Below are positions 1 through 64,000 of a stretch of 64,000 nucleotides of DNA, piece after piece; within the stretch, counting starts at the first letter, position 1, and each line of letters begins with the position of its first letter. Source of the stretch: Deltaproteobacteria bacterium (lineage in GTDB: Bacteria > SZUA-79 > Acidulodesulfobacterales > Acidulodesulfobacteraceae); the NCBI GenBank assembly GCA_023489335.1, contig JAMDCP010000013.1, positions 1 to 64,000 of the forward strand, in the 5' to 3' direction. The notes beneath the pieces are model-generated. The model ran no database searches. It was not told the origin of the DNA and worked only from the letters and a program-made list of their open reading frames with translations. The position numbers were made by a program, and so were the translations under genes.

Positions 1-125
1 GCCTGGCCTTTTCTCGAAAGGACCTTTGTAATGGCGGCGGTTAATGTGGTCTTGCCATGGTCAACATGACCTATCGTGCCTATATTGACATGCGGCTTTG
101 ATCTGTCAAATTTCTCTTTGGACAT
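1..125 (-). CDS. tuf: Elongation factor Tu, 5' part only
   Basis: EF-Tu is the GTPase that delivers aminoacyl-tRNA to the ribosome. The 41 visible codons read [20 protein letters not shown] followed by the P-loop [12 protein letters not shown], the signature N-terminus of bacterial EF-Tu. The gene runs off the left edge. The ATG at 125 is preceded by a clear AGGAGG ribosome site. It lies 42 bp behind tRNA-Thr(GGT), so it is probably co-transcribed with the four upstream tRNA genes, as in the classical tRNA-tufB operon. Confidence 0.97.
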
Positions 126-167
126 TTTTCCTCCTGTAAAAATTATTTATTATAATTTATAATTTTG

Positions 168-242
168 TGGAGCCCATGATCGGGATTGAACCGATGGCCT
201 CTTCCTTACCAAGGAAGTGCTCCACCACTGAGCTACATGGGC
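168..242 (-). tRNA. tRNA-Thr (GGT)
   Basis: The minus strand folds as a 75-nt tRNA including encoded CCA. The acceptor stem GCCCATG pairs with CATGGGC, the D arm has GTAGCTCAG, the anticodon loop is CTTGGTA with anticodon GGT, and the T arm has GGTTCAATCC. It is the last of four tRNA genes and sits just upstream of tuf. Confidence 0.96.
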
Positions 243-262
243 ATAAGCCGATAGTTATAATA

Positions 263-339
263 TGGAGCGGGAAACGGGATTCGAACCCGCGACCCTCAGC
301 TTGGAAGGCTGACGCTCTAGCCAACTGAGCTATTCCCGC
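263..339 (-). tRNA. tRNA-Gly (TCC)
   Basis: 77 nt including encoded CCA on the minus strand. Acceptor GCGGGAA pairs with TTCCCGC, the anticodon loop is CTTCCAA with anticodon TCC (reads GGA), and the T loop is TTCGAAT. It lies between tRNA-Tyr and tRNA-Thr(GGT), the order seen in many proteobacterial tRNA-tufB clusters. Confidence 0.96.
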
Positions 340-404
340 AATTAAAAACCTCTTTTTTTATCTTAATAATTATTTAATATAACTCTAAAACCTTAATATA
401 ATAC

Positions 405-490
405 TGGTGGAGAGGGGAGGATTCGAACCTCCGTAGACTCGCGCCGACAGATTTACAGTCTGTTCCCTTTAGCCGCTCGGGCACCTCTCC
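405..490 (-). tRNA. tRNA-Tyr (GTA)
   Basis: 86 nt including encoded CCA on the minus strand, with a long variable arm typical of class II tRNAs. Acceptor GGAGAGG pairs with CCTCTCC, discriminator A, anticodon GTA within CTGTAAA. Second gene of the four-tRNA cluster ahead of tuf. Confidence 0.96.
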
Positions 491-508
491 TCTTTCCTTT
501 TAAAATTA

Positions 509-583
509 TGGAGCTGGCGATGGGAATCGAACCCGCAACCTGCTGATTACAAATCAGCTGCTCTACCATTGAGCTACGCCAGC
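509..583 (-). tRNA. tRNA-Thr (TGT)
   Basis: 75 nt including encoded CCA on the minus strand. Acceptor GCTGGCG pairs with CGCCAGC; the anticodon loop TTTGTAA gives TGT (reads ACA). It is the first gene of the cluster, about 50 nt downstream of a candidate sigma-70 type promoter. Confidence 0.95.
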
Positions 584-642
584 TTAGCCCTTTCTATCTC
601 GAAAAATGCCAAATAATACCCAATTTAAGTTTAGAAACCTTA

Positions 643-672
643 ATCTTATCAAAAAATTAAATTAATTGTCAA
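643..672 (-). promoter_or_regulatory. Candidate promoter of the tRNA-tuf operon
   Basis: On the minus strand a perfect -35 TTGACA (667-672) and a weaker -10 TAAGAT (643-648) are separated by 18 nt. Transcription would start near 636, about 50 nt before the first tRNA. The -35 is perfect and the -10 matches 4 of 6, so this is a reasonable but unproven assignment. Confidence 0.5.
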
Positions 673-709
673 CATCTTTTTTTATAAACTGGGTAGAGAC
701 GGGTATAAG

Positions 710-738
710 TTGTTAAAAGAATCTACAGGTGATATAAT
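710..738 (+). promoter_or_regulatory. Candidate promoter of the aquaporin gene
   Basis: A perfect -10 TATAAT (733-738) lies 17 nt after TTGTTA (710-715). The start would be near 745, giving a 5' leader of about 90 nt before the aquaporin ATG. No recognisable riboswitch is seen in the leader. Confidence 0.5.
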
Positions 739-837
739 GATTTACGAATATTCAGGGAATATTACTTCTTTTCAATAATAAATTGGAAGGAAAAATAAAT
801 TAATCCCGCAGTTTTTATTTAGTGAAAAAATTAATTG

Positions 838-1614
838 ATGAAAATATGGAGATTATATCTTTCCGAATTTATAGGAACTGCGCTGCTTATAAGCGTGGGC
901 GTTTCTTTTGTCATTCTTGATTTTGCCAAGGGAAGCCCCATATCCGCAATGATTCCAAATCCCGGATTTAGACGGATACTTACCGGTTTTTTGTTCGGAA
1001 GCACAGGAATGTTAATTACATTTTCGCCTGTCGGCAAATGGAGCGGCGCCCACATAAATCCGGCGGTTACGCTCTCATTCTGGTTAAAAGGAAAAATTAA
1101 AACTTATGTAGCTTTAGGCTATGTCATATCCCAGCTTCTCGGCGGTATTACAGGCGCAGCCGCTCTTCTCGCCTGGGGAAAATTAGGAAAAGGGATATTT
1201 TACGGAGCCACCCTTCCAGGAAAAGAAGGAGTTTTTGCCGCAGTTATCGGGGAATCTATAACCACATTCTTTTTAATAGCGGGTCTTTTTTTCTTTCTGG
1301 GGCATAAAAAATTAAGACCTTATACCCCCGCCCTTTTTCCATTTTTATATGCCATTATGGTTTATCTTGAGGCGCCTATTTCGGGAACAAGCACTAATCC
1401 CGCGCGCAGCCTGGGGCCGTCTTTGGTATCTGGGATGTGGAGCGGCTGGTGGGTATATTGGATCGGTCCGTTCATCGGTACCTTTATCTCCGTCATTATG
1501 CTTAATAAATGGGCTCCCTGGCTTAAAATAGAAGTTGCCAAGATTTATCATTTTGAACACGACCCTTATAATGTATTTAAAAATACCGAAAAACGCTTCA
1601 AGTTATTAATATAG
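838..1614 (+). CDS. MIP-family aquaporin / glycerol facilitator
   Basis: Membrane channel of the major intrinsic protein family, passing water or small neutral solutes. Both pore half-helices are visible: GAHINPAVT near residue 71 and GTSTNPARS near residue 184, each with the NPA signature. About six hydrophobic segments and 258 residues are normal for the family. The second motif NPARSLGP is more like water-selective aquaporins than glycerol facilitators, but selectivity cannot be settled by eye. I start at ATG 838; a TTG directly before it (835) is in frame and less likely. No strong ribosome site is visible. Confidence 0.88.
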   Translation: MKIWRLYLSEFIGTALLISVGVSFVILDFAKGSPISAMIPNPGFRRILTGFLFGSTGMLITFSPVGKWSGAHINPAVTLSFWLKGKIKTYVALGYVISQLLGGITGAAALLAWGKLGKGIFYGATLPGKEGVFAAVIGESITTFFLIAGLFFFLGHKKLRPYTPALFPFLYAIMVYLEAPISGTSTNPARSLGPSLVSGMWSGWWVYWIGPFIGTFISVIMLNKWAPWLKIEVAKIYHFEHDPYNVFKNTEKRFKLLI

Positions 1615-1654
1615 CGGGGGCGGGCATTTAGGATTTTCAATTTGCCAATTTAAT

Positions 1655-4018
1655 TTAAGCTTTTATTCGTACATGAAAATTCTTTTCTTCCCACTTATTA
1701 ACATTTGTCCAGTAAAATGTAAAAATTATCTCACCGTCTTTATGAATATCCGAAGAAGGTATATCAGCATAATACACCCCAAGGTAGGAATCCCGCATTG
1801 CAATATCATTAGCCGTTTGCCAGTTGTCGCCGCTCCAATGAACCTTTGCGGGAGCTAAACTTTCGATGCGCAATATTTTACCTTGTTCCATATAACGAAT
1901 TTTATGGTTAAAACGCCATTGCACAATGTTTGATGTTGCATTGTTTTTAAGATAACGCTCTACCGTCTGCTGAGGGGTATCGAACACTCTTTCCTCCGTC
2001 AGTGAACGGACAAGCTTTAAGTATTCTGCATGGGCCCACACTAAAGGCATTGCCGAACCTGTCGGACGGCCAAAAAAGAGACCTTTTTCAGGAATATCGG
2101 GGCTGTCCCATGTCTGTTCGGGAAGCAAACCTCCGTCATTTGCCAAATTTTCCATAGTTCTAAGCAGCCTTTCGGCTTCTTTAAAGTTTCCTAATGCTAT
2201 ATTATAATGAGCGCGTTCACCCGTGAGCAAAGGCCAGACGCGTCCGATACCGGTACCGTCAAAAGGGCTGCCGTCCGCATGCTCGCCATAGCCGTCTCCA
2301 TTATAACGGTGCCATGAAGGGCCCGCCGGTGTTTCGACTTTAAGCAAGGCATCGACAACTTTTAATGTGTTAAGTATCCGGGTATCATCCGCCTTGCGCA
2401 ATCCAAAACGAACCAGCGACAATATATCCGTGCATATTACGGCTGAAGCAGGCTTGCGGCTGCTCGAAGGAGGGCGGTTTTTTATTGGCACAAAATTATC
2501 GCCTTCTTCGAGGTCAGGCGGGGTAATTCTCACATAATAACCATCTACATCGATTTTATCCGCAAATTCGAGATTTTTAACATATAGCCATCGGTCTATG
2601 GAAGAATACCATGCATCGGCAGTTTCCAGCAAATAAGGGGCAATATCGCCATCCCCCGTAAATTCCGCAAGTTCTGCGCCGATAACAAGGGCCGAGATTT
2701 CGGCCCCAAGAGTAAAGGGGGTATATCCGCCGTCTTCTTCCCACCTATCCTGCTGCGTAACAGGACCGTTTTGGATTATATATTTGAGCGCTTTTTTTAT
2801 CATAGGCCAGAACCTGTTAATGTCCCCGTCTAACAGCGCCCCTTCCCTGCAGGCAAGGTCAAAAAGCATAATAGGCAGGGCAGTTTCATCCATCTGTATG
2901 CCGTGCCAGTAAGGCAACCCGTCAAGCCACATATTTTGGAGCCATGACCCGTCATATTCCTGCACGGATTCAAGATATATAAGGGCTTCCCGCGCCTCGC
3001 TCTTGCTTCCCGCCGCAAGAAGTCCTCCCGCCGCCTCAACCATGTCCCGCGGCCATATCAAATGATAGCCGCCTAAATCGCCGTCGCCTTTTGCAAATCC
3101 CCACGGCACCGCAAGGCTGGCAAGAATTGCCCCTGGAATAAGCTTAGACCTGTGAACACGAATTACCATGGCGCTAACCCCGAATAGTTTGCGCTTTTTA
3201 GCGGAAAGTAGCGTTTTTTGCCATGTTTGCCACGGCGAAGAATAGGCCTTTAGAAGCGATCCAAACCCTTCGTCAAGAGAAGCCTTCGCTTGAAGTCCGG
3301 CTTCGGCAGGACTATGCCCAAATCCCAAAGCTAAAACAAACTCGCCGCCCTTTTTTAAGTCTATTTCGCCTGTTAGCGCAACATTTCCGTTTTCCGCCCT
3401 CGTATAAATAGAAACAAGACGGCGGTTATGAACCAAATCCTGCCATCCATCGGAATACCCGACAAAACCTGCCGAACAGGTTTTAAAACCGGCATTGCTC
3501 ATAAGGCAAAGCGAACTTGCATGCCTTGAAGCAAAAAGACCGGTTACTCCTTTATACTCGCCAACCCATCCAGTATTACCCGCTCCGTGATTGCCTAAAT
3601 GTGAAGCAATAATTACATAAAGCCTGTAATTACCCTGCTTTAGTGGAGTAAATTTTACCCTTAGCAACACGACAGGCCTATTAATATCTGTAATAACATC
3701 TTTTTCGAGCCTGTAATATTCTTTTAAGCAGGCGCTTTCAAGATGATAAGCAGGAACGCCGTCAAAAGAAAGCGCGGAATTATGGCTCGCATGGCGTTTT
3801 TCTTCCGAAAAAAAACCGTCATCCGCGGTAACGATAAATCCAAGGTCGCGGATAGCCGCTTCATCTATGCCTGGGTAATAGACCTCATTTAAAATGCCAT
3901 GAGAAATAGTAAACCAGACAGAGCTTCCCTTTAGAGCCGTTCCAACTCCGCTTTTAGCGGCGCTTGTCCATCGTCCCGGGATCCCGGGCCATCCTGGTGC
4001 AAAAATTGGTTCTGCCAT
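1655..4018 (-). CDS. GH15 glucoamylase / glucan 1,4-alpha-glucosidase
   Basis: Glycoside hydrolase of family 15, releasing glucose from alpha-glucan ends. The 787-residue protein has a beta-rich N-terminal domain (about 1-290) followed by the (alpha/alpha)6 catalytic barrel. HLIWPRDM lies near residue 318, the presumed general acid in RWEEDGGYTPF near 425, and the presumed base in PEQTWDS near 636. No signal peptide is obvious, so it probably acts on intracellular glycogen or maltodextrin. A GAGGA ribosome site precedes the ATG at 4018. The neighbouring SDR resembles glucose 1-dehydrogenase, which would use the product. Confidence 0.9.
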   Translation of the reverse strand: MAEPIFAPGWPGIPGRWTSAAKSGVGTALKGSSVWFTISHGILNEVYYPGIDEAAIRDLGFIVTADDGFFSEEKRHASHNSALSFDGVPAYHLESACLKEYYRLEKDVITDINRPVVLLRVKFTPLKQGNYRLYVIIASHLGNHGAGNTGWVGEYKGVTGLFASRHASSLCLMSNAGFKTCSAGFVGYSDGWQDLVHNRRLVSIYTRAENGNVALTGEIDLKKGGEFVLALGFGHSPAEAGLQAKASLDEGFGSLLKAYSSPWQTWQKTLLSAKKRKLFGVSAMVIRVHRSKLIPGAILASLAVPWGFAKGDGDLGGYHLIWPRDMVEAAGGLLAAGSKSEAREALIYLESVQEYDGSWLQNMWLDGLPYWHGIQMDETALPIMLFDLACREGALLDGDINRFWPMIKKALKYIIQNGPVTQQDRWEEDGGYTPFTLGAEISALVIGAELAEFTGDGDIAPYLLETADAWYSSIDRWLYVKNLEFADKIDVDGYYVRITPPDLEEGDNFVPIKNRPPSSSRKPASAVICTDILSLVRFGLRKADDTRILNTLKVVDALLKVETPAGPSWHRYNGDGYGEHADGSPFDGTGIGRVWPLLTGERAHYNIALGNFKEAERLLRTMENLANDGGLLPEQTWDSPDIPEKGLFFGRPTGSAMPLVWAHAEYLKLVRSLTEERVFDTPQQTVERYLKNNATSNIVQWRFNHKIRYMEQGKILRIESLAPAKVHWSGDNWQTANDIAMRDSYLGVYYADIPSSDIHKDGEIIFTFYWTNVNKWEEKNFHVRIKA

Positions 4019-4069
4019 CCCATTAGTCCTCAGTTTATTGTTGCTATTTTTAATTTTTTAATTAATTAA

Positions 4070-4852
4070 CTAACCCCCGTGCGTAAAATTAGAATAATCT
4101 ATCATGGCTCCATCCACAAATATTGTACTTCCCGTTACATAAGAAGCGTAATCGGAAACTAAAAAAGCGGCTACCCTGGCTACTTCTTCACACTCTCCCA
4201 TTCTTCCAAGCGGTATTTTTTTAAGAAGATTGCCAAGGGTTTCGGGATTATCCCAGACGCTTTGATTAATAGGCGTTTTAATTGCGCCGGGGGCTAAAGA
4301 CATTATTCTTATTCCTAAGGAGCCGACTTCCTGCGCCATAGTTTTTGTCAACATGGATAAACCCGCTTTTGCAACGGTATAACTGCTATAACCGCTCCAT
4401 GGAATATTTTCATGTACCGAGGTTATATTTAAGATTACGCCGCTTTTTTGAGTTACCATATATTTTAAAGCCTCTCTAGAGCAATAAAATGGTCCGAATA
4501 GATTAATTTTTACTACCTTTTCCCACTCGGGTATATCGGACTCCCATACGAGGGAACGAACCCCGTCTATTCCCGCATTATTCACGAGAACATCTATGCC
4601 GCCCCATTCTTTTACAAAAGCATTTATCATTGCTTCAACCGAACCTGCATCCGAAACATCGGACTGCAAAGCAAGCACGGCGCCCCCGTTTTTTCTTATC
4701 CCCGAAGCGATTTTTTCGGCTGCTTCCGCTTCCGAATGATAATTAAGCCCTATCTTTGCCCCATCGGCTGCAAATTCTTTGGCAATAACCTCGCCGAGTC
4801 CTGAACTTGCGCCTGTAATTAAAGCTCTCTTGCCTTTTAAATCGACATTCAT
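4070..4852 (-). CDS. SDR oxidoreductase, glucose 1-dehydrogenase-like
   Basis: Classical short-chain dehydrogenase of 260 residues. TGASSGLG (13-20) binds the dinucleotide, NNAG is at 91-94, and the catalytic Ser145, Tyr158 and Lys162 are all present. The stretches SVHENIPW (145-152) and PGAIKTPIN, and the tail ending in ASYVTGSTIFVDG, resemble Bacillus glucose 1-dehydrogenase. Together with the upstream-lying glucoamylase gene this suggests oxidation of free glucose to gluconolactone. Substrate assignment in SDRs is uncertain. GGGGGAC upstream of ATG 4852 is a plausible ribosome site. Confidence 0.8.
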   Translation of the reverse strand: MNVDLKGKRALITGASSGLGEVIAKEFAADGAKIGLNYHSEAEAAEKIASGIRKNGGAVLALQSDVSDAGSVEAMINAFVKEWGGIDVLVNNAGIDGVRSLVWESDIPEWEKVVKINLFGPFYCSREALKYMVTQKSGVILNITSVHENIPWSGYSSYTVAKAGLSMLTKTMAQEVGSLGIRIMSLAPGAIKTPINQSVWDNPETLGNLLKKIPLGRMGECEEVARVAAFLVSDYASYVTGSTIFVDGAMIDYSNFTHGG

Positions 4853-4893
4853 AATTAAAGTCCCCCATATAATATATTTCAGGAATTAAATTA

Positions 4894-5937
4894 TCATAAA
4901 TTAAGTCCCTTTTTACTATCGTTATATCTTTCTTCCACCCCGGTGAATTTATAAACCAATAGCGATACAAGCCATGCCGATGTCAATATGCCGGCTATAA
5001 TACCGCCTAACATTGCAAAGGAAATATTATTAAAGAAATCCCACGGTTCCCCCGTAAAATTAAATTCCATTCCTATAACCTGAAGCCATTCCACCGTTCC
5101 GATGCAAAATGCTAAAAAAACAGAAATGCTTGTGATAGAAATATTGTAAAAGATTTTCCTTACGGGATTCAGGAAAGCCCAACTATAAGCGTACTGCATT
5201 ACAACGCCGTCGGTTGAATCGAGTAATATCATGCCCGACGCAAATACTAAAGGCAGTATCAAAACATCGATTAGCGGCCTGCCGGATGAAGCAAATACGG
5301 CTGAAATAGATAATACGCCGACCTCGGTCGCCGTATCAAAACCTATGCCGAATAAGAGCCCGACAAAAAACATCTGCCAGCTTGACTTGATGATTTTCAT
5401 GATGCCGCTAAAATACCGGAACATGAATCCTCTTTTTAAAAGTTCCTCTTCTATTTTTTTATTTTTAAAGTTTTTAAAATCCCTCGCAATCTTAACGATA
5501 TTTATCAGAATGGCGAGATTCATAAAAGCAATTAAATATAAAAATAAAGCTGAAGCGCCTGTTCCGAGTATATTGCCTAAATTACCCAATTCAGGATAGG
5601 CTTTAACCACAAATGTTCCAATGATAACCGTTATTATCGTCAAAATAAAAACCGACAACGCGTGCCCGATTGAGAAAAAAAATCCGACGCCGATAGGTTT
5701 TTGGCCGTCATTCATTAATTTTCTCGTCGTGTTATCGATTGCGGCAATATGGTCGGCATCAAGCGCATGTTTTAAACCAAAAAAAAAGGCAAGCGAACCT
5801 AAGCTTAATAAAACAGGAAAGACCCTTGACCTGTCGATTAAGATAATTACGGAAAATAACAGGAAAGCAATTAAAAATGCGTAAAGAAGAATAAGCCTTT
5901 TTTTAAAAGGCAACGAATTAAAAGGATGCGAAAACAT
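4894..5937 (-). CDS. NiCoT-family cobalt/nickel permease
   Basis: Secondary transporter of the HoxN/NixA/NicT family. The hallmark metal-binding helix HALDADHIAAIDN (H57-x4-D62-H63) is intact, followed by FSIGHALSV and the signature LFGIGFDTATEVG. About eight hydrophobic segments and 347 residues fit the family. A cobalamin riboswitch lies directly in its leader, which argues strongly that the physiological substrate is cobalt for B12 synthesis. A GGGAGG ribosome site sits 9 nt before the ATG at 5937. Confidence 0.93.
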   Translation of the reverse strand: MFSHPFNSLPFKKRLILLYAFLIAFLLFSVIILIDRSRVFPVLLSLGSLAFFFGLKHALDADHIAAIDNTTRKLMNDGQKPIGVGFFFSIGHALSVFILTIITVIIGTFVVKAYPELGNLGNILGTGASALFLYLIAFMNLAILINIVKIARDFKNFKNKKIEEELLKRGFMFRYFSGIMKIIKSSWQMFFVGLLFGIGFDTATEVGVLSISAVFASSGRPLIDVLILPLVFASGMILLDSTDGVVMQYAYSWAFLNPVRKIFYNISITSISVFLAFCIGTVEWLQVIGMEFNFTGEPWDFFNNISFAMLGGIIAGILTSAWLVSLLVYKFTGVEERYNDSKKGLNL

Positions 5938-5977
5938 AATTAGACCTCCCGCTAATTAAATTCAAATAGTATCTTAA

Positions 5978-6165
5978 AAAGCAGGTCTTCCGGCTTAAAC
6001 ATAGGAACGTTCCGCCTTCCCGGCATTTATCAATCTTGCCAGTGGCTCAGTGGAATATTCTTTATGGCGGCTTTAAAAAGCAAAACGCCGCCATAAGTTA
6101 TTACGGCTGCGGGAACAGCACAGGATTTTCACCTGTTTCCCTAAACTTTTAAGATAAAGTTTAGT
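5978..6165 (-). promoter_or_regulatory. Cobalamin (B12) riboswitch
   Basis: The minus strand carries the conserved elements in order: ACAGGTGAAAATCCTGT, a GCTGTTCCCGCAGCCGTAA core, a variable GC-rich peripheral hairpin (GGCGGCG...CGCCGCC), the B12 box GCCACTGGCAAG, and the closing GCCGGAAGACCTGC. It lies in the leader of the cobalt permease. Family knowledge: adenosylcobalamin binding usually shuts off expression of the downstream gene. The ends are approximate by 10-15 nt. Confidence 0.93.
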
Positions 6166-6197
6166 TTATGTTCGTTTACAATGAACGATTTTTTAAA

Positions 6198-6226
6198 AGA
6201 TTATCATGAGAAATACAAAAAGTCAA
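6198..6226 (-). promoter_or_regulatory. Candidate promoter of the riboswitch-permease unit
   Basis: Minus-strand TTGACT (6221-6226) and TAATCT (6198-6203) are spaced 17 nt. A better -10 match GATAAT (6200-6205) overlaps but with only 15 nt spacing. Its position just upstream of the riboswitch supports the call; motif quality is moderate. Confidence 0.4.
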
Positions 6227-6262
6227 ATTGAGGTCAAACAATATCAAACAATTGGGGTCAAA

Positions 6263-6865
6263 CTAAAACAGATAAGGAATGTAACGCTTTGTTCGAATCA
6301 TGTAGCTGCGATACTCATCCCCGAATTTCTCTATCAGCGCCTTTTCCTCTAAAGGCACTCTAAAGAAAGCAATGGTAATGGCAGCGGCAAAGATAATAAC
6401 CATGCTCAGCCAATTTCCGAGCAATAATCCAAATCCAAGCATGAAAAGGAAAAGCCCTGTGTAAGCCGGATGTCTGATAAGGCTGTATATTCCCCTTTCA
6501 ACTAATATATGGTCCTGCCTGATTGTAAGCACGGGAGAGAAATACCGTCCCAGCGTTAAAATCGCAATCAGCCGGATTGTTGCACCCGCCGATAAAAAAA
6601 ATAATCCGCAAAAAAACCAAAAGTCCTGATGCCATTCAATTCGTCCTATTTTTCCGAAGGATAATAAGATACCGGTTAAAGTAGCGGTAGTGACCAAAAT
6701 AATATATATTTGGGTCCACCTTAAGTCGTACACTTTTCCTTCGATATGCCCGAGAACTTGCTTGAAGGTTTGCTTAGCGATAAAAATATGCGGAACGACA
6801 ATCAAAACAAAAATTGCGGAAAATATATAAAGATAGGGATATTTCAACCAGATTGGGTAAGACAT
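6263..6865 (-). CDS. Isoprenylcysteine/phospholipid methyltransferase-like membrane protein
   Basis: A 200-residue integral membrane protein with about five hydrophobic segments. The C-terminal half carries the family signature RHPAYTG (131-137), followed by the EEKALIEKFGDEYRSYM stretch typical of the ICMT/PEMT fold, which binds S-adenosylmethionine at the membrane face. The methyl acceptor cannot be predicted. GGGGGAGAA precedes ATG 6865, a good ribosome site. It is a single gene, separated from the cobalt permease by the riboswitch region. Confidence 0.8.
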   Translation of the reverse strand: MSYPIWLKYPYLYIFSAIFVLIVVPHIFIAKQTFKQVLGHIEGKVYDLRWTQIYIILVTTATLTGILLSFGKIGRIEWHQDFWFFCGLFFLSAGATIRLIAILTLGRYFSPVLTIRQDHILVERGIYSLIRHPAYTGLFLFMLGFGLLLGNWLSMVIIFAAAITIAFFRVPLEEKALIEKFGDEYRSYMIRTKRYIPYLF

Positions 6866-7215
6866 TTATTCTTCTCCCCCGGTTTTATACCATTAATTTT
6901 AAGTCAAGTAAATTAACTATATATTTAAGTCCCGAAATAACCCATTACCGAGGCAGAATTTATTATGTGTCCTTTCATAACAGGCATATAAATACAGGGA
7001 ATATTTTAATTTTATTTATGCTATATTTTTTAAACATTTCGTAAATGTTAAATCATATTTTTTAAAATTAAATTATTTTAATCATACATCTTTATATTAT
7101 ACCCGTCAATAGCATTTGTCCGCACCTTTGGAACTGCATTTAAGATAAACTAAAAAGTATTTGCAATATTGTTATTGCCTAAAAATCATTCCTGAACATA
7201 AAATCCCTGATATCA
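6866..7215. other. 350-bp AT-rich gap, nothing recognised
   Basis: This gap between the membrane methyltransferase and the ORF6N gene is very AT-rich. I see no credible coding region, no RNA fold I recognise and no repeat shared with the rest of the window. It marks the left edge of the accessory patch. Confidence 0.5.
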
Positions 7216-7674
7216 CTATTTTCCTGTTTTAAATCCTATCTTTCTTTCAGGTTTTTCCGGCGGAGACATTAACTGGCGGATTGTTTCGATAATTATTTTT
7301 ATATCTTTGTCGTGCTTTTCGTATTTTTTATCCAGTTCGTTTAGCTTATGTATAAGTTCTTTATTTGTCGAAAGGATTTCCCTTAGCTTTACAAACGCCC
7401 TGACCACAAAGACGCTCATCTCTATCGCTTTGGGCGAATTAAGAATAGTTGCGGCCATAATCGCGCCGTGTTCGGTAAAGGCATAAGGCAGGTATTTCCT
7501 GTGCTGGCCGCGTTCCTGTTTTAAGGTCGCAATTTGCGACCTTAAAGAATCGTATTCTTCTTTCGTAAGCTGAAACATAAAATCAGACGGAAAACGTTCT
7601 ATATTACGCCTGACCTGTTCGTTAAATCTTTTAGTCGAAACGGCGTAGAGTTCCGCAAGATCGCTGTCGAGCAT
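7216..7674 (-). CDS. ORF6N-domain protein lacking a canonical start
   Basis: The protein contains MLDSDLAELYAVSTKRFNEQ, then FMFQLTKEEYDSLRSQ and TEHGAIMAATIL, hallmarks of the ORF6N/KilA-N-like DNA-binding domain found in phage and mobile-element proteins, plus a C-terminal coiled coil. Family members normally have about 20 more residues before MLDSDLAELY. Those residues are encoded here in frame (VIPAEFIESKIYLICGKKI, 7675-7731), but no ATG, GTG or TTG precedes them before a TAG. Either a rare start codon is used, or the gene has lost its start and only a shortened form from ATG 7674 can be made. Possibly a decaying mobile-element gene. Confidence 0.7.
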   Translation of the reverse strand: MLDSDLAELYAVSTKRFNEQVRRNIERFPSDFMFQLTKEEYDSLRSQIATLKQERGQHRKYLPYAFTEHGAIMAATILNSPKAIEMSVFVVRAFVKLREILSTNKELIHKLNELDKKYEKHDKDIKIIIETIRQLMSPPEKPERKIGFKTGK

Positions 7675-7850
7675 AATCTTTTTACCGCAGATTAAATAAA
7701 TTTTACTTTCGATAAATTCTGCCGGAATAACGGAATTTACATTATTGGTCTAAATAAAATTTAGACTATTATAATATATTTTAATAATCGTAATATACCT
7801 ATTTTTGCATAATCTTGTCGATAAGAAAGTTGCGATAACTGCTTATTTAT

Positions 7851-7910
7851 TGCGGTTTTAAGTGGGGTGGATGACAGGTTTTGAACCTGCGACCACCGGA
7901 GTCACAATCC
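7851..7910 (-). repeat. Distal att repeat, 3' fragment of tRNA-His
   Basis: Sixty bases matching 9504-9563 with one mismatch (A7860 versus T9513). The part 7863-7910 is the 3' portion of tRNA-His, including encoded CCA and the GTG anticodon, but sequence upstream of the anticodon stem does not match a tRNA. It is an attachment-site copy, not a working tRNA gene. Confidence 0.88.
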
Positions 7911-7969
7911 AATAACCTTGCTTCACAAGTAGTTTATTTTATTAAATAATTTTGCTTATATTAAACTTG

Positions 7970-7990
7970 CCTATGTGAAAATCACGCCAT
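7970..7990 (+). repeat. Subterminal 21-bp repeat inside the element, copy 1
   Basis: Matches 9402-9422 at 18 of 21 positions in the same orientation (core ATGTGAAAAT). The two copies lie 60 and 82 bp inside the respective att repeats. They may be integrase arm-binding sites; this is inference from position only. Confidence 0.4.
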
Positions 7991-8006
7991 TAACGAATCA
8001 AGAGTA

Positions 8007-8453
8007 TTATTGCTTTTTCATATCCTCTATGATTCCGTCTGAAATGTAAAACCCTTTATTCCTTAGCTCTAAAGCTTTTTTGTAAGCGCTATCGATAAAT
8101 CCTGATTTTTCTGCCCTAAGTAATACGCCAAGGCTGCCGCTAAAAACTACGCCTAATTGCCCGGCAATTTTACGGGCCCTTAAATCGTCTATCAACGCCC
8201 TGTTTTTACTTTCATACGCAAGCGCAATAACTTCCGATTCGCCGCGGCCAAGGTTTAAATCGTTTGTAAGAACGTTAACTAAGGGATTATCGACCTTAAT
8301 GGATTTATAACAGTTCAAATCTAAATTGCCGAACTCTAAGGCAACCCTTTCCGGCAGGATTATCTCTCCGTAGATTTTACAAAAGACTTCCAGAAGGTCT
8401 ATTTTATCAAGCGCAATCAGGACTGAGGTATCGACAATTACTTTATCAGGCAT
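8007..8453 (-). CDS. DUF3368-type PIN-domain toxin
   Basis: PIN-like nuclease of 148 residues. Acidic residues line up with the family: D8 in VIVDTSVLIA, E40 in the LPERVALEF stretch, E72/E74 in LGRGESEVIALA and D89/D90 in LIDDLRARKIA. The tail with SGSLGVLLRAEK and NKGFYIS is diagnostic of the DUF3368 subgroup. Its start overlaps the stop of the upstream UPF0175 gene by 8 nt, so translation is coupled. Family knowledge: such pairs behave as toxin (RNase) and antitoxin. It is carried inside the tRNA-His element. Confidence 0.87.
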   Translation of the reverse strand: MPDKVIVDTSVLIALDKIDLLEVFCKIYGEIILPERVALEFGNLDLNCYKSIKVDNPLVNVLTNDLNLGRGESEVIALAYESKNRALIDDLRARKIAGQLGVVFSGSLGVLLRAEKSGFIDSAYKKALELRNKGFYISDGIIEDMKKQ

Positions 8454-8667
8454 TGGAAAGCTCTTCCGATAAGTTGAGGTCCTGATATTTTATAGGGAAA
8501 GTTTTTTTATGTATAAGTATCTCGACAAAAACCTTTTCGGGGTATCCGGCTATCTCGGCGGCCTTTCCGAGCGATACAAGACCGTCTTCCAAAAGCTTGG
8601 AAGCAAGAAGTATTTTCAATTCGTCTTCTTTTATGTTTAATTCCGGCATAGTTATCGATATGCCCAT
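8446..8667 (-). CDS. UPF0175-family antitoxin
   Basis: A 73-residue protein with the UPF0175 pattern: an N-terminal strand ITMPELNIKEDELKILLASKL, then LVSLGKAAEIAGYPEKVFVEIL, a helix-turn-helix-like segment, and a short C-terminal tail. UPF0175 proteins usually precede a DUF3368 PIN gene, as here, and serve as the DNA-binding antitoxin that represses its own operon. AAAGGTGA precedes ATG 8667. The following toxin gene overlaps by 8 nt. Confidence 0.87.
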   Translation of the reverse strand: MGISITMPELNIKEDELKILLASKLLEDGLVSLGKAAEIAGYPEKVFVEILIHKKTFPIKYQDLNLSEELSNA

Positions 8668-8845
8668 AGTAAATCACCTTTTCTATTAAAATTCTATAGA
8701 TTATATTATTGTATCAACTTTTTAATTAAATTCCAAACGGCTTAAAAACTTTTCTATTTCATTTTCTTCGTAAAAGATTTACTTACATTATTTTAAGTTA
8801 TATTTATTATAGCATTAATAAAATTATCAAGATAGAATTTGTTGA

Positions 8846-9362
8846 AAATTTATAAGGAAACAAGGGGGTTAGCCTTTTTGCGCTTCCGGTTTTTTAATCC
8901 CGAACTTCTTGGCTAAGAGGCTGATGAATTGCTTTGTATTCCCAAGCGTCCGCGCCGCCTTCTGAAATTTATCTCAGATTCTTTTTTATTTTTATTTTTT
9001 TCTAACGACATCAATTCAAGTTTTCTCTCAAGATGGTAATTTTTAATGTCAAGCGGCAAGATAGCAGGTAATGTTTTGTCTTTAAAGAAAGGAAGGAAAT
9101 GTCTGGCGGCAATAATTTTACGCCCTATAGCTTCTTCGGAATTACCGTTATTTCTTAAATAATTTTCCCATGCCGTCTTAAATAAAAGGTTCTTGTTCTT
9201 ATCTGTCGGCAGGCTATTTTCCCTTTTAATAATATCGTTCTTAACGGATATTTCAATCTGTTCGGCAAGCTTGCGGTCGGTAGTTTTGCAGGAACGCCTG
9301 TATCTTTTTCCCTCGAACACGAAATCGTAGTAATAATACTTGCCATCTTTTATAATAGCCAT
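8846..9362 (-). pseudogene. Tyrosine integrase remnant (catalytic domain lost)
   Basis: The open frame from ATG 9362 (GAGGCGG ribosome site) to 8913 gives the integrase N-terminal strand-rich and SAM-like region: IIKDGKYYYYDFVFEGKRY, CKTTDRKLAEQ, then AWENYLRNNG and ARHFLPFFKDKTL. After about residue 125 it drifts out of frame and stops. A different frame just downstream (about 8949 to 8870) reads DKFQKAARTLGNTKQ and FISLLAKKFGIKKPEAQKG, which looks like an integrase C-terminus. The whole catalytic R-HxxR-Y domain is missing, so an internal deletion joined the two ends. The element cannot excise by itself. Confidence 0.78.
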
Positions 9363-9401
9363 ATTTTACCCGCCTCTAAGGGCTTTTTGGCTATTATATC
9401 A

Positions 9402-9422
9402 CCCATGTGAAAATTCCGCCAT
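9402..9422 (+). repeat. Subterminal 21-bp repeat inside the element, copy 2
   Basis: Partner of 7970-7990 (18 of 21 identical, same orientation), placed between the integrase start and tRNA-His. Candidate integrase arm site, inferred from symmetric placement near the two att repeats. Confidence 0.4.
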
Positions 9423-9503
9423 AAAAAAGACAAAAATGGGTAAAAAACGACATTATTTGATTAAATATGATAAAGGCTTGAAACAGGAGAACCTTATAGA
9501 ATA

Positions 9504-9563
9504 TGCGGTTTTTAGTGGGGTGGATGACAGGTTTTGAACCTGCGACCACCGGAGTCACAATCC
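9504..9563 (-). repeat. Proximal att repeat overlapping tRNA-His
   Basis: Covers the 3' half of tRNA-His from the anticodon loop plus 12 bp beyond its CCA end. Identical to 7851-7910 in 59 of 60 positions. Identity stops abruptly at 9564, within the anticodon stem, which places the crossover in or beyond the anticodon arm. Confidence 0.88.
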
Positions 9564-9591
9564 GGGGCTCTACCAGCTGAGCTACATCCAC
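9516..9591 (-). tRNA. tRNA-His (GTG)
   Basis: 76 nt with encoded CCA; a G at 9592 supplies the extra 5' G (-1) opposite C73 that defines tRNA-His. Acceptor GTGGATG pairs with CATCCAC, anticodon loop ATTGTGA gives GTG, and the T arm reads CAGGTTCAAAACCTG. It is intact and serves as the integration target of the small element. Confidence 0.96.
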
Positions 9592-9603
9592 CGTAAAAGA
9601 AAT

Positions 9604-9632
9604 ACTATATATTTTATTTTACCAAAATTCAA
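9604..9632 (-). promoter_or_regulatory. Candidate promoter of tRNA-His
   Basis: Minus-strand TTGAAT (9627-9632) and TATAGT (9604-9609) are spaced exactly 17 nt. The start would fall near 9597, only a few bases before the mature tRNA. The IS200/IS605 left end begins about 30 bp upstream and appears to have spared this promoter. Confidence 0.55.
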
Positions 9633-9676
9633 TTTAAAATTAAACATTTTTTATTTTAACTAACATTGCCGGGAAG

Positions 9677-9697
9677 TCCCCTTCCGCAAGGTGGGGG
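9677..9697 (+). repeat. IS left-end imperfect hairpin
   Basis: CCCCTT pairs with AAG-GTGGGG through one bulged base. Subterminal hairpins like this are the structures that TnpA binds as single-stranded DNA in the IS200/IS605 family. Confidence 0.6.
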
Positions 9698-9701
9698 ATA
9701 T

Positions 9702-9720
9702 GCAAAAGCATGACTTTTGC
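9702..9720 (+). repeat. Perfect 7-bp hairpin near the IS left end
   Basis: GCAAAAG, loop CATGA, CTTTTGC. It lies between the left-end hairpin and tnpA. It could be a second transposase contact or a structure that limits read-in from outside; the sequence does not decide. Confidence 0.5.
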
Positions 9721-9787
9721 GGGCAATACAATAATTTATTTGCTTTTTAGCTTGATATTATATTTCAGTTATGCTATACCTATATAT

Positions 9788-10198
9788 ATGAGATATAATA
9801 CAAATAGAGGAAATCATTCAGTATATTGTCTTCAGTTCCATTATGTAGCGTGTGTAAAATATAGAAATAAAATACTAAACAATAAAGTATCGGAAAGACT
9901 AAAAGAAATAAATAAAAGTGTCGCCGAACATTTCGGCATAGAAATAATAGAACAAGAAACCGATAAAGACCATATACATATATTATTTTCAAGCAAGCCG
10001 CAAATAGAGATTAGCAAGTTTGTAAACAGCTTAAAATCGGTTTCGGCAAGATTATTATTTCGTGAGTTTCCCGAAATAAAAAAACAATTATGGAACGGGC
10101 ATTTATGGGGTCCTTCTTATTTTCTTGCAACGACGGGGCAGGTAACGCTCGATATACTTAAAAAATATGTAGAGTCGCAAAATGATAAAAACGTATAA
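9788..10198 (+). CDS. tnpA: IS200/IS605 transposase TnpA (HUH-Y1)
   Basis: Single-strand DNA transposase. The HUH metal-binding motif is H62-I63-H64 in DKDHIHILFS, the catalytic tyrosine is Y127 in LKKYVESQ, and the N-terminal SVYCLQFHYVACVKYR matches the family. From ATG 9788 the protein is 136 residues, the normal size; an in-frame start further upstream at 9710 would add a hydrophobic stretch foreign to the family. No ribosome site is visible; a TGCTATACC box ends 7 nt before the ATG. It overlaps tnpB by 17 nt. Confidence 0.92.
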   Translation: MRYNTNRGNHSVYCLQFHYVACVKYRNKILNNKVSERLKEINKSVAEHFGIEIIEQETDKDHIHILFSSKPQIEISKFVNSLKSVSARLLFREFPEIKKQLWNGHLWGPSYFLATTGQVTLDILKKYVESQNDKNV

Positions 10199-11405
10199 AT
10201 TCAGACTATATCCGACAAGAAAACAAATAGAAAAACTCGACTGGATGCTTGATATCTGCCGTATTCTGTATAATTCCTGCCTTGCGGATAGGAACCGCCA
10301 TTACAAAGAAACAGGCAAGGGATTATCCCGCATGGACCAGCAAAAGATACTTGTTCAGGATAAGAAAAATATAACTTATCTTACGGGTATCCATTCCCAA
10401 GTATTGCAGGACGTCTTATTCAGAGTAGAAAAGGCTTATAAGGCTTTCTTCCGACGTCTTAAATCCAAAGACGGCAAAGCCGGTTATCCCCGTTTCAAGA
10501 ATTACGGTAGATATGACTCTATAACTTATACTCAGTCCGGTTTTTCTATTATTGACGGTAAACTAAAACTATCCAAACTCGGCACAATAAAACTTAAACA
10601 GCACCGCAATATCAACGGCATTATTAAGACCTGTAATATCAAAAAAGAAATAGATAAGTGGTATGTTTGTTTATCGGTAGAATATAATAAAGTTATACAA
10701 AAACAAACAAACATAAACAAACATATCGGCATAGACGCAGGTATTAAATCCTTTGTTTGTTTCTCTAACGACAATATAATAAACAATCCCAAATACCTTA
10801 TTAAATCGGAAGAAGAACTTATCAAAAAGCAAAGACGGTTATCCAATAAGAAAAAAGGTTCTAATAACCGCAAGAAAGCAAAAGTATCTGTTTCCAAATT
10901 TCATAAAAGAATATCCAATCAAAGAAAAGATTTTCAACATAAACTTTCAAGAAAACTCGTAGACAATTACGATGCTATAGGCGCAGAAGACTTATCGATA
11001 AAAAATATGGTCAAAAACCATAATCTTGCTAAATCAATAAACGACGCAGGATGGGGACAATTTATTTCATATATAGCCTACAAAGCGGAAGAAGCTGGCA
11101 AGTTATTTATGAAAGTAAATCCTAAAGGCACATCTAAAGATTGTCATATATGCGGATACAATTGTCCTGATATGACATTAAGTATTAGGCAATGGACTTG
11201 TCCTGTTTGCCATACTGTTCACAACAGGGATATAAATGCCGCCTGCAATGTAGATAGAAGAATGTTAGAAAAAATACGGCAGGAACTGCCGGAATATACG
11301 CTTGGGGAAACGGGCTCTATGGATGATATCATAAGTAGTAATGCTTATGCACTAAAAAGTATCCCGTCTTTGAACCAAGAATCCTCGTCCGTAAGGGCGA
11401 GGTAG
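10182..11405 (+). CDS. tnpB: TnpB, RNA-guided nuclease of the IS605 element
   Basis: RuvC-type nuclease of 407 residues, ancestor family of Cas12. Catalytic residues are all present: D185 (HIGIDAGIK), E269 (AIGAEDLSI) and D350 (HNRDINAA). The zinc ribbon has C321, C324, C340 and C343. The N-terminal MIKTYKFRLYPT and the target-recognition segment are typical. Family knowledge: TnpB uses a reRNA made from the 3' end of its own gene plus the right end, with the guide coming from flanking DNA. Looks functional. Confidence 0.95.
   Translation: MIKTYKFRLYPTRKQIEKLDWMLDICRILYNSCLADRNRHYKETGKGLSRMDQQKILVQDKKNITYLTGIHSQVLQDVLFRVEKAYKAFFRRLKSKDGKAGYPRFKNYGRYDSITYTQSGFSIIDGKLKLSKLGTIKLKQHRNINGIIKTCNIKKEIDKWYVCLSVEYNKVIQKQTNINKHIGIDAGIKSFVCFSNDNIINNPKYLIKSEEELIKKQRRLSNKKKGSNNRKKAKVSVSKFHKRISNQRKDFQHKLSRKLVDNYDAIGAEDLSIKNMVKNHNLAKSINDAGWGQFISYIAYKAEEAGKLFMKVNPKGTSKDCHICGYNCPDMTLSIRQWTCPVCHTVHNRDINAACNVDRRMLEKIRQELPEYTLGETGSMDDIISSNAYALKSIPSLNQESSSVRAR
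11383..11402 (+). ncRNA. Right-end hairpin, probable scaffold of the TnpB reRNA (omegaRNA)
   Basis: CCTCGTCC and GGGCGAGG form a perfect 8-bp stem (one G-T wobble) capped by GTAA. It overlaps the last codons of tnpB and ends eight bases before the IS end at 11410. In this family the guide of the RNA begins immediately after the right end, which here would be sequence antisense to the 3' end of the DoxX gene (from 11411). The transcript itself is inferred. Confidence 0.6.
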
Positions 11406-11406
11406 T

Positions 11407-11838
11407 TCACAATAACGCATCTATTCCCAATACCTTTCCCGAATTGGTAAATATTATAACCAATTCGCACATTATAAAGGTAAGATTTATCGCTAACTCT
11501 GCAGGACCCATCCAGTACATTGCCAGAAGATAATTAAGATTTAGAAAAATACCGACAAAACCCGCAATCCCGGTTAAAAACCCTGCCGTCAAAAAAATCC
11601 CCGCGAATAACTCTCCCATAACTATTAATATGGCAAACAAAAACGCGTTGGGAATGACAAAATGATTTAAAAATATAACATAAAACTCAAGCGGGTCATG
11701 AACCGCAAAATATGAAAGCTTGTTATGGAGACTTGAAAAGAAAAATGGATTTAATTTAAAGTGGGCGGCGTAAAGGAAATAAATGCCTATATAAATCCGC
11801 AAAAATGCATTCCAGATACCTGAATTTTTCGCCGCCAT
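11407..11838 (-). CDS. DoxX-family membrane protein, stop codon supplied by the IS end
   Basis: A 143-residue protein with four hydrophobic segments; the pattern AFLRIYIGIYFLYAAHFK ... LFAILIVMGELFAGIFLTAGFLTG matches the DoxX/DoxD-like family, some of which are subunits of thiosulfate:quinone oxidoreductase; others have unknown redox roles. The last codons are TTA TTG TGA, and the TGA is the complement of the terminal TCA of the IS200/IS605 right end. The original C-terminus may therefore be a little longer. No strong ribosome site; TATAAT lies about 20 nt before ATG 11838. Confidence 0.8.
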   Translation of the reverse strand: MAAKNSGIWNAFLRIYIGIYFLYAAHFKLNPFFFSSLHNKLSYFAVHDPLEFYVIFLNHFVIPNAFLFAILIVMGELFAGIFLTAGFLTGIAGFVGIFLNLNYLLAMYWMGPAELAINLTFIMCELVIIFTNSGKVLGIDALL

Positions 11839-11994
11839 AAAAACAATTTTAACCTATAATTATATTAATGATATATAATAATGCAATTTTTTAATCTATA
11901 AATTAAATTTAATTAATCTATTTTTAATATTCGATATCGAAAATAATATCATGAAAAATTAATTATGTCTATTGCCCCCGCAAATTATTTTTTA

Positions 11995-12003
11995 TGATAT
12001 AAT
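11995..12003 (+). promoter_or_regulatory. Extended -10 box directly before the LigD-PE start
   Basis: TGATATAAT, a TGn extended -10 with perfect TATAAT, ends 6 nt before the GTG at 12010. Transcription would begin at or next to the start codon, implying a leaderless mRNA. The same layout recurs at 27944-27952 and 51477-51485. Confidence 0.55.
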
Positions 12004-12009
12004 CTTTTA

Positions 12010-12381
12010 GTGGACAAAATATTTGTGGTTCATGAACATCATGCAAGCCGCCTGCATTGGGACTTAAGGCTTGAAGAAAACGGGGTTCTAATTTCTTTTG
12101 CTTTGCCTAAAGAACCTCCGTTAGAACCCGGAAAAAGAAATCTTGCGATAAAAGTGGAAGACCACCCGCTTTCTTATGCAAATTTCGAAGGTATAATTCC
12201 CGAAGGTCATTACGGCGCAGGAACCGTTAAAATTTGGGATAACGGAACTTATAGAACCGTAAAAAAAGATACCTCTAAATATATTGTTAGTCTTAACGGC
12301 CAAAAAATGGAGGGTGAATATACCTTGCTTAAGTTCGCTAAGGCAGGAGAAAATCACTGGCTATTTTTTAAAAATAAATAA
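12010..12381 (+). CDS. Stand-alone LigD-type 3'-phosphoesterase
   Basis: Matches the phosphoesterase domain of the NHEJ protein LigD, which trims 3' ends with damaged or ribonucleotide termini. The metal-binding histidine region FVVHEHHASRLHWDLRLE is at residues 5-22, and DHPLSYANFEGIIPEGHYGAG, with the second histidine cluster, follows near residue 57. At 123 residues it has no ligase or polymerase domain, and no ku gene is nearby. It starts with GTG at 12010, without a ribosome site but right behind an extended -10 box. Confidence 0.88.
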   Translation: MDKIFVVHEHHASRLHWDLRLEENGVLISFALPKEPPLEPGKRNLAIKVEDHPLSYANFEGIIPEGHYGAGTVKIWDNGTYRTVKKDTSKYIVSLNGQKMEGEYTLLKFAKAGENHWLFFKNK

Positions 12382-12517
12382 TAAATAATTCTTAATAACC
12401 AATAATCCCGAACGATATGCATACGCGCATTTTTCATAAGCCATCATAAACTACTCGGTTTGATAAATTTATACAATTTATCGATAAGTATATAATCTAA
12501 TTCTATAAGGAGATGGA

Positions 12518-13684
12518 ATGGAAACCGATTTCTTAATTTCTAAAAAGGAACAATTTAAAAAATTAATTTCATACGGTCAAAGCCCGTGGCTCGATAATAT
12601 ATCGAGGTGCCTGATAGACTCCGGCGAGCTTGAACGATTAGTCGAAAACGGCGTAATTACGGGAATAACATCCAATCCTTCTATTTTTGAAAAATCAATA
12701 AATTCCGGAAAATGCGGATACCCTGAGTTAATTAAAAAACTCTCGTCGGAAAAATTGGATTCCTTTGCCATATATGACACCATTACGCGTGAAGACATCA
12801 AAAAAGCTGCCGAAATTCTTTTGCCGGTTTTTGAAAAAACCGGCGGAAATGATGGGTTTGTGAGTATAGAAGTTCCGCCCAATATCGCAACAAATATTGA
12901 AACATCCATAAATGAAGCGCAAAGAATATTTGCGCTTATAAATAAAAAAAACGTCTTAATTAAAATACCCGCCACAAAAGAGGGGATTGAAATTATCCCG
13001 ATACTGCTGTCTAAAGGCATAAATGTTAATGTTACATTAATGTTTTCGGTAAACCACTATATTCAAGTGGCAAATGCTTACATAAAAGGCCTTAAAAAGG
13101 CTTTAGAAAATGGGATAGATTTAAAAAATATTCATTCCGTCGCAAGCATTTTCATCAGCAGGATTGATACGATGGTCGATAAGCAATTAGACGAATTAAT
13201 TAAAAATACGGCCGACCCCTCTAAAAAAGAAAAAATTACAAATTTGCTGGGAAAAGCCGGCGTGGCAAATTCAAAAATCATTTTTAAAAAATACAGCGAT
13301 ATTTTTGCTCATAGCAATGAAATTGAAAATCAGCGAAGCTCATTTGCCCCGCTTAAAACAAAGGGCGCCAATATCCAGAGGCTTTTATGGGCAAGCACAA
13401 GCACTAAAAACCCATCTTATTACGATTTAAAATATGTCGAGCCTCTAATAGGTAAAAATACCATAAATACCCTGCCCGATGAAACTATCCTGCACATTGC
13501 GGAACATGGCAATCTGCTTCCGGAAACAGCATCTAAAGACCTTGATTATTCGATGAAAGTCAACGAAGAACTATTAGGAATTGGCATAGATTTGAATAAG
13601 GTTGGCGAAAAATTGCAATTGGACGGGGTCAAATCGTTTGAAGATTCCTATGAAAAGCTGCTTAAATCGATTGAAAATATTTAA
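12518..13684 (+). CDS. tal: Transaldolase
   Basis: Transfers a dihydroxyacetone unit between sugar phosphates in the non-oxidative pentose phosphate pathway. The Schiff-base lysine is K149 in NVLIKIPATKEG; GITSNPSIFEKS (48-60) and the late QRLLWASTSTKNP are family signatures. The 388 residues match the longer transaldolase class found with transketolase in many bacteria. AAGGAGATGGA gives a strong ribosome site ahead of ATG 12518. Transketolase follows 66 bp downstream, so the two are probably one operon. Confidence 0.95.
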   Translation: METDFLISKKEQFKKLISYGQSPWLDNISRCLIDSGELERLVENGVITGITSNPSIFEKSINSGKCGYPELIKKLSSEKLDSFAIYDTITREDIKKAAEILLPVFEKTGGNDGFVSIEVPPNIATNIETSINEAQRIFALINKKNVLIKIPATKEGIEIIPILLSKGINVNVTLMFSVNHYIQVANAYIKGLKKALENGIDLKNIHSVASIFISRIDTMVDKQLDELIKNTADPSKKEKITNLLGKAGVANSKIIFKKYSDIFAHSNEIENQRSSFAPLKTKGANIQRLLWASTSTKNPSYYDLKYVEPLIGKNTINTLPDETILHIAEHGNLLPETASKDLDYSMKVNEELLGIGIDLNKVGEKLQLDGVKSFEDSYEKLLKSIENI

Positions 13685-13750
13685 AAAGATGTTTACAATC
13701 TATATTTAAATTAATTAATTTAAGTTTATTTTAAGGAGGCGCCTGCAGTA

Positions 13751-15685
13751 ATGGAAATTAATAAAGGGTTTGAGAGAAAAGAATTGTCCGGGGAAGAAAT
13801 TGAATTTTTAAAGAATTTTACCAAAAAATGCAGGGGGGATATTTTAAGAATGACCACTCTCGCCGCTTCCGGACACCCGGGCGGCTCAATGTCTTCGATA
13901 GACATATATGCCGTTTTATACGGATTTTGCAATGTTGACCCTTCAAACCCGTTTAAACAGGACAGGGATAGAATAGTGATAAGCCACGGACACACAACGC
14001 CGGGCGTTTACTCCGCCCTCGGAAATTACGGATTTTTCGATATGGAGGATGCAATTCTAAATTTTAGAAGCGCGGGCTCTCCTTTCGAAGGACATGTCGA
14101 AAAAACGGTTCCCGGAATCGAATGGAATACGGGCAATCTTGGGCAGGGTCTTTCCGCCGCTTGCGGATTTGCATTAAATTCAAGATTAAACAATTTAAAA
14201 TATAATGTTTACTGCGTTATGGGCGACGGGGAACAAACAAAGGGTCAAATAGGGGAAGCAAGGAGATTTGCGGTAAAATACAAATTAAATAACCTGACGG
14301 TTATAGTAGATAAAAACGGACTGCAAATCGGCGGAAAAACATCCGAAGTAATGCCAGATAATATTAAAGAAAATTTTGAGGCGGATGGATTTCATGTTAT
14401 AGAAATCGACGGGCATAATGTAAGCGAGATATATTTAGCCGTAAAAAAAGCAAATGAAATTGCCTCTCCCGTTGTCATTATCGCAAATACGATAATGGGA
14501 AAAGGCGTATCTTTTATGGAAAATCAGGCTAAATATCATGGCGCGGCATTAAGTCCTGCGGATTGCAAAAAGGCGCTGGCCGAACTTGGAGAGCCGGACG
14601 ATATCGATAAACTCTTTGACAAAAAGAAATTAGGTTTGCCTATTAAGCCATTAAAAGAAAAGAAAAACAATTTTTTGATTTCAAATGCGGGCAATAAAAG
14701 CATAGTTTATACAAGAGAAAAAAATACGGACAACCGTTCGGCATTCGGCAATGCACTATATGACATAGCAAAAAATTATAAAGAACAAAATAATTCCCCG
14801 AATATCCCTTTTGCCGTGTTCGATTGCGACCTCGAGGGCTCGGTTAAAACCAGCGCATTCAGGAATGCCTTTCCAGACAACTTTTTCGAATCGGGCATAG
14901 AGGAACATAATACCGCCGTCATATCAGGCGCATTATCGACCGAAAATATTTTTACATTCTTTGCCGACTTCGGCGTTTTCGGAATAGACGAAGTTTACAA
15001 TCAACAAAGGCTAAACGATATAAACCACACAAACTTAAAGGTAGTATGCACCCATTGTGGAATAGATGTAGGAGAGGACGGCAAAACGCATCAATGCATC
15101 GATTATTTCGGCGTAATCAACTCAACATTTGGGTTTAAGGTTATAATCCCGGCAGACCCAAATCAAACGGACAGGGCTGTAAGGCATATCGCTTCCAATG
15201 CGGGCAACTTTGCATTAATTATGGGGCGGTCTATTATTCCCGTTATTTTAAATGACGAAAATAAGCCGTTTTTCGGAGAGGATTATAACTTCAGATACGG
15301 AAAAATGGATATTATCAGAAACGGAAAAGATTTGACCATAATATCTACGGGCAATATGCTGATGCATGCGTTAAGGGGATATGAAATGCTTAAAAACGAC
15401 GGAATAAACCCTTTGCTTCTTAATGTTTCCTGTCCGAGCGATGTCGATATAGAAGATTTACGGCTTGCCGCAAAAACAGGTTTTATAGTAACGATAGAAG
15501 ACCATAATGTAAAAACAGGCGTCGGCACGGCGCTGGGGTCGCTGCTTGCCGAAAACGGAATAACGGTAAAATTTAGAAAACTGGGAGCAAAGTTTTACAG
15601 TTCGTCGGGCAAACCGGATGACCTTTACAGGCTGGCAGGCTTATCGCCTCAGGACTTATACGATTTTGTTAAAAAAGAAATATAA
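13751..15685 (+). CDS. tkt: Transketolase
   Basis: Thiamine diphosphate enzyme that moves two-carbon ketol units. The order of motifs is complete: GHPGGSMSSIDIYAVLYG near the N-terminus, the GDGEQTKGQIGEA diphosphate/metal site, the pyrimidine-domain glutamate in ESGIEEHNTAV, and a C-terminal domain with SPQDLY. 644 residues is full length in one chain. A TTAAGGAGG ribosome site precedes the ATG. It faces zwf, with a palindromic repeat between them. Confidence 0.95.
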   Translation: MEINKGFERKELSGEEIEFLKNFTKKCRGDILRMTTLAASGHPGGSMSSIDIYAVLYGFCNVDPSNPFKQDRDRIVISHGHTTPGVYSALGNYGFFDMEDAILNFRSAGSPFEGHVEKTVPGIEWNTGNLGQGLSAACGFALNSRLNNLKYNVYCVMGDGEQTKGQIGEARRFAVKYKLNNLTVIVDKNGLQIGGKTSEVMPDNIKENFEADGFHVIEIDGHNVSEIYLAVKKANEIASPVVIIANTIMGKGVSFMENQAKYHGAALSPADCKKALAELGEPDDIDKLFDKKKLGLPIKPLKEKKNNFLISNAGNKSIVYTREKNTDNRSAFGNALYDIAKNYKEQNNSPNIPFAVFDCDLEGSVKTSAFRNAFPDNFFESGIEEHNTAVISGALSTENIFTFFADFGVFGIDEVYNQQRLNDINHTNLKVVCTHCGIDVGEDGKTHQCIDYFGVINSTFGFKVIIPADPNQTDRAVRHIASNAGNFALIMGRSIIPVILNDENKPFFGEDYNFRYGKMDIIRNGKDLTIISTGNMLMHALRGYEMLKNDGINPLLLNVSCPSDVDIEDLRLAAKTGFIVTIEDHNVKTGVGTALGSLLAENGITVKFRKLGAKFYSSSGKPDDLYRLAGLSPQDLYDFVKKEI

Positions 15686-15690
15686 AATAT

Positions 15691-15837
15691 CGGAATTATG
15701 CACTTAACAAACCAATCCTTAGTATTTGGCGTAATAACTACGAGATTGCTTCGTCGCTACCGCTCCTCGCAATGACTGCCTATTCCGTCATTGCGAGCGT
15801 AGCGAAGCAATCTCGGTTTGTCAAGTGCATAATTCCG
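15691..15837. repeat. Nested palindromic repeat between convergent tkt and zwf
   Basis: Outer arms CGGAATTATGCACTTAACAA at 15691-15710 and its complement near 15818-15837 enclose inner arms built on GAGATTGCTTCG and CGAAGCAATCTC with the REP-like core TCATTGCGAGCG. The whole 147 bp can fold as a long interrupted hairpin. A shorter relative lies at 58315-58364, also between converging genes, and a fragment at 33812-33840. It may double as a bidirectional terminator. Confidence 0.85.
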
Positions 15838-15864
15838 AATAATTTTTATCGGCAATTTTGGGAA

Positions 15865-17364
15865 TTAATTATTGTTCCAGAACCTGCCGTCGGCATTAAT
15901 CAGATCATCCGCCTCTTTGGGTCCCCATGACCCGGCTTCATAGTTTGGAAATGCGGGAGGTTCTATTTTTGACCAACCGTTTATTATGGATGTTATTAAC
16001 TGCCAGGCGATAAGCATATCATCGTATCTTGCAAAGAGGGTCTGATCCCCGATAATTATATCATAAAGAAGCCTTTCGTAAGCATCGGGAGGGGAAAGTT
16101 TAAACGACGATTTATAATTAAATACCATATTTACAGGTTCTATATCCATTTTAAACCCCGGCGTCTTGGCGCCGAAATTTATCGATATGCCTTCGTTAGG
16201 CTGAATCGTAATTATTATAGAATTTTGTTTAATTCTTTCCATCCCATTTTTTCCGTAAAGACTGTAAGGCAACTTTTTAAAAAAAACCGCTATCTCGGTT
16301 TTATGCTTTTTTAATCTTTTACCCGACCTTAAATAAAACGGAACACCCGCCCATCTATAATTGTCGATAAAAAGTCTTAAAGCGGCATAAGTCTCCGTGA
16401 GTGAATTTATCGGCACCCCCTTTTCTTCCTTATAACTGATAACAGGTTTATTATTAATTAAACCTCTATCGTATTGCCCCCTTGCCGCAAAATTTTTTAC
16501 ATCATTTAAACTAAAAGGCCTGACGCTTTTTAAGAGCTTTACCTTTTCATTTCTTATATCGTCTGCATCGAGAAGCGGGGGCGGTTCTATGGCAACCAAC
16601 GATAGTAATTGCATCATATGGTTTTGCATCATATCCCGTATGATGCCTGACTTATCAAAATAGCCTGCCCTGAAACCCACGCCGATAGACTCTAAAGCGG
16701 ATATTTGAATATGGTCTATGTATTTATTATTCCAGATTGGCTCAAAAATAGCGTTTGCAAACCTAAATGCAAGTATATTTTGAACCGTTTCTTTTCCAAG
16801 ATAATGGTCTATCCTGTAAACCTCGTCTTCTTTGAATACCGAAAGCAGTTTGCCATTTAAATTTTTAGCGCTTTCATAATCATAACCAAAGGGTTTTTCA
16901 ATAACGATTTTTGAAAAACTATCGCCCTTAAATTTGCTTGAGATAAGATCTGCATTCTTGATGTTGTCTATTACATCCTCGTAAACGCTTGGAGGCGTGG
17001 AAAGATAATAAACGATATTTTTAGGCATTTTATATTCCGAAGCCTTGCGAGTAATAAATTTACCCAATTTCTGATAAGAGAGTTCATCATCATATTTTGA
17101 AGTTAAATAAAATATATGCTTTGAAAAATTAATAAAATCATCTTCGTTTATGGGCTTTTTCCTGCAATTTACATTTAAGTTATCGAAAATTGTTTTTCGG
17201 AAAGCTTCGTCGTCCATATTCGTTCTGGCAAATCCCACAATGAAAAAGCTGTCCGGGAAAAACCCGTCCTCCCATAAACTGTATAATGCAGGAAATATCT
17301 TAATATGCGCCAGATCTCCGCTCGCCCCGAAAATTACGATTATAGAAGGGTTCAGTTCTGCCAT
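15865..17364 (-). CDS. zwf: Glucose-6-phosphate dehydrogenase
   Basis: First step of the oxidative pentose phosphate pathway, reducing NAD(P) while making 6-phosphogluconolactone. The dinucleotide motif GASGDLAHIKIFPALY starts at residue 13 and the catalytic RIDHYLGKE is near residues 185-193. 499 residues is full length. A GGGGAG ribosome site precedes ATG 17364. Gnd lies upstream on the same strand, separated by a cyclase gene; no separate lactonase (pgl) is seen here. Confidence 0.96.
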   Translation of the reverse strand: MAELNPSIIVIFGASGDLAHIKIFPALYSLWEDGFFPDSFFIVGFARTNMDDEAFRKTIFDNLNVNCRKKPINEDDFINFSKHIFYLTSKYDDELSYQKLGKFITRKASEYKMPKNIVYYLSTPPSVYEDVIDNIKNADLISSKFKGDSFSKIVIEKPFGYDYESAKNLNGKLLSVFKEDEVYRIDHYLGKETVQNILAFRFANAIFEPIWNNKYIDHIQISALESIGVGFRAGYFDKSGIIRDMMQNHMMQLLSLVAIEPPPLLDADDIRNEKVKLLKSVRPFSLNDVKNFAARGQYDRGLINNKPVISYKEEKGVPINSLTETYAALRLFIDNYRWAGVPFYLRSGKRLKKHKTEIAVFFKKLPYSLYGKNGMERIKQNSIIITIQPNEGISINFGAKTPGFKMDIEPVNMVFNYKSSFKLSPPDAYERLLYDIIIGDQTLFARYDDMLIAWQLITSIINGWSKIEPPAFPNYEAGSWGPKEADDLINADGRFWNNN

Positions 17365-17406
17365 TCTAACTCCCCATCGTTATTTTTATAAAGATTATTT
17401 TAAGGT

Positions 17407-18033
17407 TCATTTTTCCAATAAAACCCTTGAAGGCGCACCGTTAGAATTTTTAATTTTAACCGGCAGCGCAATTAATTTATAATCCCCCGGCGCAACATCG
17501 AATAAATTTAATCCCTCTATTACAACTATATTGGAACCTAAAAGGACTTTATGCGTGTCATGTCCTATATGATACCCCTCGACGGAAAGGTAATCTACCC
17601 CGACTAAAATTATACCCCTTTCCACTAAAAATTTTGCCCCGTCCGCTGAGACATAAACATAATCATCATGAAAATTGGCATCTTTATTATTTATCCACAA
17701 AGAATTCCTTGTTTTAAAAAGCAATCTCTCACCGCTTTTTATATTATATGGTAAAAGAAATTCTTTTGAAATTGCCTTTATAGAACTATCAACCTCTATA
17801 ACTCTGCAGCGCCCTATTAATGCGTCTAACTTTAATTTATCTATCCCAACCCCGTCTTCTATAAAATGGCGGGGAGCATCGATATGCGTCCCCGTATGAA
17901 CGCCGCAAGTAATTTTGCTGTTATTCGAACTATCGCCATTTTTAATGCTTGAAAACTGGGTAATCGTAACACCGGGGTCGCTCGGCCAGTGAAGCATCCC
18001 GTCTTCTATATCCATGCTTATATCTATAAACAT
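17407..18033 (-). CDS. Cyclase/kynurenine-formamidase-like metal hydrolase
   Basis: Cyclase family protein of 208 residues. The defining metal-binding motif HTGTHIDAPRHF runs from H46 to F57, preceded by the conserved DISMDIEDGMLHWPSDP start. Family members include bacterial kynurenine formamidase and other hydrolases acting on amides or lactones. No kynurenine genes are nearby. Because it is packed between zwf (42 bp) and gnd (55 bp), a role in the same sugar route, for example opening gluconolactone, is conceivable but is my speculation. CAGGTGA precedes ATG 18033. Confidence 0.8.
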   Translation of the reverse strand: MFIDISMDIEDGMLHWPSDPGVTITQFSSIKNGDSSNNSKITCGVHTGTHIDAPRHFIEDGVGIDKLKLDALIGRCRVIEVDSSIKAISKEFLLPYNIKSGERLLFKTRNSLWINNKDANFHDDYVYVSADGAKFLVERGIILVGVDYLSVEGYHIGHDTHKVLLGSNIVVIEGLNLFDVAPGDYKLIALPVKIKNSNGAPSRVLLEK

Positions 18034-18088
18034 AATATTTTCACCTGATTCGCCATTACCGTAAAAATGGCGATAAATTCACATAAAT

Positions 18089-18982
18089 TCACTTATAAAT
18101 AGGATGTCCCCCAAATTGATGTCTCAGGGCCGCGAGCATTCTGGCGGCAAATGAATTTTCCTGCCTCGACCTGAACCGCATAAATACCGAATCGGCTAAA
18201 ACCGGCGCCGGAACGGCTTTATCTATAGCTTCTTTCAGCGTCCATCTGCCCTCTCCCGAATCGTCAACAATAGGCTTAAGGTTATTAAGTTCGGGGTCCT
18301 CTTTAAGGGCATTATGCGCAAGCTCGAGAAGCCATGACCTCACAACCGAAGCATGGTTCCATAGATCTGAAACCTTCTCCAGATTAATATCGAAATCGCT
18401 TGACTTCATTATCTCGAACCCCTCCGCATATGCCTCCATCATGCCGTATTCTATGGCATTATGAACCATTTTAACAAAATGTCCCGAACCGTGGGGTCCC
18501 ACATGCAGATAACCGTCTTCAGGAGCAAGCGTTTTAAATATCGGCTCGCAGTGCTTGAAAGTTTCACCTTCCCCGCCTATCATAGAGCAGTACCCGTTTT
18601 TTAAGCCCCATATGCCTCCGCTTGTACCGCAATCCATGAATTTAACGCCCTTTTCGGCGCAGAGTTTGGCTCTTTTTATAGAATCTTTATAGTACGAATT
18701 GCCGCCGTCTATTATTATGTCGCCTTTTTGCGTATATTGCAAAACCTCGTTAAGCATATCGTCGGTGGGCTGACCGCTGGGAACCATAAGCCATATGACT
18801 CTCGGAGTCGCCAGTTTTCCAGCAAACTCCTTGACCGAGTTTGAACCGATTGCTCCTTTGTTTATAACCATCTCTTCTTTGGAAACTGTCCTGTTAAAGA
18901 CAACGACTCTGTGTCCGCCCTCTAAAAGTCTTAATACCATATTCATTCCCATCTTCCCGAGACCGATCATTCCAATTTCCAT
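18089..18982 (-). CDS. gnd: 6-phosphogluconate dehydrogenase, short NAD-type
   Basis: Oxidative decarboxylation of 6-phosphogluconate to ribulose 5-phosphate. The Rossmann motif GLGKMGMNM is at residues 7-15, then DGGNSYYKDS and CGTSGGIWGLKNGYC and the catalytic HFVKMVHNAIEYGMM. At 297 residues it belongs to the short subgroup (GntZ/YqeC type), often NAD-dependent, rather than the 470-residue form. A TAGGAG ribosome site precedes ATG 18982. It forms a likely operon with the cyclase gene and zwf. Confidence 0.93.
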   Translation of the reverse strand: MEIGMIGLGKMGMNMVLRLLEGGHRVVVFNRTVSKEEMVINKGAIGSNSVKEFAGKLATPRVIWLMVPSGQPTDDMLNEVLQYTQKGDIIIDGGNSYYKDSIKRAKLCAEKGVKFMDCGTSGGIWGLKNGYCSMIGGEGETFKHCEPIFKTLAPEDGYLHVGPHGSGHFVKMVHNAIEYGMMEAYAEGFEIMKSSDFDINLEKVSDLWNHASVVRSWLLELAHNALKEDPELNNLKPIVDDSGEGRWTLKEAIDKAVPAPVLADSVFMRFRSRQENSFAARMLAALRHQFGGHPIYK

Positions 18983-19013
18983 TTTGTAATCTCCTATTTT
19001 AAAATCCTGATTA

Positions 19014-19784
19014 TTATTTAGAACTGTTATTACTAAAACTCTTGCCGACTTCCCTTATGATATCGAGCGGAATCGGCATTATCATCGTCGTATTGTTGGT
19101 GGAAGAAATTTCATTTAATGTCTGAAGATAGCGAAGTTGAAGCGCCATGGGATTTTCTGCTATAATTTTAGCGGCATCGCTAAGTCTCTGCGCCGCTTGA
19201 AATTCGCCGTCGGCATTGATTATTTTTGCCCTTCTGTCTCTTTCTGCTTCCGCCTGTCTTGCCATAGCCCTTTGCATATCCTGCGGCATGTCGATTTGCT
19301 TAAGCTCGACTACCGTAACCTTAATACCCCAAGGACCCGTGTGTTTATCCAATATATCCTGAATCTCTGTATTAATTTTTTCCCTTTCGGATAAAAGTTT
19401 ATCGAGTTCTCCTTCGCCGCATACGCTTCTTAAGGTTGTCTGGGCAAGCTGGGATACCGCATAATTATAGTCGTAAACCTGAATTATGGCATTTAGCGGA
19501 TCGACAACCTTATAATAAACCACCGCGCTGATTTTTAGCGTTACATTATCCTTTGTAATAACATCCTGAGCCGGAACATCGAGGGTAATTATCCTTAAAG
19601 TTACCCTGACCATTCTATCGATAACTGGCCATAAAAGTATCAGTCCCGGACCTTTAACTCTAATTGCCCTGCCCAATCTAAAAATAACAGCCCTGTCATA
19701 TTCGTTTATTATTCTAATTGCATTTAAAATTATAATAATTGCGACAATTATTATAATGGCAAAAAAAATTGCATTGGTATCCAT
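19014..19784 (-). CDS. Slipin/stomatin-like SPFH membrane protein
   Basis: One N-terminal membrane helix (about residues 5-25) followed by an SPFH domain beginning [20 protein letters not shown] and a helical region with [19 protein letters not shown]. 256 residues is usual for bacterial slipins. Slipins form membrane-associated scaffolds and are nearly always paired with an NfeD-like gene, as here (34 bp upstream). TTGGAGGAT precedes ATG 19784. The precise role is unknown. Confidence 0.9.
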
Positions 19785-19817
19785 TTATCTATCCTCCAAG
19801 TTAGATGGTTAAAACTG

Positions 19818-20279
19818 TCATTTTATATTTTCAAAAGGCTTAACCTTAAGCCTTAGCCTGCTATCCATACCCTCTATAACCGCCTTCGAATCCTTTAATA
19901 TTTCATAATCTGAATAGGCCGTCCATAATTCGCCGTTAATAAGAATCTTCCCTTCCCCTCCTGCTTTAATATCCCGGGTAACTTCTCCAACCTCGTTTAT
20001 CAAGGTGGCGCTTCCTATTTTTACTTTTGCTCTGTGCGCTTTATAGCCTAAGTAAACAAAAATAGATACAAATACCGTTAAGGTAATATAAGTAGGCAAA
20101 ACAATCCTTATAAAAAACCCGGGGACAGCCGGCATAACCGAAAAAAGAATTACCGTCCCCACAACAAAAAAAATTGCGCCTGCAGTTGTAAAAACGCCAT
20201 AGCTCATTGCAAAAAAATCTGCGATAACAAATATAAAAGCAAAAAATATTAAAAAATCTGCAAAATAAACCATAAACAT
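19818..20279 (-). CDS. NfeD-like membrane protein, partner of slipin
   Basis: Short NfeD-type protein: several hydrophobic helices in the first 90 residues, then a soluble OB-fold-like C-terminal domain with GEVTRDIKAGGEGKILINGELW, typical of NfeD C-terminal regions. It lacks the ClpP-like protease domain of long NfeD proteins. I choose ATG 20279 because a TTGGAG ribosome site lies 9-10 nt upstream; an upstream start at 20324 would add 15 unfamiliar residues. It heads the slipin pair. Confidence 0.85.
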   Translation of the reverse strand: MFMVYFADFLIFFAFIFVIADFFAMSYGVFTTAGAIFFVVGTVILFSVMPAVPGFFIRIVLPTYITLTVFVSIFVYLGYKAHRAKVKIGSATLINEVGEVTRDIKAGGEGKILINGELWTAYSDYEILKDSKAVIEGMDSRLRLKVKPFENIK

Positions 20280-20325
20280 AAATTTAAACTCCAAGTAAAA
20301 TAGGCAGCACGCGCGCTGCGCCAAT

Positions 20326-21069
20326 TTATGTTGCTTTAAAATATAAATCCCTTATCTTTTTCATGTCTTCCCATGTTTCTCTTTTGGCATCGGGATTCCT
20401 TAACAAATAAGACGGGTGATATGTCGGTATTACGGTTATGCCGCCGTAATCGAATTCCCGGCCTCTAACCGCCGATATCGTTCCTTTATCCGCTCCTATA
20501 ATAAACTCCGTTGAAAATTTCCCGAGCGTGCAGATTATTTTCGGCTTTATTATTTTTATCTGTTCCTTTAAAAATGGGGAGCATTGCTTTATTTCCTCCT
20601 CGAAAGGATTTCTATTTTGGGGAGGCCTGCATTTAATTATATTGGCTATATAAACATCGTCTCTTTTGAGATTTATCGATTCGATTATTTTTGTTAAAAG
20701 CTGTCCCGCCCTACCGACAAAAGGCCTTCCCGTATTATCTTCTTCCGCTCCGGGGGCTTCTCCTATAAACATAAGTTTGCTGGCGGGGTCCCCCTCCCCA
20801 AAAACTATATTTTTTCGGGTCTCGCTTAACTTACACTTTACGCATTTATTTACGCTTACATCTTCTAAAAATTTTAATGAGTTGCGCCGGTCTAACGGCG
20901 CGTTAGCTTTTGAAGCGGGTTCGCTTTTATTTTTCATATCGTAATCATCAAATATTATAGGTTTGTTAGATGTAGCGGAGCTAACGGTAAAATATTCTTT
21001 ATGAGATTCAATGAAGGATTTTATATCTTTAAAAAACTGGACCAAATCCGAACCTTCGGCAAAATCCAT
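20326..21069 (-). CDS. Family 4 uracil-DNA glycosylase (iron-sulfur)
   Basis: Base-excision repair enzyme removing uracil from DNA. After a variable 70-residue N-terminal region, C76 and C79 begin the four-cysteine 4Fe-4S set (two more in CSPFLKEQ and ICTLG). GEAPGAEED (103-111) is the active-site loop, with GRPFVGRAGQLL and the C-terminal HPSYLLR. Together these are diagnostic of UDG family 4. 247 residues. The divergent N-terminal region is often annotated as polymerase-like in relatives. Confidence 0.92.
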   Translation of the reverse strand: MDFAEGSDLVQFFKDIKSFIESHKEYFTVSSATSNKPIIFDDYDMKNKSEPASKANAPLDRRNSLKFLEDVSVNKCVKCKLSETRKNIVFGEGDPASKLMFIGEAPGAEEDNTGRPFVGRAGQLLTKIIESINLKRDDVYIANIIKCRPPQNRNPFEEEIKQCSPFLKEQIKIIKPKIICTLGKFSTEFIIGADKGTISAVRGREFDYGGITVIPTYHPSYLLRNPDAKRETWEDMKKIRDLYFKAT

Positions 21070-21170
21070 ATCGTTAACCTTCGTTTCATAATTTTAATCG
21101 TTATACTATTATTAAAACTTACTTATTACCGGATAGACACATTAAAATTAGCAAATAAGGATTAAAAAGG

Positions 21171-21788
21171 CTAAAGAGTCAGTCCTATATGGAATGCCTC
21201 TAAATTATCTTTAGCCCCTTTTCCTGCCGATAAGATATTTTCTATCACAGTTTTATCGATTGGAATATTGGTTTTAGCAAACAAAACGCCCAAGGCAATA
21301 ATATTTCTTTGAGTAAGGGAATTAAAATTACCGAGAGAAATTTTGTCAAAATCATAAAGGAATATCTTGCCTGTTATTTTTTCAAGTTCGCAAGTGATAT
21401 AAGAAAGTTCGGGATAAGAGGTTTGTCCCATCCTTACGCTAATGGGAATGTGCGGCATCTCATTAAGAATTACGGTTGAGTTCCTGTTTAAATAATAAGC
21501 CCCCCTCAATGTTTCAAGCGGTTCTAAAGATATTAAAACATCCGCGCCGCCCGACTCTATCATCGGGGAATGCATATTTTTTTTGGGATCTTTAAGTTCG
21601 GAATTATCTTCATAAAAAATGTATTTAACGAATGTTTCGACATACCCCTCCCTCTGGGCGCCGCCCCTTCTTTCTGAACCGGACACATCTTGCAAATCGG
21701 AGTCAAGCGCCGCATTCTTTAAAACGGTTCCCATTGTTATAATGCCCTGGCCGCCAAGACCGACTATTGCGATATTAAATCTTTTCAT
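21171..21788 (-). CDS. iorB: Indolepyruvate:ferredoxin oxidoreductase, beta subunit
   Basis: Gamma-type domain of the 2-oxoacid:ferredoxin oxidoreductase family. GLGGQGIITMG (11-21) and the following SGSERRGGAQREG segment are the usual nucleotide/interface signatures. 205 residues is standard for IorB. With IorA, lying immediately upstream, it oxidises aryl pyruvates to aryl-acetyl-CoA, or runs the reverse, with ferredoxin as carrier. No clear ribosome site before ATG 21788. Confidence 0.9.
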   Translation of the reverse strand: MKRFNIAIVGLGGQGIITMGTVLKNAALDSDLQDVSGSERRGGAQREGYVETFVKYIFYEDNSELKDPKKNMHSPMIESGGADVLISLEPLETLRGAYYLNRNSTVILNEMPHIPISVRMGQTSYPELSYITCELEKITGKIFLYDFDKISLGNFNSLTQRNIIALGVLFAKTNIPIDKTVIENILSAGKGAKDNLEAFHIGLTL

Positions 21789-21844
21789 TTTAAGATAGGT
21801 TAAAATAGGGGATATTTATTTATTAACAAATTAATTCTAATTTA

Positions 21845-23875
21845 TCAAATTTGAATCTTAATTTCGGTTAATTTTACTTTATCAACCTTTTTATTTAATT
21901 CTGATTTTAAATCAAATTCAACCTTGCGGATTGCGCTATTCGGGCAAACCTCGAAACATACGCCGCATCTTACGCATGAAGCAGGGTCGATATAATAATA
22001 CTCGCCATTTTCATTATTATCCCTTTTAGGAATGATGGCGGGACAGGCGAGTTCGACAAAACACTCGTTGCACTTTACGCACCTTGATTTTTGAATTTCG
22101 TATAGCGACTCCGCCGTCTCAATTTTTACATTAGAAACTTTTTGCGTAAGTTTATTTCTCCTGACTTCCTGGAGAATACATTCCCTTTTGGCAATCAGCA
22201 CCTTAACCCCAGGCTCTTTCAGGGCGCTTTTTACCTGGGATGCAAATCTTTTTACGCTATTAGGGTCAAGACTTTTAATGTAGCTTACCCCGAGCGATTT
22301 GATTAAATCCTTTAAGTTCACGGGATTATTAGATAAAGTACCGTCTATATCCTTTTGAGTCGATGGCGTCTTTTGATGTCCCGTCATAGCGGTCCAGCTA
22401 TTATCAAGGATAACATAAAGAATATCTGCATTATTTTGAACGGCGTTTAACAATGCGGGAATTCCTGAATGGTAAAAAGTCGAATCGCCGACAAGCGCAA
22501 TAACCTTTTTCTTTTTATCAAACCGGCTTATTGCCTGTCCTATTCCAAGACCTGCATTCATGCAGGTAAGAAAATCCATTGCATTATAAGGCGGCAAAAG
22601 GCCGAGCGTATAACATCCGATATCCCCTGCTATAACCACATCCCTGTCTTTGGCATCCGTATTCGAAAATCCCACGGCCTTAAGAATAGAATAAATTGTT
22701 GCGCGATGGGGACACCCGATGCAAAATGTTCCCGACCTTTGAGGCAATTTTTCCTTTAATTCTTCCGATTTTTTAACGGCAAAATCAAAAAATGCAGGCG
22801 CGGCCTTTTCTAAAAATTTGCCCGTTCCTATAATGACATCATCTAAGGTTAATTCTCCGGCTGCTTTAAATATGTCTTTTCCATGAATCTCGCCCCTAAA
22901 ACCTGTTTCATAAGCCATTTTTTTAATTTGAAACTCCAAAAATCCTTCAGCTTCTTCGACAATAACAACTTTATCAAGCCCTTCAAAAAAATTCTTTATA
23001 AGTTTATCCGGGATAGGAAAAGTAAATCCGAGTTTTAAAATCTTATGATTATAAATTTCCAGTATATCCAGCGCCTCTATTAAATGCGCATAAATTACGC
23101 CTGAAGATATAAAGCCTATTTTTGACCCGGCCTTTTTAGTATCCGGCGGCACGGTATAATTAAATTGTGAATCTTCGAGATATTTTTTGAGAAGATTATG
23201 CCTTTCCAAATATTTACTATGGTTTTTGACAGCCATATTAAAAAGGTTCAGGTAATTTTCGGGATCTTTTTTAAAATTCCCCTTAATATTGGACCTGTCC
23301 CTTAAATCGCCAAAATGCAGCGTCCCCGCATTATGGCAAAGCCTTGACGGAGCCATTAGCATGATGCCGAAAGAAAAATCTTCCGATATATTAAATGCCT
23401 CTTTAGTAAAATCCTTTGCCTCCTGGATATTCGAAGGCTCTATTATAGGCATATAGGTGTGCAGGCTATACCATCTATCATCTTGTTCGTTTGAACTGCT
23501 TGGCGCGCCTGGATCTGAACCTATTGCAAGTACCAGGCCTGCTTTAACGCCCGTGTAGGACAAAAATTGGGCCGGTTCGCTTGCAACATTAAGCCCGACA
23601 TTTTTCATAGCGCAAAGCGACCTTATCCCTGACCATGAAGCGCCGATCGCGCCATGAAGAGAAATATGTTCATTTAAGCTAAATTCCGTATATAAGTTTT
23701 CGATATTATTCTTATTTTTATCCAGCGCCGCAATAATTTCAGAGGCCGGGGTACCGGGATACATAGATGCATAGCCGATTCCGGCTTCCAATGCTCCCCT
23801 GGCTATGGCTTCGTTTCCAAGTACTATACCTTTATCGCCCTGTTTTCCATTTATAAATAAATTACCCTTGCTCAT
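21845..23875 (-). CDS. iorA: Indolepyruvate:ferredoxin oxidoreductase, alpha subunit
   Basis: Large catalytic subunit (676 residues). An N-terminal pyrimidine-binding domain starts NEAIARGALEAGIGYASMYP. The thiamine diphosphate domain follows with GDIGCYTLG and the metal site ALVGDSTFYHSG. Two 4Fe-4S clusters sit at the C-terminus (CVKCNECFVELACP and CVRCGVCFEVCPNSAI). Acts in anaerobic aromatic amino acid metabolism with ferredoxin. Forms a cluster with iorB and, upstream, the MetF/MetV genes. No strong ribosome site is visible. Confidence 0.93.
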   Translation of the reverse strand: MSKGNLFINGKQGDKGIVLGNEAIARGALEAGIGYASMYPGTPASEIIAALDKNKNNIENLYTEFSLNEHISLHGAIGASWSGIRSLCAMKNVGLNVASEPAQFLSYTGVKAGLVLAIGSDPGAPSSSNEQDDRWYSLHTYMPIIEPSNIQEAKDFTKEAFNISEDFSFGIMLMAPSRLCHNAGTLHFGDLRDRSNIKGNFKKDPENYLNLFNMAVKNHSKYLERHNLLKKYLEDSQFNYTVPPDTKKAGSKIGFISSGVIYAHLIEALDILEIYNHKILKLGFTFPIPDKLIKNFFEGLDKVVIVEEAEGFLEFQIKKMAYETGFRGEIHGKDIFKAAGELTLDDVIIGTGKFLEKAAPAFFDFAVKKSEELKEKLPQRSGTFCIGCPHRATIYSILKAVGFSNTDAKDRDVVIAGDIGCYTLGLLPPYNAMDFLTCMNAGLGIGQAISRFDKKKKVIALVGDSTFYHSGIPALLNAVQNNADILYVILDNSWTAMTGHQKTPSTQKDIDGTLSNNPVNLKDLIKSLGVSYIKSLDPNSVKRFASQVKSALKEPGVKVLIAKRECILQEVRRNKLTQKVSNVKIETAESLYEIQKSRCVKCNECFVELACPAIIPKRDNNENGEYYYIDPASCVRCGVCFEVCPNSAIRKVEFDLKSELNKKVDKVKLTEIKIQI

Positions 23876-23887
23876 ATTTAATCGTTA

Positions 23888-24640
23888 TTAATCTTGCGTA
23901 AATATATTAGACTTTTCATTTGATATTTTTATTATAACTCCATCCACATTTAATTCTAAATTCTTTTTTATAAATTCTTCTAAGGTAGATTTTACATTAG
24001 ATTCGTTGACGAATATAAAAACAGGCTTTTTTTCGGCTTTTATGTAATTAATAATATTTATATCCAGATTATCTCCAAAATAATTTATAACAAAGCTGTC
24101 AACCCCTATTTTGGAAAGTTTCTTAATTTTCAAAAAATCCACCTGCGTAGATACGCCTACCACAACCCCAAGATTGAAAAGGCTAAAATTATTTACATAT
24201 TCGTTGTCCTTAAGAAGCGGGAAACCGGTTTTTATAATCGAACTTAACCCTAAAACATCTATATCGTAAACGGGTTTTGCGGCATAGAATACGGTTTTTA
24301 AAGGGTGCAAGCCTTCCGATATAATTATATCTTTAAGCCCTAACTGTTTAAGGGTTATTAAATCGGATAAGATGGCAACCCGATTTTTATCCCTCATATT
24401 AAAGGCATAAATTATGTTAAGATTATTATGCCTGTTTTTTAAATCATTACATAATAATAGAGCGTTTATTCCAAAATTCTGTTCTATGACGACGGGATAA
24501 GATTCTATCGCCTCCCCAGGCCCGTTTAATCCAAATTTTTTACTTGTATATTTTATGCCTTCTATAAGCTTGCTTAAATTTTCTTCAAAATTTATATAGT
24601 TTTCGCCGGCAGGAGTCTCGATTTGCGGTATTATTTTCAT
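23888..24640 (-). CDS. metF: Methylenetetrahydrofolate reductase-like protein
   Basis: A 250-residue TIM-barrel protein with the MetF pattern in divergent form: an early folate/FAD-binding strand, YAFNMRDKNRVAILSDLITLKQLGLKDIIISEG matching the typical HxxCRDxNR region (split here for length), then GVVVGVSTQVD. The usual catalytic N-terminal glutamate region is weakly conserved. It sits directly next to the zinc-binding MetV gene, the usual partner of short MetF in Wood-Ljungdahl organisms. Only 12 bp separate it from iorA. Confidence 0.72.
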   Translation of the reverse strand: MKIIPQIETPAGENYINFEENLSKLIEGIKYTSKKFGLNGPGEAIESYPVVIEQNFGINALLLCNDLKNRHNNLNIIYAFNMRDKNRVAILSDLITLKQLGLKDIIISEGLHPLKTVFYAAKPVYDIDVLGLSSIIKTGFPLLKDNEYVNNFSLFNLGVVVGVSTQVDFLKIKKLSKIGVDSFVINYFGDNLDINIINYIKAEKKPVFIFVNESNVKSTLEEFIKKNLELNVDGVIIKISNEKSNIFTQD

Positions 24641-24714
24641 TATATCGTTGTCGTTATATTAATATCTTATATATCTTGTATTTGTATTTTTAAATTTCTA
24701 ATTTTATTTAAAAC

Positions 24715-25347
24715 TTAAATTTTTCGCTTTATTGTTCTGCTATAATCCCTTGGGCTAAATATCCGGTCAAGATTTTCTTCCTCAAAAAATTTAGACATAT
24801 TTTCATACGATTTCATGAACACGCATTTGCTCTCCTCGGCAACCTCGCAGTTAATGCCGTTATGCCCTTCGCAAGGACCGTTTAATAATCCCTTGGGGCA
24901 CAGAGTGATAGTGCACACGCCGCCGGTAAAATTAAGCCTGCATTCATCACATCCGCCGCACAGGGCATTATATTCCCCGATATGCTCCGTTTGGGCAATA
25001 TACCTGCTATCGACTCCGGTTACAACCTTTTTACCCGTATACTCGCCTATGGTTTGAACCCCGGTCCCGCATGATAACACTAAAATTGCTTCGGTATCCG
25101 CGAGTTCGTCCTCGACAAAACGAATATCTTCCTTTAAAACCCTTTTGTCGCAAGGCTCATCTATCGAAATCGTAAATGGAACCTCTTTGCCCGCATTGAG
25201 CAAGTGTTTTTCCATTTCCTTAACCTCTTTGCTTCCCCCTGTTAAACAAACGGAAGCGCAGGAGGCGCAACCTACAATGCCGATCCTTTTATATTTATTT
25301 AATGCCTCGTCTATCTCTTTAGCATCTTTCTTTTCAGTTAAAAACAT
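24715..25347 (-). CDS. MetV-type methylenetetrahydrofolate reductase partner protein
   Basis: Cysteine-rich protein of 210 residues: GCASCASVCLTGG near the start, CGGCDECRLNFTGGVC in the middle, and CPKGLLNGPCEGHNG, the signature shared with the zinc-binding MTHFR C-terminal family (MetV). MetV pairs with MetF in methylene-H4folate reduction, notably in the methyl branch of the Wood-Ljungdahl pathway. I start at ATG 25347, nine bases after a GAGG site; a TTG at 25356 touches that site and is unlikely. Confidence 0.88.
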   Translation of the reverse strand: MFLTEKKDAKEIDEALNKYKRIGIVGCASCASVCLTGGSKEVKEMEKHLLNAGKEVPFTISIDEPCDKRVLKEDIRFVEDELADTEAILVLSCGTGVQTIGEYTGKKVVTGVDSRYIAQTEHIGEYNALCGGCDECRLNFTGGVCTITLCPKGLLNGPCEGHNGINCEVAEESKCVFMKSYENMSKFFEEENLDRIFSPRDYSRTIKRKI

Positions 25348-25386
25348 GGCATACAACCTCTACGATAATATATAATATATTTAAAA

Positions 25387-26484
25387 CTAAGGCATGCTTG
25401 ACAGCCTGACCTTAACAAACCTGACACTTTTGCCTCTATGCACCTTAAGAACGATAACCTGTCCGGGGGCAAATGTATTTATAAGCTCTTCGAGGCGGGA
25501 AAACGAATAAACCTTTTTGCCGTTTATCCTTGTTATAATATCTCCGCCGACTACATAAGTAATGTTTTTCATTGCGATTATCCTATCCCCTGCCACAAGG
25601 CCGGCTTTAAAAGCGGGACTCCCGGGAAAAACCTTCTCGACTAAAAGCCCCTTTTTAACATCCTTGATATCGAGAAGCGTGGAAAGGCTTTCGGTTAATT
25701 TTATCGCTTCTATTCCAAGCCACGGCCTTATTACCCTTCCATATTTAATTAATTGCGGTATATTACTTTTTGCAAGATTTATAGGAATGGCAAACCCGAT
25801 ATTTTGAGCATTGTTTGCAAGCTTTGCGGTATTTATGCCGATAACATGCCCTTTATAATTTACTAATGGTCCGCCCGAATTACCGGGGTTAATTGACGCA
25901 TCCGTTTGTATTATGTTTCCGTAAAATCTTGCCGAAGGAAAAAAAAGGGATCTTTTAAGGCCGCTAATAATTCCGGTGGTGACGGTTTGATAAAGATTAT
26001 AAGGGTTACCGATAGCCATAACCCGTTCGCCGACCCTTAACTTGTTGGAATCTCCCAGAACTAAGGGGATTATTGTTTTACCGTCAGGGTTAATATGAAT
26101 AACGGCTATATCGGATAAGGGGTCCGTTCCTACAACGCTTGCTCTTATATCCTTATATTTTAAAAAGCTTATATAAATTTTGCCCGCGTTTCCGATAACA
26201 TGAAAATTAGTAAGAATATCCCCGTTCTTGCTTATAAAAAACCCCGTGCCGATGTCTTCTTCCGGCATTATGGCGCCGTTTTTAAGCCTTGCGACTCCTA
26301 AAACCTCGACATGTACAACGCTTGGTTTAACCTTATTAAAAAGCCGTTCAATAATGGAACCGCCTTTACTTTTATTATTATGGTAAGCATAAGACTGTTT
26401 TACAAATAAATTACCAGTTAGAACCGTAAAAAAAACCAAAATTAATATTGGAAAACCATGCTTATGCAGCCTCCGAAAAAGCAT
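25387..26484 (-). CDS. HtrA/DegP-type periplasmic serine protease
   Basis: An N-terminal hydrophobic segment (about 10-26) serves as signal peptide or anchor. The trypsin-like domain has a full triad: H95 (TNFHVIG), D125 (SDIAVIH), S203 (NPGNSGGPL). One PDZ domain follows from about residue 265. 365 residues is usual for single-PDZ HtrA proteins. Its first 23 bp overlap the end of the upstream HgdC-like gene, implying translational coupling. Envelope protein quality control is the likely role. Confidence 0.92.
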   Translation of the reverse strand: MLFRRLHKHGFPILILVFFTVLTGNLFVKQSYAYHNNKSKGGSIIERLFNKVKPSVVHVEVLGVARLKNGAIMPEEDIGTGFFISKNGDILTNFHVIGNAGKIYISFLKYKDIRASVVGTDPLSDIAVIHINPDGKTIIPLVLGDSNKLRVGERVMAIGNPYNLYQTVTTGIISGLKRSLFFPSARFYGNIIQTDASINPGNSGGPLVNYKGHVIGINTAKLANNAQNIGFAIPINLAKSNIPQLIKYGRVIRPWLGIEAIKLTESLSTLLDIKDVKKGLLVEKVFPGSPAFKAGLVAGDRIIAMKNITYVVGGDIITRINGKKVYSFSRLEELINTFAPGQVIVLKVHRGKSVRFVKVRLSSMP

Positions 26485-27691
26485 TTTTAACCCCCCTCCA
26501 CTGTTTAGCCTGATGCATAAAGGCTTCCAATCTAAGCATTAAATTAGTGCTTTCCTGTCCATCGAACCACAAATTTATCCATGGAAAATTATTAAGGTCT
26601 TCCCTGAATTTTTTTGAAATGGTTTGAACGATAGATCCCGGCATACAGTGAAAAGGATGAATGCTGACGACCCCTGAATATCCCTTTTTTGCAAAATCAA
26701 TCGATTCGCCCACCGTCAGAATAGCTTCCCCGCCCAGCGATAAATCGAGATATTTCCTTGCATAGGAAAGTATTTCCTTGATGTCTGTTTCTTTATGGTT
26801 CCTGAGCAGCCTTTTAAAAGGCTTGAACATGTTCGCCTCATCCTTTTTTTGGTAATAATTTACAAGGAAACTTAAAAAGATATCCTTTACTTTCTTACTT
26901 TTAAATGCATTTACGGCATATTCATGCGTGGTAAAAGTTATCCACTTGTAAGTAGGAACGACAGAAACTTCCCCTCCCAGCGCTTCTATCTTTTCCGTCG
27001 TAAAATTATTCGTAAATTTATTTAATCTTAAAAATATCTCGCCGACGACGCCTATAAGCGGCCTATTCTCATCTTTTCTTGGAATTTCCTCAAATTTTTT
27101 GGCGCATATTTTCATTGCATCATATATATCATTTCCTTTTTCTATCGCATTAACTACTAAATTTATGCATTCCTTATAGGCCGATACGGTATCGCCTTTG
27201 TTGGTTTCATAAGGCCTGACCCTGTATAGGGCTTTTTCTAAAGTATCTATGGCAAGGCAGCCCTGCCAGGCAACCCTTCTGAAAAGAACAGCCTTATCCC
27301 CGACAAAATCAGTATATGATTTCTTGGCGCTTGGAACTAAAAATTCAACTTCATTATATCCCATATTATCTAATACTAGCTCATGAAGCCTGTTATACTG
27401 GCCAAATTTACACGGCCCCGGCGAGGTGGGCATAAAAAAGGCGGATCTTTTGGCGTCAAAACCCGGTTTCTCAATAACTTTTATAATATCCCCCGTGGTC
27501 ACGAAACACGGCATACATTCGTTACCGTTAGTAAATTTAAGGCCAAAATCTAGCGTTGATTCATCCGGCTCGTCCATGACTTCGGAATCTACGCCGCATC
27601 TTCTAAATGCCGCGCTTAAAGCATAGGCAGCGTCCGACATATACGGTATATAAACCTTTTTATTAAAATTACTTGTATTTGTGTGGTGCAT
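26462..27691 (-). CDS. HgdC/DUF2229-like CoA-dehydratase-activator-related protein
   Basis: A 409-residue protein resembling the C-terminal DUF2229-type part of large 2-hydroxyacyl-CoA dehydratase activase proteins: VYIPYMSDAAYALSAAFRRCG at the start, FTNGNECMPCFVTTGD, TSPGPCKFGQYN, and the late GYSGVVSIHPFHCMPGSI. Conserved cysteines suggest an Fe-S cluster. It lacks the N-terminal ATPase domain. Radical-type dehydratases are ferredoxin-linked, which fits the IorAB/MetFV neighbourhood, but the substrate is unknown. AAGGAG precedes ATG 27691. Confidence 0.75.
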   Translation of the reverse strand: MHHTNTSNFNKKVYIPYMSDAAYALSAAFRRCGVDSEVMDEPDESTLDFGLKFTNGNECMPCFVTTGDIIKVIEKPGFDAKRSAFFMPTSPGPCKFGQYNRLHELVLDNMGYNEVEFLVPSAKKSYTDFVGDKAVLFRRVAWQGCLAIDTLEKALYRVRPYETNKGDTVSAYKECINLVVNAIEKGNDIYDAMKICAKKFEEIPRKDENRPLIGVVGEIFLRLNKFTNNFTTEKIEALGGEVSVVPTYKWITFTTHEYAVNAFKSKKVKDIFLSFLVNYYQKKDEANMFKPFKRLLRNHKETDIKEILSYARKYLDLSLGGEAILTVGESIDFAKKGYSGVVSIHPFHCMPGSIVQTISKKFREDLNNFPWINLWFDGQESTNLMLRLEAFMHQAKQWRGVKNAFSEAA

Positions 27692-27943
27692 ATAATCTCC
27701 TTAAAGATATTGCCATTAGTTTAACGCATAATTCTTTGTATTATCTTATTCATTTATACTATAACATTATAATAAAGTCAAATTAGCGCCGTTGCCCAAA
27801 CCCCGATAAATTATATTTTCAAGCGCTTCGAATTCATATCCCTTGAAAATATTCTTTCTTTTTATTACAATTTAATGGCTTCGATAAAGTTGAACTAAGT
27901 AATTCATAAATTGTAATTCATAAATTCACCTCCGCCCGATACT

Positions 27944-27952
27944 TGATATAAT
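27944..27952 (+). promoter_or_regulatory. Extended -10 box directly before dagK
   Basis: TGATATAAT ends 7 nt before the ATG at 27960, so the mRNA would start at or within a base of the initiation codon. No ribosome site exists. Same arrangement as before the LigD-PE gene and dnaX. Confidence 0.55.
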
Positions 27953-27959
27953 AAATTAA

Positions 27960-28922
27960 ATGATTTTAAAGAAAGCCTTAATTATTTATAACCCAAAGTC
28001 GGGGCGGTTTTCCGAAGATAAACTGTCTTATATCTTAAATTTTTTCAAAAATAGGAATATCCTGATATACGCTTTAAATATGATAGAAAGGCCTATCAAA
28101 AAAAATCTGGCAAATTTTTTTGATATGGTTTTAGTGGCCGGAGGAGACGGAAGTTTAAATTATGTTATAAATAATTTAATCTTCACGGATATTCCTATCG
28201 CCCATTTACCCATGGGGACGGTCAATCTTTTTGCCTTAGAAAACAAAACCCCTTACTCTTTAGCTCAAGCGCTTAATGAAATCGTATATAGATATAAACC
28301 TGTGAAAATCAAACTGGGGAAGGCTAACGAGCAGTATTTTATCGCTATGACAGGAATCGGCCTCGATGCCTTTATCGTTAAAAATATGGAAGAAAAAATA
28401 AGAAAGAGCAAGAAAAGAATATACAATAATTCTATAAAATATCTTAACTACATATTTAACATAATTAAAATAAGCAAAAATTATAAATTTTACGACTTAT
28501 CCTTAGATATAATACATAGTGATAATACCGAAGATTCTAACGCTTATCGTTTTGAAAGGTGGGAACGGTGCTCTGCCAAAGAGATTATTGTTTCGAATAT
28601 AAGATACTATGGCGGACCCTTTAAAGTATTTCCTAAAAATTCACCGTTAAACGATAAGTTCGATATAAGATTGATAAAGAATGTAAATAACCGGACCGAT
28701 ACTATTTGTTCTATACTGAAATCACTGACGCTTTACAAAAGATATGAAGATAACCCCGATTTTTACATAAAGGCAAATAAAATCTACATATCATCTCTGG
28801 ACCCGGCGGAAAATGAAAAAATATATTACCAGTGCGACGGAGAATTTGCAGGAACGCTTCCGGTAGAAATAGAAAAGGTGGATAATGCGATAACTATGCT
28901 TGTAAATCCAGCCACCTTTTAG
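27960..28922 (+). CDS. Diacylglycerol/lipid kinase family protein
   Basis: Lipid kinase of the DAGK catalytic family (YegS/DgkB type). LIIYNPKSGR at 8-17 and the nucleotide-binding GGDGSLNYVIN at 61-71, then the LPMGTVNLFA loop, are all typical. 320 residues. It phosphorylates diacylglycerol or a related lipid at the membrane. Monocistronic between the HgdC-like gene (divergent) and a LysR gene (convergent). No ribosome site; an extended -10 lies immediately upstream. Confidence 0.88.
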   Translation: MILKKALIIYNPKSGRFSEDKLSYILNFFKNRNILIYALNMIERPIKKNLANFFDMVLVAGGDGSLNYVINNLIFTDIPIAHLPMGTVNLFALENKTPYSLAQALNEIVYRYKPVKIKLGKANEQYFIAMTGIGLDAFIVKNMEEKIRKSKKRIYNNSIKYLNYIFNIIKISKNYKFYDLSLDIIHSDNTEDSNAYRFERWERCSAKEIIVSNIRYYGGPFKVFPKNSPLNDKFDIRLIKNVNNRTDTICSILKSLTLYKRYEDNPDFYIKANKIYISSLDPAENEKIYYQCDGEFAGTLPVEIEKVDNAITMLVNPATF

Positions 28923-28940
28923 AAGCATTGGTACGAGCAA

Positions 28941-29891
28941 CTATGTTGTTCTACTTTCTATAAATTGATTATCTGGCAGTATATTATTTTCTATCCACTT
29001 CAAGGTAAGTTCAACAAAAGCTGAAGTAGCAGGAGGAAGGTCTGAAAACGGCATTATAGACGCAAGACCTATTCTGCGTTTTAATATTGGTTCAAGCGGC
29101 AAAATTTTCACATTTGGTATATATTCAGGTAATGCAAATTTTGGCATTATAGCTATTCCCAACCCTTCTTTAATCATAGCCAGCAGTGTTCCGGTATTGC
29201 TTACTTTGTATTTCCACGGCGGAAGTTTTCCTGTTGCCGATTTGAAAGCTTTTTTTACTAAAATCTGGCAGTTGCTGTTCCATGTTATCATCATGGGATA
29301 TTTGGTTAATTCCTCAATGCTGATTGAATTTTGAGCCGCCAAAGTATGGGTTTCAGGTAAAACCACTACCATATCGTCGGAGATTATAGGAATTGTTTCA
29401 AGCATATCGCACGGGAATGTAATAAACCCTATATCTATCGTGCGGGATACAATCCAATCCCTTATCTCTCCTTCCGTTCCTTCAAATATTTTTAAATTAA
29501 TTTTAGGATATTTTAATTTAAATAAACGCATTATTCCTGGAAGAAAATTAATGGAAACACCTCCGAAACTTCCAATTTTCACCTGTCCTGTTTGTAGTTT
29601 CAACGAAGCGCTAACTTCCTGTTTTATATACTCCATATTTGCTACAATCGAGCGTGCGTATTTGAGTACTTTAATACCTGTTTCCGTGGGGTAAACCCCA
29701 TCTTTTCCCCGCTGAATGAGTTTTATACCTAATTCAGACTCTAGATCCGCTATTGAGTGGCTTACCGCAGATTGCGTAATATAAAGTTCTTCTGCCGCTA
29801 TAGAAAATTTTTTTAATTCAATAATTTTGATTAAAATTATTAATTGATTTAATGTCATGAGTTTTTTCTCATATTTATGAATACTATTCAT
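28941..29891 (-). CDS. LysR-family transcriptional regulator
   Basis: A winged helix-turn-helix at residues 13-72 (MTLNQLIILIKIIELKKFSI, then AAEELYITQSAVSHSIADLE) and a substrate-binding domain of about 200 residues. 316 residues total; a start at the inner methionine (residue 12) would match family length better. It is divergent from the EamA transporter gene, so it probably controls that gene; the effector is unknown. Along with its neighbour it looks like a transferred pair. Confidence 0.9.
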   Translation of the reverse strand: MNSIHKYEKKLMTLNQLIILIKIIELKKFSIAAEELYITQSAVSHSIADLESELGIKLIQRGKDGVYPTETGIKVLKYARSIVANMEYIKQEVSASLKLQTGQVKIGSFGGVSINFLPGIMRLFKLKYPKINLKIFEGTEGEIRDWIVSRTIDIGFITFPCDMLETIPIISDDMVVVLPETHTLAAQNSISIEELTKYPMMITWNSNCQILVKKAFKSATGKLPPWKYKVSNTGTLLAMIKEGLGIAIMPKFALPEYIPNVKILPLEPILKRRIGLASIMPFSDLPPATSAFVELTLKWIENNILPDNQFIESRTT

Positions 29892-29898
29892 TTGATTT

Positions 29899-29907
29899 AT
29901 AGACTAT
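29899..29907. promoter_or_regulatory. Small palindrome in the LysR/EamA intergenic region
   Basis: ATAGACTAT is a perfect 9-bp dyad in the 82-bp divergent intergenic region, the usual place for a LysR-type operator. It lacks a clear longer T-N11-A context, so this is only a candidate. Confidence 0.25.
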
Positions 29908-29973
29908 TTATATATTAACATAATTTTAAATTAAATAAAAAAATATGGATATTATTTTAAATATTAGTGGGGG

Positions 29974-30894
29974 ATGGCTTTGATAAATCGTTTAAAGTTT
30001 ATTATATTGATTATATTATCCACGGCGCTGATGGGGTCAGCTTTTTCAGTAATTAAAATGGGTGATATGTATGCATCGCCGTTATTGTTTGCAGCGATAC
30101 GTTTCATTCTGGCGGGACTGCTTTTGGCTTTCATTGTCGGAATTATGCGAATGCCTCACCCGGAGCATCTGCGCGAGTGGTTTTACATTGCGGTAATCGG
30201 GTTTTTTCAAACCACAGGGGTTTTTGGAGCTATTTTTTTGAGTTTGCGCACCATCACCGCAGGAGAATCATCTATTTTAATATTTATAAACCCTATATTA
30301 GTTGTTTTATTTAGTGCATTTATCGGCATACAGTATCGTTGGCTGCAGTGGATTGGGGTGATTATCGGTTTTATCGGCGTCGTAATACTAATCGGATTTC
30401 ATCCTTATTATCAAGTAGGCGTGTGGATAGCACTATCTGGAGCAGTATTTTGGGCAATAACCACATTGTTGGTTAAGCGGTTGAGCAGTTTTATAAACAT
30501 TTGGGTGCTTACTGCTTATCAAATGCTGATTGGAGGAATATTATTACTCTTTATCAGTGAAATTTTTGGACATCCGTATGTTGTTTTCAATGTTTCATTT
30601 GTTCTAATTGTTCTTTGGCTTGCTATTATGAGCTCCATCGTGCAATTTGGAATCTGGTTTTATTTAATTCAAAAAAACGATCCCGGAAAGGTTAGCTCTT
30701 TTTTATTTTTAGCTCCGCTGTTCGGAGTTTTGTCAGGATTAATTTTATTACGCGAACCAGTTACTTTGGAAATAATTATAGGCGGCCTTTTTATTTTTGC
30801 AGGTATAATTCTTGTTAATCGACCCGAATCTCGCCGACTCATGCTGGAAAAAGCGGAAGAGAAAGCGGAAATGGAAACAGAAGGCAACCCTTAA
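29974..30894 (+). CDS. EamA/DMT-family transporter
   Basis: Ten hydrophobic segments in two five-helix repeats, as in drug/metabolite exporters of the EamA family; 306 residues with a charged C-terminal tail. The start of repeat one, STALMGSAFSVIKMGD, and repeat two, ISGAVFWAITTLLVKR-like, are typical. It could export an amino acid or another small metabolite. Codon use (frequent CTG, CGT, CGC) differs from neighbouring genes. ATG 29974 abuts a GGGGG tract; TTG 29980 would have better spacing. Confidence 0.88.
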   Translation: MALINRLKFIILIILSTALMGSAFSVIKMGDMYASPLLFAAIRFILAGLLLAFIVGIMRMPHPEHLREWFYIAVIGFFQTTGVFGAIFLSLRTITAGESSILIFINPILVVLFSAFIGIQYRWLQWIGVIIGFIGVVILIGFHPYYQVGVWIALSGAVFWAITTLLVKRLSSFINIWVLTAYQMLIGGILLLFISEIFGHPYVVFNVSFVLIVLWLAIMSSIVQFGIWFYLIQKNDPGKVSSFLFLAPLFGVLSGLILLREPVTLEIIIGGLFIFAGIILVNRPESRRLMLEKAEEKAEMETEGNP

Positions 30895-31095
30895 ATATAA
30901 GATTTATTTTATTGCCACCCCCCTCCCCCGCTTGCATTGGCGGTTTTATTTTAAAGAATAACCGGAGGCAAACCGCCTCAGATTTATGATATTTTTGAAA
31001 TATCCTTGATTTCGCTTCTTTGTCAGCAAAGGAAGCGGGGTTCGGGGCAAAGCCCCGATATAATGCTATATTACACTACTCCTGTAAATCCAGCC
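30895..31095. other. 200-bp gap between EamA and glcF with short hairpins
   Basis: This gap between converging genes holds GAGGCAAACCGCCTC and CGGGGCAAAGCCCCG hairpins, without flanking T-runs that would make them textbook terminators. They may still end transcription from either side. No gene is seen. Confidence 0.4.
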
Positions 31096-32367
31096 TCATT
31101 CCTTTAAACTCTGTGCATAAATGCTTATTAAGTGATTTACGGGTATGCCCTGTTGCTCCTTTAAAATGCCCCTTTGATCGCTCAAAGAAAACATGCATCC
31201 GGAACAGGACGTCAAAATGTTTTGCGGGAAGGCTTCTTTAATTTCTTCAAACTTTAGCCTCGTAATCTCTTTGGACAAATCGTAATGCCTTATATTGAAC
31301 ATACCCCCATTGCCGCAGCAATAGTTATGTTTCAACGGCTTTAATTTTAAACCCGCAATTTTATCCACAATCAAGCCCGCTTCCCCAATTAAACCTTCAT
31401 TATAAGAGGACGGCTTAAACTCGGGTGAATTTAAAAGATGGCAGGGTATATGAAATACCGCATCGGTTTCCTTTTGTAATTCCCCCGCTTTTATATCGAT
31501 ACCTTTTTTTTCCAGTACTTTAAAAAATGACCAGATATTAAGCAATTTTTTAGAAAAATTTAAAACTTCGCTATAACCTTCGTCATTTTTATTAAAATAT
31601 AGCGGATAAAGTTTATTTACGGAGTAAGAACAGGATGCGCATGAAGTAACTATATAGTCTATATCTTGAGCCTTAAAGGCATTTGCATTATTCAAAGCAA
31701 GGTCTTTAAAGGAACTTATATCCCCGCTCGATATAAAAGGCAGTCCGCAGCAACCCTGCATTTGCGGAACAAAGACCGAAACCCCGTTTTTTACCAAAGA
31801 CGCTACCGTGTCGGCGGATATTTGAGGATATATGCTATTAAATACGCAACCGCTAAAATAACCCGCCCTGATTTCCTCTCTTTTGCCGCCCGCGCCGTTG
31901 CGGTCCGCTTTAAACCGGTAATTTCTGGCCGAGATAAAGGCTTTGCCCTGAGGATTTGGGACAAATCGCCTGTTAAGCTGGTTTATAATTGGAATGTTTG
32001 CAATTTTTAAGGCGGATTTTAATAAAATTTTCCTTTTATTTTTCAGGGCTTTAAGCGCTATTGCGCCGAGGGAAAATTTATTATCCTGAAGCTCATTTAA
32101 TTTAATCCTTTCATTTATTATCAAGTCCCCTATTTTAACATCGTTAGGGCAAATATTAACGCATCTTCCGCATAAAAGGCAGGTGGACATGGCTTCTGCC
32201 ACCTTTGAAACCTTTAAGGGCAGCACGTCATTGTTATCGGTTAAAATTAACCGAACCCTGCCCCTTGGACTGTAAAACTCGTTTAGGCTAATCCTGTATG
32301 TCGGACAAACCGGCAGGCATTTGCCGCAGTGGACGCAATTCAGATAACTTATATCTTTGTCTTCCAA
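31096..32367 (-). CDS. glcF: Glycolate/lactate oxidase iron-sulfur subunit
   Basis: Two 4Fe-4S motifs lie near the N-terminus (CVHCGKCLPVCP at 11-22 and CLLCGRCVNICP near 63-74), followed by two CCG domains (GCCGLPF and the late YCCGNGGMF). This is the GlcF architecture, passing electrons from the flavin subunit toward the quinone pool. 423 residues. It starts with TTG at 32367; an AAAGGAG site ten bases upstream decides this start. glcD lies 55 bp upstream on the same strand. Confidence 0.9.
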   Translation of the reverse strand: MEDKDISYLNCVHCGKCLPVCPTYRISLNEFYSPRGRVRLILTDNNDVLPLKVSKVAEAMSTCLLCGRCVNICPNDVKIGDLIINERIKLNELQDNKFSLGAIALKALKNKRKILLKSALKIANIPIINQLNRRFVPNPQGKAFISARNYRFKADRNGAGGKREEIRAGYFSGCVFNSIYPQISADTVASLVKNGVSVFVPQMQGCCGLPFISSGDISSFKDLALNNANAFKAQDIDYIVTSCASCSYSVNKLYPLYFNKNDEGYSEVLNFSKKLLNIWSFFKVLEKKGIDIKAGELQKETDAVFHIPCHLLNSPEFKPSSYNEGLIGEAGLIVDKIAGLKLKPLKHNYCCGNGGMFNIRHYDLSKEITRLKFEEIKEAFPQNILTSCSGCMFSLSDQRGILKEQQGIPVNHLISIYAQSLKE

Positions 32368-32422
32368 TTAATAAAACTCCTTTATAGAAAAACTAGAGGG
32401 CGACGGACATGCGATATTTAAT

Positions 32423-33796
32423 TTAAAATATCTTGCCTGGATTTATAATATTGCGAGGGTCGAATACCTTTTTTATATTTTTTAAAATATTCATATAGTA
32501 ATCGTTATATTTTAATTTCATAAACTCCTTTTTTTCCAGTCCAATGCCATGTTCTCCGGATAAACTTCCGCCCGCTTCGGCCGTTTTCTTTAAAATTTCA
32601 AATTTTGCTTTCTCTCCCCTTTTTACCATATCGGCGTCATCCTTATTTAACATAATATTCACATGGATATTCCCGTCGCCGAAGTGTCCGAAATTTATTA
32701 TAGGAACATTATATGTTTTTGAGATTCCCTCTATAAAAGACAGCATTTCTATAATTTTATTTATCGGAACGGCTATATCGTTATTTATTTTTAGGTCTCC
32801 GTATTTCCGCAAAGAAGGCGAAATTGCCTTTCTCGCTTCCATTATAACCCGTTTTTCTTCTTCGCTGCCCGAAGAAAAAAGAAAAACCGGCGAAAATTCT
32901 TTTAATATCTTTTCGTATTCCGCAACACTTTCGCCAACCTCAAGCCGGGAACCGTCAGCCTCTATGATAAACAAAAAAGCTCCCTCTATTTTTATTATAT
33001 CACTCTTGAAATAACTTTTAACCGATTCAATCGAGGATTTATCCATAAATTCTAACATTGACGGCCTGTTTCTAAGTTTTAACAAAGAAATGGCCGCATT
33101 AAAGCCGTTGCCTATATCGTCAAACGATACTAAAATTAATGAATTAGCCTCCGGATTGGATAAAAATTTTAGCGTAATTTTGGAAAAAAGACCCAGTGTC
33201 CCTTCCGAACCGACCATAAGCTGGGTAAGATTATATCCCGAGACATCCTTGACGGACTTAGAACCCGTATTTATTATTTCGCCGTCTCCCGTAATTAATT
33301 CGAGAGCCGCAACATAATCTTTCGTAACGCCGTATTTAACGGCGCTCGGTCCGCCGGAACACTCGGCAACATTGCCGCCTATTGTGGAAAATTCATAGCT
33401 TGCCGGATCGGGAGGATAAAAATAACCCTTTTCTGCAAGATATGACTTTAAATCCGCATTTATAACACCCGGTTCAACCGTAACAAACATGTTTTCTTCA
33501 TCGATTTCCAAAATATGGTTCATTTTTGTGAATGAAACCACGACCCCGCCTTTGAGCGGCAAACTTCCGCCGGAAAATCCGCTTCCGGAACCCCTCCCGA
33601 CAACGGGGGTATTGTATTTTAGGCACAACTTAACGATATTAGAAATCTCATTTGAATTAAGGGGAAAGACAACGACATCTGGCATAAACTCTTTAGATGT
33701 TGCATCGTAAGAATAGCACAACAGTTCCTCGGCTTCGGATAAAACCCTGTTCTTTCCCAGAAGTTCTTCAAATTCTTTTATAAGTTTTTGATTCAT
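32423..33796 (-). CDS. glcD: FAD-linked glycolate/D-lactate dehydrogenase
   Basis: PCMH-type FAD-binding domain with PVVGRGSGSGFSGGSLP near residue 58 and GGNVAECSGGPSAVKYG, then the FAD-oxidase C-terminal domain with the metal/substrate histidines in NFGHFGDGNIHVN and the final GGSLSGEHGIGLEK. 457 residues, GlcD/D-LDH class. Oxidises a 2-hydroxyacid such as glycolate or D-lactate and works with the adjacent GlcF. Substrate not decidable by eye. Confidence 0.92.
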   Translation of the reverse strand: MNQKLIKEFEELLGKNRVLSEAEELLCYSYDATSKEFMPDVVVFPLNSNEISNIVKLCLKYNTPVVGRGSGSGFSGGSLPLKGGVVVSFTKMNHILEIDEENMFVTVEPGVINADLKSYLAEKGYFYPPDPASYEFSTIGGNVAECSGGPSAVKYGVTKDYVAALELITGDGEIINTGSKSVKDVSGYNLTQLMVGSEGTLGLFSKITLKFLSNPEANSLILVSFDDIGNGFNAAISLLKLRNRPSMLEFMDKSSIESVKSYFKSDIIKIEGAFLFIIEADGSRLEVGESVAEYEKILKEFSPVFLFSSGSEEEKRVIMEARKAISPSLRKYGDLKINNDIAVPINKIIEMLSFIEGISKTYNVPIINFGHFGDGNIHVNIMLNKDDADMVKRGEKAKFEILKKTAEAGGSLSGEHGIGLEKKEFMKLKYNDYYMNILKNIKKVFDPRNIINPGKIF

Positions 33797-33811
33797 AATT
33801 CCATAAATAAG

Positions 33812-33840
33812 TTGTCATTGCGAGCGCGGCAAAGCAATCT
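33812..33840. repeat. REP-like repeat fragment upstream of glcD
   Basis: TTGTCATTGCGAGCG then GCAAAGCAATCT, the same core as the inner arm of the 15691-15837 repeat (TCATTGCGAGCG...GAAGCAATCT). It is a half copy that runs up to the rdgB stop codon. Such TCATTGCGAGC repeats are scattered through many bacterial genomes. Confidence 0.7.
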
Positions 33841-34480
33841 AAAACCGTTCTATTTCCTTTATCGCTTCTACAACCTTTCTAAAAGCGATTGCCCTGTGAG
33901 ATATTTTATTTTTCTCTGAAAGCTCAATCTGCGCAACGGTTTTACCCAGTTCTGGAACAAAAAATACAGGGTCGTAACCGAAACCCTTTGCACCGCTTAT
34001 CTCATGAGAAATCAAGCCCTTCACTCTTCCGTCTAAATACTGAAATTTGTCCCTTTTCATATCGTAAAGACAGGCAAAACAGACAAATTCGGCATGCCTA
34101 TTTTCCGCGCAGTCTTTCTTTGCCCTCATCGTATCAAGCAACTTATTAATATTTTCCGCATCCGAAGCATTTTCGCCTGCGTATCTTGCCGTAAAAAGAC
34201 CGGGGAGATTGCCCAAGCAGTTTACTTCTAACCCCGAATCCTCGCTTACTATATAATCCAGCCTTAGTTCCGACTTTAGCTTCGCGTTTTCATTTAAAAA
34301 TTTCAGATAACCTTCCGCTTTAATTTTAGCATTCTCTTTATAAGTTTTCCCATTTTCGATTATTTCCACCTGAAAACTTTCATCAAGGTAGATGATATTT
34401 AACCCGGTAAAATTACTCATTACCCTTTCAATCTCCCGAAACTTATGGGCATTTCCTGTAGCTATTAATATATTAATCAT
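33839..34480 (-). CDS. rdgB: XTP/dITP pyrophosphatase
   Basis: House-cleaning enzyme that hydrolyses deaminated purine triphosphates. TGNAHKFREIE at the N-terminus, SEDSGLEVNCLGNLPGLFTARYAG-type core (read in two pieces around residue 80) and SHRAIAFRK at the C-terminus are the HAM1/RdgB signatures. 213 residues is slightly long. It follows rph on the same strand, a very common pairing. The stop codon lies in the REP-like fragment. Confidence 0.93.
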   Translation of the reverse strand: MINILIATGNAHKFREIERVMSNFTGLNIIYLDESFQVEIIENGKTYKENAKIKAEGYLKFLNENAKLKSELRLDYIVSEDSGLEVNCLGNLPGLFTARYAGENASDAENINKLLDTMRAKKDCAENRHAEFVCFACLYDMKRDKFQYLDGRVKGLISHEISGAKGFGYDPVFFVPELGKTVAQIELSEKNKISHRAIAFRKVVEAIKEIERF

Positions 34481-34564
34481 TTCGTTGCTAAAAAATACGG
34501 AAAATTTATTTATGTTTATTTAATAAAATTAATTTAATAATTTAATATTAAGGAAATTAGAGGG

Positions 34565-35290
34565 CTACATTACGCTGTTAATTGCTTTGTTTTGCAATTC
34601 ATTAATTTTCGCTCCGGCGCTTTTTGAAAGTTCGTAAAGTTTCGCCAGTATATCGAATCCGATAGGCGTTTTTTCCGCGCACCCCTGAACCTCGATTATC
34701 TTTCCCGACCCTGTTAAAACAAAGTTAAAATCCAGCTCGGCAATAGAATCTTCAGAATAATCGAGGTCAAGCAAAATTTCACCGTTCACGATTCCAATGC
34801 TAATTGCGGCAGCCGAATCGTAAAACGGCATTTTTTCGATGTCGCCCTGCTTGATAAGCTTTAAGAACGCCAGATAAGCGGCAACATATGCCCCTGTTAT
34901 AGAAGCGGTTCTTGTTCCGCCGTCCGCGCTTATAACATCGCAATCTATTAATATGGTTATGTCGGGAAAATCCGAAAAATTCATAACAGACCTGAGCGAC
35001 CTTCCTATTAACCTTTGTATTTCCTGCGCTCTTCCGTTAACCTTTCCTTTTACGGAATCCCTCGGTATCCTGTTTTGCGCCGACCTCGGAAGCATGGAAT
35101 ATTCGGCTGTCAGCCATCCTTCCCCCTTGTCTTTTAAAAATGGGGGCACTTTATAGTCAACCGAAGCAGTGCAAATAACTTTAGTATCATCCGCCTCGAT
35201 TAAACACGACCCCTCCGCATACTTCATATAATTCGGCGTTATTACCATCGGCCTCATCTCGCCCGCTAACCTGTTTTTCTTTCTTGCCAA
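34565..35290 (-). CDS. rph: Ribonuclease PH
   Basis: 3'-to-5' phosphorolytic RNase that trims tRNA 3' ends. The start RPMVITPNYMKYAEGSCLIE, the QEIQRLIGRSLR phosphate/RNA site, and DCDVISADGGTRTASITGA are all conserved. 241 residues. Translation begins at TTG 35290, with GGGAG seven to eight bases upstream. The short SelD-like reading frame at 35266-35367 overlaps its start. Next gene downstream is rdgB. Confidence 0.94.
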   Translation of the reverse strand: MARKKNRLAGEMRPMVITPNYMKYAEGSCLIEADDTKVICTASVDYKVPPFLKDKGEGWLTAEYSMLPRSAQNRIPRDSVKGKVNGRAQEIQRLIGRSLRSVMNFSDFPDITILIDCDVISADGGTRTASITGAYVAAYLAFLKLIKQGDIEKMPFYDSAAAISIGIVNGEILLDLDYSEDSIAELDFNFVLTGSGKIIEVQGCAEKTPIGFDILAKLYELSKSAGAKINELQNKAINSVM

Positions 35291-35367
35291 AGTATTTTCT
35301 CCCGTATAATTGTTCCGCCGACGAAGCCTGCCCCTGCGGTATATTTAGTCAGGGGGCGGTAATCCAT
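35266..35367 (-). pseudogene. 33-codon ORF with a SelD-like N-terminus, possible selD remnant
   Basis: Begins with ATG nine bases after the stop of the TusA-like selenoprotein gene and runs into rph. The first residues MDYRPLTKYTAGAG resemble the start of selenophosphate synthetase (in E. coli SelD, as I recall it, RLTQYSHGAG followed by the catalytic CGCK). Here the residues after GAG are FVGG, so the catalytic Cys/Sec and everything beyond are absent. It may be the 5' stump of a deleted selD, or chance similarity over about ten residues. Translation could help couple rph. Confidence 0.35.
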
Positions 35368-35376
35368 TTTTAAATT

Positions 35377-35634
35377 TTAATCCCACTTTTTATTCTTAAT
35401 GAAAAATATGTAAAGGTCTTTCAAATGAATTACATTAAGTAATTTTACATTAATAAGCGAGCATAATGCAGGGATATCGTTTAATAAAGAATCCTTGTCC
35501 GAAATCACCATTAAAACATCGTCATGTTTTAAAACCTTAAGTTTTTGGACGACCGCCCAAACAGGCGGGCCTCAACAAAGCCCCCTGATATCAAGGGGAA
35601 CGCCTGTATAATTTAAGCCGGATTTAATCTCCAT
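35377..35634 (-). CDS. TusA/SirA-family selenoprotein (in-frame TGA = Sec21)
   Basis: An 85-codon gene hidden by one TGA at 35572-35574. The frame reads MEIKSGLNYTGVPLDIRGLC, then U21, GPPVWAVVQKLKVLK, HDDVLMVISDKDSLLNDIP, and so on to a TAA. This matches the TusA fold throughout: LD-RGL-x-C-P-x-P-V, the D-V-L-x-V-x-x-D strand, the DIP motif and a final YIFFIKNK strand; normal length is about 80. The TGA falls exactly on the family's catalytic cysteine. AGAGG five bases before ATG 35634 is a good ribosome site, and a SECIS-like hairpin follows the TGA. Family role: sulfur (or here perhaps selenium) relay by a persulfide-forming residue. Alternative: a nonsense mutation, made unlikely by its exact position and the SECIS geometry. 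Confidence 0.83.
35544..35561 (-). promoter_or_regulatory. Candidate bacterial SECIS element
   Basis: Counting from the base after the TGA, nucleotides 11-16 (TTTGGG) pair with 23-28 (TCCAAA), one pair being a G-T wobble, closing the six-base loop CGGTCG. The loop holds GGUC at +18 to +21. In the E. coli fdhF SECIS, as I recall it, a loop with GGUC sits about 18-22 nt after the UGA. SelB binding is inferred. A competing GC-rich stem (35553-35568) overlaps it. Confidence 0.65.
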
Positions 35635-35666
35635 TTTTACCTCTTAAATTAAAATTAATTACTTAC

Positions 35667-36101
35667 TTACGCCGCCCTTAAGGCGGCGTCTAAAATACCG
35701 TTAACAAAAGACGGGGATTCATCGTTTCCAAATTTTTTGGCTATTTCCACGGATTCATTGATAATAACATTTTTAGGTATTTCAGGATGAAATAAAATCT
35801 CATAAATCGACAGCCTTAAAAGGTTTCTGTCAATTCTTGACATTCTTTCTATCGACCAATTTTTTGATACTTTCTTAATAATGCTATCTATCTTTTCTAA
35901 ATTAAGTAATGTCCCATGGGAAATATCGAAAAAAAAATCGTAAATCTGGGATGTATCCTTTTTAAATCCGTCTCTAATAAGGCTTTCCGAAGCAAAATCA
36001 TTATAAAAACTTCTTATTCTATAATCCAGCCCGTTTATATCCCCATCCGTTTCATATAAAAACTGCAATGCCAGTTCCCTTGCCTTTCTTCTTTTTGTCA
36101 T
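35667..36101 (-). CDS. nusB: Transcription antitermination factor NusB
   Basis: All-helical RNA-binding protein of 144 residues. RRKARELALQFLYETDG at the start and RNLLRLSIYEILFHPEIPKNVIINESVEIAK (in two shorter blocks around residue 90) then FVNGILDA are NusB hallmarks. Acts with NusE in rRNA antitermination. It follows ribH on the same strand, as in most bacteria. Its last codons form an 8-bp palindrome. No clear ribosome site. Confidence 0.94.
   Translation of the reverse strand: MTKRRKARELALQFLYETDGDINGLDYRIRSFYNDFASESLIRDGFKKDTSQIYDFFFDISHGTLLNLEKIDSIIKKVSKNWSIERMSRIDRNLLRLSIYEILFHPEIPKNVIINESVEIAKKFGNDESPSFVNGILDAALRAA
35669..35689. repeat. Palindrome at the nusB 3' end
   Basis: ACGCCGCC-CTTAA-GGCGGCGT, an 8-bp perfect stem over the last nusB codons and stop. 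In the minus-strand RNA it is followed by A/U-rich sequence but no proper U-run, so it may be a weak terminator or attenuator between nusB and the selenoprotein gene. Confidence 0.45.
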
Positions 36102-36154
36102 AAAATATTAATTAAAGCTGCGTTATAAAAATATATAAAGCAATTTAGTTGGAT

Positions 36155-36634
36155 TTACGCCTTTTTAATCCTGGAATAAAGGCTCGCCATTTCGACGGCG
36201 GACATTGCGGCATCAAAACCCTTGTTCCCCATTTTTGTCCCGGCACGCGATATCGCCTGCTCGATAGATTCAGCCGTTATTATTCCGTAGCTAACGGGAA
36301 TACTCGAGGAGACGGAAAGCTCGGACAGCATTTTGGTAACCTGCGAGGATAAAAGATCAAAATGGTTAGTCTCACCCCTTATAAGTGTCCCAAGGCAGAT
36401 TACCGCATCAAATTTTTTAGTATCGATTAACTTTTTGACCGCCATGGGAAGCTCAAACGCCCCTGGAACTTTAACGACCGTAATGTCTCCTTCATTCGCG
36501 CCGGCTCTTTTTAAGTAATCTAATGCGCCGTCCAAAAGTTTGCTGTTGACAAATTCGTTAAACCTCGACATAACGACGCCAAATTTAAAACCTGCGGCTT
36601 TAAGTTCTCCTTCGATTAAATGAAAATTGCTCAT
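36155..36634 (-). CDS. ribH: 6,7-dimethyl-8-ribityllumazine synthase
   Basis: Penultimate step of riboflavin synthesis. RFNEFVNSKLLDGALDYLKRAG with the substrate-binding FNE, VPGAFELPMAVKKL, and the phosphate-binding GTLIRGETNHFDLL including the catalytic histidine are clear. 159 residues is standard; the protein assembles into pentamers or icosahedra. AGGGGT precedes ATG 36634. Lies between ribBA (38 bp) and nusB. Confidence 0.96.
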   Translation of the reverse strand: MSNFHLIEGELKAAGFKFGVVMSRFNEFVNSKLLDGALDYLKRAGANEGDITVVKVPGAFELPMAVKKLIDTKKFDAVICLGTLIRGETNHFDLLSSQVTKMLSELSVSSSIPVSYGIITAESIEQAISRAGTKMGNKGFDAAMSAVEMASLYSRIKKA

Positions 36635-36672
36635 CTCATACCCCTACGCTTTAATTTTATTTAATTTTATTA

Positions 36673-37878
36673 CTACTTTATTTTTAATATATGTCCCAAT
36701 TTTTCTTTCTTTGTTTTTAAATAGTGCTTATTGGTTTCATTTGGGCATATCTCTATGGGAACTCTTTCGACCACGCTAAGCCCGTATCCTTCGAGCCCGA
36801 TTATTTTTTTTGGATTATTGGTCATGAGCCGCATTTTCCCCACACCCAAATCGACTAATATTTGCGCCCCAACTCCATATTCCCTTAAGTCCGCTTTAAA
36901 TCCCAATTTTTCATTTGCGGTAACCGTGTCATAACCCTCATCCTGAAGATTATAAGCCTTTAATTTATTTACAAGCCCGATGCCCCTGCCCTCTTGCATA
37001 AGATAAAGAATAACCCCTTTGCCTTCCTTATCTATCATCTCCATTGCGATTTTTAACTGGTCGCCGCAATCGCACCTTCTGGAGCCGAATATATCGCCTG
37101 TAAGACACTGGGAGTGAACCCTGACAAGAACAGGCTCATTTCGTTTAATATCCCCTTTCGAAAGAGCGATATGTTCCTTAAAATCGATATTATTGGAATA
37201 TACTATAATTTTAAATTCGCCGGCAAATTCCGTCGGTATTACAGATTCGACAAGTCTTTCGACATGTTTTTCATGCTTAAGCCTGTAATTTATCAGATCT
37301 TTAATCGTCAGTATTTTTATATCCCATTTTTTTGAAAACTCTGCCAGGTCAGGCATACGCGCCATAGTCCCGTCGTCTTTCATTATTTCGCATATGACGG
37401 CGTAAGGTTTTAATCCGCCGATACGGGCAATATCTATTGACCCCTCGGTTTGGCCGGTTCTTGTTAAAACTCCCCCGTTTTTGCCTCTTAAAGGAAAAAT
37501 ATGTCCGGGTCTAACTAAGTCGGTCGGTTTTGCATTGTCTTTTATCGCGGTTAATATAGTTTTTGCCCTATCATGTGCGGAAATGCCGGTTGTAACACCT
37601 TCCTTTGCCTCGATTGATACCGTAAACGCAGTAGTAAATTTAGATTCGTTATTGGTAACCATTGGAGGCAAATCCAAGCTATTGGCCTTTTCCTCGGTTA
37701 ATGTCAAACAAATTAATCCCCTTGCGTATTTTGTCATAAAATTTATTATTTCAGGGGTAACATGCTCGGCTGCCACAACCAGATCCCCTTCATTTTCCCT
37801 ATCCTCGTCATCGACAAGTATAATCATCTTGCCGGCTCTTATATCTTTCGCCGCTTCTTCGACGGTAGCTAAATTCAT
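36673..37878 (-). CDS. ribBA: Bifunctional DHBP synthase / GTP cyclohydrolase II
   Basis: N-terminal domain (about 1-200) is 3,4-dihydroxy-2-butanone-4-phosphate synthase with [13 protein letters not shown] and the [20 protein letters not shown] signature. The C-terminal domain is GTP cyclohydrolase II with zinc cysteines in [20 protein letters not shown] and QEGRGIGL. 401 residues from ATG 37878, which has AAGAGGTG twelve bases upstream; an in-frame TTG at 37905 overlaps that site and is rejected. Confidence 0.96.
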
Positions 37879-37923
37879 AAAGTTTTTTTCACCTCTTGCG
37901 CACAATTTTATTAAAATACCTGA

Positions 37924-38619
37924 TTATAAATAACCATTCTCGGACAGAAATTCATAGGTTAACCCGCTTTTAATTCCCTTACCCGGATTAAGCGGGCGTT
38001 CCGTTCCGTTCTTTTTGCCTTCGCTGCGGATAATATCATCTATTCTTTTTACTATTGTTTTTTCTAAAATATCCGATTCGAGATTGACATACTCTCCAAC
38101 CCTTTTAAAACTTAAATTTGTTTCATTATATGTTAAAGGTATTATGCTTACAAAAAAAACATCATTTTTAAATTCGCTAATAGTTAAGCTAATACCGTCG
38201 ATAGCAATAGAACCCTTTTTTATCAAGTAATTTTTGATGTCGTCCTGCACCGTATTAAAAATTTTGATACCTATAACAAAAGAATTATTAACAGGCTTTT
38301 TGAGAATAATTTTACCGATGCCGTCGATATGCCCCAGCACAAAATGTCCAGAAATGTCCGAGTTTGCCGAGATGGCGGGTTCGATGTTAACTTTTTCGCC
38401 TATTTTTAGGTATCTTAAAGCGGACGCAAGATAAGTTTCCGGCGTAAAATCAAAAAATAGTTCCCTATAATTAATTTTCCTTACCGTTAGGCACAAGCCG
38501 TTTACGGCAATACTCTGCCCTATATAGGCATTTTCCCCCGTTATAGGAGCGCTTATCGACAAAATACCTTTATTTAAGGACCTAACAACCCCTATTTCTT
38601 TTATTATCCCGCTAAACAT
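37924..38619 (-). CDS. ribE: Riboflavin synthase, alpha chain
   Basis: Two lumazine-binding repeats, each starting with the MFSGII / G-x-FVLGHIDG pattern: MFSGIIKEIG, GQSIAVNGLCLTV, then DISGHFVLGHIDG and KGSIAIDGISLTI. Makes riboflavin from two lumazine molecules. 231 residues; the last 30 (charged, after about residue 200) are an unusual tail. Packed 24 bp behind ribD. Confidence 0.95.
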   Translation of the reverse strand: MFSGIIKEIGVVRSLNKGILSISAPITGENAYIGQSIAVNGLCLTVRKINYRELFFDFTPETYLASALRYLKIGEKVNIEPAISANSDISGHFVLGHIDGIGKIILKKPVNNSFVIGIKIFNTVQDDIKNYLIKKGSIAIDGISLTISEFKNDVFFVSIIPLTYNETNLSFKRVGEYVNLESDILEKTIVKRIDDIIRSEGKKNGTERPLNPGKGIKSGLTYEFLSENGYL

Positions 38620-38643
38620 ACGCAGTCAAAATCCATGTTTAAT

Positions 38644-39792
38644 TTATTCATTTTTCGGATAATATGTTAAAAAAATTTCATCGCCGAGCTTTTTTGAGTT
38701 TAAATCATAAAATTTTAACATATTTTTATTTTTTAAATCTAAGGTTTCGAACAAGTTCACCCCAACCCCGTTTCCAAATATATAAGGCGTGATGTTAAAT
38801 ATTAACTTATCGTAAAGCTTCCCGCCAAGTAAAGAACCGAAAAGATTTGGGCCCGCCTCTGCCAGTATGCTCGTTATTTTAAGTTCGGCGCATATCTTAA
38901 ATATCTCTTTTAAGTCTAACAACCTTCTATCTTTATTATTATAATACACATCCTTTATAATTGCACCTGTTTCTTCTAAAAGCAGTTTTTTTTTACTCTT
39001 TTCATCGCTGTAATCCTTACCCGTAAATATTAATACCGTTCCGTAAGTCTCGAAAATTTTTGCCCCTAAGGGTATGGATAAATCCCTGTCTAAAATTATT
39101 TTTGTATATTTTTTATTTAAAAATCTATGCTTTATATCTTTACTATTTATTCGGGCATCCAGCATTGGATCGTCGTTTATTACCGTTTTTGCAGAAACCA
39201 TGATTGCATCGCTGATAAGCCTTAAATAATGCGTATGTTCCAAAGATTTTTTTGAGGAAATGTATAACTTTTTTTTAATATTCCCGTATCCGATTTTACC
39301 GTCGAGAGTTATCGCCTCTTTAACGGTTATAAAGGGAAGCCCGCTCGTAATATATTTAAAAAATACCTCGTTGAGTTTTTTGGCTTTTTCCTCAAAAATT
39401 CCGTAAGTTACTTCGATGCCTTCTTTTCGCAGATAATCAAACCCTTTTCCCGATACCGACGGGTTCGGGTCTTTCACGGCTGCTACCACCCTCTTAATTC
39501 CATATTTTTTAATGGCATAAACACATGGGGGCGTTTTGCCAAAATGACTGCAAGGCTCTAAACTTACATAAATAGTAGCGCCTTTTGCCCCTGAACCCGC
39601 CTTTTTTAAAGCCGCTATCTCGGCATGCGGTAAGCCTGCTTTCTCGTGATAGCCGTCTCCAACCACCGAGCCGTCTTTAACGACAATCGCTCCCACCATA
39701 GGATTGGGAGAAGTAAAGCCTTCCGCCTTTTTTGCAAGATTAAAGGTTTGGGAGATGAAGTATTCATCGATGTTTTTGTTTTGATAATTCAT
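38644..39792 (-). CDS. ribD: Bifunctional riboflavin deaminase/reductase RibD
   Basis: N-terminal cytidine-deaminase-like domain with zinc ligands in HAEIAALKKAG and the PCSHFGKTPPC segment, then a DHFR-like reductase domain (about 145-380) with ITVKEAITLDGKI and LAEAGPNLFGSLL. Catalyses deamination and side-chain reduction in riboflavin synthesis. 382 residues. No ribosome site is evident; nrdR ends 22 bp upstream. Confidence 0.95.
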   Translation of the reverse strand: MNYQNKNIDEYFISQTFNLAKKAEGFTSPNPMVGAIVVKDGSVVGDGYHEKAGLPHAEIAALKKAGSGAKGATIYVSLEPCSHFGKTPPCVYAIKKYGIKRVVAAVKDPNPSVSGKGFDYLRKEGIEVTYGIFEEKAKKLNEVFFKYITSGLPFITVKEAITLDGKIGYGNIKKKLYISSKKSLEHTHYLRLISDAIMVSAKTVINDDPMLDARINSKDIKHRFLNKKYTKIILDRDLSIPLGAKIFETYGTVLIFTGKDYSDEKSKKKLLLEETGAIIKDVYYNNKDRRLLDLKEIFKICAELKITSILAEAGPNLFGSLLGGKLYDKLIFNITPYIFGNGVGVNLFETLDLKNKNMLKFYDLNSKKLGDEIFLTYYPKNE

Positions 39793-39814
39793 ATAAATTT
39801 AGAAAGGAAAGATA

Positions 39815-40276
39815 TTAAGAAGACTGTTTTTTAATAAGTTCGGAAACATTTTCGTAAAGTTCGTTTATATCTTTAAAGGAGAGATAGACGGAAGCAAAAC
39901 GGACATAACTTATTGCGTCAAGGCTTTTTAACTTGTTAAGGACAAATTTTCCTATATCTTCGCTTTTTATTTCCTTTAAATTTGTTTCATCAATCCATCT
40001 TTCGACGGACTGGACTATTTCTTCGATGCTTTGATATGGAACAGGCCTTTTTTCGCACGCCTTTATAAGCCCGCTTAATATTTTTTGCCTGTCAAACGAT
40101 TCCCTGCGCCCATCCTTTTTAATTATAAGAGGAGATGAAACAATAATCGTTTCTAATGTAGAAAATCTTTTCCCGCAAACATTGCACTGCCTTTTTCGCC
40201 TTGTCAGCCTTCCATCTTTTGACACTCTGGAATCAACAACCTTATCGTCATCATTGAAACAGAAAGGGCACTTCAT
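39815..40276 (-). CDS. nrdR: Transcriptional repressor NrdR
   Basis: A zinc ribbon (C3 and C6 in MKCPFCF, C31 and C34 in CNVCGKRF) followed by an ATP-cone domain from about residue 46 (LIIKKDGRRESFDRQKILSG). Represses ribonucleotide reductase genes when dATP is high. 153 residues is standard. Located between glyA and ribD, a very common arrangement. Confidence 0.96.
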   Translation of the reverse strand: MKCPFCFNDDDKVVDSRVSKDGRLTRRKRQCNVCGKRFSTLETIIVSSPLIIKKDGRRESFDRQKILSGLIKACEKRPVPYQSIEEIVQSVERWIDETNLKEIKSEDIGKFVLNKLKSLDAISYVRFASVYLSFKDINELYENVSELIKKQSS

Positions 40277-40296
40277 ATATCCAAATTAATAAAGAT

Positions 40297-41535
40297 TCAA
40301 TAAAGCGGAAACTTATCGCACAGGAGCCGGACCTCGTTTTTTACGCCGTCTTTGATGGATTCATTGTCAGGATTATGTAAAACTTCCGATATAAGCTCTC
40401 CGATTTTTACCATTTCACCCTCTTTCATGCCCCTTGTAGTTACGGCAGGCGTTCCTATTCTTATTCCACTGGTTACAAACGGCGACCTTTCATCGAAAGG
40501 AACCTTGTTTTTGTTAACCGTGATGCCGACTTCATCCAAAAGTGCTTCCGCCTGCTTGCCCGTCATTTCGGATTTTCTGAAATCAACAAGCATAAGGTGG
40601 TTGTCGGTGCCGTCCGATATTAATTCAAAACCATTGTTTTTAAGGGTATCCGCAAGAGCGGCGGCATTGAAAACTATCTGCCTTTGATAATCTTTAAACT
40701 CCTCGGTTATAGCCTCTTTAAAGGCGACAGCCTTTGCGGCTATTATATGTTCGAGCGGCCCTCCCTGAATTCCGGGAAATATTGCCGAATTTAACTCTTT
40801 TTCATATTTAGCCTTTGCTAAGATAACCCCGCCTCTCGGCCCTCTGAGGGTTTTATGGGTTGTGGTCGTAACAAAATCGGCGTAGGGAACCGGGCTTGGA
40901 TGGAGGTCGGCCGCAACCAAACCGGCTATATGCGCCATATCGACCATAAGATAACACCCGGCTTCATCCGCAATGTCCTTAAATTTTTTGAAATCTATAA
41001 TCCTCGGGTAAGCGCTTGCCCCGGCTATTATCATCTTTGGCTTACTGCTTAAGGCTATTTTTCTTAATTCGTCATAATCGATTGTCTCTGTATTTTTATT
41101 TACGCCGTACGGAATAATATTAAAATATTTTCCGGAAAAATTTACGGGGCTTCCATGGGTTAGATGTCCGCCGTGCGATAAATCCATGCCCAAAACCGTA
41201 TCGCCCGGGTTTAAAAAGGCATAAAAAATAGCCATATTTGCCTGGGAACCCGAATGGGGCTGAACATTAGCGTATTCGGCTTTAAATATATCCTTAACCC
41301 TGTCTATTGCGAGCTGTTCGATACTATCTATATAATTACACCCGCCGTAATATCTTTTTCTTGGGTACCCTTCGGCATATTTGTTGGTTAAAACAGAACC
41401 TTGAGCCTCCATTACCGCTTTTGATACAAAATTTTCGGAAGCTATAAGTTCTATGGACCGTCTTTGCCTGTTAAGCTCTTTGCCTATAAGCTCATAAACC
41501 TCGCCATCGAATTCCTTTAAATCTTTAATATTCAA
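40297..41535 (-). CDS. glyA: Serine hydroxymethyltransferase
   Basis: PLP enzyme interconverting serine and glycine with tetrahydrofolate. [33 protein letters not shown], and the PLP lysine motif [14 protein letters not shown] are intact. 412 residues. Starts with TTG 41535, preceded by CAGGTG at suitable distance. Supplies one-carbon units, linking to the MetF/MetV genes elsewhere in the window. Confidence 0.97.
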
Positions 41536-41616
41536 TTTATTACACCTGTAAGTTAATTAAATTTATAGTGGCATATTAAACTTTTCATACTTTTCATATA
41601 TCTATTTATTATATCT

Positions 41617-42066
41617 TTAATCCTTTAATTTTTCCATAGAGGTAATCTTGGAAATCCTGTCTTCATGCCTTCCGCCCTCGTACTTAGACGACATAAATTT
41701 GTCGATATATCTTACCGCCTCTGTAGGCGTGGTTGTCCTGCCGCCCAAAGTTACGATATTGGCATTATTATGCTTCTTTGCAACCTCCGCCGTATATTCG
41801 TCATGAATCAGAGCCGCCCTGATTCCGTCTATTTTATTTGCGGCTATGTCCATCCCGATACCAGTTCCGCAAACGAGAATACCGAAAGAATTTTTATCGT
41901 CGCCCGCCTTTACTTTTTCTGCTACCTTAAGGGCATAATCGGGATAATCTACGCTCTTTAATGAATCCGTTCCCATATCAAGATAATTTATGCCTTTCTC
42001 TTTAAGATAATTCTTTATAGACTCTTTTAATTCAAAACCGGCATGGTCAGACCCTAAGAATATCAT
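41617..42066 (-). CDS. rpiB: Ribose-5-phosphate isomerase B
   Basis: Interconverts ribose 5-phosphate and ribulose 5-phosphate. GSDHAGFELKESIK at the start, the catalytic cysteine region GILVCGTGIGMDIAANKIDGIRAA (around residues 63-86, given here in part of the family pattern) and TLGGRTT are typical. 149 residues. A GGGAGGAA site precedes ATG 42066. Completes, with Tkt, Tal, Zwf and Gnd, the pentose phosphate set of this window. Confidence 0.94.
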   Translation of the reverse strand: MIFLGSDHAGFELKESIKNYLKEKGINYLDMGTDSLKSVDYPDYALKVAEKVKAGDDKNSFGILVCGTGIGMDIAANKIDGIRAALIHDEYTAEVAKKHNNANIVTLGGRTTTPTEAVRYIDKFMSSKYEGGRHEDRISKITSMEKLKD

Positions 42067-42074
42067 TTATAATA

Positions 42075-43331
42075 TTATTCCTCCCATTTTTTAAAAACTA
42101 ATGTGGCATTTGTTCCGCCAAATCCAAAGGAATTTGATATCGCGTATCTTACATCGGCCTTTCGCATTACATTTGGAACATAATCCAAATCACACCCGTC
42201 ATCCGGTTCATCTAAGTTTATCGTAGGAGGTATTATCCCCGTACTGACCGTTAATGCAGTGGCAACCGCTTCTATTCCGCCGGCCGCTCCAAGCGCATGT
42301 CCTATCATAGATTTGATGGAACTAATTTTTAATCCCTTAGTTTTATCCTTAAAAAGCTGCTTTACAGCCTTGGTCTCATTTAGATCGTTATAATAAGTGG
42401 ATGTCCCGTGGGCGTTTATATAGTCAATATTATCGGGGGTTAACCCTGCATCCTCTATGGCATTTTTCATACTGTAGTATGCGCCTTCGGCGTTTGGGTC
42501 GGGGGTGGAAAGATGATAAGCATCCGAAGATACGCCGTATCCCACAATTTCTGCGATTATTTTTGCGCCCCTTTTTAATGCGCCGCTTAACTCCTCGAGA
42601 ATAACGATACCTGCCCCCTCGCTAACGACAAATCCGTCCCTATTTTTATCGAAGGGCCTTGAAGCCTTTGCCGGCTCGTCGTTTCTTGTCGATAACGCCT
42701 TCATTGCGTTAAAACCGGAAATACAAAGCGGGGTGATCGTCGATTCTGCCCCGCCGGCTATCATCGCATCGGCATCCCCCCTCGCTATTATTTTATATGC
42801 ATCTCCAATGGAATTGGTGCCTGTCGAACAGGCGGAGACGGTACTGGCGTTGGGACCTTTAGCTCCGGTCATTATTGAAATCTGGCCCGGCGCCAGATTT
42901 ATTAAAAGCATCGGAATAAAAAACGGCGAAATCTTTTTAGGCCCTCCTTCCAGAAGCAGGGTATGATACTTTTCTATGGTCATGAGCCCGCCGATGCCGG
43001 CGCCAATCCATACGCCGACCCTGTGAGCATTTTCCTTCGTAATCTCAAGTCCCGACATATCAATGGCCATTTTAGAACAGGCATAAGCGTAATGAATAAA
43101 TTGGTCCATTTTTTTAACTTCTTTTTTGTCGATAAATTTCTCGGGATCAAAACCTTTTACCTCGCCGGCTATCTTAGTCGCATAGGCTTCCGTATCAAAG
43201 CGGGTAATTAAACCGATGCCGCTTTCCCCTTTTATCATCCTATTCCAGGACGATTCAAGATCGTTGCCAAGCGCGGTGACCATAGAAAGCCCCGTAATAA
43301 CGACTCTTCTATCGCAATTAACTGTTCTCAT
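42075..43331 (-). CDS. fabF: 3-oxoacyl-ACP synthase II
   Basis: Chain-elongating condensing enzyme. The catalytic cysteine lies in STVSACSTGTNSIG, the two histidines in NAHGTSTYYND and IGHALGAAGG; final FGFGGTNATLVF. 418 residues. Ends the FAS II block after acpP (53 bp upstream), the usual acpP-fabF order. Confidence 0.97.
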   Translation of the reverse strand: MRTVNCDRRVVITGLSMVTALGNDLESSWNRMIKGESGIGLITRFDTEAYATKIAGEVKGFDPEKFIDKKEVKKMDQFIHYAYACSKMAIDMSGLEITKENAHRVGVWIGAGIGGLMTIEKYHTLLLEGGPKKISPFFIPMLLINLAPGQISIMTGAKGPNASTVSACSTGTNSIGDAYKIIARGDADAMIAGGAESTITPLCISGFNAMKALSTRNDEPAKASRPFDKNRDGFVVSEGAGIVILEELSGALKRGAKIIAEIVGYGVSSDAYHLSTPDPNAEGAYYSMKNAIEDAGLTPDNIDYINAHGTSTYYNDLNETKAVKQLFKDKTKGLKISSIKSMIGHALGAAGGIEAVATALTVSTGIIPPTINLDEPDDGCDLDYVPNVMRKADVRYAISNSFGFGGTNATLVFKKWEE

Positions 43332-43384
43332 AATAAATCCGTTATAAATCTTTATTTTGATGGTTTCAATAATAAAGATGCAAG

Positions 43385-43618
43385 TTATTTTGTATGCTCG
43401 TCGATATATGAAACTGCATCCTGAACCGTTTTAATCTTTTCGGCATCTTCATCGGATATCTCTATTCCAAACTCCTCTTCAAAAGCCATAACCAATTCTA
43501 CGGTATCCAAAGAATCCGCGCCAAGATCTTCGACAAATGAAGCCTCATTCGTAACCTCGTCGGGAGTAACCCCGAGCTGCTCGACGATTATTTCTTTAAC
43601 CCTTTTTTCTACTGACAT
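43385..43618 (-). CDS. acpP: Acyl carrier protein
   Basis: Small acidic four-helix protein of 77 residues. The phosphopantetheine attachment serine lies in [30 protein letters not shown] gives a very strong ribosome site, consistent with high expression. Between fabG and fabF. Confidence 0.97.
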
Positions 43619-43696
43619 TTACTTTTTCACCCCCTCCTTGTTAATTAATTCAAATTCATAAAATTTCATAAAATTAATTAATATTTTATTATTACA

Positions 43697-44452
43697 TTAC
43701 TGCATAAACATTCCGCCGTTTACATTAATAACGGCGCCCGTGATATAATTCGATAAAATAGACGATAAAAAAAGCACCGCATTCGAAACATCGGCGGGGT
43801 CGCCGATGCGGCTTAACGGGATTGCCTTTTTTATCCCGTCTTTTATATCCTCCGGCAATTTGTCGGTCATGGACGACTTTATAAAACCGGGAGCGACGGC
43901 ATTTGCAAGTATGCCCCTGGCGGCATATTCCTTAGCAATAGATTTGGTAAAGGCAATAATTCCTGCCTTGGCCGCCGCGTAATTTGCCTGACCCGCGTTG
44001 CCGGTTTCGCCGATTACGGATGTTATATTAATCACCCTGCCGCTTTTAGCTTTTACCATATATTTCAGCACATTTTTCGTAACATAAAATAGCCCGTTTA
44101 AATTGACATCCAGCACATCAAGCCAGTCCTCGTCGCTCATTCTTATAAGCAGCGAATCTTTAACGATGCCGGCATTATTGACAAGAATGTCGATTTTTGA
44201 CTCCTTTGCTTCGATTTTCCGTATAATATCCGTTACCTCTTGAGAATTTTTTATATCGAGCTCGTAAAAGTCGAATTTATCCGAAATTTCTTTAAGTTCA
44301 TTCCGAATATCCAAAAACTTGTTATAAGTCTTGCCAAGAATTATAACCCTTGCCCCTGCCGAAAGTTGAGTTTTAACAATGGATAACCCAATTCCTGCAT
44401 ATCCGCCCGTAACAATTGTTACCTTGCCGCTTAAATCGATGCAATAAGACAT
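43697..44452 (-). CDS. fabG: 3-oxoacyl-ACP reductase
   Basis: SDR-fold NADPH reductase of FAS II. TGGYAGIG nucleotide motif near residue 16, NNAGIVKDSLLIRMSDEDW characteristic of FabG, and catalytic S-YxxxK in TSVIGETGNAGQANYAAAKAG (serine at the start, Tyr and Lys near the end). 251 residues. Separated from fabD by a palindromic element; no ribosome site is visible before ATG 44452. Confidence 0.94.
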   Translation of the reverse strand: MSYCIDLSGKVTIVTGGYAGIGLSIVKTQLSAGARVIILGKTYNKFLDIRNELKEISDKFDFYELDIKNSQEVTDIIRKIEAKESKIDILVNNAGIVKDSLLIRMSDEDWLDVLDVNLNGLFYVTKNVLKYMVKAKSGRVINITSVIGETGNAGQANYAAAKAGIIAFTKSIAKEYAARGILANAVAPGFIKSSMTDKLPEDIKDGIKKAIPLSRIGDPADVSNAVLFLSSILSNYITGAVINVNGGMFMQ

Positions 44453-44485
44453 AATTATAATTAATTTATATAAAATATATAAAAA

Positions 44486-44578
44486 GTGTCCGATTTATTT
44501 TTTAATTCCCCTTTTTTAAAAGGGGTGGCGGTCCGCCTTTAGGCGGACTGACGGGGTATTTATAAGATAAATCGGATA
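44486..44578. repeat. Triple-palindrome (cruciform) element between fabD and fabG
   Basis: Two perfect 18-bp palindromes stand side by side: CCCCTTTTTTAAAAGGGG at 44508-44525 and GTCCGCCTTTAGGCGGAC at 44531-44548. They are enclosed by an outer 10-bp inverted repeat TCCGATTTAT (44489-44498) / ATAAATCGGA (44567-44576). It sits inside the FAS II operon and would form a cloverleaf-like structure in RNA. Looks like a small mobile palindromic unit. Confidence 0.8.
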
Positions 44579-44589
44579 CCTTGTTATTA

Positions 44590-45555
44590 TCATATAGGTA
44601 AAAATTTTTCCAATTCTTTTAATGTTGAAACGGAATTAATAGATAAAGAATCTGCTTCTTTATCTATTCTTTTTATTAAAGAACTTAAAACATTCGAAGG
44701 TCCAATTTCAATAAAGGTGGAAACATTAAATATTTTCTTCATATTCAAAACGGACTCGATCCATCTTACGGGAGAGGTTATCTGTTCCAAAAGGAGTTTA
44801 ACGGCGTCATTTTTTTTAGAATAATTTAAAGAGGTGGCATTTGAAAATATTTCGCAATGGGCATCGGAAAACCAGTCTTCTTTAAAATAGGCTGACAAAT
44901 TACTCCTGGCCTCTTCCATAAACGGGGTATGAAATGGGGCGCTGACTGGCAAAACGACGGTTTTTTTGGCTCCCCGTTCCTTAAGGATAGCGCACGCTTC
45001 ATCAACAGACGGGGCCTCCCCCGATATAACGGTTTGAACAGGCGAATTAAAATTCGCTATAAATACCCTGCCCTTATTATCCGAACCGTTTATCTTATTA
45101 ATTACGGATTTTATAATATCCTCGTCAAGCCCGATTATTGCCGCCATCTTGCCGAACCCGACGGGACATGCGTTTTGCATAAAAACCCCTCTTTTTTTTG
45201 TGATTAAAAGGGCGTGCAAAAAATCTAAAGAACCCGCAAAAACATTAGCGCTATACTCGCCGAGGCTATGGCCGGAAACGCAAACCGGATTAAGTCCTGT
45301 TTCTTTTTGCATTGCTTTAAGTATGGCTATACTCACGGTTAAAATGGCGGGCTGGGTATTTTCGGTTAAATTAAGCAGCCCTTCATCATTCCCAAAAATT
45401 AGCTTTTTCATATCCATGCCTAACGCATCCGAAGACTCTTCCAAGACAAGCCTTGCTTCGTTAAAATTTTCAAAAATATCCTTTCCCATGCCTATATGCT
45501 GTGACCCCTGCCCGGGAAAGACAAACGCAATATTTGAATTTATTCTTTTTTCCAT
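44590..45555 (-). CDS. fabD: Malonyl-CoA:ACP transacylase
   Basis: Loads malonyl units onto ACP. FPGQGSQHIGMG oxyanion motif near residue 14, nucleophile serine in VSGHSLGEYSA, and the histidine in PVSAPFHTPFME. 321 residues, standard. AAAGG precedes ATG 45555, which abuts the fabK stop. Confidence 0.96.
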   Translation of the reverse strand: MEKRINSNIAFVFPGQGSQHIGMGKDIFENFNEARLVLEESSDALGMDMKKLIFGNDEGLLNLTENTQPAILTVSIAILKAMQKETGLNPVCVSGHSLGEYSANVFAGSLDFLHALLITKKRGVFMQNACPVGFGKMAAIIGLDEDIIKSVINKINGSDNKGRVFIANFNSPVQTVISGEAPSVDEACAILKERGAKKTVVLPVSAPFHTPFMEEARSNLSAYFKEDWFSDAHCEIFSNATSLNYSKKNDAVKLLLEQITSPVRWIESVLNMKKIFNVSTFIEIGPSNVLSSLIKRIDKEADSLSINSVSTLKELEKFLPI

Positions 45556-46503
45556 TTAACCTTTTATAAATTTGGACATATTATTGATAAAATCTTCGGC
45601 CTGGGAAACTATTTCTTCTATAACCTCTTTTACGGTTTTTTCCTCTTTTATCAGTCCCGCAATCTGGCCGCTCATTAAAGAACCCATTTCAATATCCCCG
45701 TCAACCGACGCGGCTTTTAATCTTCCCGTACCGAGTTTTTCGTATTCGATGGCCGGCGAACATTTTTCTTCCAGTTCGAGAAACATTTTCGCAAGCCTGT
45801 TTTTTAACACCCTGACGGGATGCCCCGTCGGCCTTCCGGTAACGACGGTATCCCTATCGGATGCCTTTATTACCATATCCTTCCAGTTTTGATGCACATG
45901 GCACTCTTTGGTCGCAAGAAATCTCGTTCCCATTTGAATACCGCTTGCGCCTAAACATAAAGCGGCGACGAACCCTCTGTAATCCGCAATGCCGCCCGCA
46001 GCTATAACAGGAATATTAACGCTGTCGACTACCTGCGGAACAATTACCATAGTGGTTAGCTCCCCGATATGTCCTCCCGATTCAGTGCCTTCGGCGATTA
46101 AGGCATCCGCTCCCGCCTTTTCCATTCTTTTGCCTAAAGCCGTCGATGGAATAACGGGGATTACTTTTATGCCTGCATCGTGAAATTTTTTTATATATGG
46201 TCCCGCATTGCCGGCACCCGTCGTAACAACTGGAACACCTTCACTGATAACGGCATCGACTAATTCATCGATATAAGTCAAATATAGTATAAGATTTACG
46301 CCGAAAGGCTTATCGGTATTTTCCTTGGCTTTTCTTATTTCCTTAACAAGAAGATCCGGGGGCATCTGCCCTGCCCCTATTATACCCAAACCTCCGGCAT
46401 TTGAAACGGCGCTTGCAAGAGCATAATTCGATGCCCATGCCATTCCGCCCTGAAAAATCGGATATTTTATCCCAATTTTATCACATATGGGAGATTTTAT
46501 CAT
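45556..46503 (-). CDS. fabK: Enoyl-ACP reductase II (FMN type)
   Basis: TIM-barrel flavoprotein of the 2-nitropropane dioxygenase/FabK family. Start ICDKIGIKYPIFQGGMAWAS, TGAGNAGPYIKKFHDAG, EGTESGGHIGELTT, and the FMN phosphate site AAGGIADYRGF...GASGIQMGTRF are present. 315 residues. Its place between fabH and fabD supports FabK rather than another nitronate-type oxidase; no fabI is seen in the window. Confidence 0.92.
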   Translation of the reverse strand: MIKSPICDKIGIKYPIFQGGMAWASNYALASAVSNAGGLGIIGAGQMPPDLLVKEIRKAKENTDKPFGVNLILYLTYIDELVDAVISEGVPVVTTGAGNAGPYIKKFHDAGIKVIPVIPSTALGKRMEKAGADALIAEGTESGGHIGELTTMVIVPQVVDSVNIPVIAAGGIADYRGFVAALCLGASGIQMGTRFLATKECHVHQNWKDMVIKASDRDTVVTGRPTGHPVRVLKNRLAKMFLELEEKCSPAIEYEKLGTGRLKAASVDGDIEMGSLMSGQIAGLIKEEKTVKEVIEEIVSQAEDFINNMSKFIKG

Positions 46504-46519
46504 TTTATTTTTCCCCGCC

Positions 46520-47503
46520 TCACCATCGTATCACCGACGATGCCCATGCGAGTCCGGCGCCGATAGCATCGATTAATACCAAATCCCCTTCTTTTATGCG
46601 GCCCGAAACGCACGCCTCGTCTAACGCAATAGGGATTGAACCGCTTGAAGTATTTCCATACCTTTCAACATTCACAAAAACTTTTTCCATTGGAAAACAC
46701 AACTTCTTTGCGGTGGCTTCTATTATCCTGATATTTGCCTGATGAGGAACAAATAAATCGATATCTTCCGGCTTAAGGCCGTTAAACTTAATAGCCTCTT
46801 CCGCAACATCTTTAAGATATTTTACCGCATATTTAAAAAGCTCGGAACCCTTCATTTTTATATAATGGTCAAGATTATTTACCGTCTGGGCGGTTGCCGG
46901 CATTAAAGAGCCTCCCGCGGGAAGTTTAAGTATATTGTCATGTCCTCCCTCCGAATGTATATGGGTCGATAAGATACCCCTCGTATTTTCGGTGTTTGCG
47001 GATAACACCGCCGCCCCCCCGCCGTCGCCGAATAATACGCAGGTTGACCTATCGGTATAATCGGTAATTCTTGAAAGTAAATCGGCGCCGATAACTAATA
47101 CATTTTTATATCTGCCCGATTTAATAAAGCTATCGGCGATAGATAAAGAATAAATAAAGCCGCTGCACCCTGCACTTACATCAAAAGCAGCCGCATTTTT
47201 TAGCCCTAATGTTTCTTGAACGATGCAGGCGGTTGACGGAAATATCATATCCGGCGTAATTGTCCCGACTATGATAAGTTCTATGTCTAACGGGCTCACC
47301 CCCGAGCGCTTAATTGCCTGCCTTGCGGCATTGGCGGCTATACCGGATGTCGTTAAACCGGCTTCGGCAATCCGCCTTTCCTTGATGCCTGTCCTTGAGG
47401 TAATCCACTCGTCCGATGTATCGACAATCCTGCAAAGTTCTTCATTAGTAAGCACCTTTTCCGGAACATACGAACCGATTCCTGTAATCTGTGAATATAT
47501 CAA
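46520..47503 (-). CDS. fabH: 3-oxoacyl-ACP synthase III
   Basis: Initiates fatty acid synthesis from acetyl-CoA and malonyl-ACP. Catalytic cysteine in DVSAGCSGFIYSLS, histidine in FVPHQANIRI and asparagine in GNTSSGSIP. 327 residues. Starts with TTG 47503, with AAAGG about ten bases upstream. plsX precedes it, the normal order. Confidence 0.96.
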   Translation of the reverse strand: MIYSQITGIGSYVPEKVLTNEELCRIVDTSDEWITSRTGIKERRIAEAGLTTSGIAANAARQAIKRSGVSPLDIELIIVGTITPDMIFPSTACIVQETLGLKNAAAFDVSAGCSGFIYSLSIADSFIKSGRYKNVLVIGADLLSRITDYTDRSTCVLFGDGGGAAVLSANTENTRGILSTHIHSEGGHDNILKLPAGGSLMPATAQTVNNLDHYIKMKGSELFKYAVKYLKDVAEEAIKFNGLKPEDIDLFVPHQANIRIIEATAKKLCFPMEKVFVNVERYGNTSSGSIPIALDEACVSGRIKEGDLVLIDAIGAGLAWASSVIRW

Positions 47504-47538
47504 TTTTTTAAACCTTTGTTATTAAAATTTATATTTTA

Positions 47539-48555
47539 TTAGGATAAATAACCGCTTTCGGCATTGGCTTCTATTTTATGGCTGATATTTAAGGTTATCC
47601 CTTTTTCGACAAAGTGCTTGGCAACGAAAACGGCGCTTGCGATTGCTTTTGCGCCGGCGCCGCCATGAGCAATAAATGCCGCTCCGTTAACCCCGAGAAG
47701 CGGCGCTCCGCCGTACTCATTGTGGTCAACGAGTTTTTTAAAATTTTTTAATGATTTTCTGGCAAGAAAAAACCCAAATTTAGCCATAAAACTTTTGTCC
47801 ACTTCGTCTCTTAAAAGATTAAATATTGTTTCAGCCAATGTCTCGGATGCTTTTAAAATAACATTGCCCGTAAATCCGTCGCAAACAACTACATCGACTT
47901 TTCCGTTAAATATCTCCCTGCCTTCGACATAGCCGTAAAAATTTAAATCGGTGTTTTTTATAATCTTATAAGCCTCCCTTGTAAGATCGTTACCCTTGGA
48001 TTCCTCTTCCCCGTTACTTAACAGGCCTATCTTCGGATTTTTTATGTCCTTCATGAAAGCGGCGTATTCGGCGCCCATTATTGCAAATTGAGCAAGATGG
48101 TGAGGTTTAACATCAACATTCGCTCCCGCATCTATCAAAACTGTATAACCGCCGATCGCCGGCATAATCGTAGCTATTGCAGGCCTGTCTATACCTTTAA
48201 TGCGCTTAAAAACAAACATAGCGATAGCTAAAGATGCCCCGCTATTACCCGCGCTGATAACGGCATCCGCCTCTTTATTCTTTACAAGTTCATAAGCAAC
48301 GCGCAAAGAAGAGTTTTTTTTATTCCTTACGATAGAAGACGGAGAATCCTTCATTGTAATCCGCTCGGGAGCATGCTTTATCTTAACCCTGGACGGCATA
48401 TGTCCGTTTTTTTTAAAAGCGCTCTCTAATACGGCTTCATCACCGGTGAGTATTATCTCTAACCCCTCATCCGACTCTACGGCGGCTATTGCCCCTAAAA
48501 CCTCGGGTTCCGGCGCCTTATCCGAACCAAAGCCGTCAAGAGCTATTCTAATCAT
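47539..48555 (-). CDS. plsX: Phosphate acyltransferase PlsX
   Basis: Makes acyl-phosphate from acyl-ACP for phospholipid synthesis. Starts IRIALDGFGSDKAPEPEVLGA (D-x-MGGD variant), then RNKKNSSLRVAYELVKN, SAGNSGASLAIAMF, and DGFTGNVILKASE. The first motif reads DGFGSDKAP rather than the usual DAMGGDxxP. 338 residues. GGGGAA precedes ATG 48555. Confidence 0.95.
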   Translation of the reverse strand: MIRIALDGFGSDKAPEPEVLGAIAAVESDEGLEIILTGDEAVLESAFKKNGHMPSRVKIKHAPERITMKDSPSSIVRNKKNSSLRVAYELVKNKEADAVISAGNSGASLAIAMFVFKRIKGIDRPAIATIMPAIGGYTVLIDAGANVDVKPHHLAQFAIMGAEYAAFMKDIKNPKIGLLSNGEEESKGNDLTREAYKIIKNTDLNFYGYVEGREIFNGKVDVVVCDGFTGNVILKASETLAETIFNLLRDEVDKSFMAKFGFFLARKSLKNFKKLVDHNEYGGAPLLGVNGAAFIAHGGAGAKAIASAVFVAKHFVEKGITLNISHKIEANAESGYLS

Positions 48556-48620
48556 TTATAATTTCCCCATTTGTAGGCAAAATTTTAACGCCCGTTAACT
48601 CTTTTATATAATTTATGTAA

Positions 48621-48809
48621 TCAGGCTTTTGGTTCGGCTGCCGCAATTATAACCCTTCCCCTGTAGGTTTTGCAATTAGCGCACATTCTATGCGGAAGCA
48701 TGGGTTCCCCGCAATTCGGGCACTTTGAATAATTAGTTGCCTCAAGGCTGTCATGAGTTCTCCTTTTATCCCTCCTGCATTTTGAGTGTCTTTTCTTTGG
48801 ATTTGCCAT
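48621..48809 (-). CDS. rpmF: 50S ribosomal protein L32
   Basis: 62 residues: ANPKKRHSKCRRDKRRTHD, then a zinc-binding CPNCGEPMLPHRMCANC. This is the zinc-containing L32 form. AAAGGAG precedes ATG 48809. rpmF-plsX-fabH is a widespread operon start. Confidence 0.96.
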   Translation of the reverse strand: MANPKKRHSKCRRDKRRTHDSLEATNYSKCPNCGEPMLPHRMCANCKTYRGRVIIAAAEPKA

Positions 48810-48895
48810 ATAAATCTCCTTTTATTAATCTAAAGTTAAAGCAATTTTTTTAAAACATATGCTATATTATTAATAAAAAATTAAAATGTCAATGT

Positions 48896-51409
48896 TCATT
48901 TTTCTACTATCTTTATAAACAGGTTGTCATCCGCGGTTTTAAAATCCGCTTCATCGGAAAATATCATTCTTTTCGCCCTCACCGCAGATTTTATATCGTT
49001 ATTCACGCTATTTAAGATGCTTACATAATCGTTATTCAACGTTTTAACCAAAAGTTTGTCAATCTTATGATTTTGATGAAGATTTAAACTTGTTCTTAAT
49101 TTTCTTGAAGCCTCGAGAATATTTAATAAAATTTTAACGATTTTTACGGAAGATTCGTCAACGAGTTCTTTTCTATAGTCAGGCCAACTTGACAAATGAA
49201 TACTGCCGGCTGTTTCAAAATTTTTATAAAACGACTGGTATAATTCTTCCGTAATAAACGGAAAAAATGGAGCAAATACTTTTATCATATTTAATGAAAC
49301 AAAATACATAACATTTAAAGCCTTATCTTTTCTGTCAAAATTTTCTTCTTCCTCATCCCAAAAGACATTTTTTATAATCTCGAGATAATTATCGCAATAT
49401 ACATTATAAAAGAAATCGACCATTGCCTTTAAACTTGAGGAGTATTCGTAGGATTCCATATGGTTGCCGCAGAGCTTTAAAGTGTTTTCGAATTCCGTGA
49501 TAACCCATTTATCGATTTCGCCCAATTCAAGCTCCGATATGTCTTTCTCATACGGATTAAATCCTTCGCCGACATTTGTGATTAAAAATCTTGCCGCATT
49601 CCATAATTTAATTAAAAGCCTTCTGCCGTTTGCGGCATCTTCTTCGCTAAACCTTAAATCCTGTCCCAGATTGGCCCTGGAAGCCCAGTACCTTAAGGCA
49701 TCTGCGGAATATTTATTTATTATTTCCCCGGGTTCCACGAAATTGCCTAAGCTTTTAGACATCTTTTTGCCGTTTTTATCAAGTCCCCAGCCGCTTATCA
49801 TAACATTTTTAAACGGGATATTATCCGTATGATAAATAGATTTTACGACGGTATAAAATAACCATGTTCGAATAATTTCCTGAGCCTGCGGACGTAAACT
49901 CATCGGGTAAATCCTATTTAAAAGTTTTTTTTTATCGGCGGCATGGGAATCATATGCCCATAAGGCGTTAATCAGAGGGGTCATCGACGATGTCATCCAT
50001 GTGTCCATAACATCCGTTTCGGGTTTAAATTCTTTTCCCCCGCATTTAGGGCAGGACGCCGCATTAGGATTCGCTACGGCTGGGTCGATAGGCAGTTCAT
50101 CCTCTTTTGCAAGGATTACTTCGCCGCAATTTGCGCAATACCAGACGGGAAAAGGCACGCCGTAAAATCTTTGCCTCGATATATTCCAGTCCCATTTTAA
50201 ATTATTAACCCATTCGTCATATCTCGGTTTCATAAAATCCGGGCGCCACTTTATACCGTCTGCGGCCTTTAAAAATTTATCTTTATTATCTAAAATTTTT
50301 ATAAACCATTGAAGCTCGCGGATAAATTCGACGGGAGTTTCGCACCTGTCATGAACGCCGACATTATGTAAAAGCGGTTTTTCCCCTTTTATAAGCGATA
50401 ATTTCTTTAGGTCGTCTACTATTGCCCTTTTTGCATCCTTTACGGTTAATCCGCTATAAGCTCCCGATGCCTCATTTAATCTTCCCGCTTTATCGATAAT
50501 TATAGCCGTGTCAAGTTTATGCTCTTTCCACTTTCTAACATCTTCGACATCGCCCCAGGTGCAAACCATCATCAAACCGGTTCCATAATTTATATCGACG
50601 GTTTCATCATATTTAACGGGAACATCCTTATTATATAACGGGGTTTTAACGCTTTGCCCGTTTAAAAACCTGTATCTGCCGTCAAGAGGGTTGGCATAAA
50701 TTGCAACGCATGCTCCCAACAATTCGGGGCGGGTCGTGGATATTATAAGGCCCTGGCCGGACGACGATTTAAATTCTATGTCGTACAAAACACCATTTAA
50801 TTCTTCTATTATAATATCCGCCTGCGCAAGCGAGGTCCTGCATTGGGGGCACCATAAAATCGGCTCGTTCCTTCTTTCTATCAGCTTCTTATTATAAAGA
50901 TCGATAAACGATTTTTGGGATGTTTTCCTGCATCTTTCATCTATCGTAGAGTATGACAACCGGTAATCGACGCTTATTCCTGCGGATTTCCATAAGGCTT
51001 TATATGTCCCTATGCCGAGCTTCGTCTCTTTTAGGCATAGGTCTATAAACTCTTCCCTTGTTATCTTTGACTTGTTTATTTTATACTTTTTTTCGACATA
51101 TCGCTCCGTAGGAAGACCGTTATCGTCGAAACCCATCGGATAAAACACATTAAACCCTTTCATTCTTTTGTACCTGACGATAAACTCAGCCTGGGAATAG
51201 CTCATTACATGCCCGACATGGAGATGGGAGGATGAAACATAAGGCGGAGGCGTATCGACCGAAAAAATTTCCTTTTCGCCGTTATCGAAATCGAAACTAT
51301 ATGTATTATTATCTTCCCAATACTGCGCTATCTTTTTTTCAACCGCAAGGTAGTCGTAATTTTTAGGAAAATCCTTAAAATTATTAAAATTTTCTTCAGA
51401 TTTTTGCAT
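48896..51409 (-). CDS. valS: Valyl-tRNA synthetase
   Basis: Class I synthetase of 837 residues. The HIGH-type motif is HLHVGH near residue 62, followed by YPMGFDDNGLPTERYVEK; KMSKS lies in DKNGKKMSKSLGNFVEP; CP1 editing domain with STTRPELLGACVA between. DDNGLPTER and the lack of the long C-terminal coiled coil resemble the shorter ValRS class known from Rickettsia and archaea, rather than the common bacterial type. No ribosome site before ATG 51409. Divergent from dnaX. Confidence 0.94.
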   Translation of the reverse strand: MQKSEENFNNFKDFPKNYDYLAVEKKIAQYWEDNNTYSFDFDNGEKEIFSVDTPPPYVSSSHLHVGHVMSYSQAEFIVRYKRMKGFNVFYPMGFDDNGLPTERYVEKKYKINKSKITREEFIDLCLKETKLGIGTYKALWKSAGISVDYRLSYSTIDERCRKTSQKSFIDLYNKKLIERRNEPILWCPQCRTSLAQADIIIEELNGVLYDIEFKSSSGQGLIISTTRPELLGACVAIYANPLDGRYRFLNGQSVKTPLYNKDVPVKYDETVDINYGTGLMMVCTWGDVEDVRKWKEHKLDTAIIIDKAGRLNEASGAYSGLTVKDAKRAIVDDLKKLSLIKGEKPLLHNVGVHDRCETPVEFIRELQWFIKILDNKDKFLKAADGIKWRPDFMKPRYDEWVNNLKWDWNISRQRFYGVPFPVWYCANCGEVILAKEDELPIDPAVANPNAASCPKCGGKEFKPETDVMDTWMTSSMTPLINALWAYDSHAADKKKLLNRIYPMSLRPQAQEIIRTWLFYTVVKSIYHTDNIPFKNVMISGWGLDKNGKKMSKSLGNFVEPGEIINKYSADALRYWASRANLGQDLRFSEEDAANGRRLLIKLWNAARFLITNVGEGFNPYEKDISELELGEIDKWVITEFENTLKLCGNHMESYEYSSSLKAMVDFFYNVYCDNYLEIIKNVFWDEEEENFDRKDKALNVMYFVSLNMIKVFAPFFPFITEELYQSFYKNFETAGSIHLSSWPDYRKELVDESSVKIVKILLNILEASRKLRTSLNLHQNHKIDKLLVKTLNNDYVSILNSVNNDIKSAVRAKRMIFSDEADFKTADDNLFIKIVEK

Positions 51410-51476
51410 AGATTACTAAGTTTAGCAACTTTTTTTGTAAAAATCAATTATAATTTGTAAAACTTATATTGTTATG

Positions 51477-51485
51477 TGTTATAAT
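51477..51485 (+). promoter_or_regulatory. Extended -10 box directly before dnaX
   Basis: TGTTATAAT, a TGn extended -10 with perfect TATAAT, ends 8 nt before ATG 51494, implying a leaderless or nearly leaderless dnaX mRNA. A second TATAAT at 51449-51454 would give a leader of about 33 nt, so both starts are possible. Confidence 0.5.
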
Positions 51486-51493
51486 TATAGGAT

Positions 51494-53032
51494 ATGTATC
51501 AGGTGCTTGCCAGAAAATACAGGCCAAAAATTTTCGATGAAATAGCCGGACAGGATAACATTGTCCAAACGCTTAAAAATGCCGTTATTCACGACAGGAT
51601 TGCCCATGCCTACATATTTTCCGGCACGAGAGGGGTCGGCAAAACATCTATTGCAAGAATACTTGCAAAATCGATTAATTGCGAAAACGGTCCTACGATA
51701 AATCCATGCGGCGTTTGCTCCGCCTGCGTCCAGATTCAAAACGGCAGTTCGGTGGATGTTATAGAAATAGACGGGGCATCGAATACAGGCGTTGACGCAA
51801 TAAGGGATTTAAAGGAAAATATAATATATCTGCCGCAGAGTTTTAAATATAAAATTTACATCATCGACGAGGTTCATATGCTTTCGAATAGCGCCTTTAA
51901 TGCTCTTTTAAAGACGCTCGAAGAGCCTCCCGCCCACGCTAAATTTATCTTTGCGACAACCGAATTGCACAAAGTCCCCGAAACTATTTTATCGAGGTGC
52001 CAAAGGTTTAACTTCAAAAGAATACCGACCGATATAATTTACCGTAAATTAAAAGAGATTGCGGCTGCGGAAGACATTTCCGTTACCGATGAAAACTTAA
52101 TGATTATGGCCTCTTTGGCCGACGGATCCGTTAGAGACTCTCTCACAACCTTTGACACTATTATATCGTACTTCGGAAAAGATATAAAAGAAGATGTATC
52201 GCCCGTTCTTGGATTAACCGTTAAAGCAACGATTATTGAACTTATCGGCGCAATTTTTAAGAAGGATTATGAATCATCCATCAGGCTGGCAAAAGAAATA
52301 TATGACTCCGGGGCGGATATAAGGCAGTTTATGAAACAGCTTGCATTCCACATTAGAAATATTTTAATGATAAAATTAAAATATAAAGATATGATTAACG
52401 ATATGACGGATGAAGAAATAAATGCTTTAATTCCTCTTGCCGAACAAAAACATTCGGAGGAACTTCTTGATATGATAGATATATTACTCAACTCGGACGC
52501 CAAATACCAAAAAATCTCTTCCCCTTCATTAATGCTTGAGCTTACTCTTTTCAGGCTTATAAATATTCCGTCGAAACATAATGTAACGGAACTCGTAAAT
52601 AAAATCGATAAATTCATATCGCTTAAAACAAATCAGGCAGAAAATACAAAAATAGAAGGTAAAACCAACAAGTTTAATGTAAACGATGGGGCGGCTTTGA
52701 CACCGCCTGCGCCCGCATTTGACGCATCCTTCGCACGCATGGAAACGCCGCCGAAAACTGGCGCTCCAGCAAATACGCATGCGGACAGGCAAGTCAAAAT
52801 CGCGCCGAAAGATAACTATAATATGTCTGCGGCATCGGACGAATTGTTTGCCCACTGGGGTAAAATCGATGAAAAATTAGCCCAAGAAAATGACGGGCAG
52901 GAAACTAACGCTTTAATGGATGACGGCATTAAAGCTAACGAAGCCGAAAAAATCGATGAAAGCATAATCATGGAAAGCATAAAAGACATTTTCGGGAAAG
53001 ACATCGAAAGAATAGATAAGACAAAAAAGTGA
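51494..53032 (+). CDS. dnaX: DNA polymerase III subunits gamma/tau
   Basis: Clamp-loader AAA+ ATPase. Starts MYQVLARKYRPKIFDEIAGQ, Walker A GTRGVGKT at 44-51, zinc cysteines C63, C72, C75, C78, and Walker B/sensor IIDEVHMLS. Domain III extends to about residue 380, followed by a poorly conserved tail. 512 residues. The canonical start leaves no room for a proper ribosome site (AGGA ends only two bases before ATG). It heads dnaX-ybaB-recR. Confidence 0.96.
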   Translation: MYQVLARKYRPKIFDEIAGQDNIVQTLKNAVIHDRIAHAYIFSGTRGVGKTSIARILAKSINCENGPTINPCGVCSACVQIQNGSSVDVIEIDGASNTGVDAIRDLKENIIYLPQSFKYKIYIIDEVHMLSNSAFNALLKTLEEPPAHAKFIFATTELHKVPETILSRCQRFNFKRIPTDIIYRKLKEIAAAEDISVTDENLMIMASLADGSVRDSLTTFDTIISYFGKDIKEDVSPVLGLTVKATIIELIGAIFKKDYESSIRLAKEIYDSGADIRQFMKQLAFHIRNILMIKLKYKDMINDMTDEEINALIPLAEQKHSEELLDMIDILLNSDAKYQKISSPSLMLELTLFRLINIPSKHNVTELVNKIDKFISLKTNQAENTKIEGKTNKFNVNDGAALTPPAPAFDASFARMETPPKTGAPANTHADRQVKIAPKDNYNMSAASDELFAHWGKIDEKLAQENDGQETNALMDDGIKANEAEKIDESIIMESIKDIFGKDIERIDKTKK

Positions 53033-53108
53033 AACCGCCTTGTTATTTTTTAAAAAAAATTATAGAATGATAATATATAAACACAAAAAAATCTGGAGGA
53101 ATATTAAA

Positions 53109-53423
53109 ATGTCCAAAAATATGGCAGGAATGCTAAAGCAAGCTCAAAAATTTCAATCGGATATGCTCAAAATGCAGGAAGAACTCGGTTCGAAAATTGT
53201 CGAATCCAGCTCCGGCGGCGGGATGGTTACGACAAAAGTGAACGGAAAACAAGAACTTATATCCATAACGATAGATAAAGCCGTGATTAACCCGGACGAC
53301 GCCGAAATGCTTCAAGACCTTATAGTCGCCTCTATTAACGAAGCCCTTAATAAATCAAAAGATATGGTTACGAATGAAATGTCCAAGTTAACGGGCGGAC
53401 TTAACATACCCGGCCTTTTTTAA
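53109..53423 (+). CDS. ybaB: YbaB/EbfC nucleoid-associated protein
   Basis: Small dimeric DNA-binding protein of 104 residues. MLKQAQKFQSDMLKMQEELG, the glycine-rich SSSGGGMVTTKVNG strand, and the helical DLIVASINEALNKSK are typical. I start at ATG 53109 with GGAGGA eight bases upstream; the longer frame from 53040 has no support. Conserved between dnaX and recR. Confidence 0.95.
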   Translation: MSKNMAGMLKQAQKFQSDMLKMQEELGSKIVESSSGGGMVTTKVNGKQELISITIDKAVINPDDAEMLQDLIVASINEALNKSKDMVTNEMSKLTGGLNIPGLF

Positions 53424-53478
53424 TAAATAGAAAACATCGTCTATATCTATAGATAAATCTAAATTATATCCGAGATTT

Positions 53479-54105
53479 ATGCCAACTAATCAAAACGAAA
53501 TTCAGCGGAACTCATCCGATTATATTAGAGATATTGTGTCCGCCTTTAAAAAACTTCCCGGAATAGGCGAAAGATCCGCAAGAAGGCTTGCGTTCTACAT
53601 ACTATCTCAAAATGAGTCGGTAGCGTATAGCCTTGCAAATGCCATAAAAGATGCAAAACAAAATATCAAGCTTTGCAAAAATTGTTTTAATCTGAGTGGA
53701 GAAGATTTTTGCCCTATATGCAAAAATACCTCGAGAAACTCTAAATTATTATGCGTCGTCGAAAATCCGGAAATAATATATGTATTCGAAAAAAGCGGCA
53801 ACTTTAATGGTTTTTATCATGTTCTTCACGGCTTAATAAATCCTTTAGAGGGGATTACCCCTTCGGATATAAAACTTAAAGAACTTGCCCTCAGGGTGGA
53901 GCATGGCGGCTTCGAGGAAATAATCCTTGCTCTAAACCCCAATTCTAACGGCGAAGCCACCATGATTTATATACAAAAAATATTATCCCCTTACGATGTC
54001 CATATAACCGCTCTGGCAAGGGGAATCCCGATAGGTTCCGACCTTGAATATGTTGACAAAGACACGCTTTCGGAAGCTATTAACTACAGAAAAAACTTTG
54101 GGTAA
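53479..54105 (+). CDS. recR: Recombination protein RecR
   Basis: RecFOR-pathway protein. Helix-hairpin-helix LPGIGERSARRLAFYIL at 27-43, zinc finger CKNCFNLSGEDFCPIC, then a TOPRIM domain with CVVENPEIIYVFE and GLINPLEGITP. 208 residues, standard. Last gene of the dnaX operon. Confidence 0.96.
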   Translation: MPTNQNEIQRNSSDYIRDIVSAFKKLPGIGERSARRLAFYILSQNESVAYSLANAIKDAKQNIKLCKNCFNLSGEDFCPICKNTSRNSKLLCVVENPEIIYVFEKSGNFNGFYHVLHGLINPLEGITPSDIKLKELALRVEHGGFEEIILALNPNSNGEATMIYIQKILSPYDVHITALARGIPIGSDLEYVDKDTLSEAINYRKNFG

Positions 54106-54148
54106 TTTAAAATACTCCAGGACCTGCAAAAATTTCCCCCATAATATA

Positions 54149-54177
54149 TTGACATATTTCTAAAAAATTAATAAAAT
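54149..54177 (+). promoter_or_regulatory. Promoter of the ffh-rpsP-trmD-rplS operon
   Basis: A perfect -35 TTGACA (54149-54154), spacer of exactly 17 nt, and -10 TAAAAT (54172-54177, 5 of 6). It lies in the AT-rich gap between recR and ffh, giving a leader of about 60 nt. One of the best sigma-70-like promoters in the window. Confidence 0.75.
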
Positions 54178-54244
54178 GGTTATTTTATTATCTTAAAATA
54201 TAAATAATATATTGTTGTTTTGCATTTAAATTTATTAAATTAAA

Positions 54245-55621
54245 ATGTTTGACGGGCTCAGCACAAAATTAGAAAGGGTATTTAAAAACCTCAGGGGTTA
54301 CGGAAAGTTATCCGAGAAAAATATCGAGGACAGCCTTAAAGAAGTCAGGCTTTCTTTATTAGAGGCCGATGTAAACTACCTTATCGTAAAGGAATTTATC
54401 GAAACCGTTAAGAATAAAGCCATAGGCGAAAAGGTAACGGACAGCCTTACCCCTTCTCAACAGATGATAAAGATAATAAGAGACGAGATTGCGAGCTTAT
54501 TGGGCAATCACGAACCTCTTAATATTAAGGCTAAGCCGCCCGTTATTATTATGCTTACCGGACTTCAAGGTTCGGGTAAAACCACGACGGCCGGTAAACT
54601 TGCATTATATCTGCACAGAATGAAGCGCAGGGTTTATTTAATCCCTGCCGATGTTTACAGGCCTGCGGCAATATTGCAATTAAAAAAAATTGGCTCAAGC
54701 ATAAACATACCCGTTTACGAAACACATGAAGAAAACGGGGTAATTACCCAAACGCCAGAAAATATCGTGCAAAATGCGATAGATATCGCCGAAAAACAGG
54801 CATACGACACATTAATCATCGACACGGCAGGAAGGCTCGAAATAGACGAACCGCTTATGAATGAATTAAAACTGCTTAAAAATAAATTTAACCCGAACGA
54901 AACTATATTCGTTGCGGATTCCATGCTGGGCCAAAGCGCCGTTACCGTTGCAAAAACATTTAACGAGGCGCTCGGCATCACGGGGGTTATTTTAACAAAG
55001 GTTGACGGCGATTCAAGGGGCGGTGCAGCGCTATCCATTAAAAAAACTATAAATAAACCCATAAAGTTTATCGGGGTTGGCGAAAAATTAAGCGACTTCG
55101 AGGTTTTTTACGGCGATAGAATAGCCGATAGGATATTGGGAATGGGCGATGTCCTGAGTTTAATAGACAAGGCCCAGGAAGCCATCGACGAAAAGGACGC
55201 CAAATCTATCGAAGACTCTCTCGCTAAAGGGGATTTCACTGTTAAAGATTTTGCCGAACAGCTTAAAATGATGTCAAAAATCGGCGGCATAGCCCAAATT
55301 GCCGCAATGATTCCAGGTTTTTCTAAAATAAAAGACAAATTTAACCCTGAATCGGCCGAAAAAGAGATTGCAAAAATTAAAGCCATAATCAACTCTATGA
55401 CCGAAAAAGAACGAATAAATCCCGATATTCTAAATGGGAACAGGCGAAAAAGGATTGCTTCGGGCAGCGGTACAACGGTTAACGATGTTAATATTTTCAT
55501 AAATAAGTTTGAAGAAGTTAAAAAAATGATGAAGTCATTCAAAAAAAATAAATTGGGCTCTTTAAAAAATGTAAATAACATTAAAAACATATTTAACAAA
55601 GGAGATTTCAAGTGGCGGTAA
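54245..55621 (+). CDS. ffh: Signal recognition particle protein Ffh
   Basis: SRP54 GTPase for co-translational membrane targeting. N domain, then G domain with GLQGSGKTTTAGKLA near residue 102, DTAGRLEIDEPLM, and TKVDGDSRGGAALS; M domain with KRIASGSGTTVNDVN, which binds SRP RNA. 458 residues. The 3' end overlaps rpsP by 10 nt. No ffs RNA gene is recognisable nearby. Confidence 0.97.
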   Translation: MFDGLSTKLERVFKNLRGYGKLSEKNIEDSLKEVRLSLLEADVNYLIVKEFIETVKNKAIGEKVTDSLTPSQQMIKIIRDEIASLLGNHEPLNIKAKPPVIIMLTGLQGSGKTTTAGKLALYLHRMKRRVYLIPADVYRPAAILQLKKIGSSINIPVYETHEENGVITQTPENIVQNAIDIAEKQAYDTLIIDTAGRLEIDEPLMNELKLLKNKFNPNETIFVADSMLGQSAVTVAKTFNEALGITGVILTKVDGDSRGGAALSIKKTINKPIKFIGVGEKLSDFEVFYGDRIADRILGMGDVLSLIDKAQEAIDEKDAKSIEDSLAKGDFTVKDFAEQLKMMSKIGGIAQIAAMIPGFSKIKDKFNPESAEKEIAKIKAIINSMTEKERINPDILNGNRRKRIASGSGTTVNDVNIFINKFEEVKKMMKSFKKNKLGSLKNVNNIKNIFNKGDFKWR

Positions 55622-55851
55622 AAATTAGACTTGCAAGAATCGGCTCTCACAAAAAACCATTTTACAGGATTGTGGCGGCTTCGGGTGAAAAGGCTGTTCA
55701 AAAAAAATTCATAGAGATACTGGGTACATATAATCCCTGCTCGAACGCCGAACAATTTAAGGTCGATAAGGATAAGTTCGACAAGTGGATAAGCCTTGGC
55801 GCTAAACCAAGCGATACGGTTATGTCTTTATTGAAAAAACAGGGGAAATGA
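55612..55851 (+). CDS. rpsP: 30S ribosomal protein S16
   Basis: 79 residues: AVKIRLARIGSHKKPFYRIV, then FIEILGTYNPC, standard S16. Starts with GTG 55612, with AAAGGAG ten bases upstream, and overlaps the end of ffh. The KH-domain gene often found between rpsP and rimM is absent. Confidence 0.97.
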   Translation: MAVKIRLARIGSHKKPFYRIVAASGEKAVQKKFIEILGTYNPCSNAEQFKVDKDKFDKWISLGAKPSDTVMSLLKKQGK

Positions 55852-56348
55852 AGGGTTATATCAGTGTCGGGGAGTTTGTTAAACCGCACGGAATAAACGG
55901 CGAGCTGCTATTTATACCCTATAACCCGGGTACCGAAGCATTTTCGTCGGACGTACCTTTATTTATCCAAAAAAACAATGCCTATGAACGGCTTGAAGTC
56001 GAAAAAATTAGGCCCGTAAATAAGGGCTTCCTTATAAAACTTTTCGATTTTCATTCAATAGATGATGCTTTAAGCCTTAAAAAAAAGCAAATTTTTATAA
56101 AAAAAAATGATATAACCCTTGATAAAAATGAGTATTTAATTTCCGACTTGATTAATTTAAATTGCTATAACCGTAAAAATAAAAATATCGGAACCGTAAC
56201 GGAGGTTTATCAGGGAGATACCGACATAATAGAAATAAAATCTACCGAAGGAACATATCTAATTCCAATGACGGATGAAAATATTATCTCGGTAGATTAC
56301 AATAACAATAAGGTTGTCGTAAAAAACGAAGAAAACTATAAAATCTAA
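55848..56348 (+). CDS. rimM: Ribosome maturation factor RimM
   Basis: 16S processing factor binding S19. GEFVKPHGINGELLFIPYN at the start, the N-terminal beta-barrel, then the PRC-barrel domain with GTVTEVYQGDTDIIEIK and LIPMTDENI. 166 residues. Start overlaps the rpsP stop as ATGA, so translation is coupled. Confidence 0.95.
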   Translation: MKGYISVGEFVKPHGINGELLFIPYNPGTEAFSSDVPLFIQKNNAYERLEVEKIRPVNKGFLIKLFDFHSIDDALSLKKKQIFIKKNDITLDKNEYLISDLINLNCYNRKNKNIGTVTEVYQGDTDIIEIKSTEGTYLIPMTDENIISVDYNNNKVVVKNEENYKI

Positions 56349-56353
56349 GCAAA

Positions 56354-57130
56354 ATGAATAAAAAAATCGATGTTCAAACAAGCCGGACTAAAAGGGTAAT
56401 CGATATAATCTCGATAATGCCCGAGTACTTTACCTCGTTTCTTAATACCGGGCTGATTGGCAGAGCGGTAAAAAATGGCGTTATGGAGATTAATATTATT
56501 AATCCGAGGGATTTTTCTAAAGATAAGCATAAAAGGGTTGACGATAAAATTTATGGCGGCGGGGCGGGGCAGCTCTTAATGGCTTATCCTATTTTGGAGG
56601 CTTATGAATCTGCAAAAGCCAAATACAAATTAAAATATCCTGAAACAGGCGAAAATAATTTAATTACCGTTATAATGTCCGCATCGGGAAAACTTCTTAA
56701 TTCAAAAGCCGCAAAGGAAATTTCAAGCTACAAGCATATGATAGTAATATGCGGGAGATATGAGGGAATAGATGCAAGGGTCACGGAATTAACATCCGGA
56801 TTAGAAATATCCATCGGCGATTTCGTGTTATCCGGCGGAGAGATTGCATCCCTTGTTTTGCTCGAAGCCGTTTGCAGGTATTTTGAAAATTTTTTGGGAA
56901 ATTTTGAATCTCTCGCCGAAGAAAGCTTTTCGGAAGAATATAAGTCCGGACTCGAATATCCGCAATATACAAAGCCCAGGGTTATAAACAATCTTACCGT
57001 TCCCGAGGTTTTGCTCAGCGGAAACCACAAACTAATTAACGACTGGAGATTGGACAACGCGTTTAAAAAGACCATGAAAAACAGGCCTGATTTGGTTAGC
57101 CGTAAGGCGGATAAAAAATCCATTGAGTAG
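56354..57130 (+). CDS. trmD: tRNA (guanine-N1-)-methyltransferase
   Basis: Methylates G37 of tRNAs. SPOUT knot signatures: DIISIMPEYFTSFLNTGLIG, YGGGAGQLL, CGRYEGIDAR, ISIGDFVLSGGE. 258 residues with about 12 extra N-terminal residues before VIDIIS; the inner start is not supported by a better ribosome site. Follows rimM by five bases. Confidence 0.96.
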   Translation: MNKKIDVQTSRTKRVIDIISIMPEYFTSFLNTGLIGRAVKNGVMEINIINPRDFSKDKHKRVDDKIYGGGAGQLLMAYPILEAYESAKAKYKLKYPETGENNLITVIMSASGKLLNSKAAKEISSYKHMIVICGRYEGIDARVTELTSGLEISIGDFVLSGGEIASLVLLEAVCRYFENFLGNFESLAEESFSEEYKSGLEYPQYTKPRVINNLTVPEVLLSGNHKLINDWRLDNAFKKTMKNRPDLVSRKADKKSIE

Positions 57131-57210
57131 TTATTGATCAGTTTTAGTTATAGATATTATATTAAAATGCCTACTTTTAAAATAAAATTTATAAAAATAA
57201 GGAGTCTTAA

Positions 57211-57570
57211 ATGAATATCGTTGAAAAGATTGAGAATTCATCCCTAAAAACAGGTACCCCCGTTTTCAAGTCCGGTGATACGGTTAAGGTCTATCAAAAG
57301 ATTAAAGAGGGGGATAAGGAAAGGGTTCAGGTTTTTGAAGGGGTCGTTATCGCAAGAAAAGGAAGCGGCTTGCGTTCTTCATTCACCGTCAGGAAAAATT
57401 CTTACGGCGTCGGCGTAGAAAAAACTTTTTTAGTTAACTCCCCTTTAATTGACAAGATTGAACTTCTTTACCGCGGAAAGGTCAGAAAGGCTAAGCTTTA
57501 TTATCTAAGAAAGAAAAAAGGCAAGGATACTAAAATAGAAAGACTCGACATGATTAATAATAATAATTAA
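57211..57570 (+). CDS. rplS: 50S ribosomal protein L19
   Basis: 119 residues: FKSGDTVKVYQKIKEG, then EGVVIARKGSGLRSSFTVRK and VGVEKTFLVNSPLIDKIE are standard L19. AAGGAG precedes ATG 57211. Normal partner of trmD; the usual downstream rnhB is on the opposite strand 4 kb away. Confidence 0.97.
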   Translation: MNIVEKIENSSLKTGTPVFKSGDTVKVYQKIKEGDKERVQVFEGVVIARKGSGLRSSFTVRKNSYGVGVEKTFLVNSPLIDKIELLYRGKVRKAKLYYLRKKKGKDTKIERLDMINNNN

Positions 57571-57658
57571 TCGGTGAAACTTTTTAAATATTAATGGTAT
57601 AATCATACTATACGCATCAATATTATATCAATTAAATATTTTAAAAAGGAGGCTTTAA

Positions 57659-57991
57659 ATGGAAAATCCCAAAACTCCGCTTGATAAATTTGCCGAATTT
57701 ATCGGCTCGGTTCTTACGACAACGGAGGATAGGTTTCAAAAGATACTCGATGAATTTATCGTCAATCAAAACTTCGGAAAGAAAGAAGCCGAAGATTTTT
57801 CGAAAAAAATGAAAACGGTATATGATTCAAACAAAGCTAGACTTTCCGCCTTAGTCGATGAATCCATTAAAAAAGCCATGGGCAAAGCTGATATCGCCCG
57901 CAGCTCGGAAATTAAAGAATTAAAAGAACAGATAAAAACGCTGGAAGAAAAAATTCACAAACTGTCCCATATCAAAAAACATACTGACTGA
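57659..57991 (+). CDS. Phasin-like coiled-coil protein
   Basis: A 110-residue, mostly helical, charged protein ending in a predicted coiled coil (SSEIKELKEQIKTLEEKIHK). The N-terminal part (DKFAEFIGSVLTTTEDRF) and overall pattern resemble small phasin / poly-hydroxyalkanoate granule-associated-like proteins, which often bind hydrophobic surfaces. No PHA synthase is in the window, so the function is open. AAAGGAGG is an excellent ribosome site. Downstream of rplS by 88 bp. Confidence 0.6.
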   Translation: MENPKTPLDKFAEFIGSVLTTTEDRFQKILDEFIVNQNFGKKEAEDFSKKMKTVYDSNKARLSALVDESIKKAMGKADIARSSEIKELKEQIKTLEEKIHKLSHIKKHTD

Positions 57992-58027
57992 GGAAAATAC
58001 CGATTTAATTTTTTGTATATAGTAAAG

Positions 58028-58306
58028 ATGACGGTAAAATCATACAGGGTCATAATAAAAGGCATTGTTCAGGGAGTTAATTTTAGAAATTTCACCAAGC
58101 GCGAGGCAGATAGAATCGGCATAAAAGGCTATGTCAAGAACACCCATGACGGTCATGTAGAGGCTTTTTTCGAAGGCGAGGAAGACAGGATAAAAGAAAT
58201 GATTGCAACTGTTCATACAGGTCCGCCTTCTTCGAGGGTAAAAGAAGTTAAACTTTACGAACAGGAAAGCCTGTCAAACTTTAAGGATTTTAAAGTTATC
58301 CGGTAA
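58028..58306 (+). CDS. acyP: Acylphosphatase
   Basis: Hydrolyses acyl phosphates such as carbamoyl phosphate or 1,3-bisphosphoglycerate. The phosphate loop GIVQGVNFRNFT holds the catalytic Arg20, and GYVKNTHDGHVEAFFEG holds the catalytic asparagine. 92 residues from ATG 58028 is exactly family size; the TTG at 58013 would add five residues. The ribosome site is weak. Confidence 0.92.
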   Translation: MTVKSYRVIIKGIVQGVNFRNFTKREADRIGIKGYVKNTHDGHVEAFFEGEEDRIKEMIATVHTGPPSSRVKEVKLYEQESLSNFKDFKVIR

Positions 58307-58314
58307 AAACTAAA

Positions 58315-58364
58315 CGGAATTAGCACTTGACAAAGCGAGATTGCTTCGTCAAGTGCTAATTCCG
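58315..58364. repeat. 50-bp palindrome between convergent acyP and rsmI
   Basis: CGGAATTAGCACTTGAC at 58315-58331 is perfectly complementary to 58348-58364, and inner bases AAGC/GCTT extend the stem, leaving a loop of six around GAGATT. Its arms match the outer arms of the 15691-15837 repeat, with the middle REP core shortened to GCGAGATTGCTTCG. Likely also a two-way terminator. Confidence 0.88.
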
Positions 58365-58376
58365 AAACTAAAAAAT

Positions 58377-59096
58377 TTAATAAACTCCGCCAAAATCGGT
58401 TGTGTGGGGGTTTGCGCTTAAAGGCAAAGGCTCTATGACTAAGGTGATTTCTCCTTTCAAAAGCTCGGGCCTGTTCTTAATTTCTTCCATTAATGTTTTT
58501 AAATCCTGGGTTTTTATAAATTCATAAACCTTCGTCAGCTCTTTAGCATAGCAAATTCTTATATTTCCTAATATTTCCATAATATCTTCAAGTAATTTTT
58601 CTACACTCCTTCCAGGCTCGAAGACAATAAAAACCCTCTCTTCCCCTTTAAGTTTAGCAAGAAGCTTTTTTCTTTTTCCCGCCTTTTTTGGCAAAAACCC
58701 TATAAATGTAAATTCGGAAACATCGAGGCCGCTTGCGGAAACGGCGCTTAAAATACTTGAAGGTCCGGGTATCGGTATAACCTTAATGCCCTTTTCTACG
58801 CATAATCTTACTAAATATGAACCCGGGTCCGATACTAAGGGTGTTCCCGCCTCGCTCACTAAGGCAACATTTTTTCCTTTTATTATATTCGCAACAATGC
58901 CATCCGCCGCCGGCTTTTTATTATATTCGTGATAAGGGATTAAACGGGTTTTTATGTGATAACGCGAGGTTAATATTCTTGTTTTTCTTGTATCTTCGCA
59001 GGCAATAAAATCTACCTGCCTCATTACCTTCAGCGCTCTTATGGTAATGTCTTCGAGATTGCCTATCGGGGTTGCAATGATATATAGTGCGGGCAT
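58377..59096 (-). CDS. rsmI: 16S rRNA (cytidine-2'-O-)-methyltransferase RsmI
   Basis: Modifies C1402 of 16S rRNA. Tetrapyrrole-methylase fold: YIATPIGNLEDITIRAL, CEDTRKTRILTSRY, SEAGTPLVSDPG, PGPSSILSAVSASG. 239 residues, slightly short because the usual C-terminal helical domain is missing. It starts one base after the nadE stop. Confidence 0.94.
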   Translation of the reverse strand: MPALYIIATPIGNLEDITIRALKVMRQVDFIACEDTRKTRILTSRYHIKTRLIPYHEYNKKPAADGIVANIIKGKNVALVSEAGTPLVSDPGSYLVRLCVEKGIKVIPIPGPSSILSAVSASGLDVSEFTFIGFLPKKAGKRKKLLAKLKGEERVFIVFEPGRSVEKLLEDIMEILGNIRICYAKELTKVYEFIKTQDLKTLMEEIKNRPELLKGEITLVIEPLPLSANPHTTDFGGVY

Positions 59097-59097
59097 T

Positions 59098-59946
59098 TTA
59101 TGACCAGTCCCTTAAATACCTAAAGTCTATATTTATCGTGCGTTCGGATACTTTAGCTATTAAAGGCATGCGTCTTTTATACTGCGATTTTTTTATTTTG
59201 TTATAGACGGCATTTACGATACCTGCATCATAACCAAGAGAGACAACCACCTCGGGTTTATACATTTTATCTATCAAAAGATACATTATGCTGTCGGCGG
59301 CCTCATAGGTAAAACCTAACTCCGATTCATCCGATTGCCCCAGCCATAAATCTGCCGAAGGCGGTTTTGCCATTATGCTGTCCGGAATGCCTAACAGTTT
59401 GGCAAGCTGGTATATCTGGGTCTTATAAATATCCCCGATAGGATTTAAAGCGGATGCCATATCTCCGTAAATTGTGCCGTAACCCAATAGAAGCTCCGAT
59501 TTATTGCTTGTTCCAAGAACCAGAGACTTAAGTTTATACGAATAGTCATATAAAATGGACATCCTTTCCCTTGACATTTTATTTCCCATTCTAATTTTAA
59601 TGTCATTAACCGGGGTACCATCTTTTTCTGCCTGAAAATAACCGTCCACCTGTTTTGTAATATCGATTATATAATGAGAAATACCAAGCGCCTCAACCAC
59701 CTTAAGGGCATCTTCCAAACTTGACTTGGAACTGCTTTTGTAGGGCATGAGCAGGGCAGTAACATTGTCTTTCCCAAGGGCGCCGGAAGCAAGATAGCAG
59801 GCTGCGGCGGAATCGACGCCGCCCGAAAGCCCCAATACAACCCTATTTACCCCTGTTTTTAAAACTTCATCCTTTATGAAATAGGTAAGGTGCTTAAAAA
59901 TTATCGGAAAATTATGCTCATCTATTTTCGGGAGGTCTTTTTTCAT
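59098..59946 (-). CDS. nadE: NAD synthetase, ligase subunit
   Basis: Amidates nicotinic acid adenine dinucleotide to NAD. P-loop of the ATP pyrophosphatase family GLSGGVDSAAACYLA (SGGVDS at 41-46), LGTSNKSELLLGYGTIYGD, and PSADLWLGQSDESELG. 282 residues means it lacks the amidase domain; that is encoded by the gene five bases upstream, so the two likely form a split glutamine-dependent enzyme. Confidence 0.94.
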   Translation of the reverse strand: MKKDLPKIDEHNFPIIFKHLTYFIKDEVLKTGVNRVVLGLSGGVDSAAACYLASGALGKDNVTALLMPYKSSSKSSLEDALKVVEALGISHYIIDITKQVDGYFQAEKDGTPVNDIKIRMGNKMSRERMSILYDYSYKLKSLVLGTSNKSELLLGYGTIYGDMASALNPIGDIYKTQIYQLAKLLGIPDSIMAKPPSADLWLGQSDESELGFTYEAADSIMYLLIDKMYKPEVVVSLGYDAGIVNAVYNKIKKSQYKRRMPLIAKVSERTINIDFRYLRDWS

Positions 59947-59951
59947 ATAAA

Positions 59952-60821
59952 TTATTTAGAATTTATAATACCCTCAATCTCTTTTAATGTTAAATTTAAA
60001 TTTTCGTCTCTTATGAGGGGGGTTTTAAATCTTTCATTATTTAAAAGATCCAAATTTATCTCAACCTTTAAGTATCCCTCTTCAAGATAACCTAAGCGGG
60101 CGTCCATTTCGCCCGTGGGTCCAAATATACAGGATCCGCCCGAAAATCCTATCCCGTCCTCAAACCCCACCCTGTTAACATATATTACATAACTTCTATA
60201 ATAAAATGCAATTACGGAAAGCAACTCTTCCCACATATTTATGGAGCTGAATTTATCAAGTCCTTCGGTAATTCCTCTTGCTGGGGATGCCGAATTGACT
60301 ACAATAATCTCTGCCCCTTTATTGACCGCTATATAAGACGAGGAAAGATGCCATGCATCTTCACAGGTTAAAATGGAAGCTTTGACACCCGCCATATCGA
60401 AAATGCTAAATCCGCCCCCGGGTTTAAAATATCTTAGCTCTTCGAACATTCCGTATGTCGGAAGATAAACCTTTCTGTGGACATTTATAATTTTGCCTTT
60501 CGAAATGCAAAAAGAAGAGTTATAAAAGTTATAATTTTCGTCTTTTTCTACAAATCCGGCGATAACGGATATACCCAAATCTAAACTTGCCTTATAAAGC
60601 GGTTCGAATACGGATGCCTCCTCTTCGCTGTTTAAATTTACGCCTATATCGTAAATAGCGTCCTTTAAAAAATAGCCGGTTAAAGAAAGCTCGGGAAAAA
60701 TAACAAACTCTGCCCCCGCCGCAGGCGCCGCTTTAATGAACTCGAGGTGCTTTTCTATGTTTTTCTTTAAATCCCCTACATAAGGATTTATCTGCGCAAG
60801 CAGTACATTAATCGCATGCAT
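59952..60821 (-). CDS. Nitrilase-family amidase, probable glutaminase subunit of NAD synthetase
   Basis: C-N hydrolase with the complete triad E44 (FPELSLTG), K117 (HRKVYLPTYG) and C153 (LTCEDAWH). The YFKPGGGF segment and NAD-synthetase-like spacing resemble the N-terminal domain of glutamine-dependent NadE. It would release ammonia from glutamine for the adjacent NadE. I start at ATG 60821, within the 3' end of yraN; TTG 60827 is an alternative. Confidence 0.85.
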   Translation of the reverse strand: MHAINVLLAQINPYVGDLKKNIEKHLEFIKAAPAAGAEFVIFPELSLTGYFLKDAIYDIGVNLNSEEEASVFEPLYKASLDLGISVIAGFVEKDENYNFYNSSFCISKGKIINVHRKVYLPTYGMFEELRYFKPGGGFSIFDMAGVKASILTCEDAWHLSSSYIAVNKGAEIIVVNSASPARGITEGLDKFSSINMWEELLSVIAFYYRSYVIYVNRVGFEDGIGFSGGSCIFGPTGEMDARLGYLEEGYLKVEINLDLLNNERFKTPLIRDENLNLTLKEIEGIINSK

Positions 60822-61191
60822 TTTCAAAGTATATTAGTTTTACCGAACCCTGCTCTATAAATTCAATCGAAATTAGACCGTAATTTACAGGTTTTTTGCC
60901 GGTATTAAACTTATTCATAAAAAACAGGGAAATTTCAATTATCTTATTTTTTTTATTATTATCAAACGCCTCGACAGGCTTTCCGAATCTGTTTTCAAAC
61001 CGCGACTTGACCTCGATAAAATTTAAAACTCCGTTTTCGCTTTCGGCAATAATATCTATTTCCTTATGTCCGCTCCTGAAATTGGTTTTTATAATCCTAT
61101 AACCGATTTTTTCTAAAAACTCCGCCGCAATTTTTTCCCCTGCATCTCCTTTAGCCTTATTTAAAGATTTACTTTTATTTCTATTATACAT
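60808..61191 (-). CDS. yraN: UPF0102 family protein (YraN)
   Basis: Endonuclease-like fold of 127 residues. KGDAGEKIAAEFLEKIGYRI, then the nuclease-like core RSGHKEIDIIAESENGVLNFIEVKSR with the D and ExK residues. Cellular role unresolved in the family. Usually found next to rnhB, as here. Its end overlaps the amidase gene by 14 nt. Confidence 0.9.
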   Translation of the reverse strand: MYNRNKSKSLNKAKGDAGEKIAAEFLEKIGYRIIKTNFRSGHKEIDIIAESENGVLNFIEVKSRFENRFGKPVEAFDNNKKNKIIEISLFFMNKFNTGKKPVNYGLISIEFIEQGSVKLIYFENACD

Positions 61192-61219
61192 ATATATTTA
61201 GATATATACCTGAAAAATT

Positions 61220-61783
61220 TTAAAATTTAAATGTTTTTCTGTGTATTTCACTAAAACCGTATTTTAATAAATTTTTTTTATGCTCTTTGGTGGCATAACC
61301 TTTATGTTTTTTTAAACCGTATTTTGGGTATTTATTATCTAAAGAAACCATTAAATCATCCCTAAAAACCTTAGCAATAATGGAGGCGCAAGAAACTATC
61401 TTAACCCTTTCATCGGCCTTGATAACCGGAATAACTTTCAGGCTGTCTAATTTTAATAAATTTTTTGGAACGGCAGGGCCGTCTATAATGACAATATCCG
61501 GCTTAACGGCTAATCCGTAAAACGCTCTTTCCATAGATAACATTGCCGCATTCAGGATATTCATCTCGTCTATTTCGATATTGGATGCGATACCGACTGA
61601 ATAAGATGCGGCATTTGACAAAATGTCTGCGTAAAATTCTTTTCTTTTCCCCTCCGTCAATTTCTTGGAATCTTTAACGCCCAATGGAATTTTATTTTTA
61701 TCGATGATTATTGCGGCCGATACGACCGGACCCGCCAAACACCCCCTGCCCGCTTCATCTATGCCGCATATTTGCAAAGCCAT
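61220..61783 (-). CDS. rnhB: Ribonuclease HII
   Basis: Removes RNA from RNA-DNA hybrids and misincorporated ribonucleotides. CGIDEAGRGCLAGPVVSAA carries the first catalytic acidic residues, then KDSKKLT, DGPAVP and KADERVKIVSCASIIAKV. 187 residues, typical. Sits 11 bp behind gltX. Confidence 0.96.
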   Translation of the reverse strand: MALQICGIDEAGRGCLAGPVVSAAIIIDKNKIPLGVKDSKKLTEGKRKEFYADILSNAASYSVGIASNIEIDEMNILNAAMLSMERAFYGLAVKPDIVIIDGPAVPKNLLKLDSLKVIPVIKADERVKIVSCASIIAKVFRDDLMVSLDNKYPKYGLKKHKGYATKEHKKNLLKYGFSEIHRKTFKF

Positions 61784-61794
61784 ATTCTTATTTT

Positions 61795-63273
61795 TTATAA
61801 ATTAATAAATTCATAAAATTCCGTAACTCTTTTAATGCATCTAATTTTTCCGAGCGCAAATATAATCTCGAATATCGGCGGACTGACTCTTTCCCCGGTT
61901 AAAGCTAACCTTATAATCATGGCTTTTTCTTTCATAGTCCAATTGTTTCTGGATAAAAAATTATTAAATTCCTGTTTTATCGATTCTATGGAGTTCTTTA
62001 TAAAATTAATAATCCCGGTTTTATCGTTTAAACCGCCTTTATAATTAAATATCGTATCGGGTAAACTGCCGATAAATGTTTTAAACTCCTGTAAAAAAAA
62101 TAAATCTCCTTCGTTAAAATTAAATTCGCTTAAAAGTTCTGCCTTGTACCCAAGTTCTTCGTTTATAAAAAAATTTAATTTTTGCCTAAACTCGGCAAGC
62201 GTCTTAACCCGGGACTTTAGGGAATCTATCAGTGAAACGGTTTGAATGTCGTTTATTAAGGGTTTTTCTGAAGACGCTTTTATATCGTTTAGCAGATTTA
62301 TGATGTCAAACGGGTCTTTGGATTTAATATAATGGGAATTTAACCATAAAAGCTTTTCGATATTAAATATTGCGGCGGATTTACTTATATTTTTTAAATC
62401 GAAATATCTTATTATCTCATCCATCGAGAATATTTCGTCATTTCCGTGCGACCACCCAAGCCTGATTAAGTAATTAACTAAGGCTTCCGGCAAAAACCCC
62501 TCTTTTTTATACTGATTAACGGAGGTCGCCCCATGCCTTTTGGATAATCTTTTTCCGTCCTGCCCAAGTATCATTGACACATGAGCAAACTCCGGTATTT
62601 TAAAGCCGAGCGCGCCGTATAACATTATCTGTTTCGGGGTATTGCTGACGTGGTCGTCTCCCCTTATTATGTGGGTTATTTCCATAAGCGCGTCATCGAT
62701 AACGACGGCGAAGTTATAGGTGGGAATCCCGTCTTCGCGAACAAGGACAAAATCGTCTATTTCATTATTATTAAAACTTACAAACTGGTTTCTTATTAAA
62801 TCTTTAAAACCGGTGGTCAGCCCCTGTCCTCTTTCGACCTTAAATCTTATCACATGAGGTTTTGACAAATCTATTTCATCGGGTTTTAAATTGAGGCATC
62901 TCCCGACATACATCGGCTTTTTGCCTTCCGAAGCAAGCCTACTCCTATCTTCTTCCAAAAGTTCTTTGGAACAAAAACAGTAATAAGCCTTGCCCTCCTT
63001 TAAAAGCCTGTCCACATAAGACTTGTATATGTCAAGCCTTTGGGATTGATAAACAATGTCTTCGTCGGGCATAATGGAAAGCCATTTAAGGCTGTCCATT
63101 ATATCGGCTTCGAACTCTTTTGTTGAGCGTTCAAAGTCCGTATCCTCGATTCTTAAAACAAATTTTCCGCCGAAGTGTTTAGCGTAAACATAGCTGAAAA
63201 GGGCGGTTCTGGCGCCGCCTATATGCAAATACCCTGTCGGACTCGGGGCAAACCTTGTCTTTATATTATTCAT
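61795..63273 (-). CDS. gltX: Glutamyl-tRNA synthetase
   Basis: Class I synthetase. HIGH variant in APSPTGYLHIGGARTALF, the CFCSKELLEEDR region, and KMSKS variant GKRLSKRHGATSV. 492 residues. Whether it charges only tRNA-Glu or also tRNA-Gln cannot be told here. First gene after the Memo-family gene in this minus-strand run. Confidence 0.96.
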   Translation of the reverse strand: MNNIKTRFAPSPTGYLHIGGARTALFSYVYAKHFGGKFVLRIEDTDFERSTKEFEADIMDSLKWLSIMPDEDIVYQSQRLDIYKSYVDRLLKEGKAYYCFCSKELLEEDRSRLASEGKKPMYVGRCLNLKPDEIDLSKPHVIRFKVERGQGLTTGFKDLIRNQFVSFNNNEIDDFVLVREDGIPTYNFAVVIDDALMEITHIIRGDDHVSNTPKQIMLYGALGFKIPEFAHVSMILGQDGKRLSKRHGATSVNQYKKEGFLPEALVNYLIRLGWSHGNDEIFSMDEIIRYFDLKNISKSAAIFNIEKLLWLNSHYIKSKDPFDIINLLNDIKASSEKPLINDIQTVSLIDSLKSRVKTLAEFRQKLNFFINEELGYKAELLSEFNFNEGDLFFLQEFKTFIGSLPDTIFNYKGGLNDKTGIINFIKNSIESIKQEFNNFLSRNNWTMKEKAMIIRLALTGERVSPPIFEIIFALGKIRCIKRVTEFYEFINL

Positions 63274-63327
63274 TTATTCCTTTTTCGTTTACCTTCTTTA
63301 TTAACATAAGCAATGCTTGCCGGCTTG

Positions 63328-64000
63328 CTAATATACAACGATGGATGAATATCCGACAACACTCGCGTAATCGCCCGTAACTTCTCCGGAATTTGTATAA
63401 TCTACAAGTTTCGCATGAGTAGCGCCGGCCATTTTGGCGACATTAAGCATTATGGATGCGGGAATAAAACCGCACATAGAAATTCCATGCTCTCTCACCT
63501 TATTATATAAACCGTCTGGATTTAAATCTAAAATCTCCTTAATGGCAATATTATCTTTAGTTTTAGCCGCATCCGCAGATTCGTAATGGGTCATATCCGA
63601 GCTTGCGACTATCAAAACATCGTGAAGCAGATTCAACTTTTTTAAAGCATTAAAGATTGCTTCGGAGGCGCGCAATACATCATCGTATCTTATAAAAGAA
63701 ACAACAATCGGAACGATTGTAAAATCCTTTTTAATATTATATAGCAAAGGAATCTGAACCTCGACGGAGTGTTCTTTTGATTGGGCAAGCTCGTCCGAAA
63801 TAAAGGGGCTGTCTTTCTCGTTTATTATAGCGTTGGCTAAACCAGCATTAACGGGGACGCTAAAATCTTTAAATCCGTATTCCCCGCTATTCATTATAGA
63901 ATAATCGGCGCCTAACCCTGTATGGTTTGGGCCGATAATAATTATATTATTTTTTATATTAATTTTGGAGTATCCCGAATATGCGGTCTTTCCGGAGTAA
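63328..64000 (-). CDS. Memo-family (AmmeMemoRadiSam protein B) protein, 5' end cut by window
   Basis: The frame is open to the right edge and begins inside the gene: YSGKTAYSGYSKI, then GPNHTGLGADYS, a Memo hallmark with the metal-binding histidine. Further signatures are KEHSVEVQIPLLYNI and ASSDMTHYESAD. An ATG at 63894 is internal, not the start. Memo proteins bind a metal and, in bacteria, often accompany an AMMECR1 domain protein and a radical SAM protein; function is unsettled. Confidence 0.9.
   Translation of the reverse strand, partial: YSGKTAYSGYSKINIKNNIIIIGPNHTGLGADYSIMNSGEYGFKDFSVPVNAGLANAIINEKDSPFISDELAQSKEHSVEVQIPLLYNIKKDFTIVPIVVSFIRYDDVLRASEAIFNALKKLNLLHDVLIVASSDMTHYESADAAKTKDNIAIKEILDLNPDGLYNKVREHGISMCGFIPASIMLNVAKMAGATHAKLVDYTNSGEVTGDYASVVGYSSIVVY

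Follow-up and report, generated by a model that had tools for sequence, protein, structure and literature searches.

A predicted TusA-fold selenoprotein with a vicinal Cys-Sec pair in an acid-mine lineage of uncultured bacteria

The closest described relative of the protein considered here is TusA (YhhP; PF01206; structures 1dcj and 3lvj/3lvk), a small sulfur carrier whose persulfide-bearing cysteine opens a CPxP signature. The two have in common the fold, the length, the position of the reactive residue and a second cysteine after the DIP motif, and they are set apart by a predicted selenocysteine (Sec) in place of Cys, by Gly in place of the first Pro of CPxP and by an extra invariant Cys immediately before the Sec; over the structural match, identity to Escherichia coli TusA is 26%. 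The TusA-type domain is also found in YedF/SirA-like proteins, a family that the available portion of one selenium study (PMC2432076) ties to selenium use through a link to selD, without presenting its members as selenoproteins. Unlike YedF, the protein described here has no DsrE-like domain, is not encoded beside selD and, with only 85 residues, falls far under the cut-off of the YedF model (22.7 bits against 79). DsrE-like and rhodanese-like proteins are catalogued prokaryotic selenoproteins of the sulfur-transfer type (PMC13188914), and both their families and their motifs (UxxC, UxxS/UxxG, CxU) differ from those of this protein.

SirA, TusA, PF01206 and COG0425 are absent from that 2026 catalogue of prokaryotic selenoproteins (PMC13188914), and neither SirA nor TusA occurs in the main texts of five further selenoproteome surveys. 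On this coverage of openly readable main texts, a Sec-containing TusA variant is likely, rather than certain, to be new to the literature. Standard gene calling would stop at codon 20, so most annotations of the lineage probably lack the gene. If the protein is made as predicted, the TusA sulfur-carrier family joins the users of selenocysteine, in an acid-mine lineage sustained by iron and sulfur chemistry, and a small single-domain protein becomes available in which Cys-Sec carrier chemistry can be compared directly with that of a Cys-Cys paralogue from the same genome.

The locus lies in a 64-kb stretch of DNA, referred to below as the window, and its features are collected in Table 1. The original prediction, made from the letters of the window, was of a hidden TusA-type selenoprotein in an 85-codon frame between rph and nusB, interrupted by a single TGA at codon 21 with no other lesion and preceded by a good ribosome site, and these features of the frame were borne out. 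On the minus strand, a detail that the prediction did not give, the frame opens with an ATG at 35634, the TGA is its sole internal stop and it is otherwise undamaged, and aagaggtaaaaATG upstream of the ATG is a plausible ribosome site; a plus-strand reading of 35377-35634 was rejected for its many stops. Reading through the TGA gives a protein, here called Sec-TusA, that begins MEIKSGLNYTGVPLDIRGLC-U-GPPVWAVVQKLK... and scores 35.2 bits against the Pfam TusA model, whose cut-off is 28.6. Alignment of the orthologue profile with E. coli TusA places the UGA column on the Cys of GLRCPEPV, which agrees with the further claim that the TGA occupies the position of the family's reactive cysteine. Other single-UGA frames were sought across the 64-kb window, away from long open reading frames, and none was judged convincing. 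At 57659-58303 on the plus strand, a coiled-coil-like gene, a TGA and an acylphosphatase-like frame follow one another in one frame, and this TGA looks like an ordinary stop.

Table 1. Window coordinates of the features of the Sec-TusA locus.
Feature	Positions	Strand	Description	Evidence
Sec-TusA frame	35380..35634	(-)	85 aa, Sec at residue 21 (predicted); stop TAA 35377-35379	Pfam TusA (PF01206) E 1.1e-8; 27 orthologues; AlphaFold TusA fold
In-frame UGA, codon 21, putative Sec	35572..35574	(-)	Same column as Cys in E. coli TusA GLRCPEPV	TGA in 27/27 orthologues
Cys20 codon	35575..35577	(-)	Vicinal partner of the Sec	Invariant, 27/27 orthologues
Ribosome-binding-like aagaggt	35639..35645	(-)	5' of the ATG	Direct sequence reading
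nusB	35667..36101	(-)	Upstream neighbour	Pfam-confirmed; upstream in 27/27
rph (RNase PH)	34565..35290	(-)	Downstream neighbour	Pfam-confirmed; kept in 25/27
Bacterial SECIS hairpin, UUUGGGC[GGUC]GUCCAAA	35544..35561	(-)	Apical loop 35551-35554, 17 nt past the UGA	Covariation; RNAalifold; single folds; frozen third positions

Membership of the TusA family is supported both by the Pfam score and by the modelled structure. AlphaFold2 run on the orthologue alignment returned a strand-helix-strand-helix-strand-strand fold (pLDDT 87.9), the best match of which in the PDB is E. coli TusA in its complex with IscS (3lvj_C; E 2e-5; TM 0.75/0.82), and the YeeE(TsuA)-YeeD(TsuB) thiosulfate uptake complex is a further top match. 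The protein retains DIP-x-x-C and fails the TusA equivalog model NF001423, at 40 bits against a cut-off of 78. It also lacks the CPxP signature, the first Pro of which is Gly in 27/27 orthologues, as had been noted for the single sequence; LC-U-G is invariant across the same 27 and is followed by P-P in 26 and by T-P in one. With LC-U-GPP, a vicinal Cys-Sec pair and then Gly, where TusA has CPxP, the protein is best described as a divergent TusA variant. Mammalian thioredoxin reductase carries a C-terminal GCUG motif, in which a vicinal Cys-Sec pair is likewise followed by Gly; the fold and the position in the protein are different, and the likeness is one of motif only.

Conservation among relatives is central to reading the UGA as a sense codon. 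In a sample of 30 genomes from the family, 27, spanning six genera and all uncultured, encode Sec-TusA, and each of these has exactly one in-frame UGA, always in the same column, with an open frame beyond it. A UGA in the identical column of 27/27 orthologues from six genera cannot be put down to chance, and no degraded frame was seen among them. Selection is evident on both sides of the codon, with pN/pS of 0.17 upstream and 0.24 downstream at near-saturation of synonymous differences. The order nusB-tusA(U)-rph is kept in 25 of the 27 genomes, and no Cys orthologue was found at the locus. Three genomes are without a match: two of them (G013 and G023) have no match for nusB either, so that the locus is probably unassembled, and in the third (G026) rph comes directly after nusB, so that Sec-TusA is genuinely missing from the site and is dispensable in that genome. 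Outside the family, no UGA form of TusA was found in 356 sampled genomes (386 in all), where only stop-free or TAA-interrupted frames occur; the nearest outside match comes from a phylum that holds no more than four genomes, each with a frame free of stops. The host family probably belongs to Ca. Acidulodesulfobacterales, through its SZUA-79 lineage. NCBI taxonomy places this order within the phylum Ca. Acidulodesulfobacteriota.

Beyond what the original prediction pointed out, there is an invariant Cys ahead of the Sec, a Cys paralogue and a covarying hairpin just downstream of the UGA. The hairpin has a stem of seven pairs, with codons +6 to +8 (GCG GTC GTC) supplying the loop and the 3' arm, and across the 27 genomes the third bases of these codons have zero entropy, whereas the remaining four-fold columns vary; elsewhere in the gene GTC accounts for 15 of 141 Val codons. 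Across 24 distinct sequences, pairing holds in 95.8% of cells, and 24 cells in three of the pairs show changes on both sides. The covariation score was reached in 0 of 500 shuffles, and pairing falls to 29-51% when the partner is shifted by one to three bases. RNAalifold recovers the same GGUC hairpin unprompted. The published model of bacterial SECIS elements calls for G in the first two loop positions, a loop 16-37 nt past the UGA and a limit of -7.5 kcal/mol (PMC13188914). The GGUC loop begins with GG and its distance falls within the range, and the isolated hairpin folds at -7.4 kcal/mol in the window, marginal to the limit, and at -8.0 and -10.4 in two relatives. For the window sequence taken by itself, folding the 55 nt downstream of the UGA to minimum energy favours another hairpin, CCGCC/GGCGG, which was rejected because the relatives keep the GGUC hairpin instead. 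The assignment is thus made from covariation and frozen synonymous sites, the window fold alone favouring the alternative, and on this comparative evidence the hairpin 3' of the UGA is a bacterial SECIS element.

The machinery needed to use such an element, a search for which had been proposed at the outset, is all encoded in the source genome (1.80 Mb in 21 contigs, 92% complete). The tRNA-Sec scores 69.8 bits against a gathering score of 47 and is also found independently by ARAGORN, which reads its anticodon as TCA; SelB scores 315.5 bits and SelA 565.7 bits, and SelD is present and itself carries a single in-frame UGA. In the wider family SelB is below the strict threshold in five genomes, two of which hold it in pieces that are over the cut-off. 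SelD appears to be a selenoprotein throughout the lineage, with a strong SECIS: one in-frame UGA is found in 30/30 family genomes, at HGUGCK in the 28 with a readable start region, and in the source genome its SECIS folds with a GGA loop 17 nt past the UGA, the same spacing as in Sec-TusA. None of the ten open reading frames surrounding selA/selD is a TusA or YedF gene. A 199-residue protein near selA (locus L124, 7502-8101) has weak similarity to an IscB/Cas9 model and is probably an ordinary HNH endonuclease.

The locus therefore combines what is looked for in a bacterial selenoprotein, namely a conserved UGA under selection on both sides, selA, selB, selC and selD, a SECIS element, and homologues with Cys at the Sec position (E. 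coli TusA and the GLCCSVP paralogue described below). We put at roughly 0.94 the probability that the product is a TusA-fold selenoprotein of 85 residues with Sec at codon 21. Comparative genomics supports, to the limit of what sequence can show, decoding of this UGA by SelB and the Sec-tRNA under the guidance of the adjacent downstream SECIS. In a single genome, a TusA pseudogene created by a nonsense mutation, or a sequencing error, would look just the same, as one stop in an otherwise intact frame; the orthologues refute this reading, since the UGA recurs in 27 genomes with purifying selection downstream of it and a conserved hairpin, and we regard it as exceedingly improbable. It might also be supposed that UGA has come to stand for a standard amino acid in this lineage, in which case residue 21 would not be Sec and the in-frame UGA of SelD would find the same explanation. 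Against this, UGA still terminates glyA and glcF within the window, which excludes a general change of the code; SelA, SelB and SelD are present together with a Sec-type tRNA of anticodon UCA; and reassignment should produce many conserved read-through genes without a SECIS, none of which emerged from the window scan. We give this second possibility next to no weight.

The relationship of Sec-TusA to other TusA-like proteins of its host bears on what the selenoprotein might do. The source genome retains a canonical TusA, of CPMP type, with NifS- and IscU-type genes next to it, and it also has a Cys paralogue with the motif GLCCSVP (G000 contig 11:15392-15625) that adjoins a TetR-like gene. This paralogue is 41% identical to Sec-TusA and has two adjacent Cys at the matching positions, with Cys-Cys-Ser-Val-Pro where Sec-TusA has Cys-Sec-Gly-Pro-Pro and a TetR-like neighbour in place of nusB. 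It clusters with the Sec clade and apart from the CPxP forms (starred branch 100/99, on long branches and from short proteins). A likely history, by inference, is that a Cys-Cys ancestor had its second Cys replaced by Sec, or the reverse. The region around it (locus L092, G000 contig 11:9000-22000) holds two tandem TusA-like frames upstream of the TetR-like gene, at 5787-6044 and 6393-6626, one of which carries GLCCSVP, and in the other the site, DLCSSCCLG, is degenerate; comparable CCS forms are present in two further genomes, G002 and G011 (loci L094 and L095).

In the model, Sec21 immediately precedes the first helix, at the place of the persulfide-bearing cysteine of TusA proteins, and is itself preceded by the invariant Cys20; as the original prediction proposed, Sec at this place may ease the transfer of sulfur or selenium. 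The protein could then be a small soluble relay for sulfur or selenium that also has a redox role, in which Sec21 would act as the nucleophile that takes up sulfane sulfur (or selenium) and Cys20 as the resolving thiol, through a Cys-Sec selenenylsulfide whose formation would free the chalcogen to a partner and couple transfer to a thiol reductant. This chalcogen-relay chemistry, drawn from sequence and fold, is put forward tentatively, at a little under even odds. We extend the same guarded confidence to the broader proposal of a new selenoprotein family, in which a TusA fold would have exchanged its single sulfur-carrying Cys for a vicinal Cys-Sec pair and internal selenenylsulfide chemistry would let the carrier both take up and discharge its cargo. 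The replacement of Pro by Gly together with the added vicinal Cys suggests a specialised paralogue and not a stand-in for ordinary TusA. The operon context (riboflavin synthesis, nusB, rph) gives no pointer to a sulfur or selenium pathway.

Other functions would leave the identification of the selenoprotein untouched. Sec-TusA may be an ordinary TusA-type carrier that serves tRNA thiolation or sulfur metabolism, with Sec merely standing for Cys and the vicinal Cys incidental, and it is true that the IscS-TusA complex is the best match of its fold and that DIP-x-x-C is retained; yet the CPxP proline is uniformly Gly, Cys20 is invariant in the Sec clade and is Cys in the GLCCSVP paralogue too, and the canonical CPMP TusA already fills a place beside the NifS/IscU-type genes, all of which makes this explanation rather unlikely. 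Less probable still, and argued by analogy with the role suspected for YedF-type proteins, would be a selenium carrier that feeds SelD, or a store of selenium as perselenide. The linkage of SirA-like genes with selD in other bacteria (PMC2432076) and the weak similarity to the YedF model speak in its favour, but Sec-TusA is not adjacent to selA or selD (contig 16 versus contig 13), the DsrE domain is missing, and the genome with nusB directly before rph has SelA and Sec-SelD without it. The internal selenenylsulfide relay is the function that we prefer for Sec-TusA. Elsewhere in the window, a cobalamin riboswitch was detected at 5963-6164 on the minus strand, with a score of 76 bits.

Follow-up and report, generated by a model that had tools for sequence, protein, structure and literature searches.

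A conserved SECIS-type hairpin after an in-frame TGA points to a selenocysteine-containing TusA-family protein in Candidatus Acidulodesulfobacterales

The window analysed here, a stretch of 64,000 nucleotides from contig JAMDCP010000013.1 of a genome of the Acidulodesulfobacterales, carries a short TusA/SirA-family gene between nusB and rph (Table 1). Its reading frame runs as MEIKSGLNYTGVPLDIRGLC-TGA-GPPVWAVVQKLK..., the TGA at 35574-35572 being the sole internal stop, and with selenocysteine (Sec, U) at this codon the predicted product is MEIKSGLNYTGVPLDIRGLCUGPPVWAVVQKLKVLKHDDVLMVISDKDSLLNDIPALCSLINVKLLNVIHLKDLYIFFIKNKKWD. Automatic annotation would cut the gene at codon 21. The order ribBA-ribH-nusB-[TusA-family gene]-rph is constant in 21/21 phylum loci examined and tells little about the role of the protein. 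A cobalamin riboswitch (76 bits) is found elsewhere in the window, at 5963-6164 on the minus strand. Positions downstream of the TGA are given as +n, corresponding to window position 35572 - n on the minus strand.

Table 1. Features at the TusA-family locus (window positions).
Feature	Position	Strand	Remarks
nusB	35667..36101	-	upstream neighbour, same strand as TusA-family gene
TusA/SirA-family gene	35377..35634	-	85 codons plus stop; one in-frame TGA, predicted to be read through
In-frame TGA, predicted Sec codon (U of CUGPP)	35572..35574	-	where TusA proteins have their catalytic Cys
GC-rich alternative stem	35553..35568	-	+4..+9 with +14..+19; not conserved
SECIS apical hairpin (predicted)	35544..35561	-	+11..+28 after the TGA, UUUGGGC[GGUC]GUCCAAA, 7 bp
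GGUC apical loop, presumed SelB contact	35551..35554	-	+18..+21
rph	34565..35290	-	downstream neighbour, same strand as TusA-family gene

By sequence and modelled fold, the product is a member of the TusA family. It matches the Pfam TusA model PF01206 with 35.2 bits (gathering cut-off 28.6, E 1.1e-8), and an AlphaFold model predicted from 27 orthologues (pLDDT 88) adopts the TusA fold, with E. coli TusA as its best match in the PDB (3lvj_C, TM-score 0.77-0.84). The TusA equivalog model NF001423 scores 40 bits, below the NCBIfam cut-off of 78, and identity with TusA itself would go beyond this score. The protein shares with TusA and SirA-like carriers (PF01206; E. coli TusA, 3lvj) the sequence family, the beta-alpha-beta-alpha-beta-beta fold and the position of the nucleophile; whereas those carriers have a CPxP motif with the catalytic Cys, a vicinal Cys-Sec pair (CUGPP) is predicted here. 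YedF, in which SirA and DsrE domains are fused and which has been linked to selenium (PMC2432076, PMC5322559), likewise ties a SirA-like domain to selenium use. However, the present protein is predicted to contain Sec, its gene lies between nusB and rph and not next to selD, and it consists of a single domain without the SirA and DsrE pair; together with the weak score of the YedF model NF008242 (22.7 bits, cut-off 79), the single domain led us to reject this identity. Cys occupies the Sec position both in a Nitrospirota-type homologue (GICCAQP) and in a paralogue of the same genome (DITGLCCSVP). The latter, L123 (G000:C11:15407-15619), reads DITGLCCSVPIIKISKEL and has its Cys at the position that aligns with the TGA.

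The first-pass annotation had placed a SECIS-like hairpin downstream of the TGA, and its coordinates and bases are correct on the minus strand. The pairing that it described, +11..+16 (UUUGGG) with +23..+28 (UCCAAA) around the loop CGGUCG, holds, and C17 pairs with G22 as well, so that +11..+17 form seven base pairs with +22..+28 and leave GGUC unpaired at +18..+21 as a tetraloop. All 1445 TGA triplets on both strands of the window were scanned for a GGTC, 16-22 nt further on, that opens a loop of 4-6 nt closed by at least 6 uninterrupted base pairs; only this one qualified. The resemblance to the E. coli fdhF element is borne out by the genome sequence (NC_000913.3), in which GGTC lies at +19..+22 of fdhF (formate dehydrogenase H, b4079); the loop of the TusA-family gene is thus one nucleotide closer to the TGA. 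Both elements present a GGUC loop and follow closely on the UGA without leaving the coding sequence, but the fdhF core UGCA[GGUC]UGCA has a stem of unrelated sequence. The fdhF stem is described with a bulged U, to which the 7-bp stem has no counterpart.

The published bacterial SECIS (bSECIS) model, as quoted in a 2026 compendium, allows an upper stem of 4-16 bp, a loop that lies 16-37 nt from the UGA and a minimum free energy (MFE) of at most -7.5 kcal/mol (PMC13188914). With a 4-nt loop, G at both first loop positions, a 7-bp stem and 17 nt between UGA and loop, the hairpin agrees with this consensus, stem and spacing both being within the published ranges; the shortest contiguous stem among the homologues is 4 bp. 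The apical hairpin alone has -6.7 kcal/mol (homologues, -4.7 to -9.7) and falls short of -7.5, a limit that may cover more sequence than the apical part. Searches of the hairpin stretch against Rfam at gathering and relaxed thresholds gave no useful match, either way. Folding of the single sequence yielded a divided answer: a 40-nt piece preferentially adopts the GC-rich stem (-13.3 kcal/mol), and the MFE structure of an 81-nt piece includes the GGUC hairpin. In both cases the energy is only mildly better than that of shuffled sequences (z -1.2 for 40 nt, -1.6 for 81 nt). The GC-rich stem of the window is locally the more stable one and would hide the GGUC loop, which counts against a SECIS element. 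Since single-sequence folding is ambiguous between two stems, we did not rely on it and let the comparison of homologues decide.

The phylum was sampled with 30 genomes of Candidatus Acidulodesulfobacterales from acid mine drainage and their SZUA-79 relatives. A TGA-containing orthologue is present in 27 of them, spanning six genera, and each has exactly one internal stop, always TGA and always at the same codon, with the frame kept and the protein sequence after the TGA conserved. No such orthologue was detected in the remaining three genomes (G003, G018 and G024), possibly owing to incomplete assembly or to loss; selB scores above the cut-off in G003 and G024. The GGUC loop is unchanged in 27/27 phylum homologues, and in the 25 distinct sequences the hairpin is paired in 96% of cells, 24 of which carry a double change; three of its positions vary on both sides. 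Its covariation score of 0.354 exceeds the 0.162 +- 0.027 of shuffled alignments and was reached by 0/500 shuffles, counts that are not probabilities and that kinship among the sequences inflates. When the partner strand was slid by 1-3 columns, pairing fell to 51% or less, and the covariation of the GGUC hairpin lies above that of every slide. Coupled changes were also counted by parsimony on a tree of the neighbouring proteins, where they amount to a handful of events. Changes at +12/+27 (A-U, U-A), +13/+26 (U-A, U-G, C-G) and +14/+25 (G-C, U-G, U-A) are largely joint, and +15/+24, +17/+22 and the loop show zero changes. A lower stem around the UGA in the RNAalifold consensus (columns 22-26 with 34-38) was tried and rejected; of its five pairs, one fails to form in 9/27 sequences and the rest hardly vary.

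The codons overlying the hairpin provide a second signal, which is independent of covariation. On the same tree, the third positions upstream of the hairpin (+3, +6 and +9) changed 11, 6 and 8 times, respectively, those at +15, +18, +21 and +24 not once, and those from +30 to +45 three to eight times each. Ala-Val-Val over the loop and inner stem is spelt GCG GTC GTC wherever these residues occur, with no synonymous variation in 26-27 sequences, at window codon frequencies of 0.23, 0.19 and 0.19 (GTC accounts for 19% of Val codons); all other conserved fourfold-degenerate residues vary. As read from these alignments, the freeze would serve the RNA, the protein having no need of it.

The same genome encodes SelA (566 bits), SelB (315 bits), SelD (356 bits) and tRNA-Sec (69.8 bits; reported by ARAGORN as tRNA-SeC with anticodon tca), a complete Sec machinery. 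Its selD gene (L068, G000:C13:31398-32324) has an in-frame TGA of its own, followed by a hairpin, AGGUCC[GGA]GGACCU, that likewise has +18 as the first position of its loop, and SelD is probably another selenoprotein of this genome.

Outside the phylum, a MAG labelled Nitrospirae (G030) contains a TusA-family gene with TGA (L066, JAJXTW010000140.1) and with CUGGC[GGUC]GUCAG at the matching place. Its neighbourhood, with a universal stress protein downstream, is unrelated to that in the phylum; transfer or a misbinned contig could account for it. Two Nitrospirota-type genomes encode a diverged version, MKIIDVRGLCUGDPV, with a CUGDP motif (L073 and L084). In these the stem has a wholly different sequence, UYCUCAA[GGUCU]UUGAGGA, with GGUC still at +18, so that all three distant genes carry it. 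These two genes adjoin a two-component regulator gene pair. SelB scores above the cut-off in the genome of L073 (G032); that of L066 has partial selB-like matches below the cut-off, and in that of L084 (G051) no selB was found above it. A scan of genome contigs confined the TGA form to the phylum and the one MAG labelled Nitrospirae, a profile run against 386 genomes (30 of the phylum, the others domain-wide) brought up no additional TGA form (E <= 1e-8), and a search around the Nitrospirota-type order returned no TGA forms beyond the two already known.

On comparative evidence the hairpin is almost certainly a bacterial SECIS element. In the size of its loop, the loop G, the length of the stem and the spacing it agrees with the published model, and we file it as a bacterial SECIS with SelB as the predicted ligand. 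If the TGA were instead a true stop, the hairpin would have arisen by chance in GC-rich coding sequence, and the rest of the frame would be decayed or separately started. The mildly favourable folding energies in isolation would fit such a view, but 27 genomes that retain the frame, the protein sequence behind it, TGA as the one internal stop and the RNA structure render it very improbable. Hairpins that stimulate readthrough exist, and one might suppose that the UGA is decoded otherwise, by reassignment to Trp or Cys or by near-cognate readthrough, with the hairpin merely pausing ribosomes. TGA, however, ends 10/50 long open frames in the window, on which ground we rejected reassignment of the code; moreover, the genome encodes the complete Sec machinery, the TGA aligns with the catalytic Cys, and the loop matches fdhF and the selD of this genome in sequence and distance, all of which makes another decoding hardly credible.

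The first-pass annotation had further suggested that the GC-rich stem might compete with the hairpin in a regulatory manner. It is indeed the fold that the 40-nt piece prefers, but among the 25 distinct homologues only 74.7% of its cells are paired, no covariation rises above shuffles, the central pair +6/+17 is broken in 20 sequences, and two of its third positions, +6 and +9, belong to those that change most quickly. Regulation by this stem is thus highly unlikely. The proposal that the hairpin supports Sec insertion has fared well, as TGA homologues keep both loop and paired positions and the genome has the machinery for it; a hairpin spotted by hand has become a well-supported signal for Sec insertion. 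We therefore hold, with little doubt, that it is a canonical bacterial SECIS element which places Sec at the UGA of the TusA-family gene; this gene very probably encodes a selenoprotein.

Reactive sulfur is trafficked by TusA proteins, both for the thiolation of tRNA and in dissimilatory sulfur metabolism. During translation of the present gene, SelB carrying Sec-tRNA-Sec would bind the GGUC loop, displayed on its 7-bp stem some 17 nt beyond the UGA, and would insert Sec where the sulfur-carrying Cys stands in other TusA proteins, yielding a vicinal Cys-Sec pair. We infer both the insertion and the protein function from sequence. Homology suggests that Sec would act as the nucleophile that carries sulfur or selenium. 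The protein would most likely serve as carrier or transferase for persulfide sulfur or for selenium, and Sec may perhaps form a selenenylsulfide with the adjacent Cys. A role in sulfur trafficking would fit the dsrAB and sulfur-trafficking genes dsrEFH reported in this acid-mine-drainage group (PMC6776010).

The SECIS element itself is ordinary and of a known kind; its host is less so. Among the 119 prokaryotic selenoprotein families and subfamilies of the 2026 compendium there is no TusA, SirA or PF01206 entry (PMC13188914), and full-text searches of the open literature yielded no Sec-containing TusA or SirA. The host family thus seems previously unlisted as a selenoprotein. It is likely that we are dealing with a new selenoprotein family, a TusA-type sulfur carrier in which Sec replaces the catalytic Cys, distributed across an acidophilic sulfur-cycling phylum and a few Nitrospirota-type genomes and engaged in persulfide or selenium transfer. 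A Sec-TusA across a phylum with dsrAB and dsrEFH (PMC6776010) would offer a defined case of what selenium adds to sulfur transfer. A vicinal Cys-Sec pair is also found in the CU-motif selenoproteins KCU-star DUF466, SaoC and HgcA (PMC13188914), which belong to unrelated protein families.
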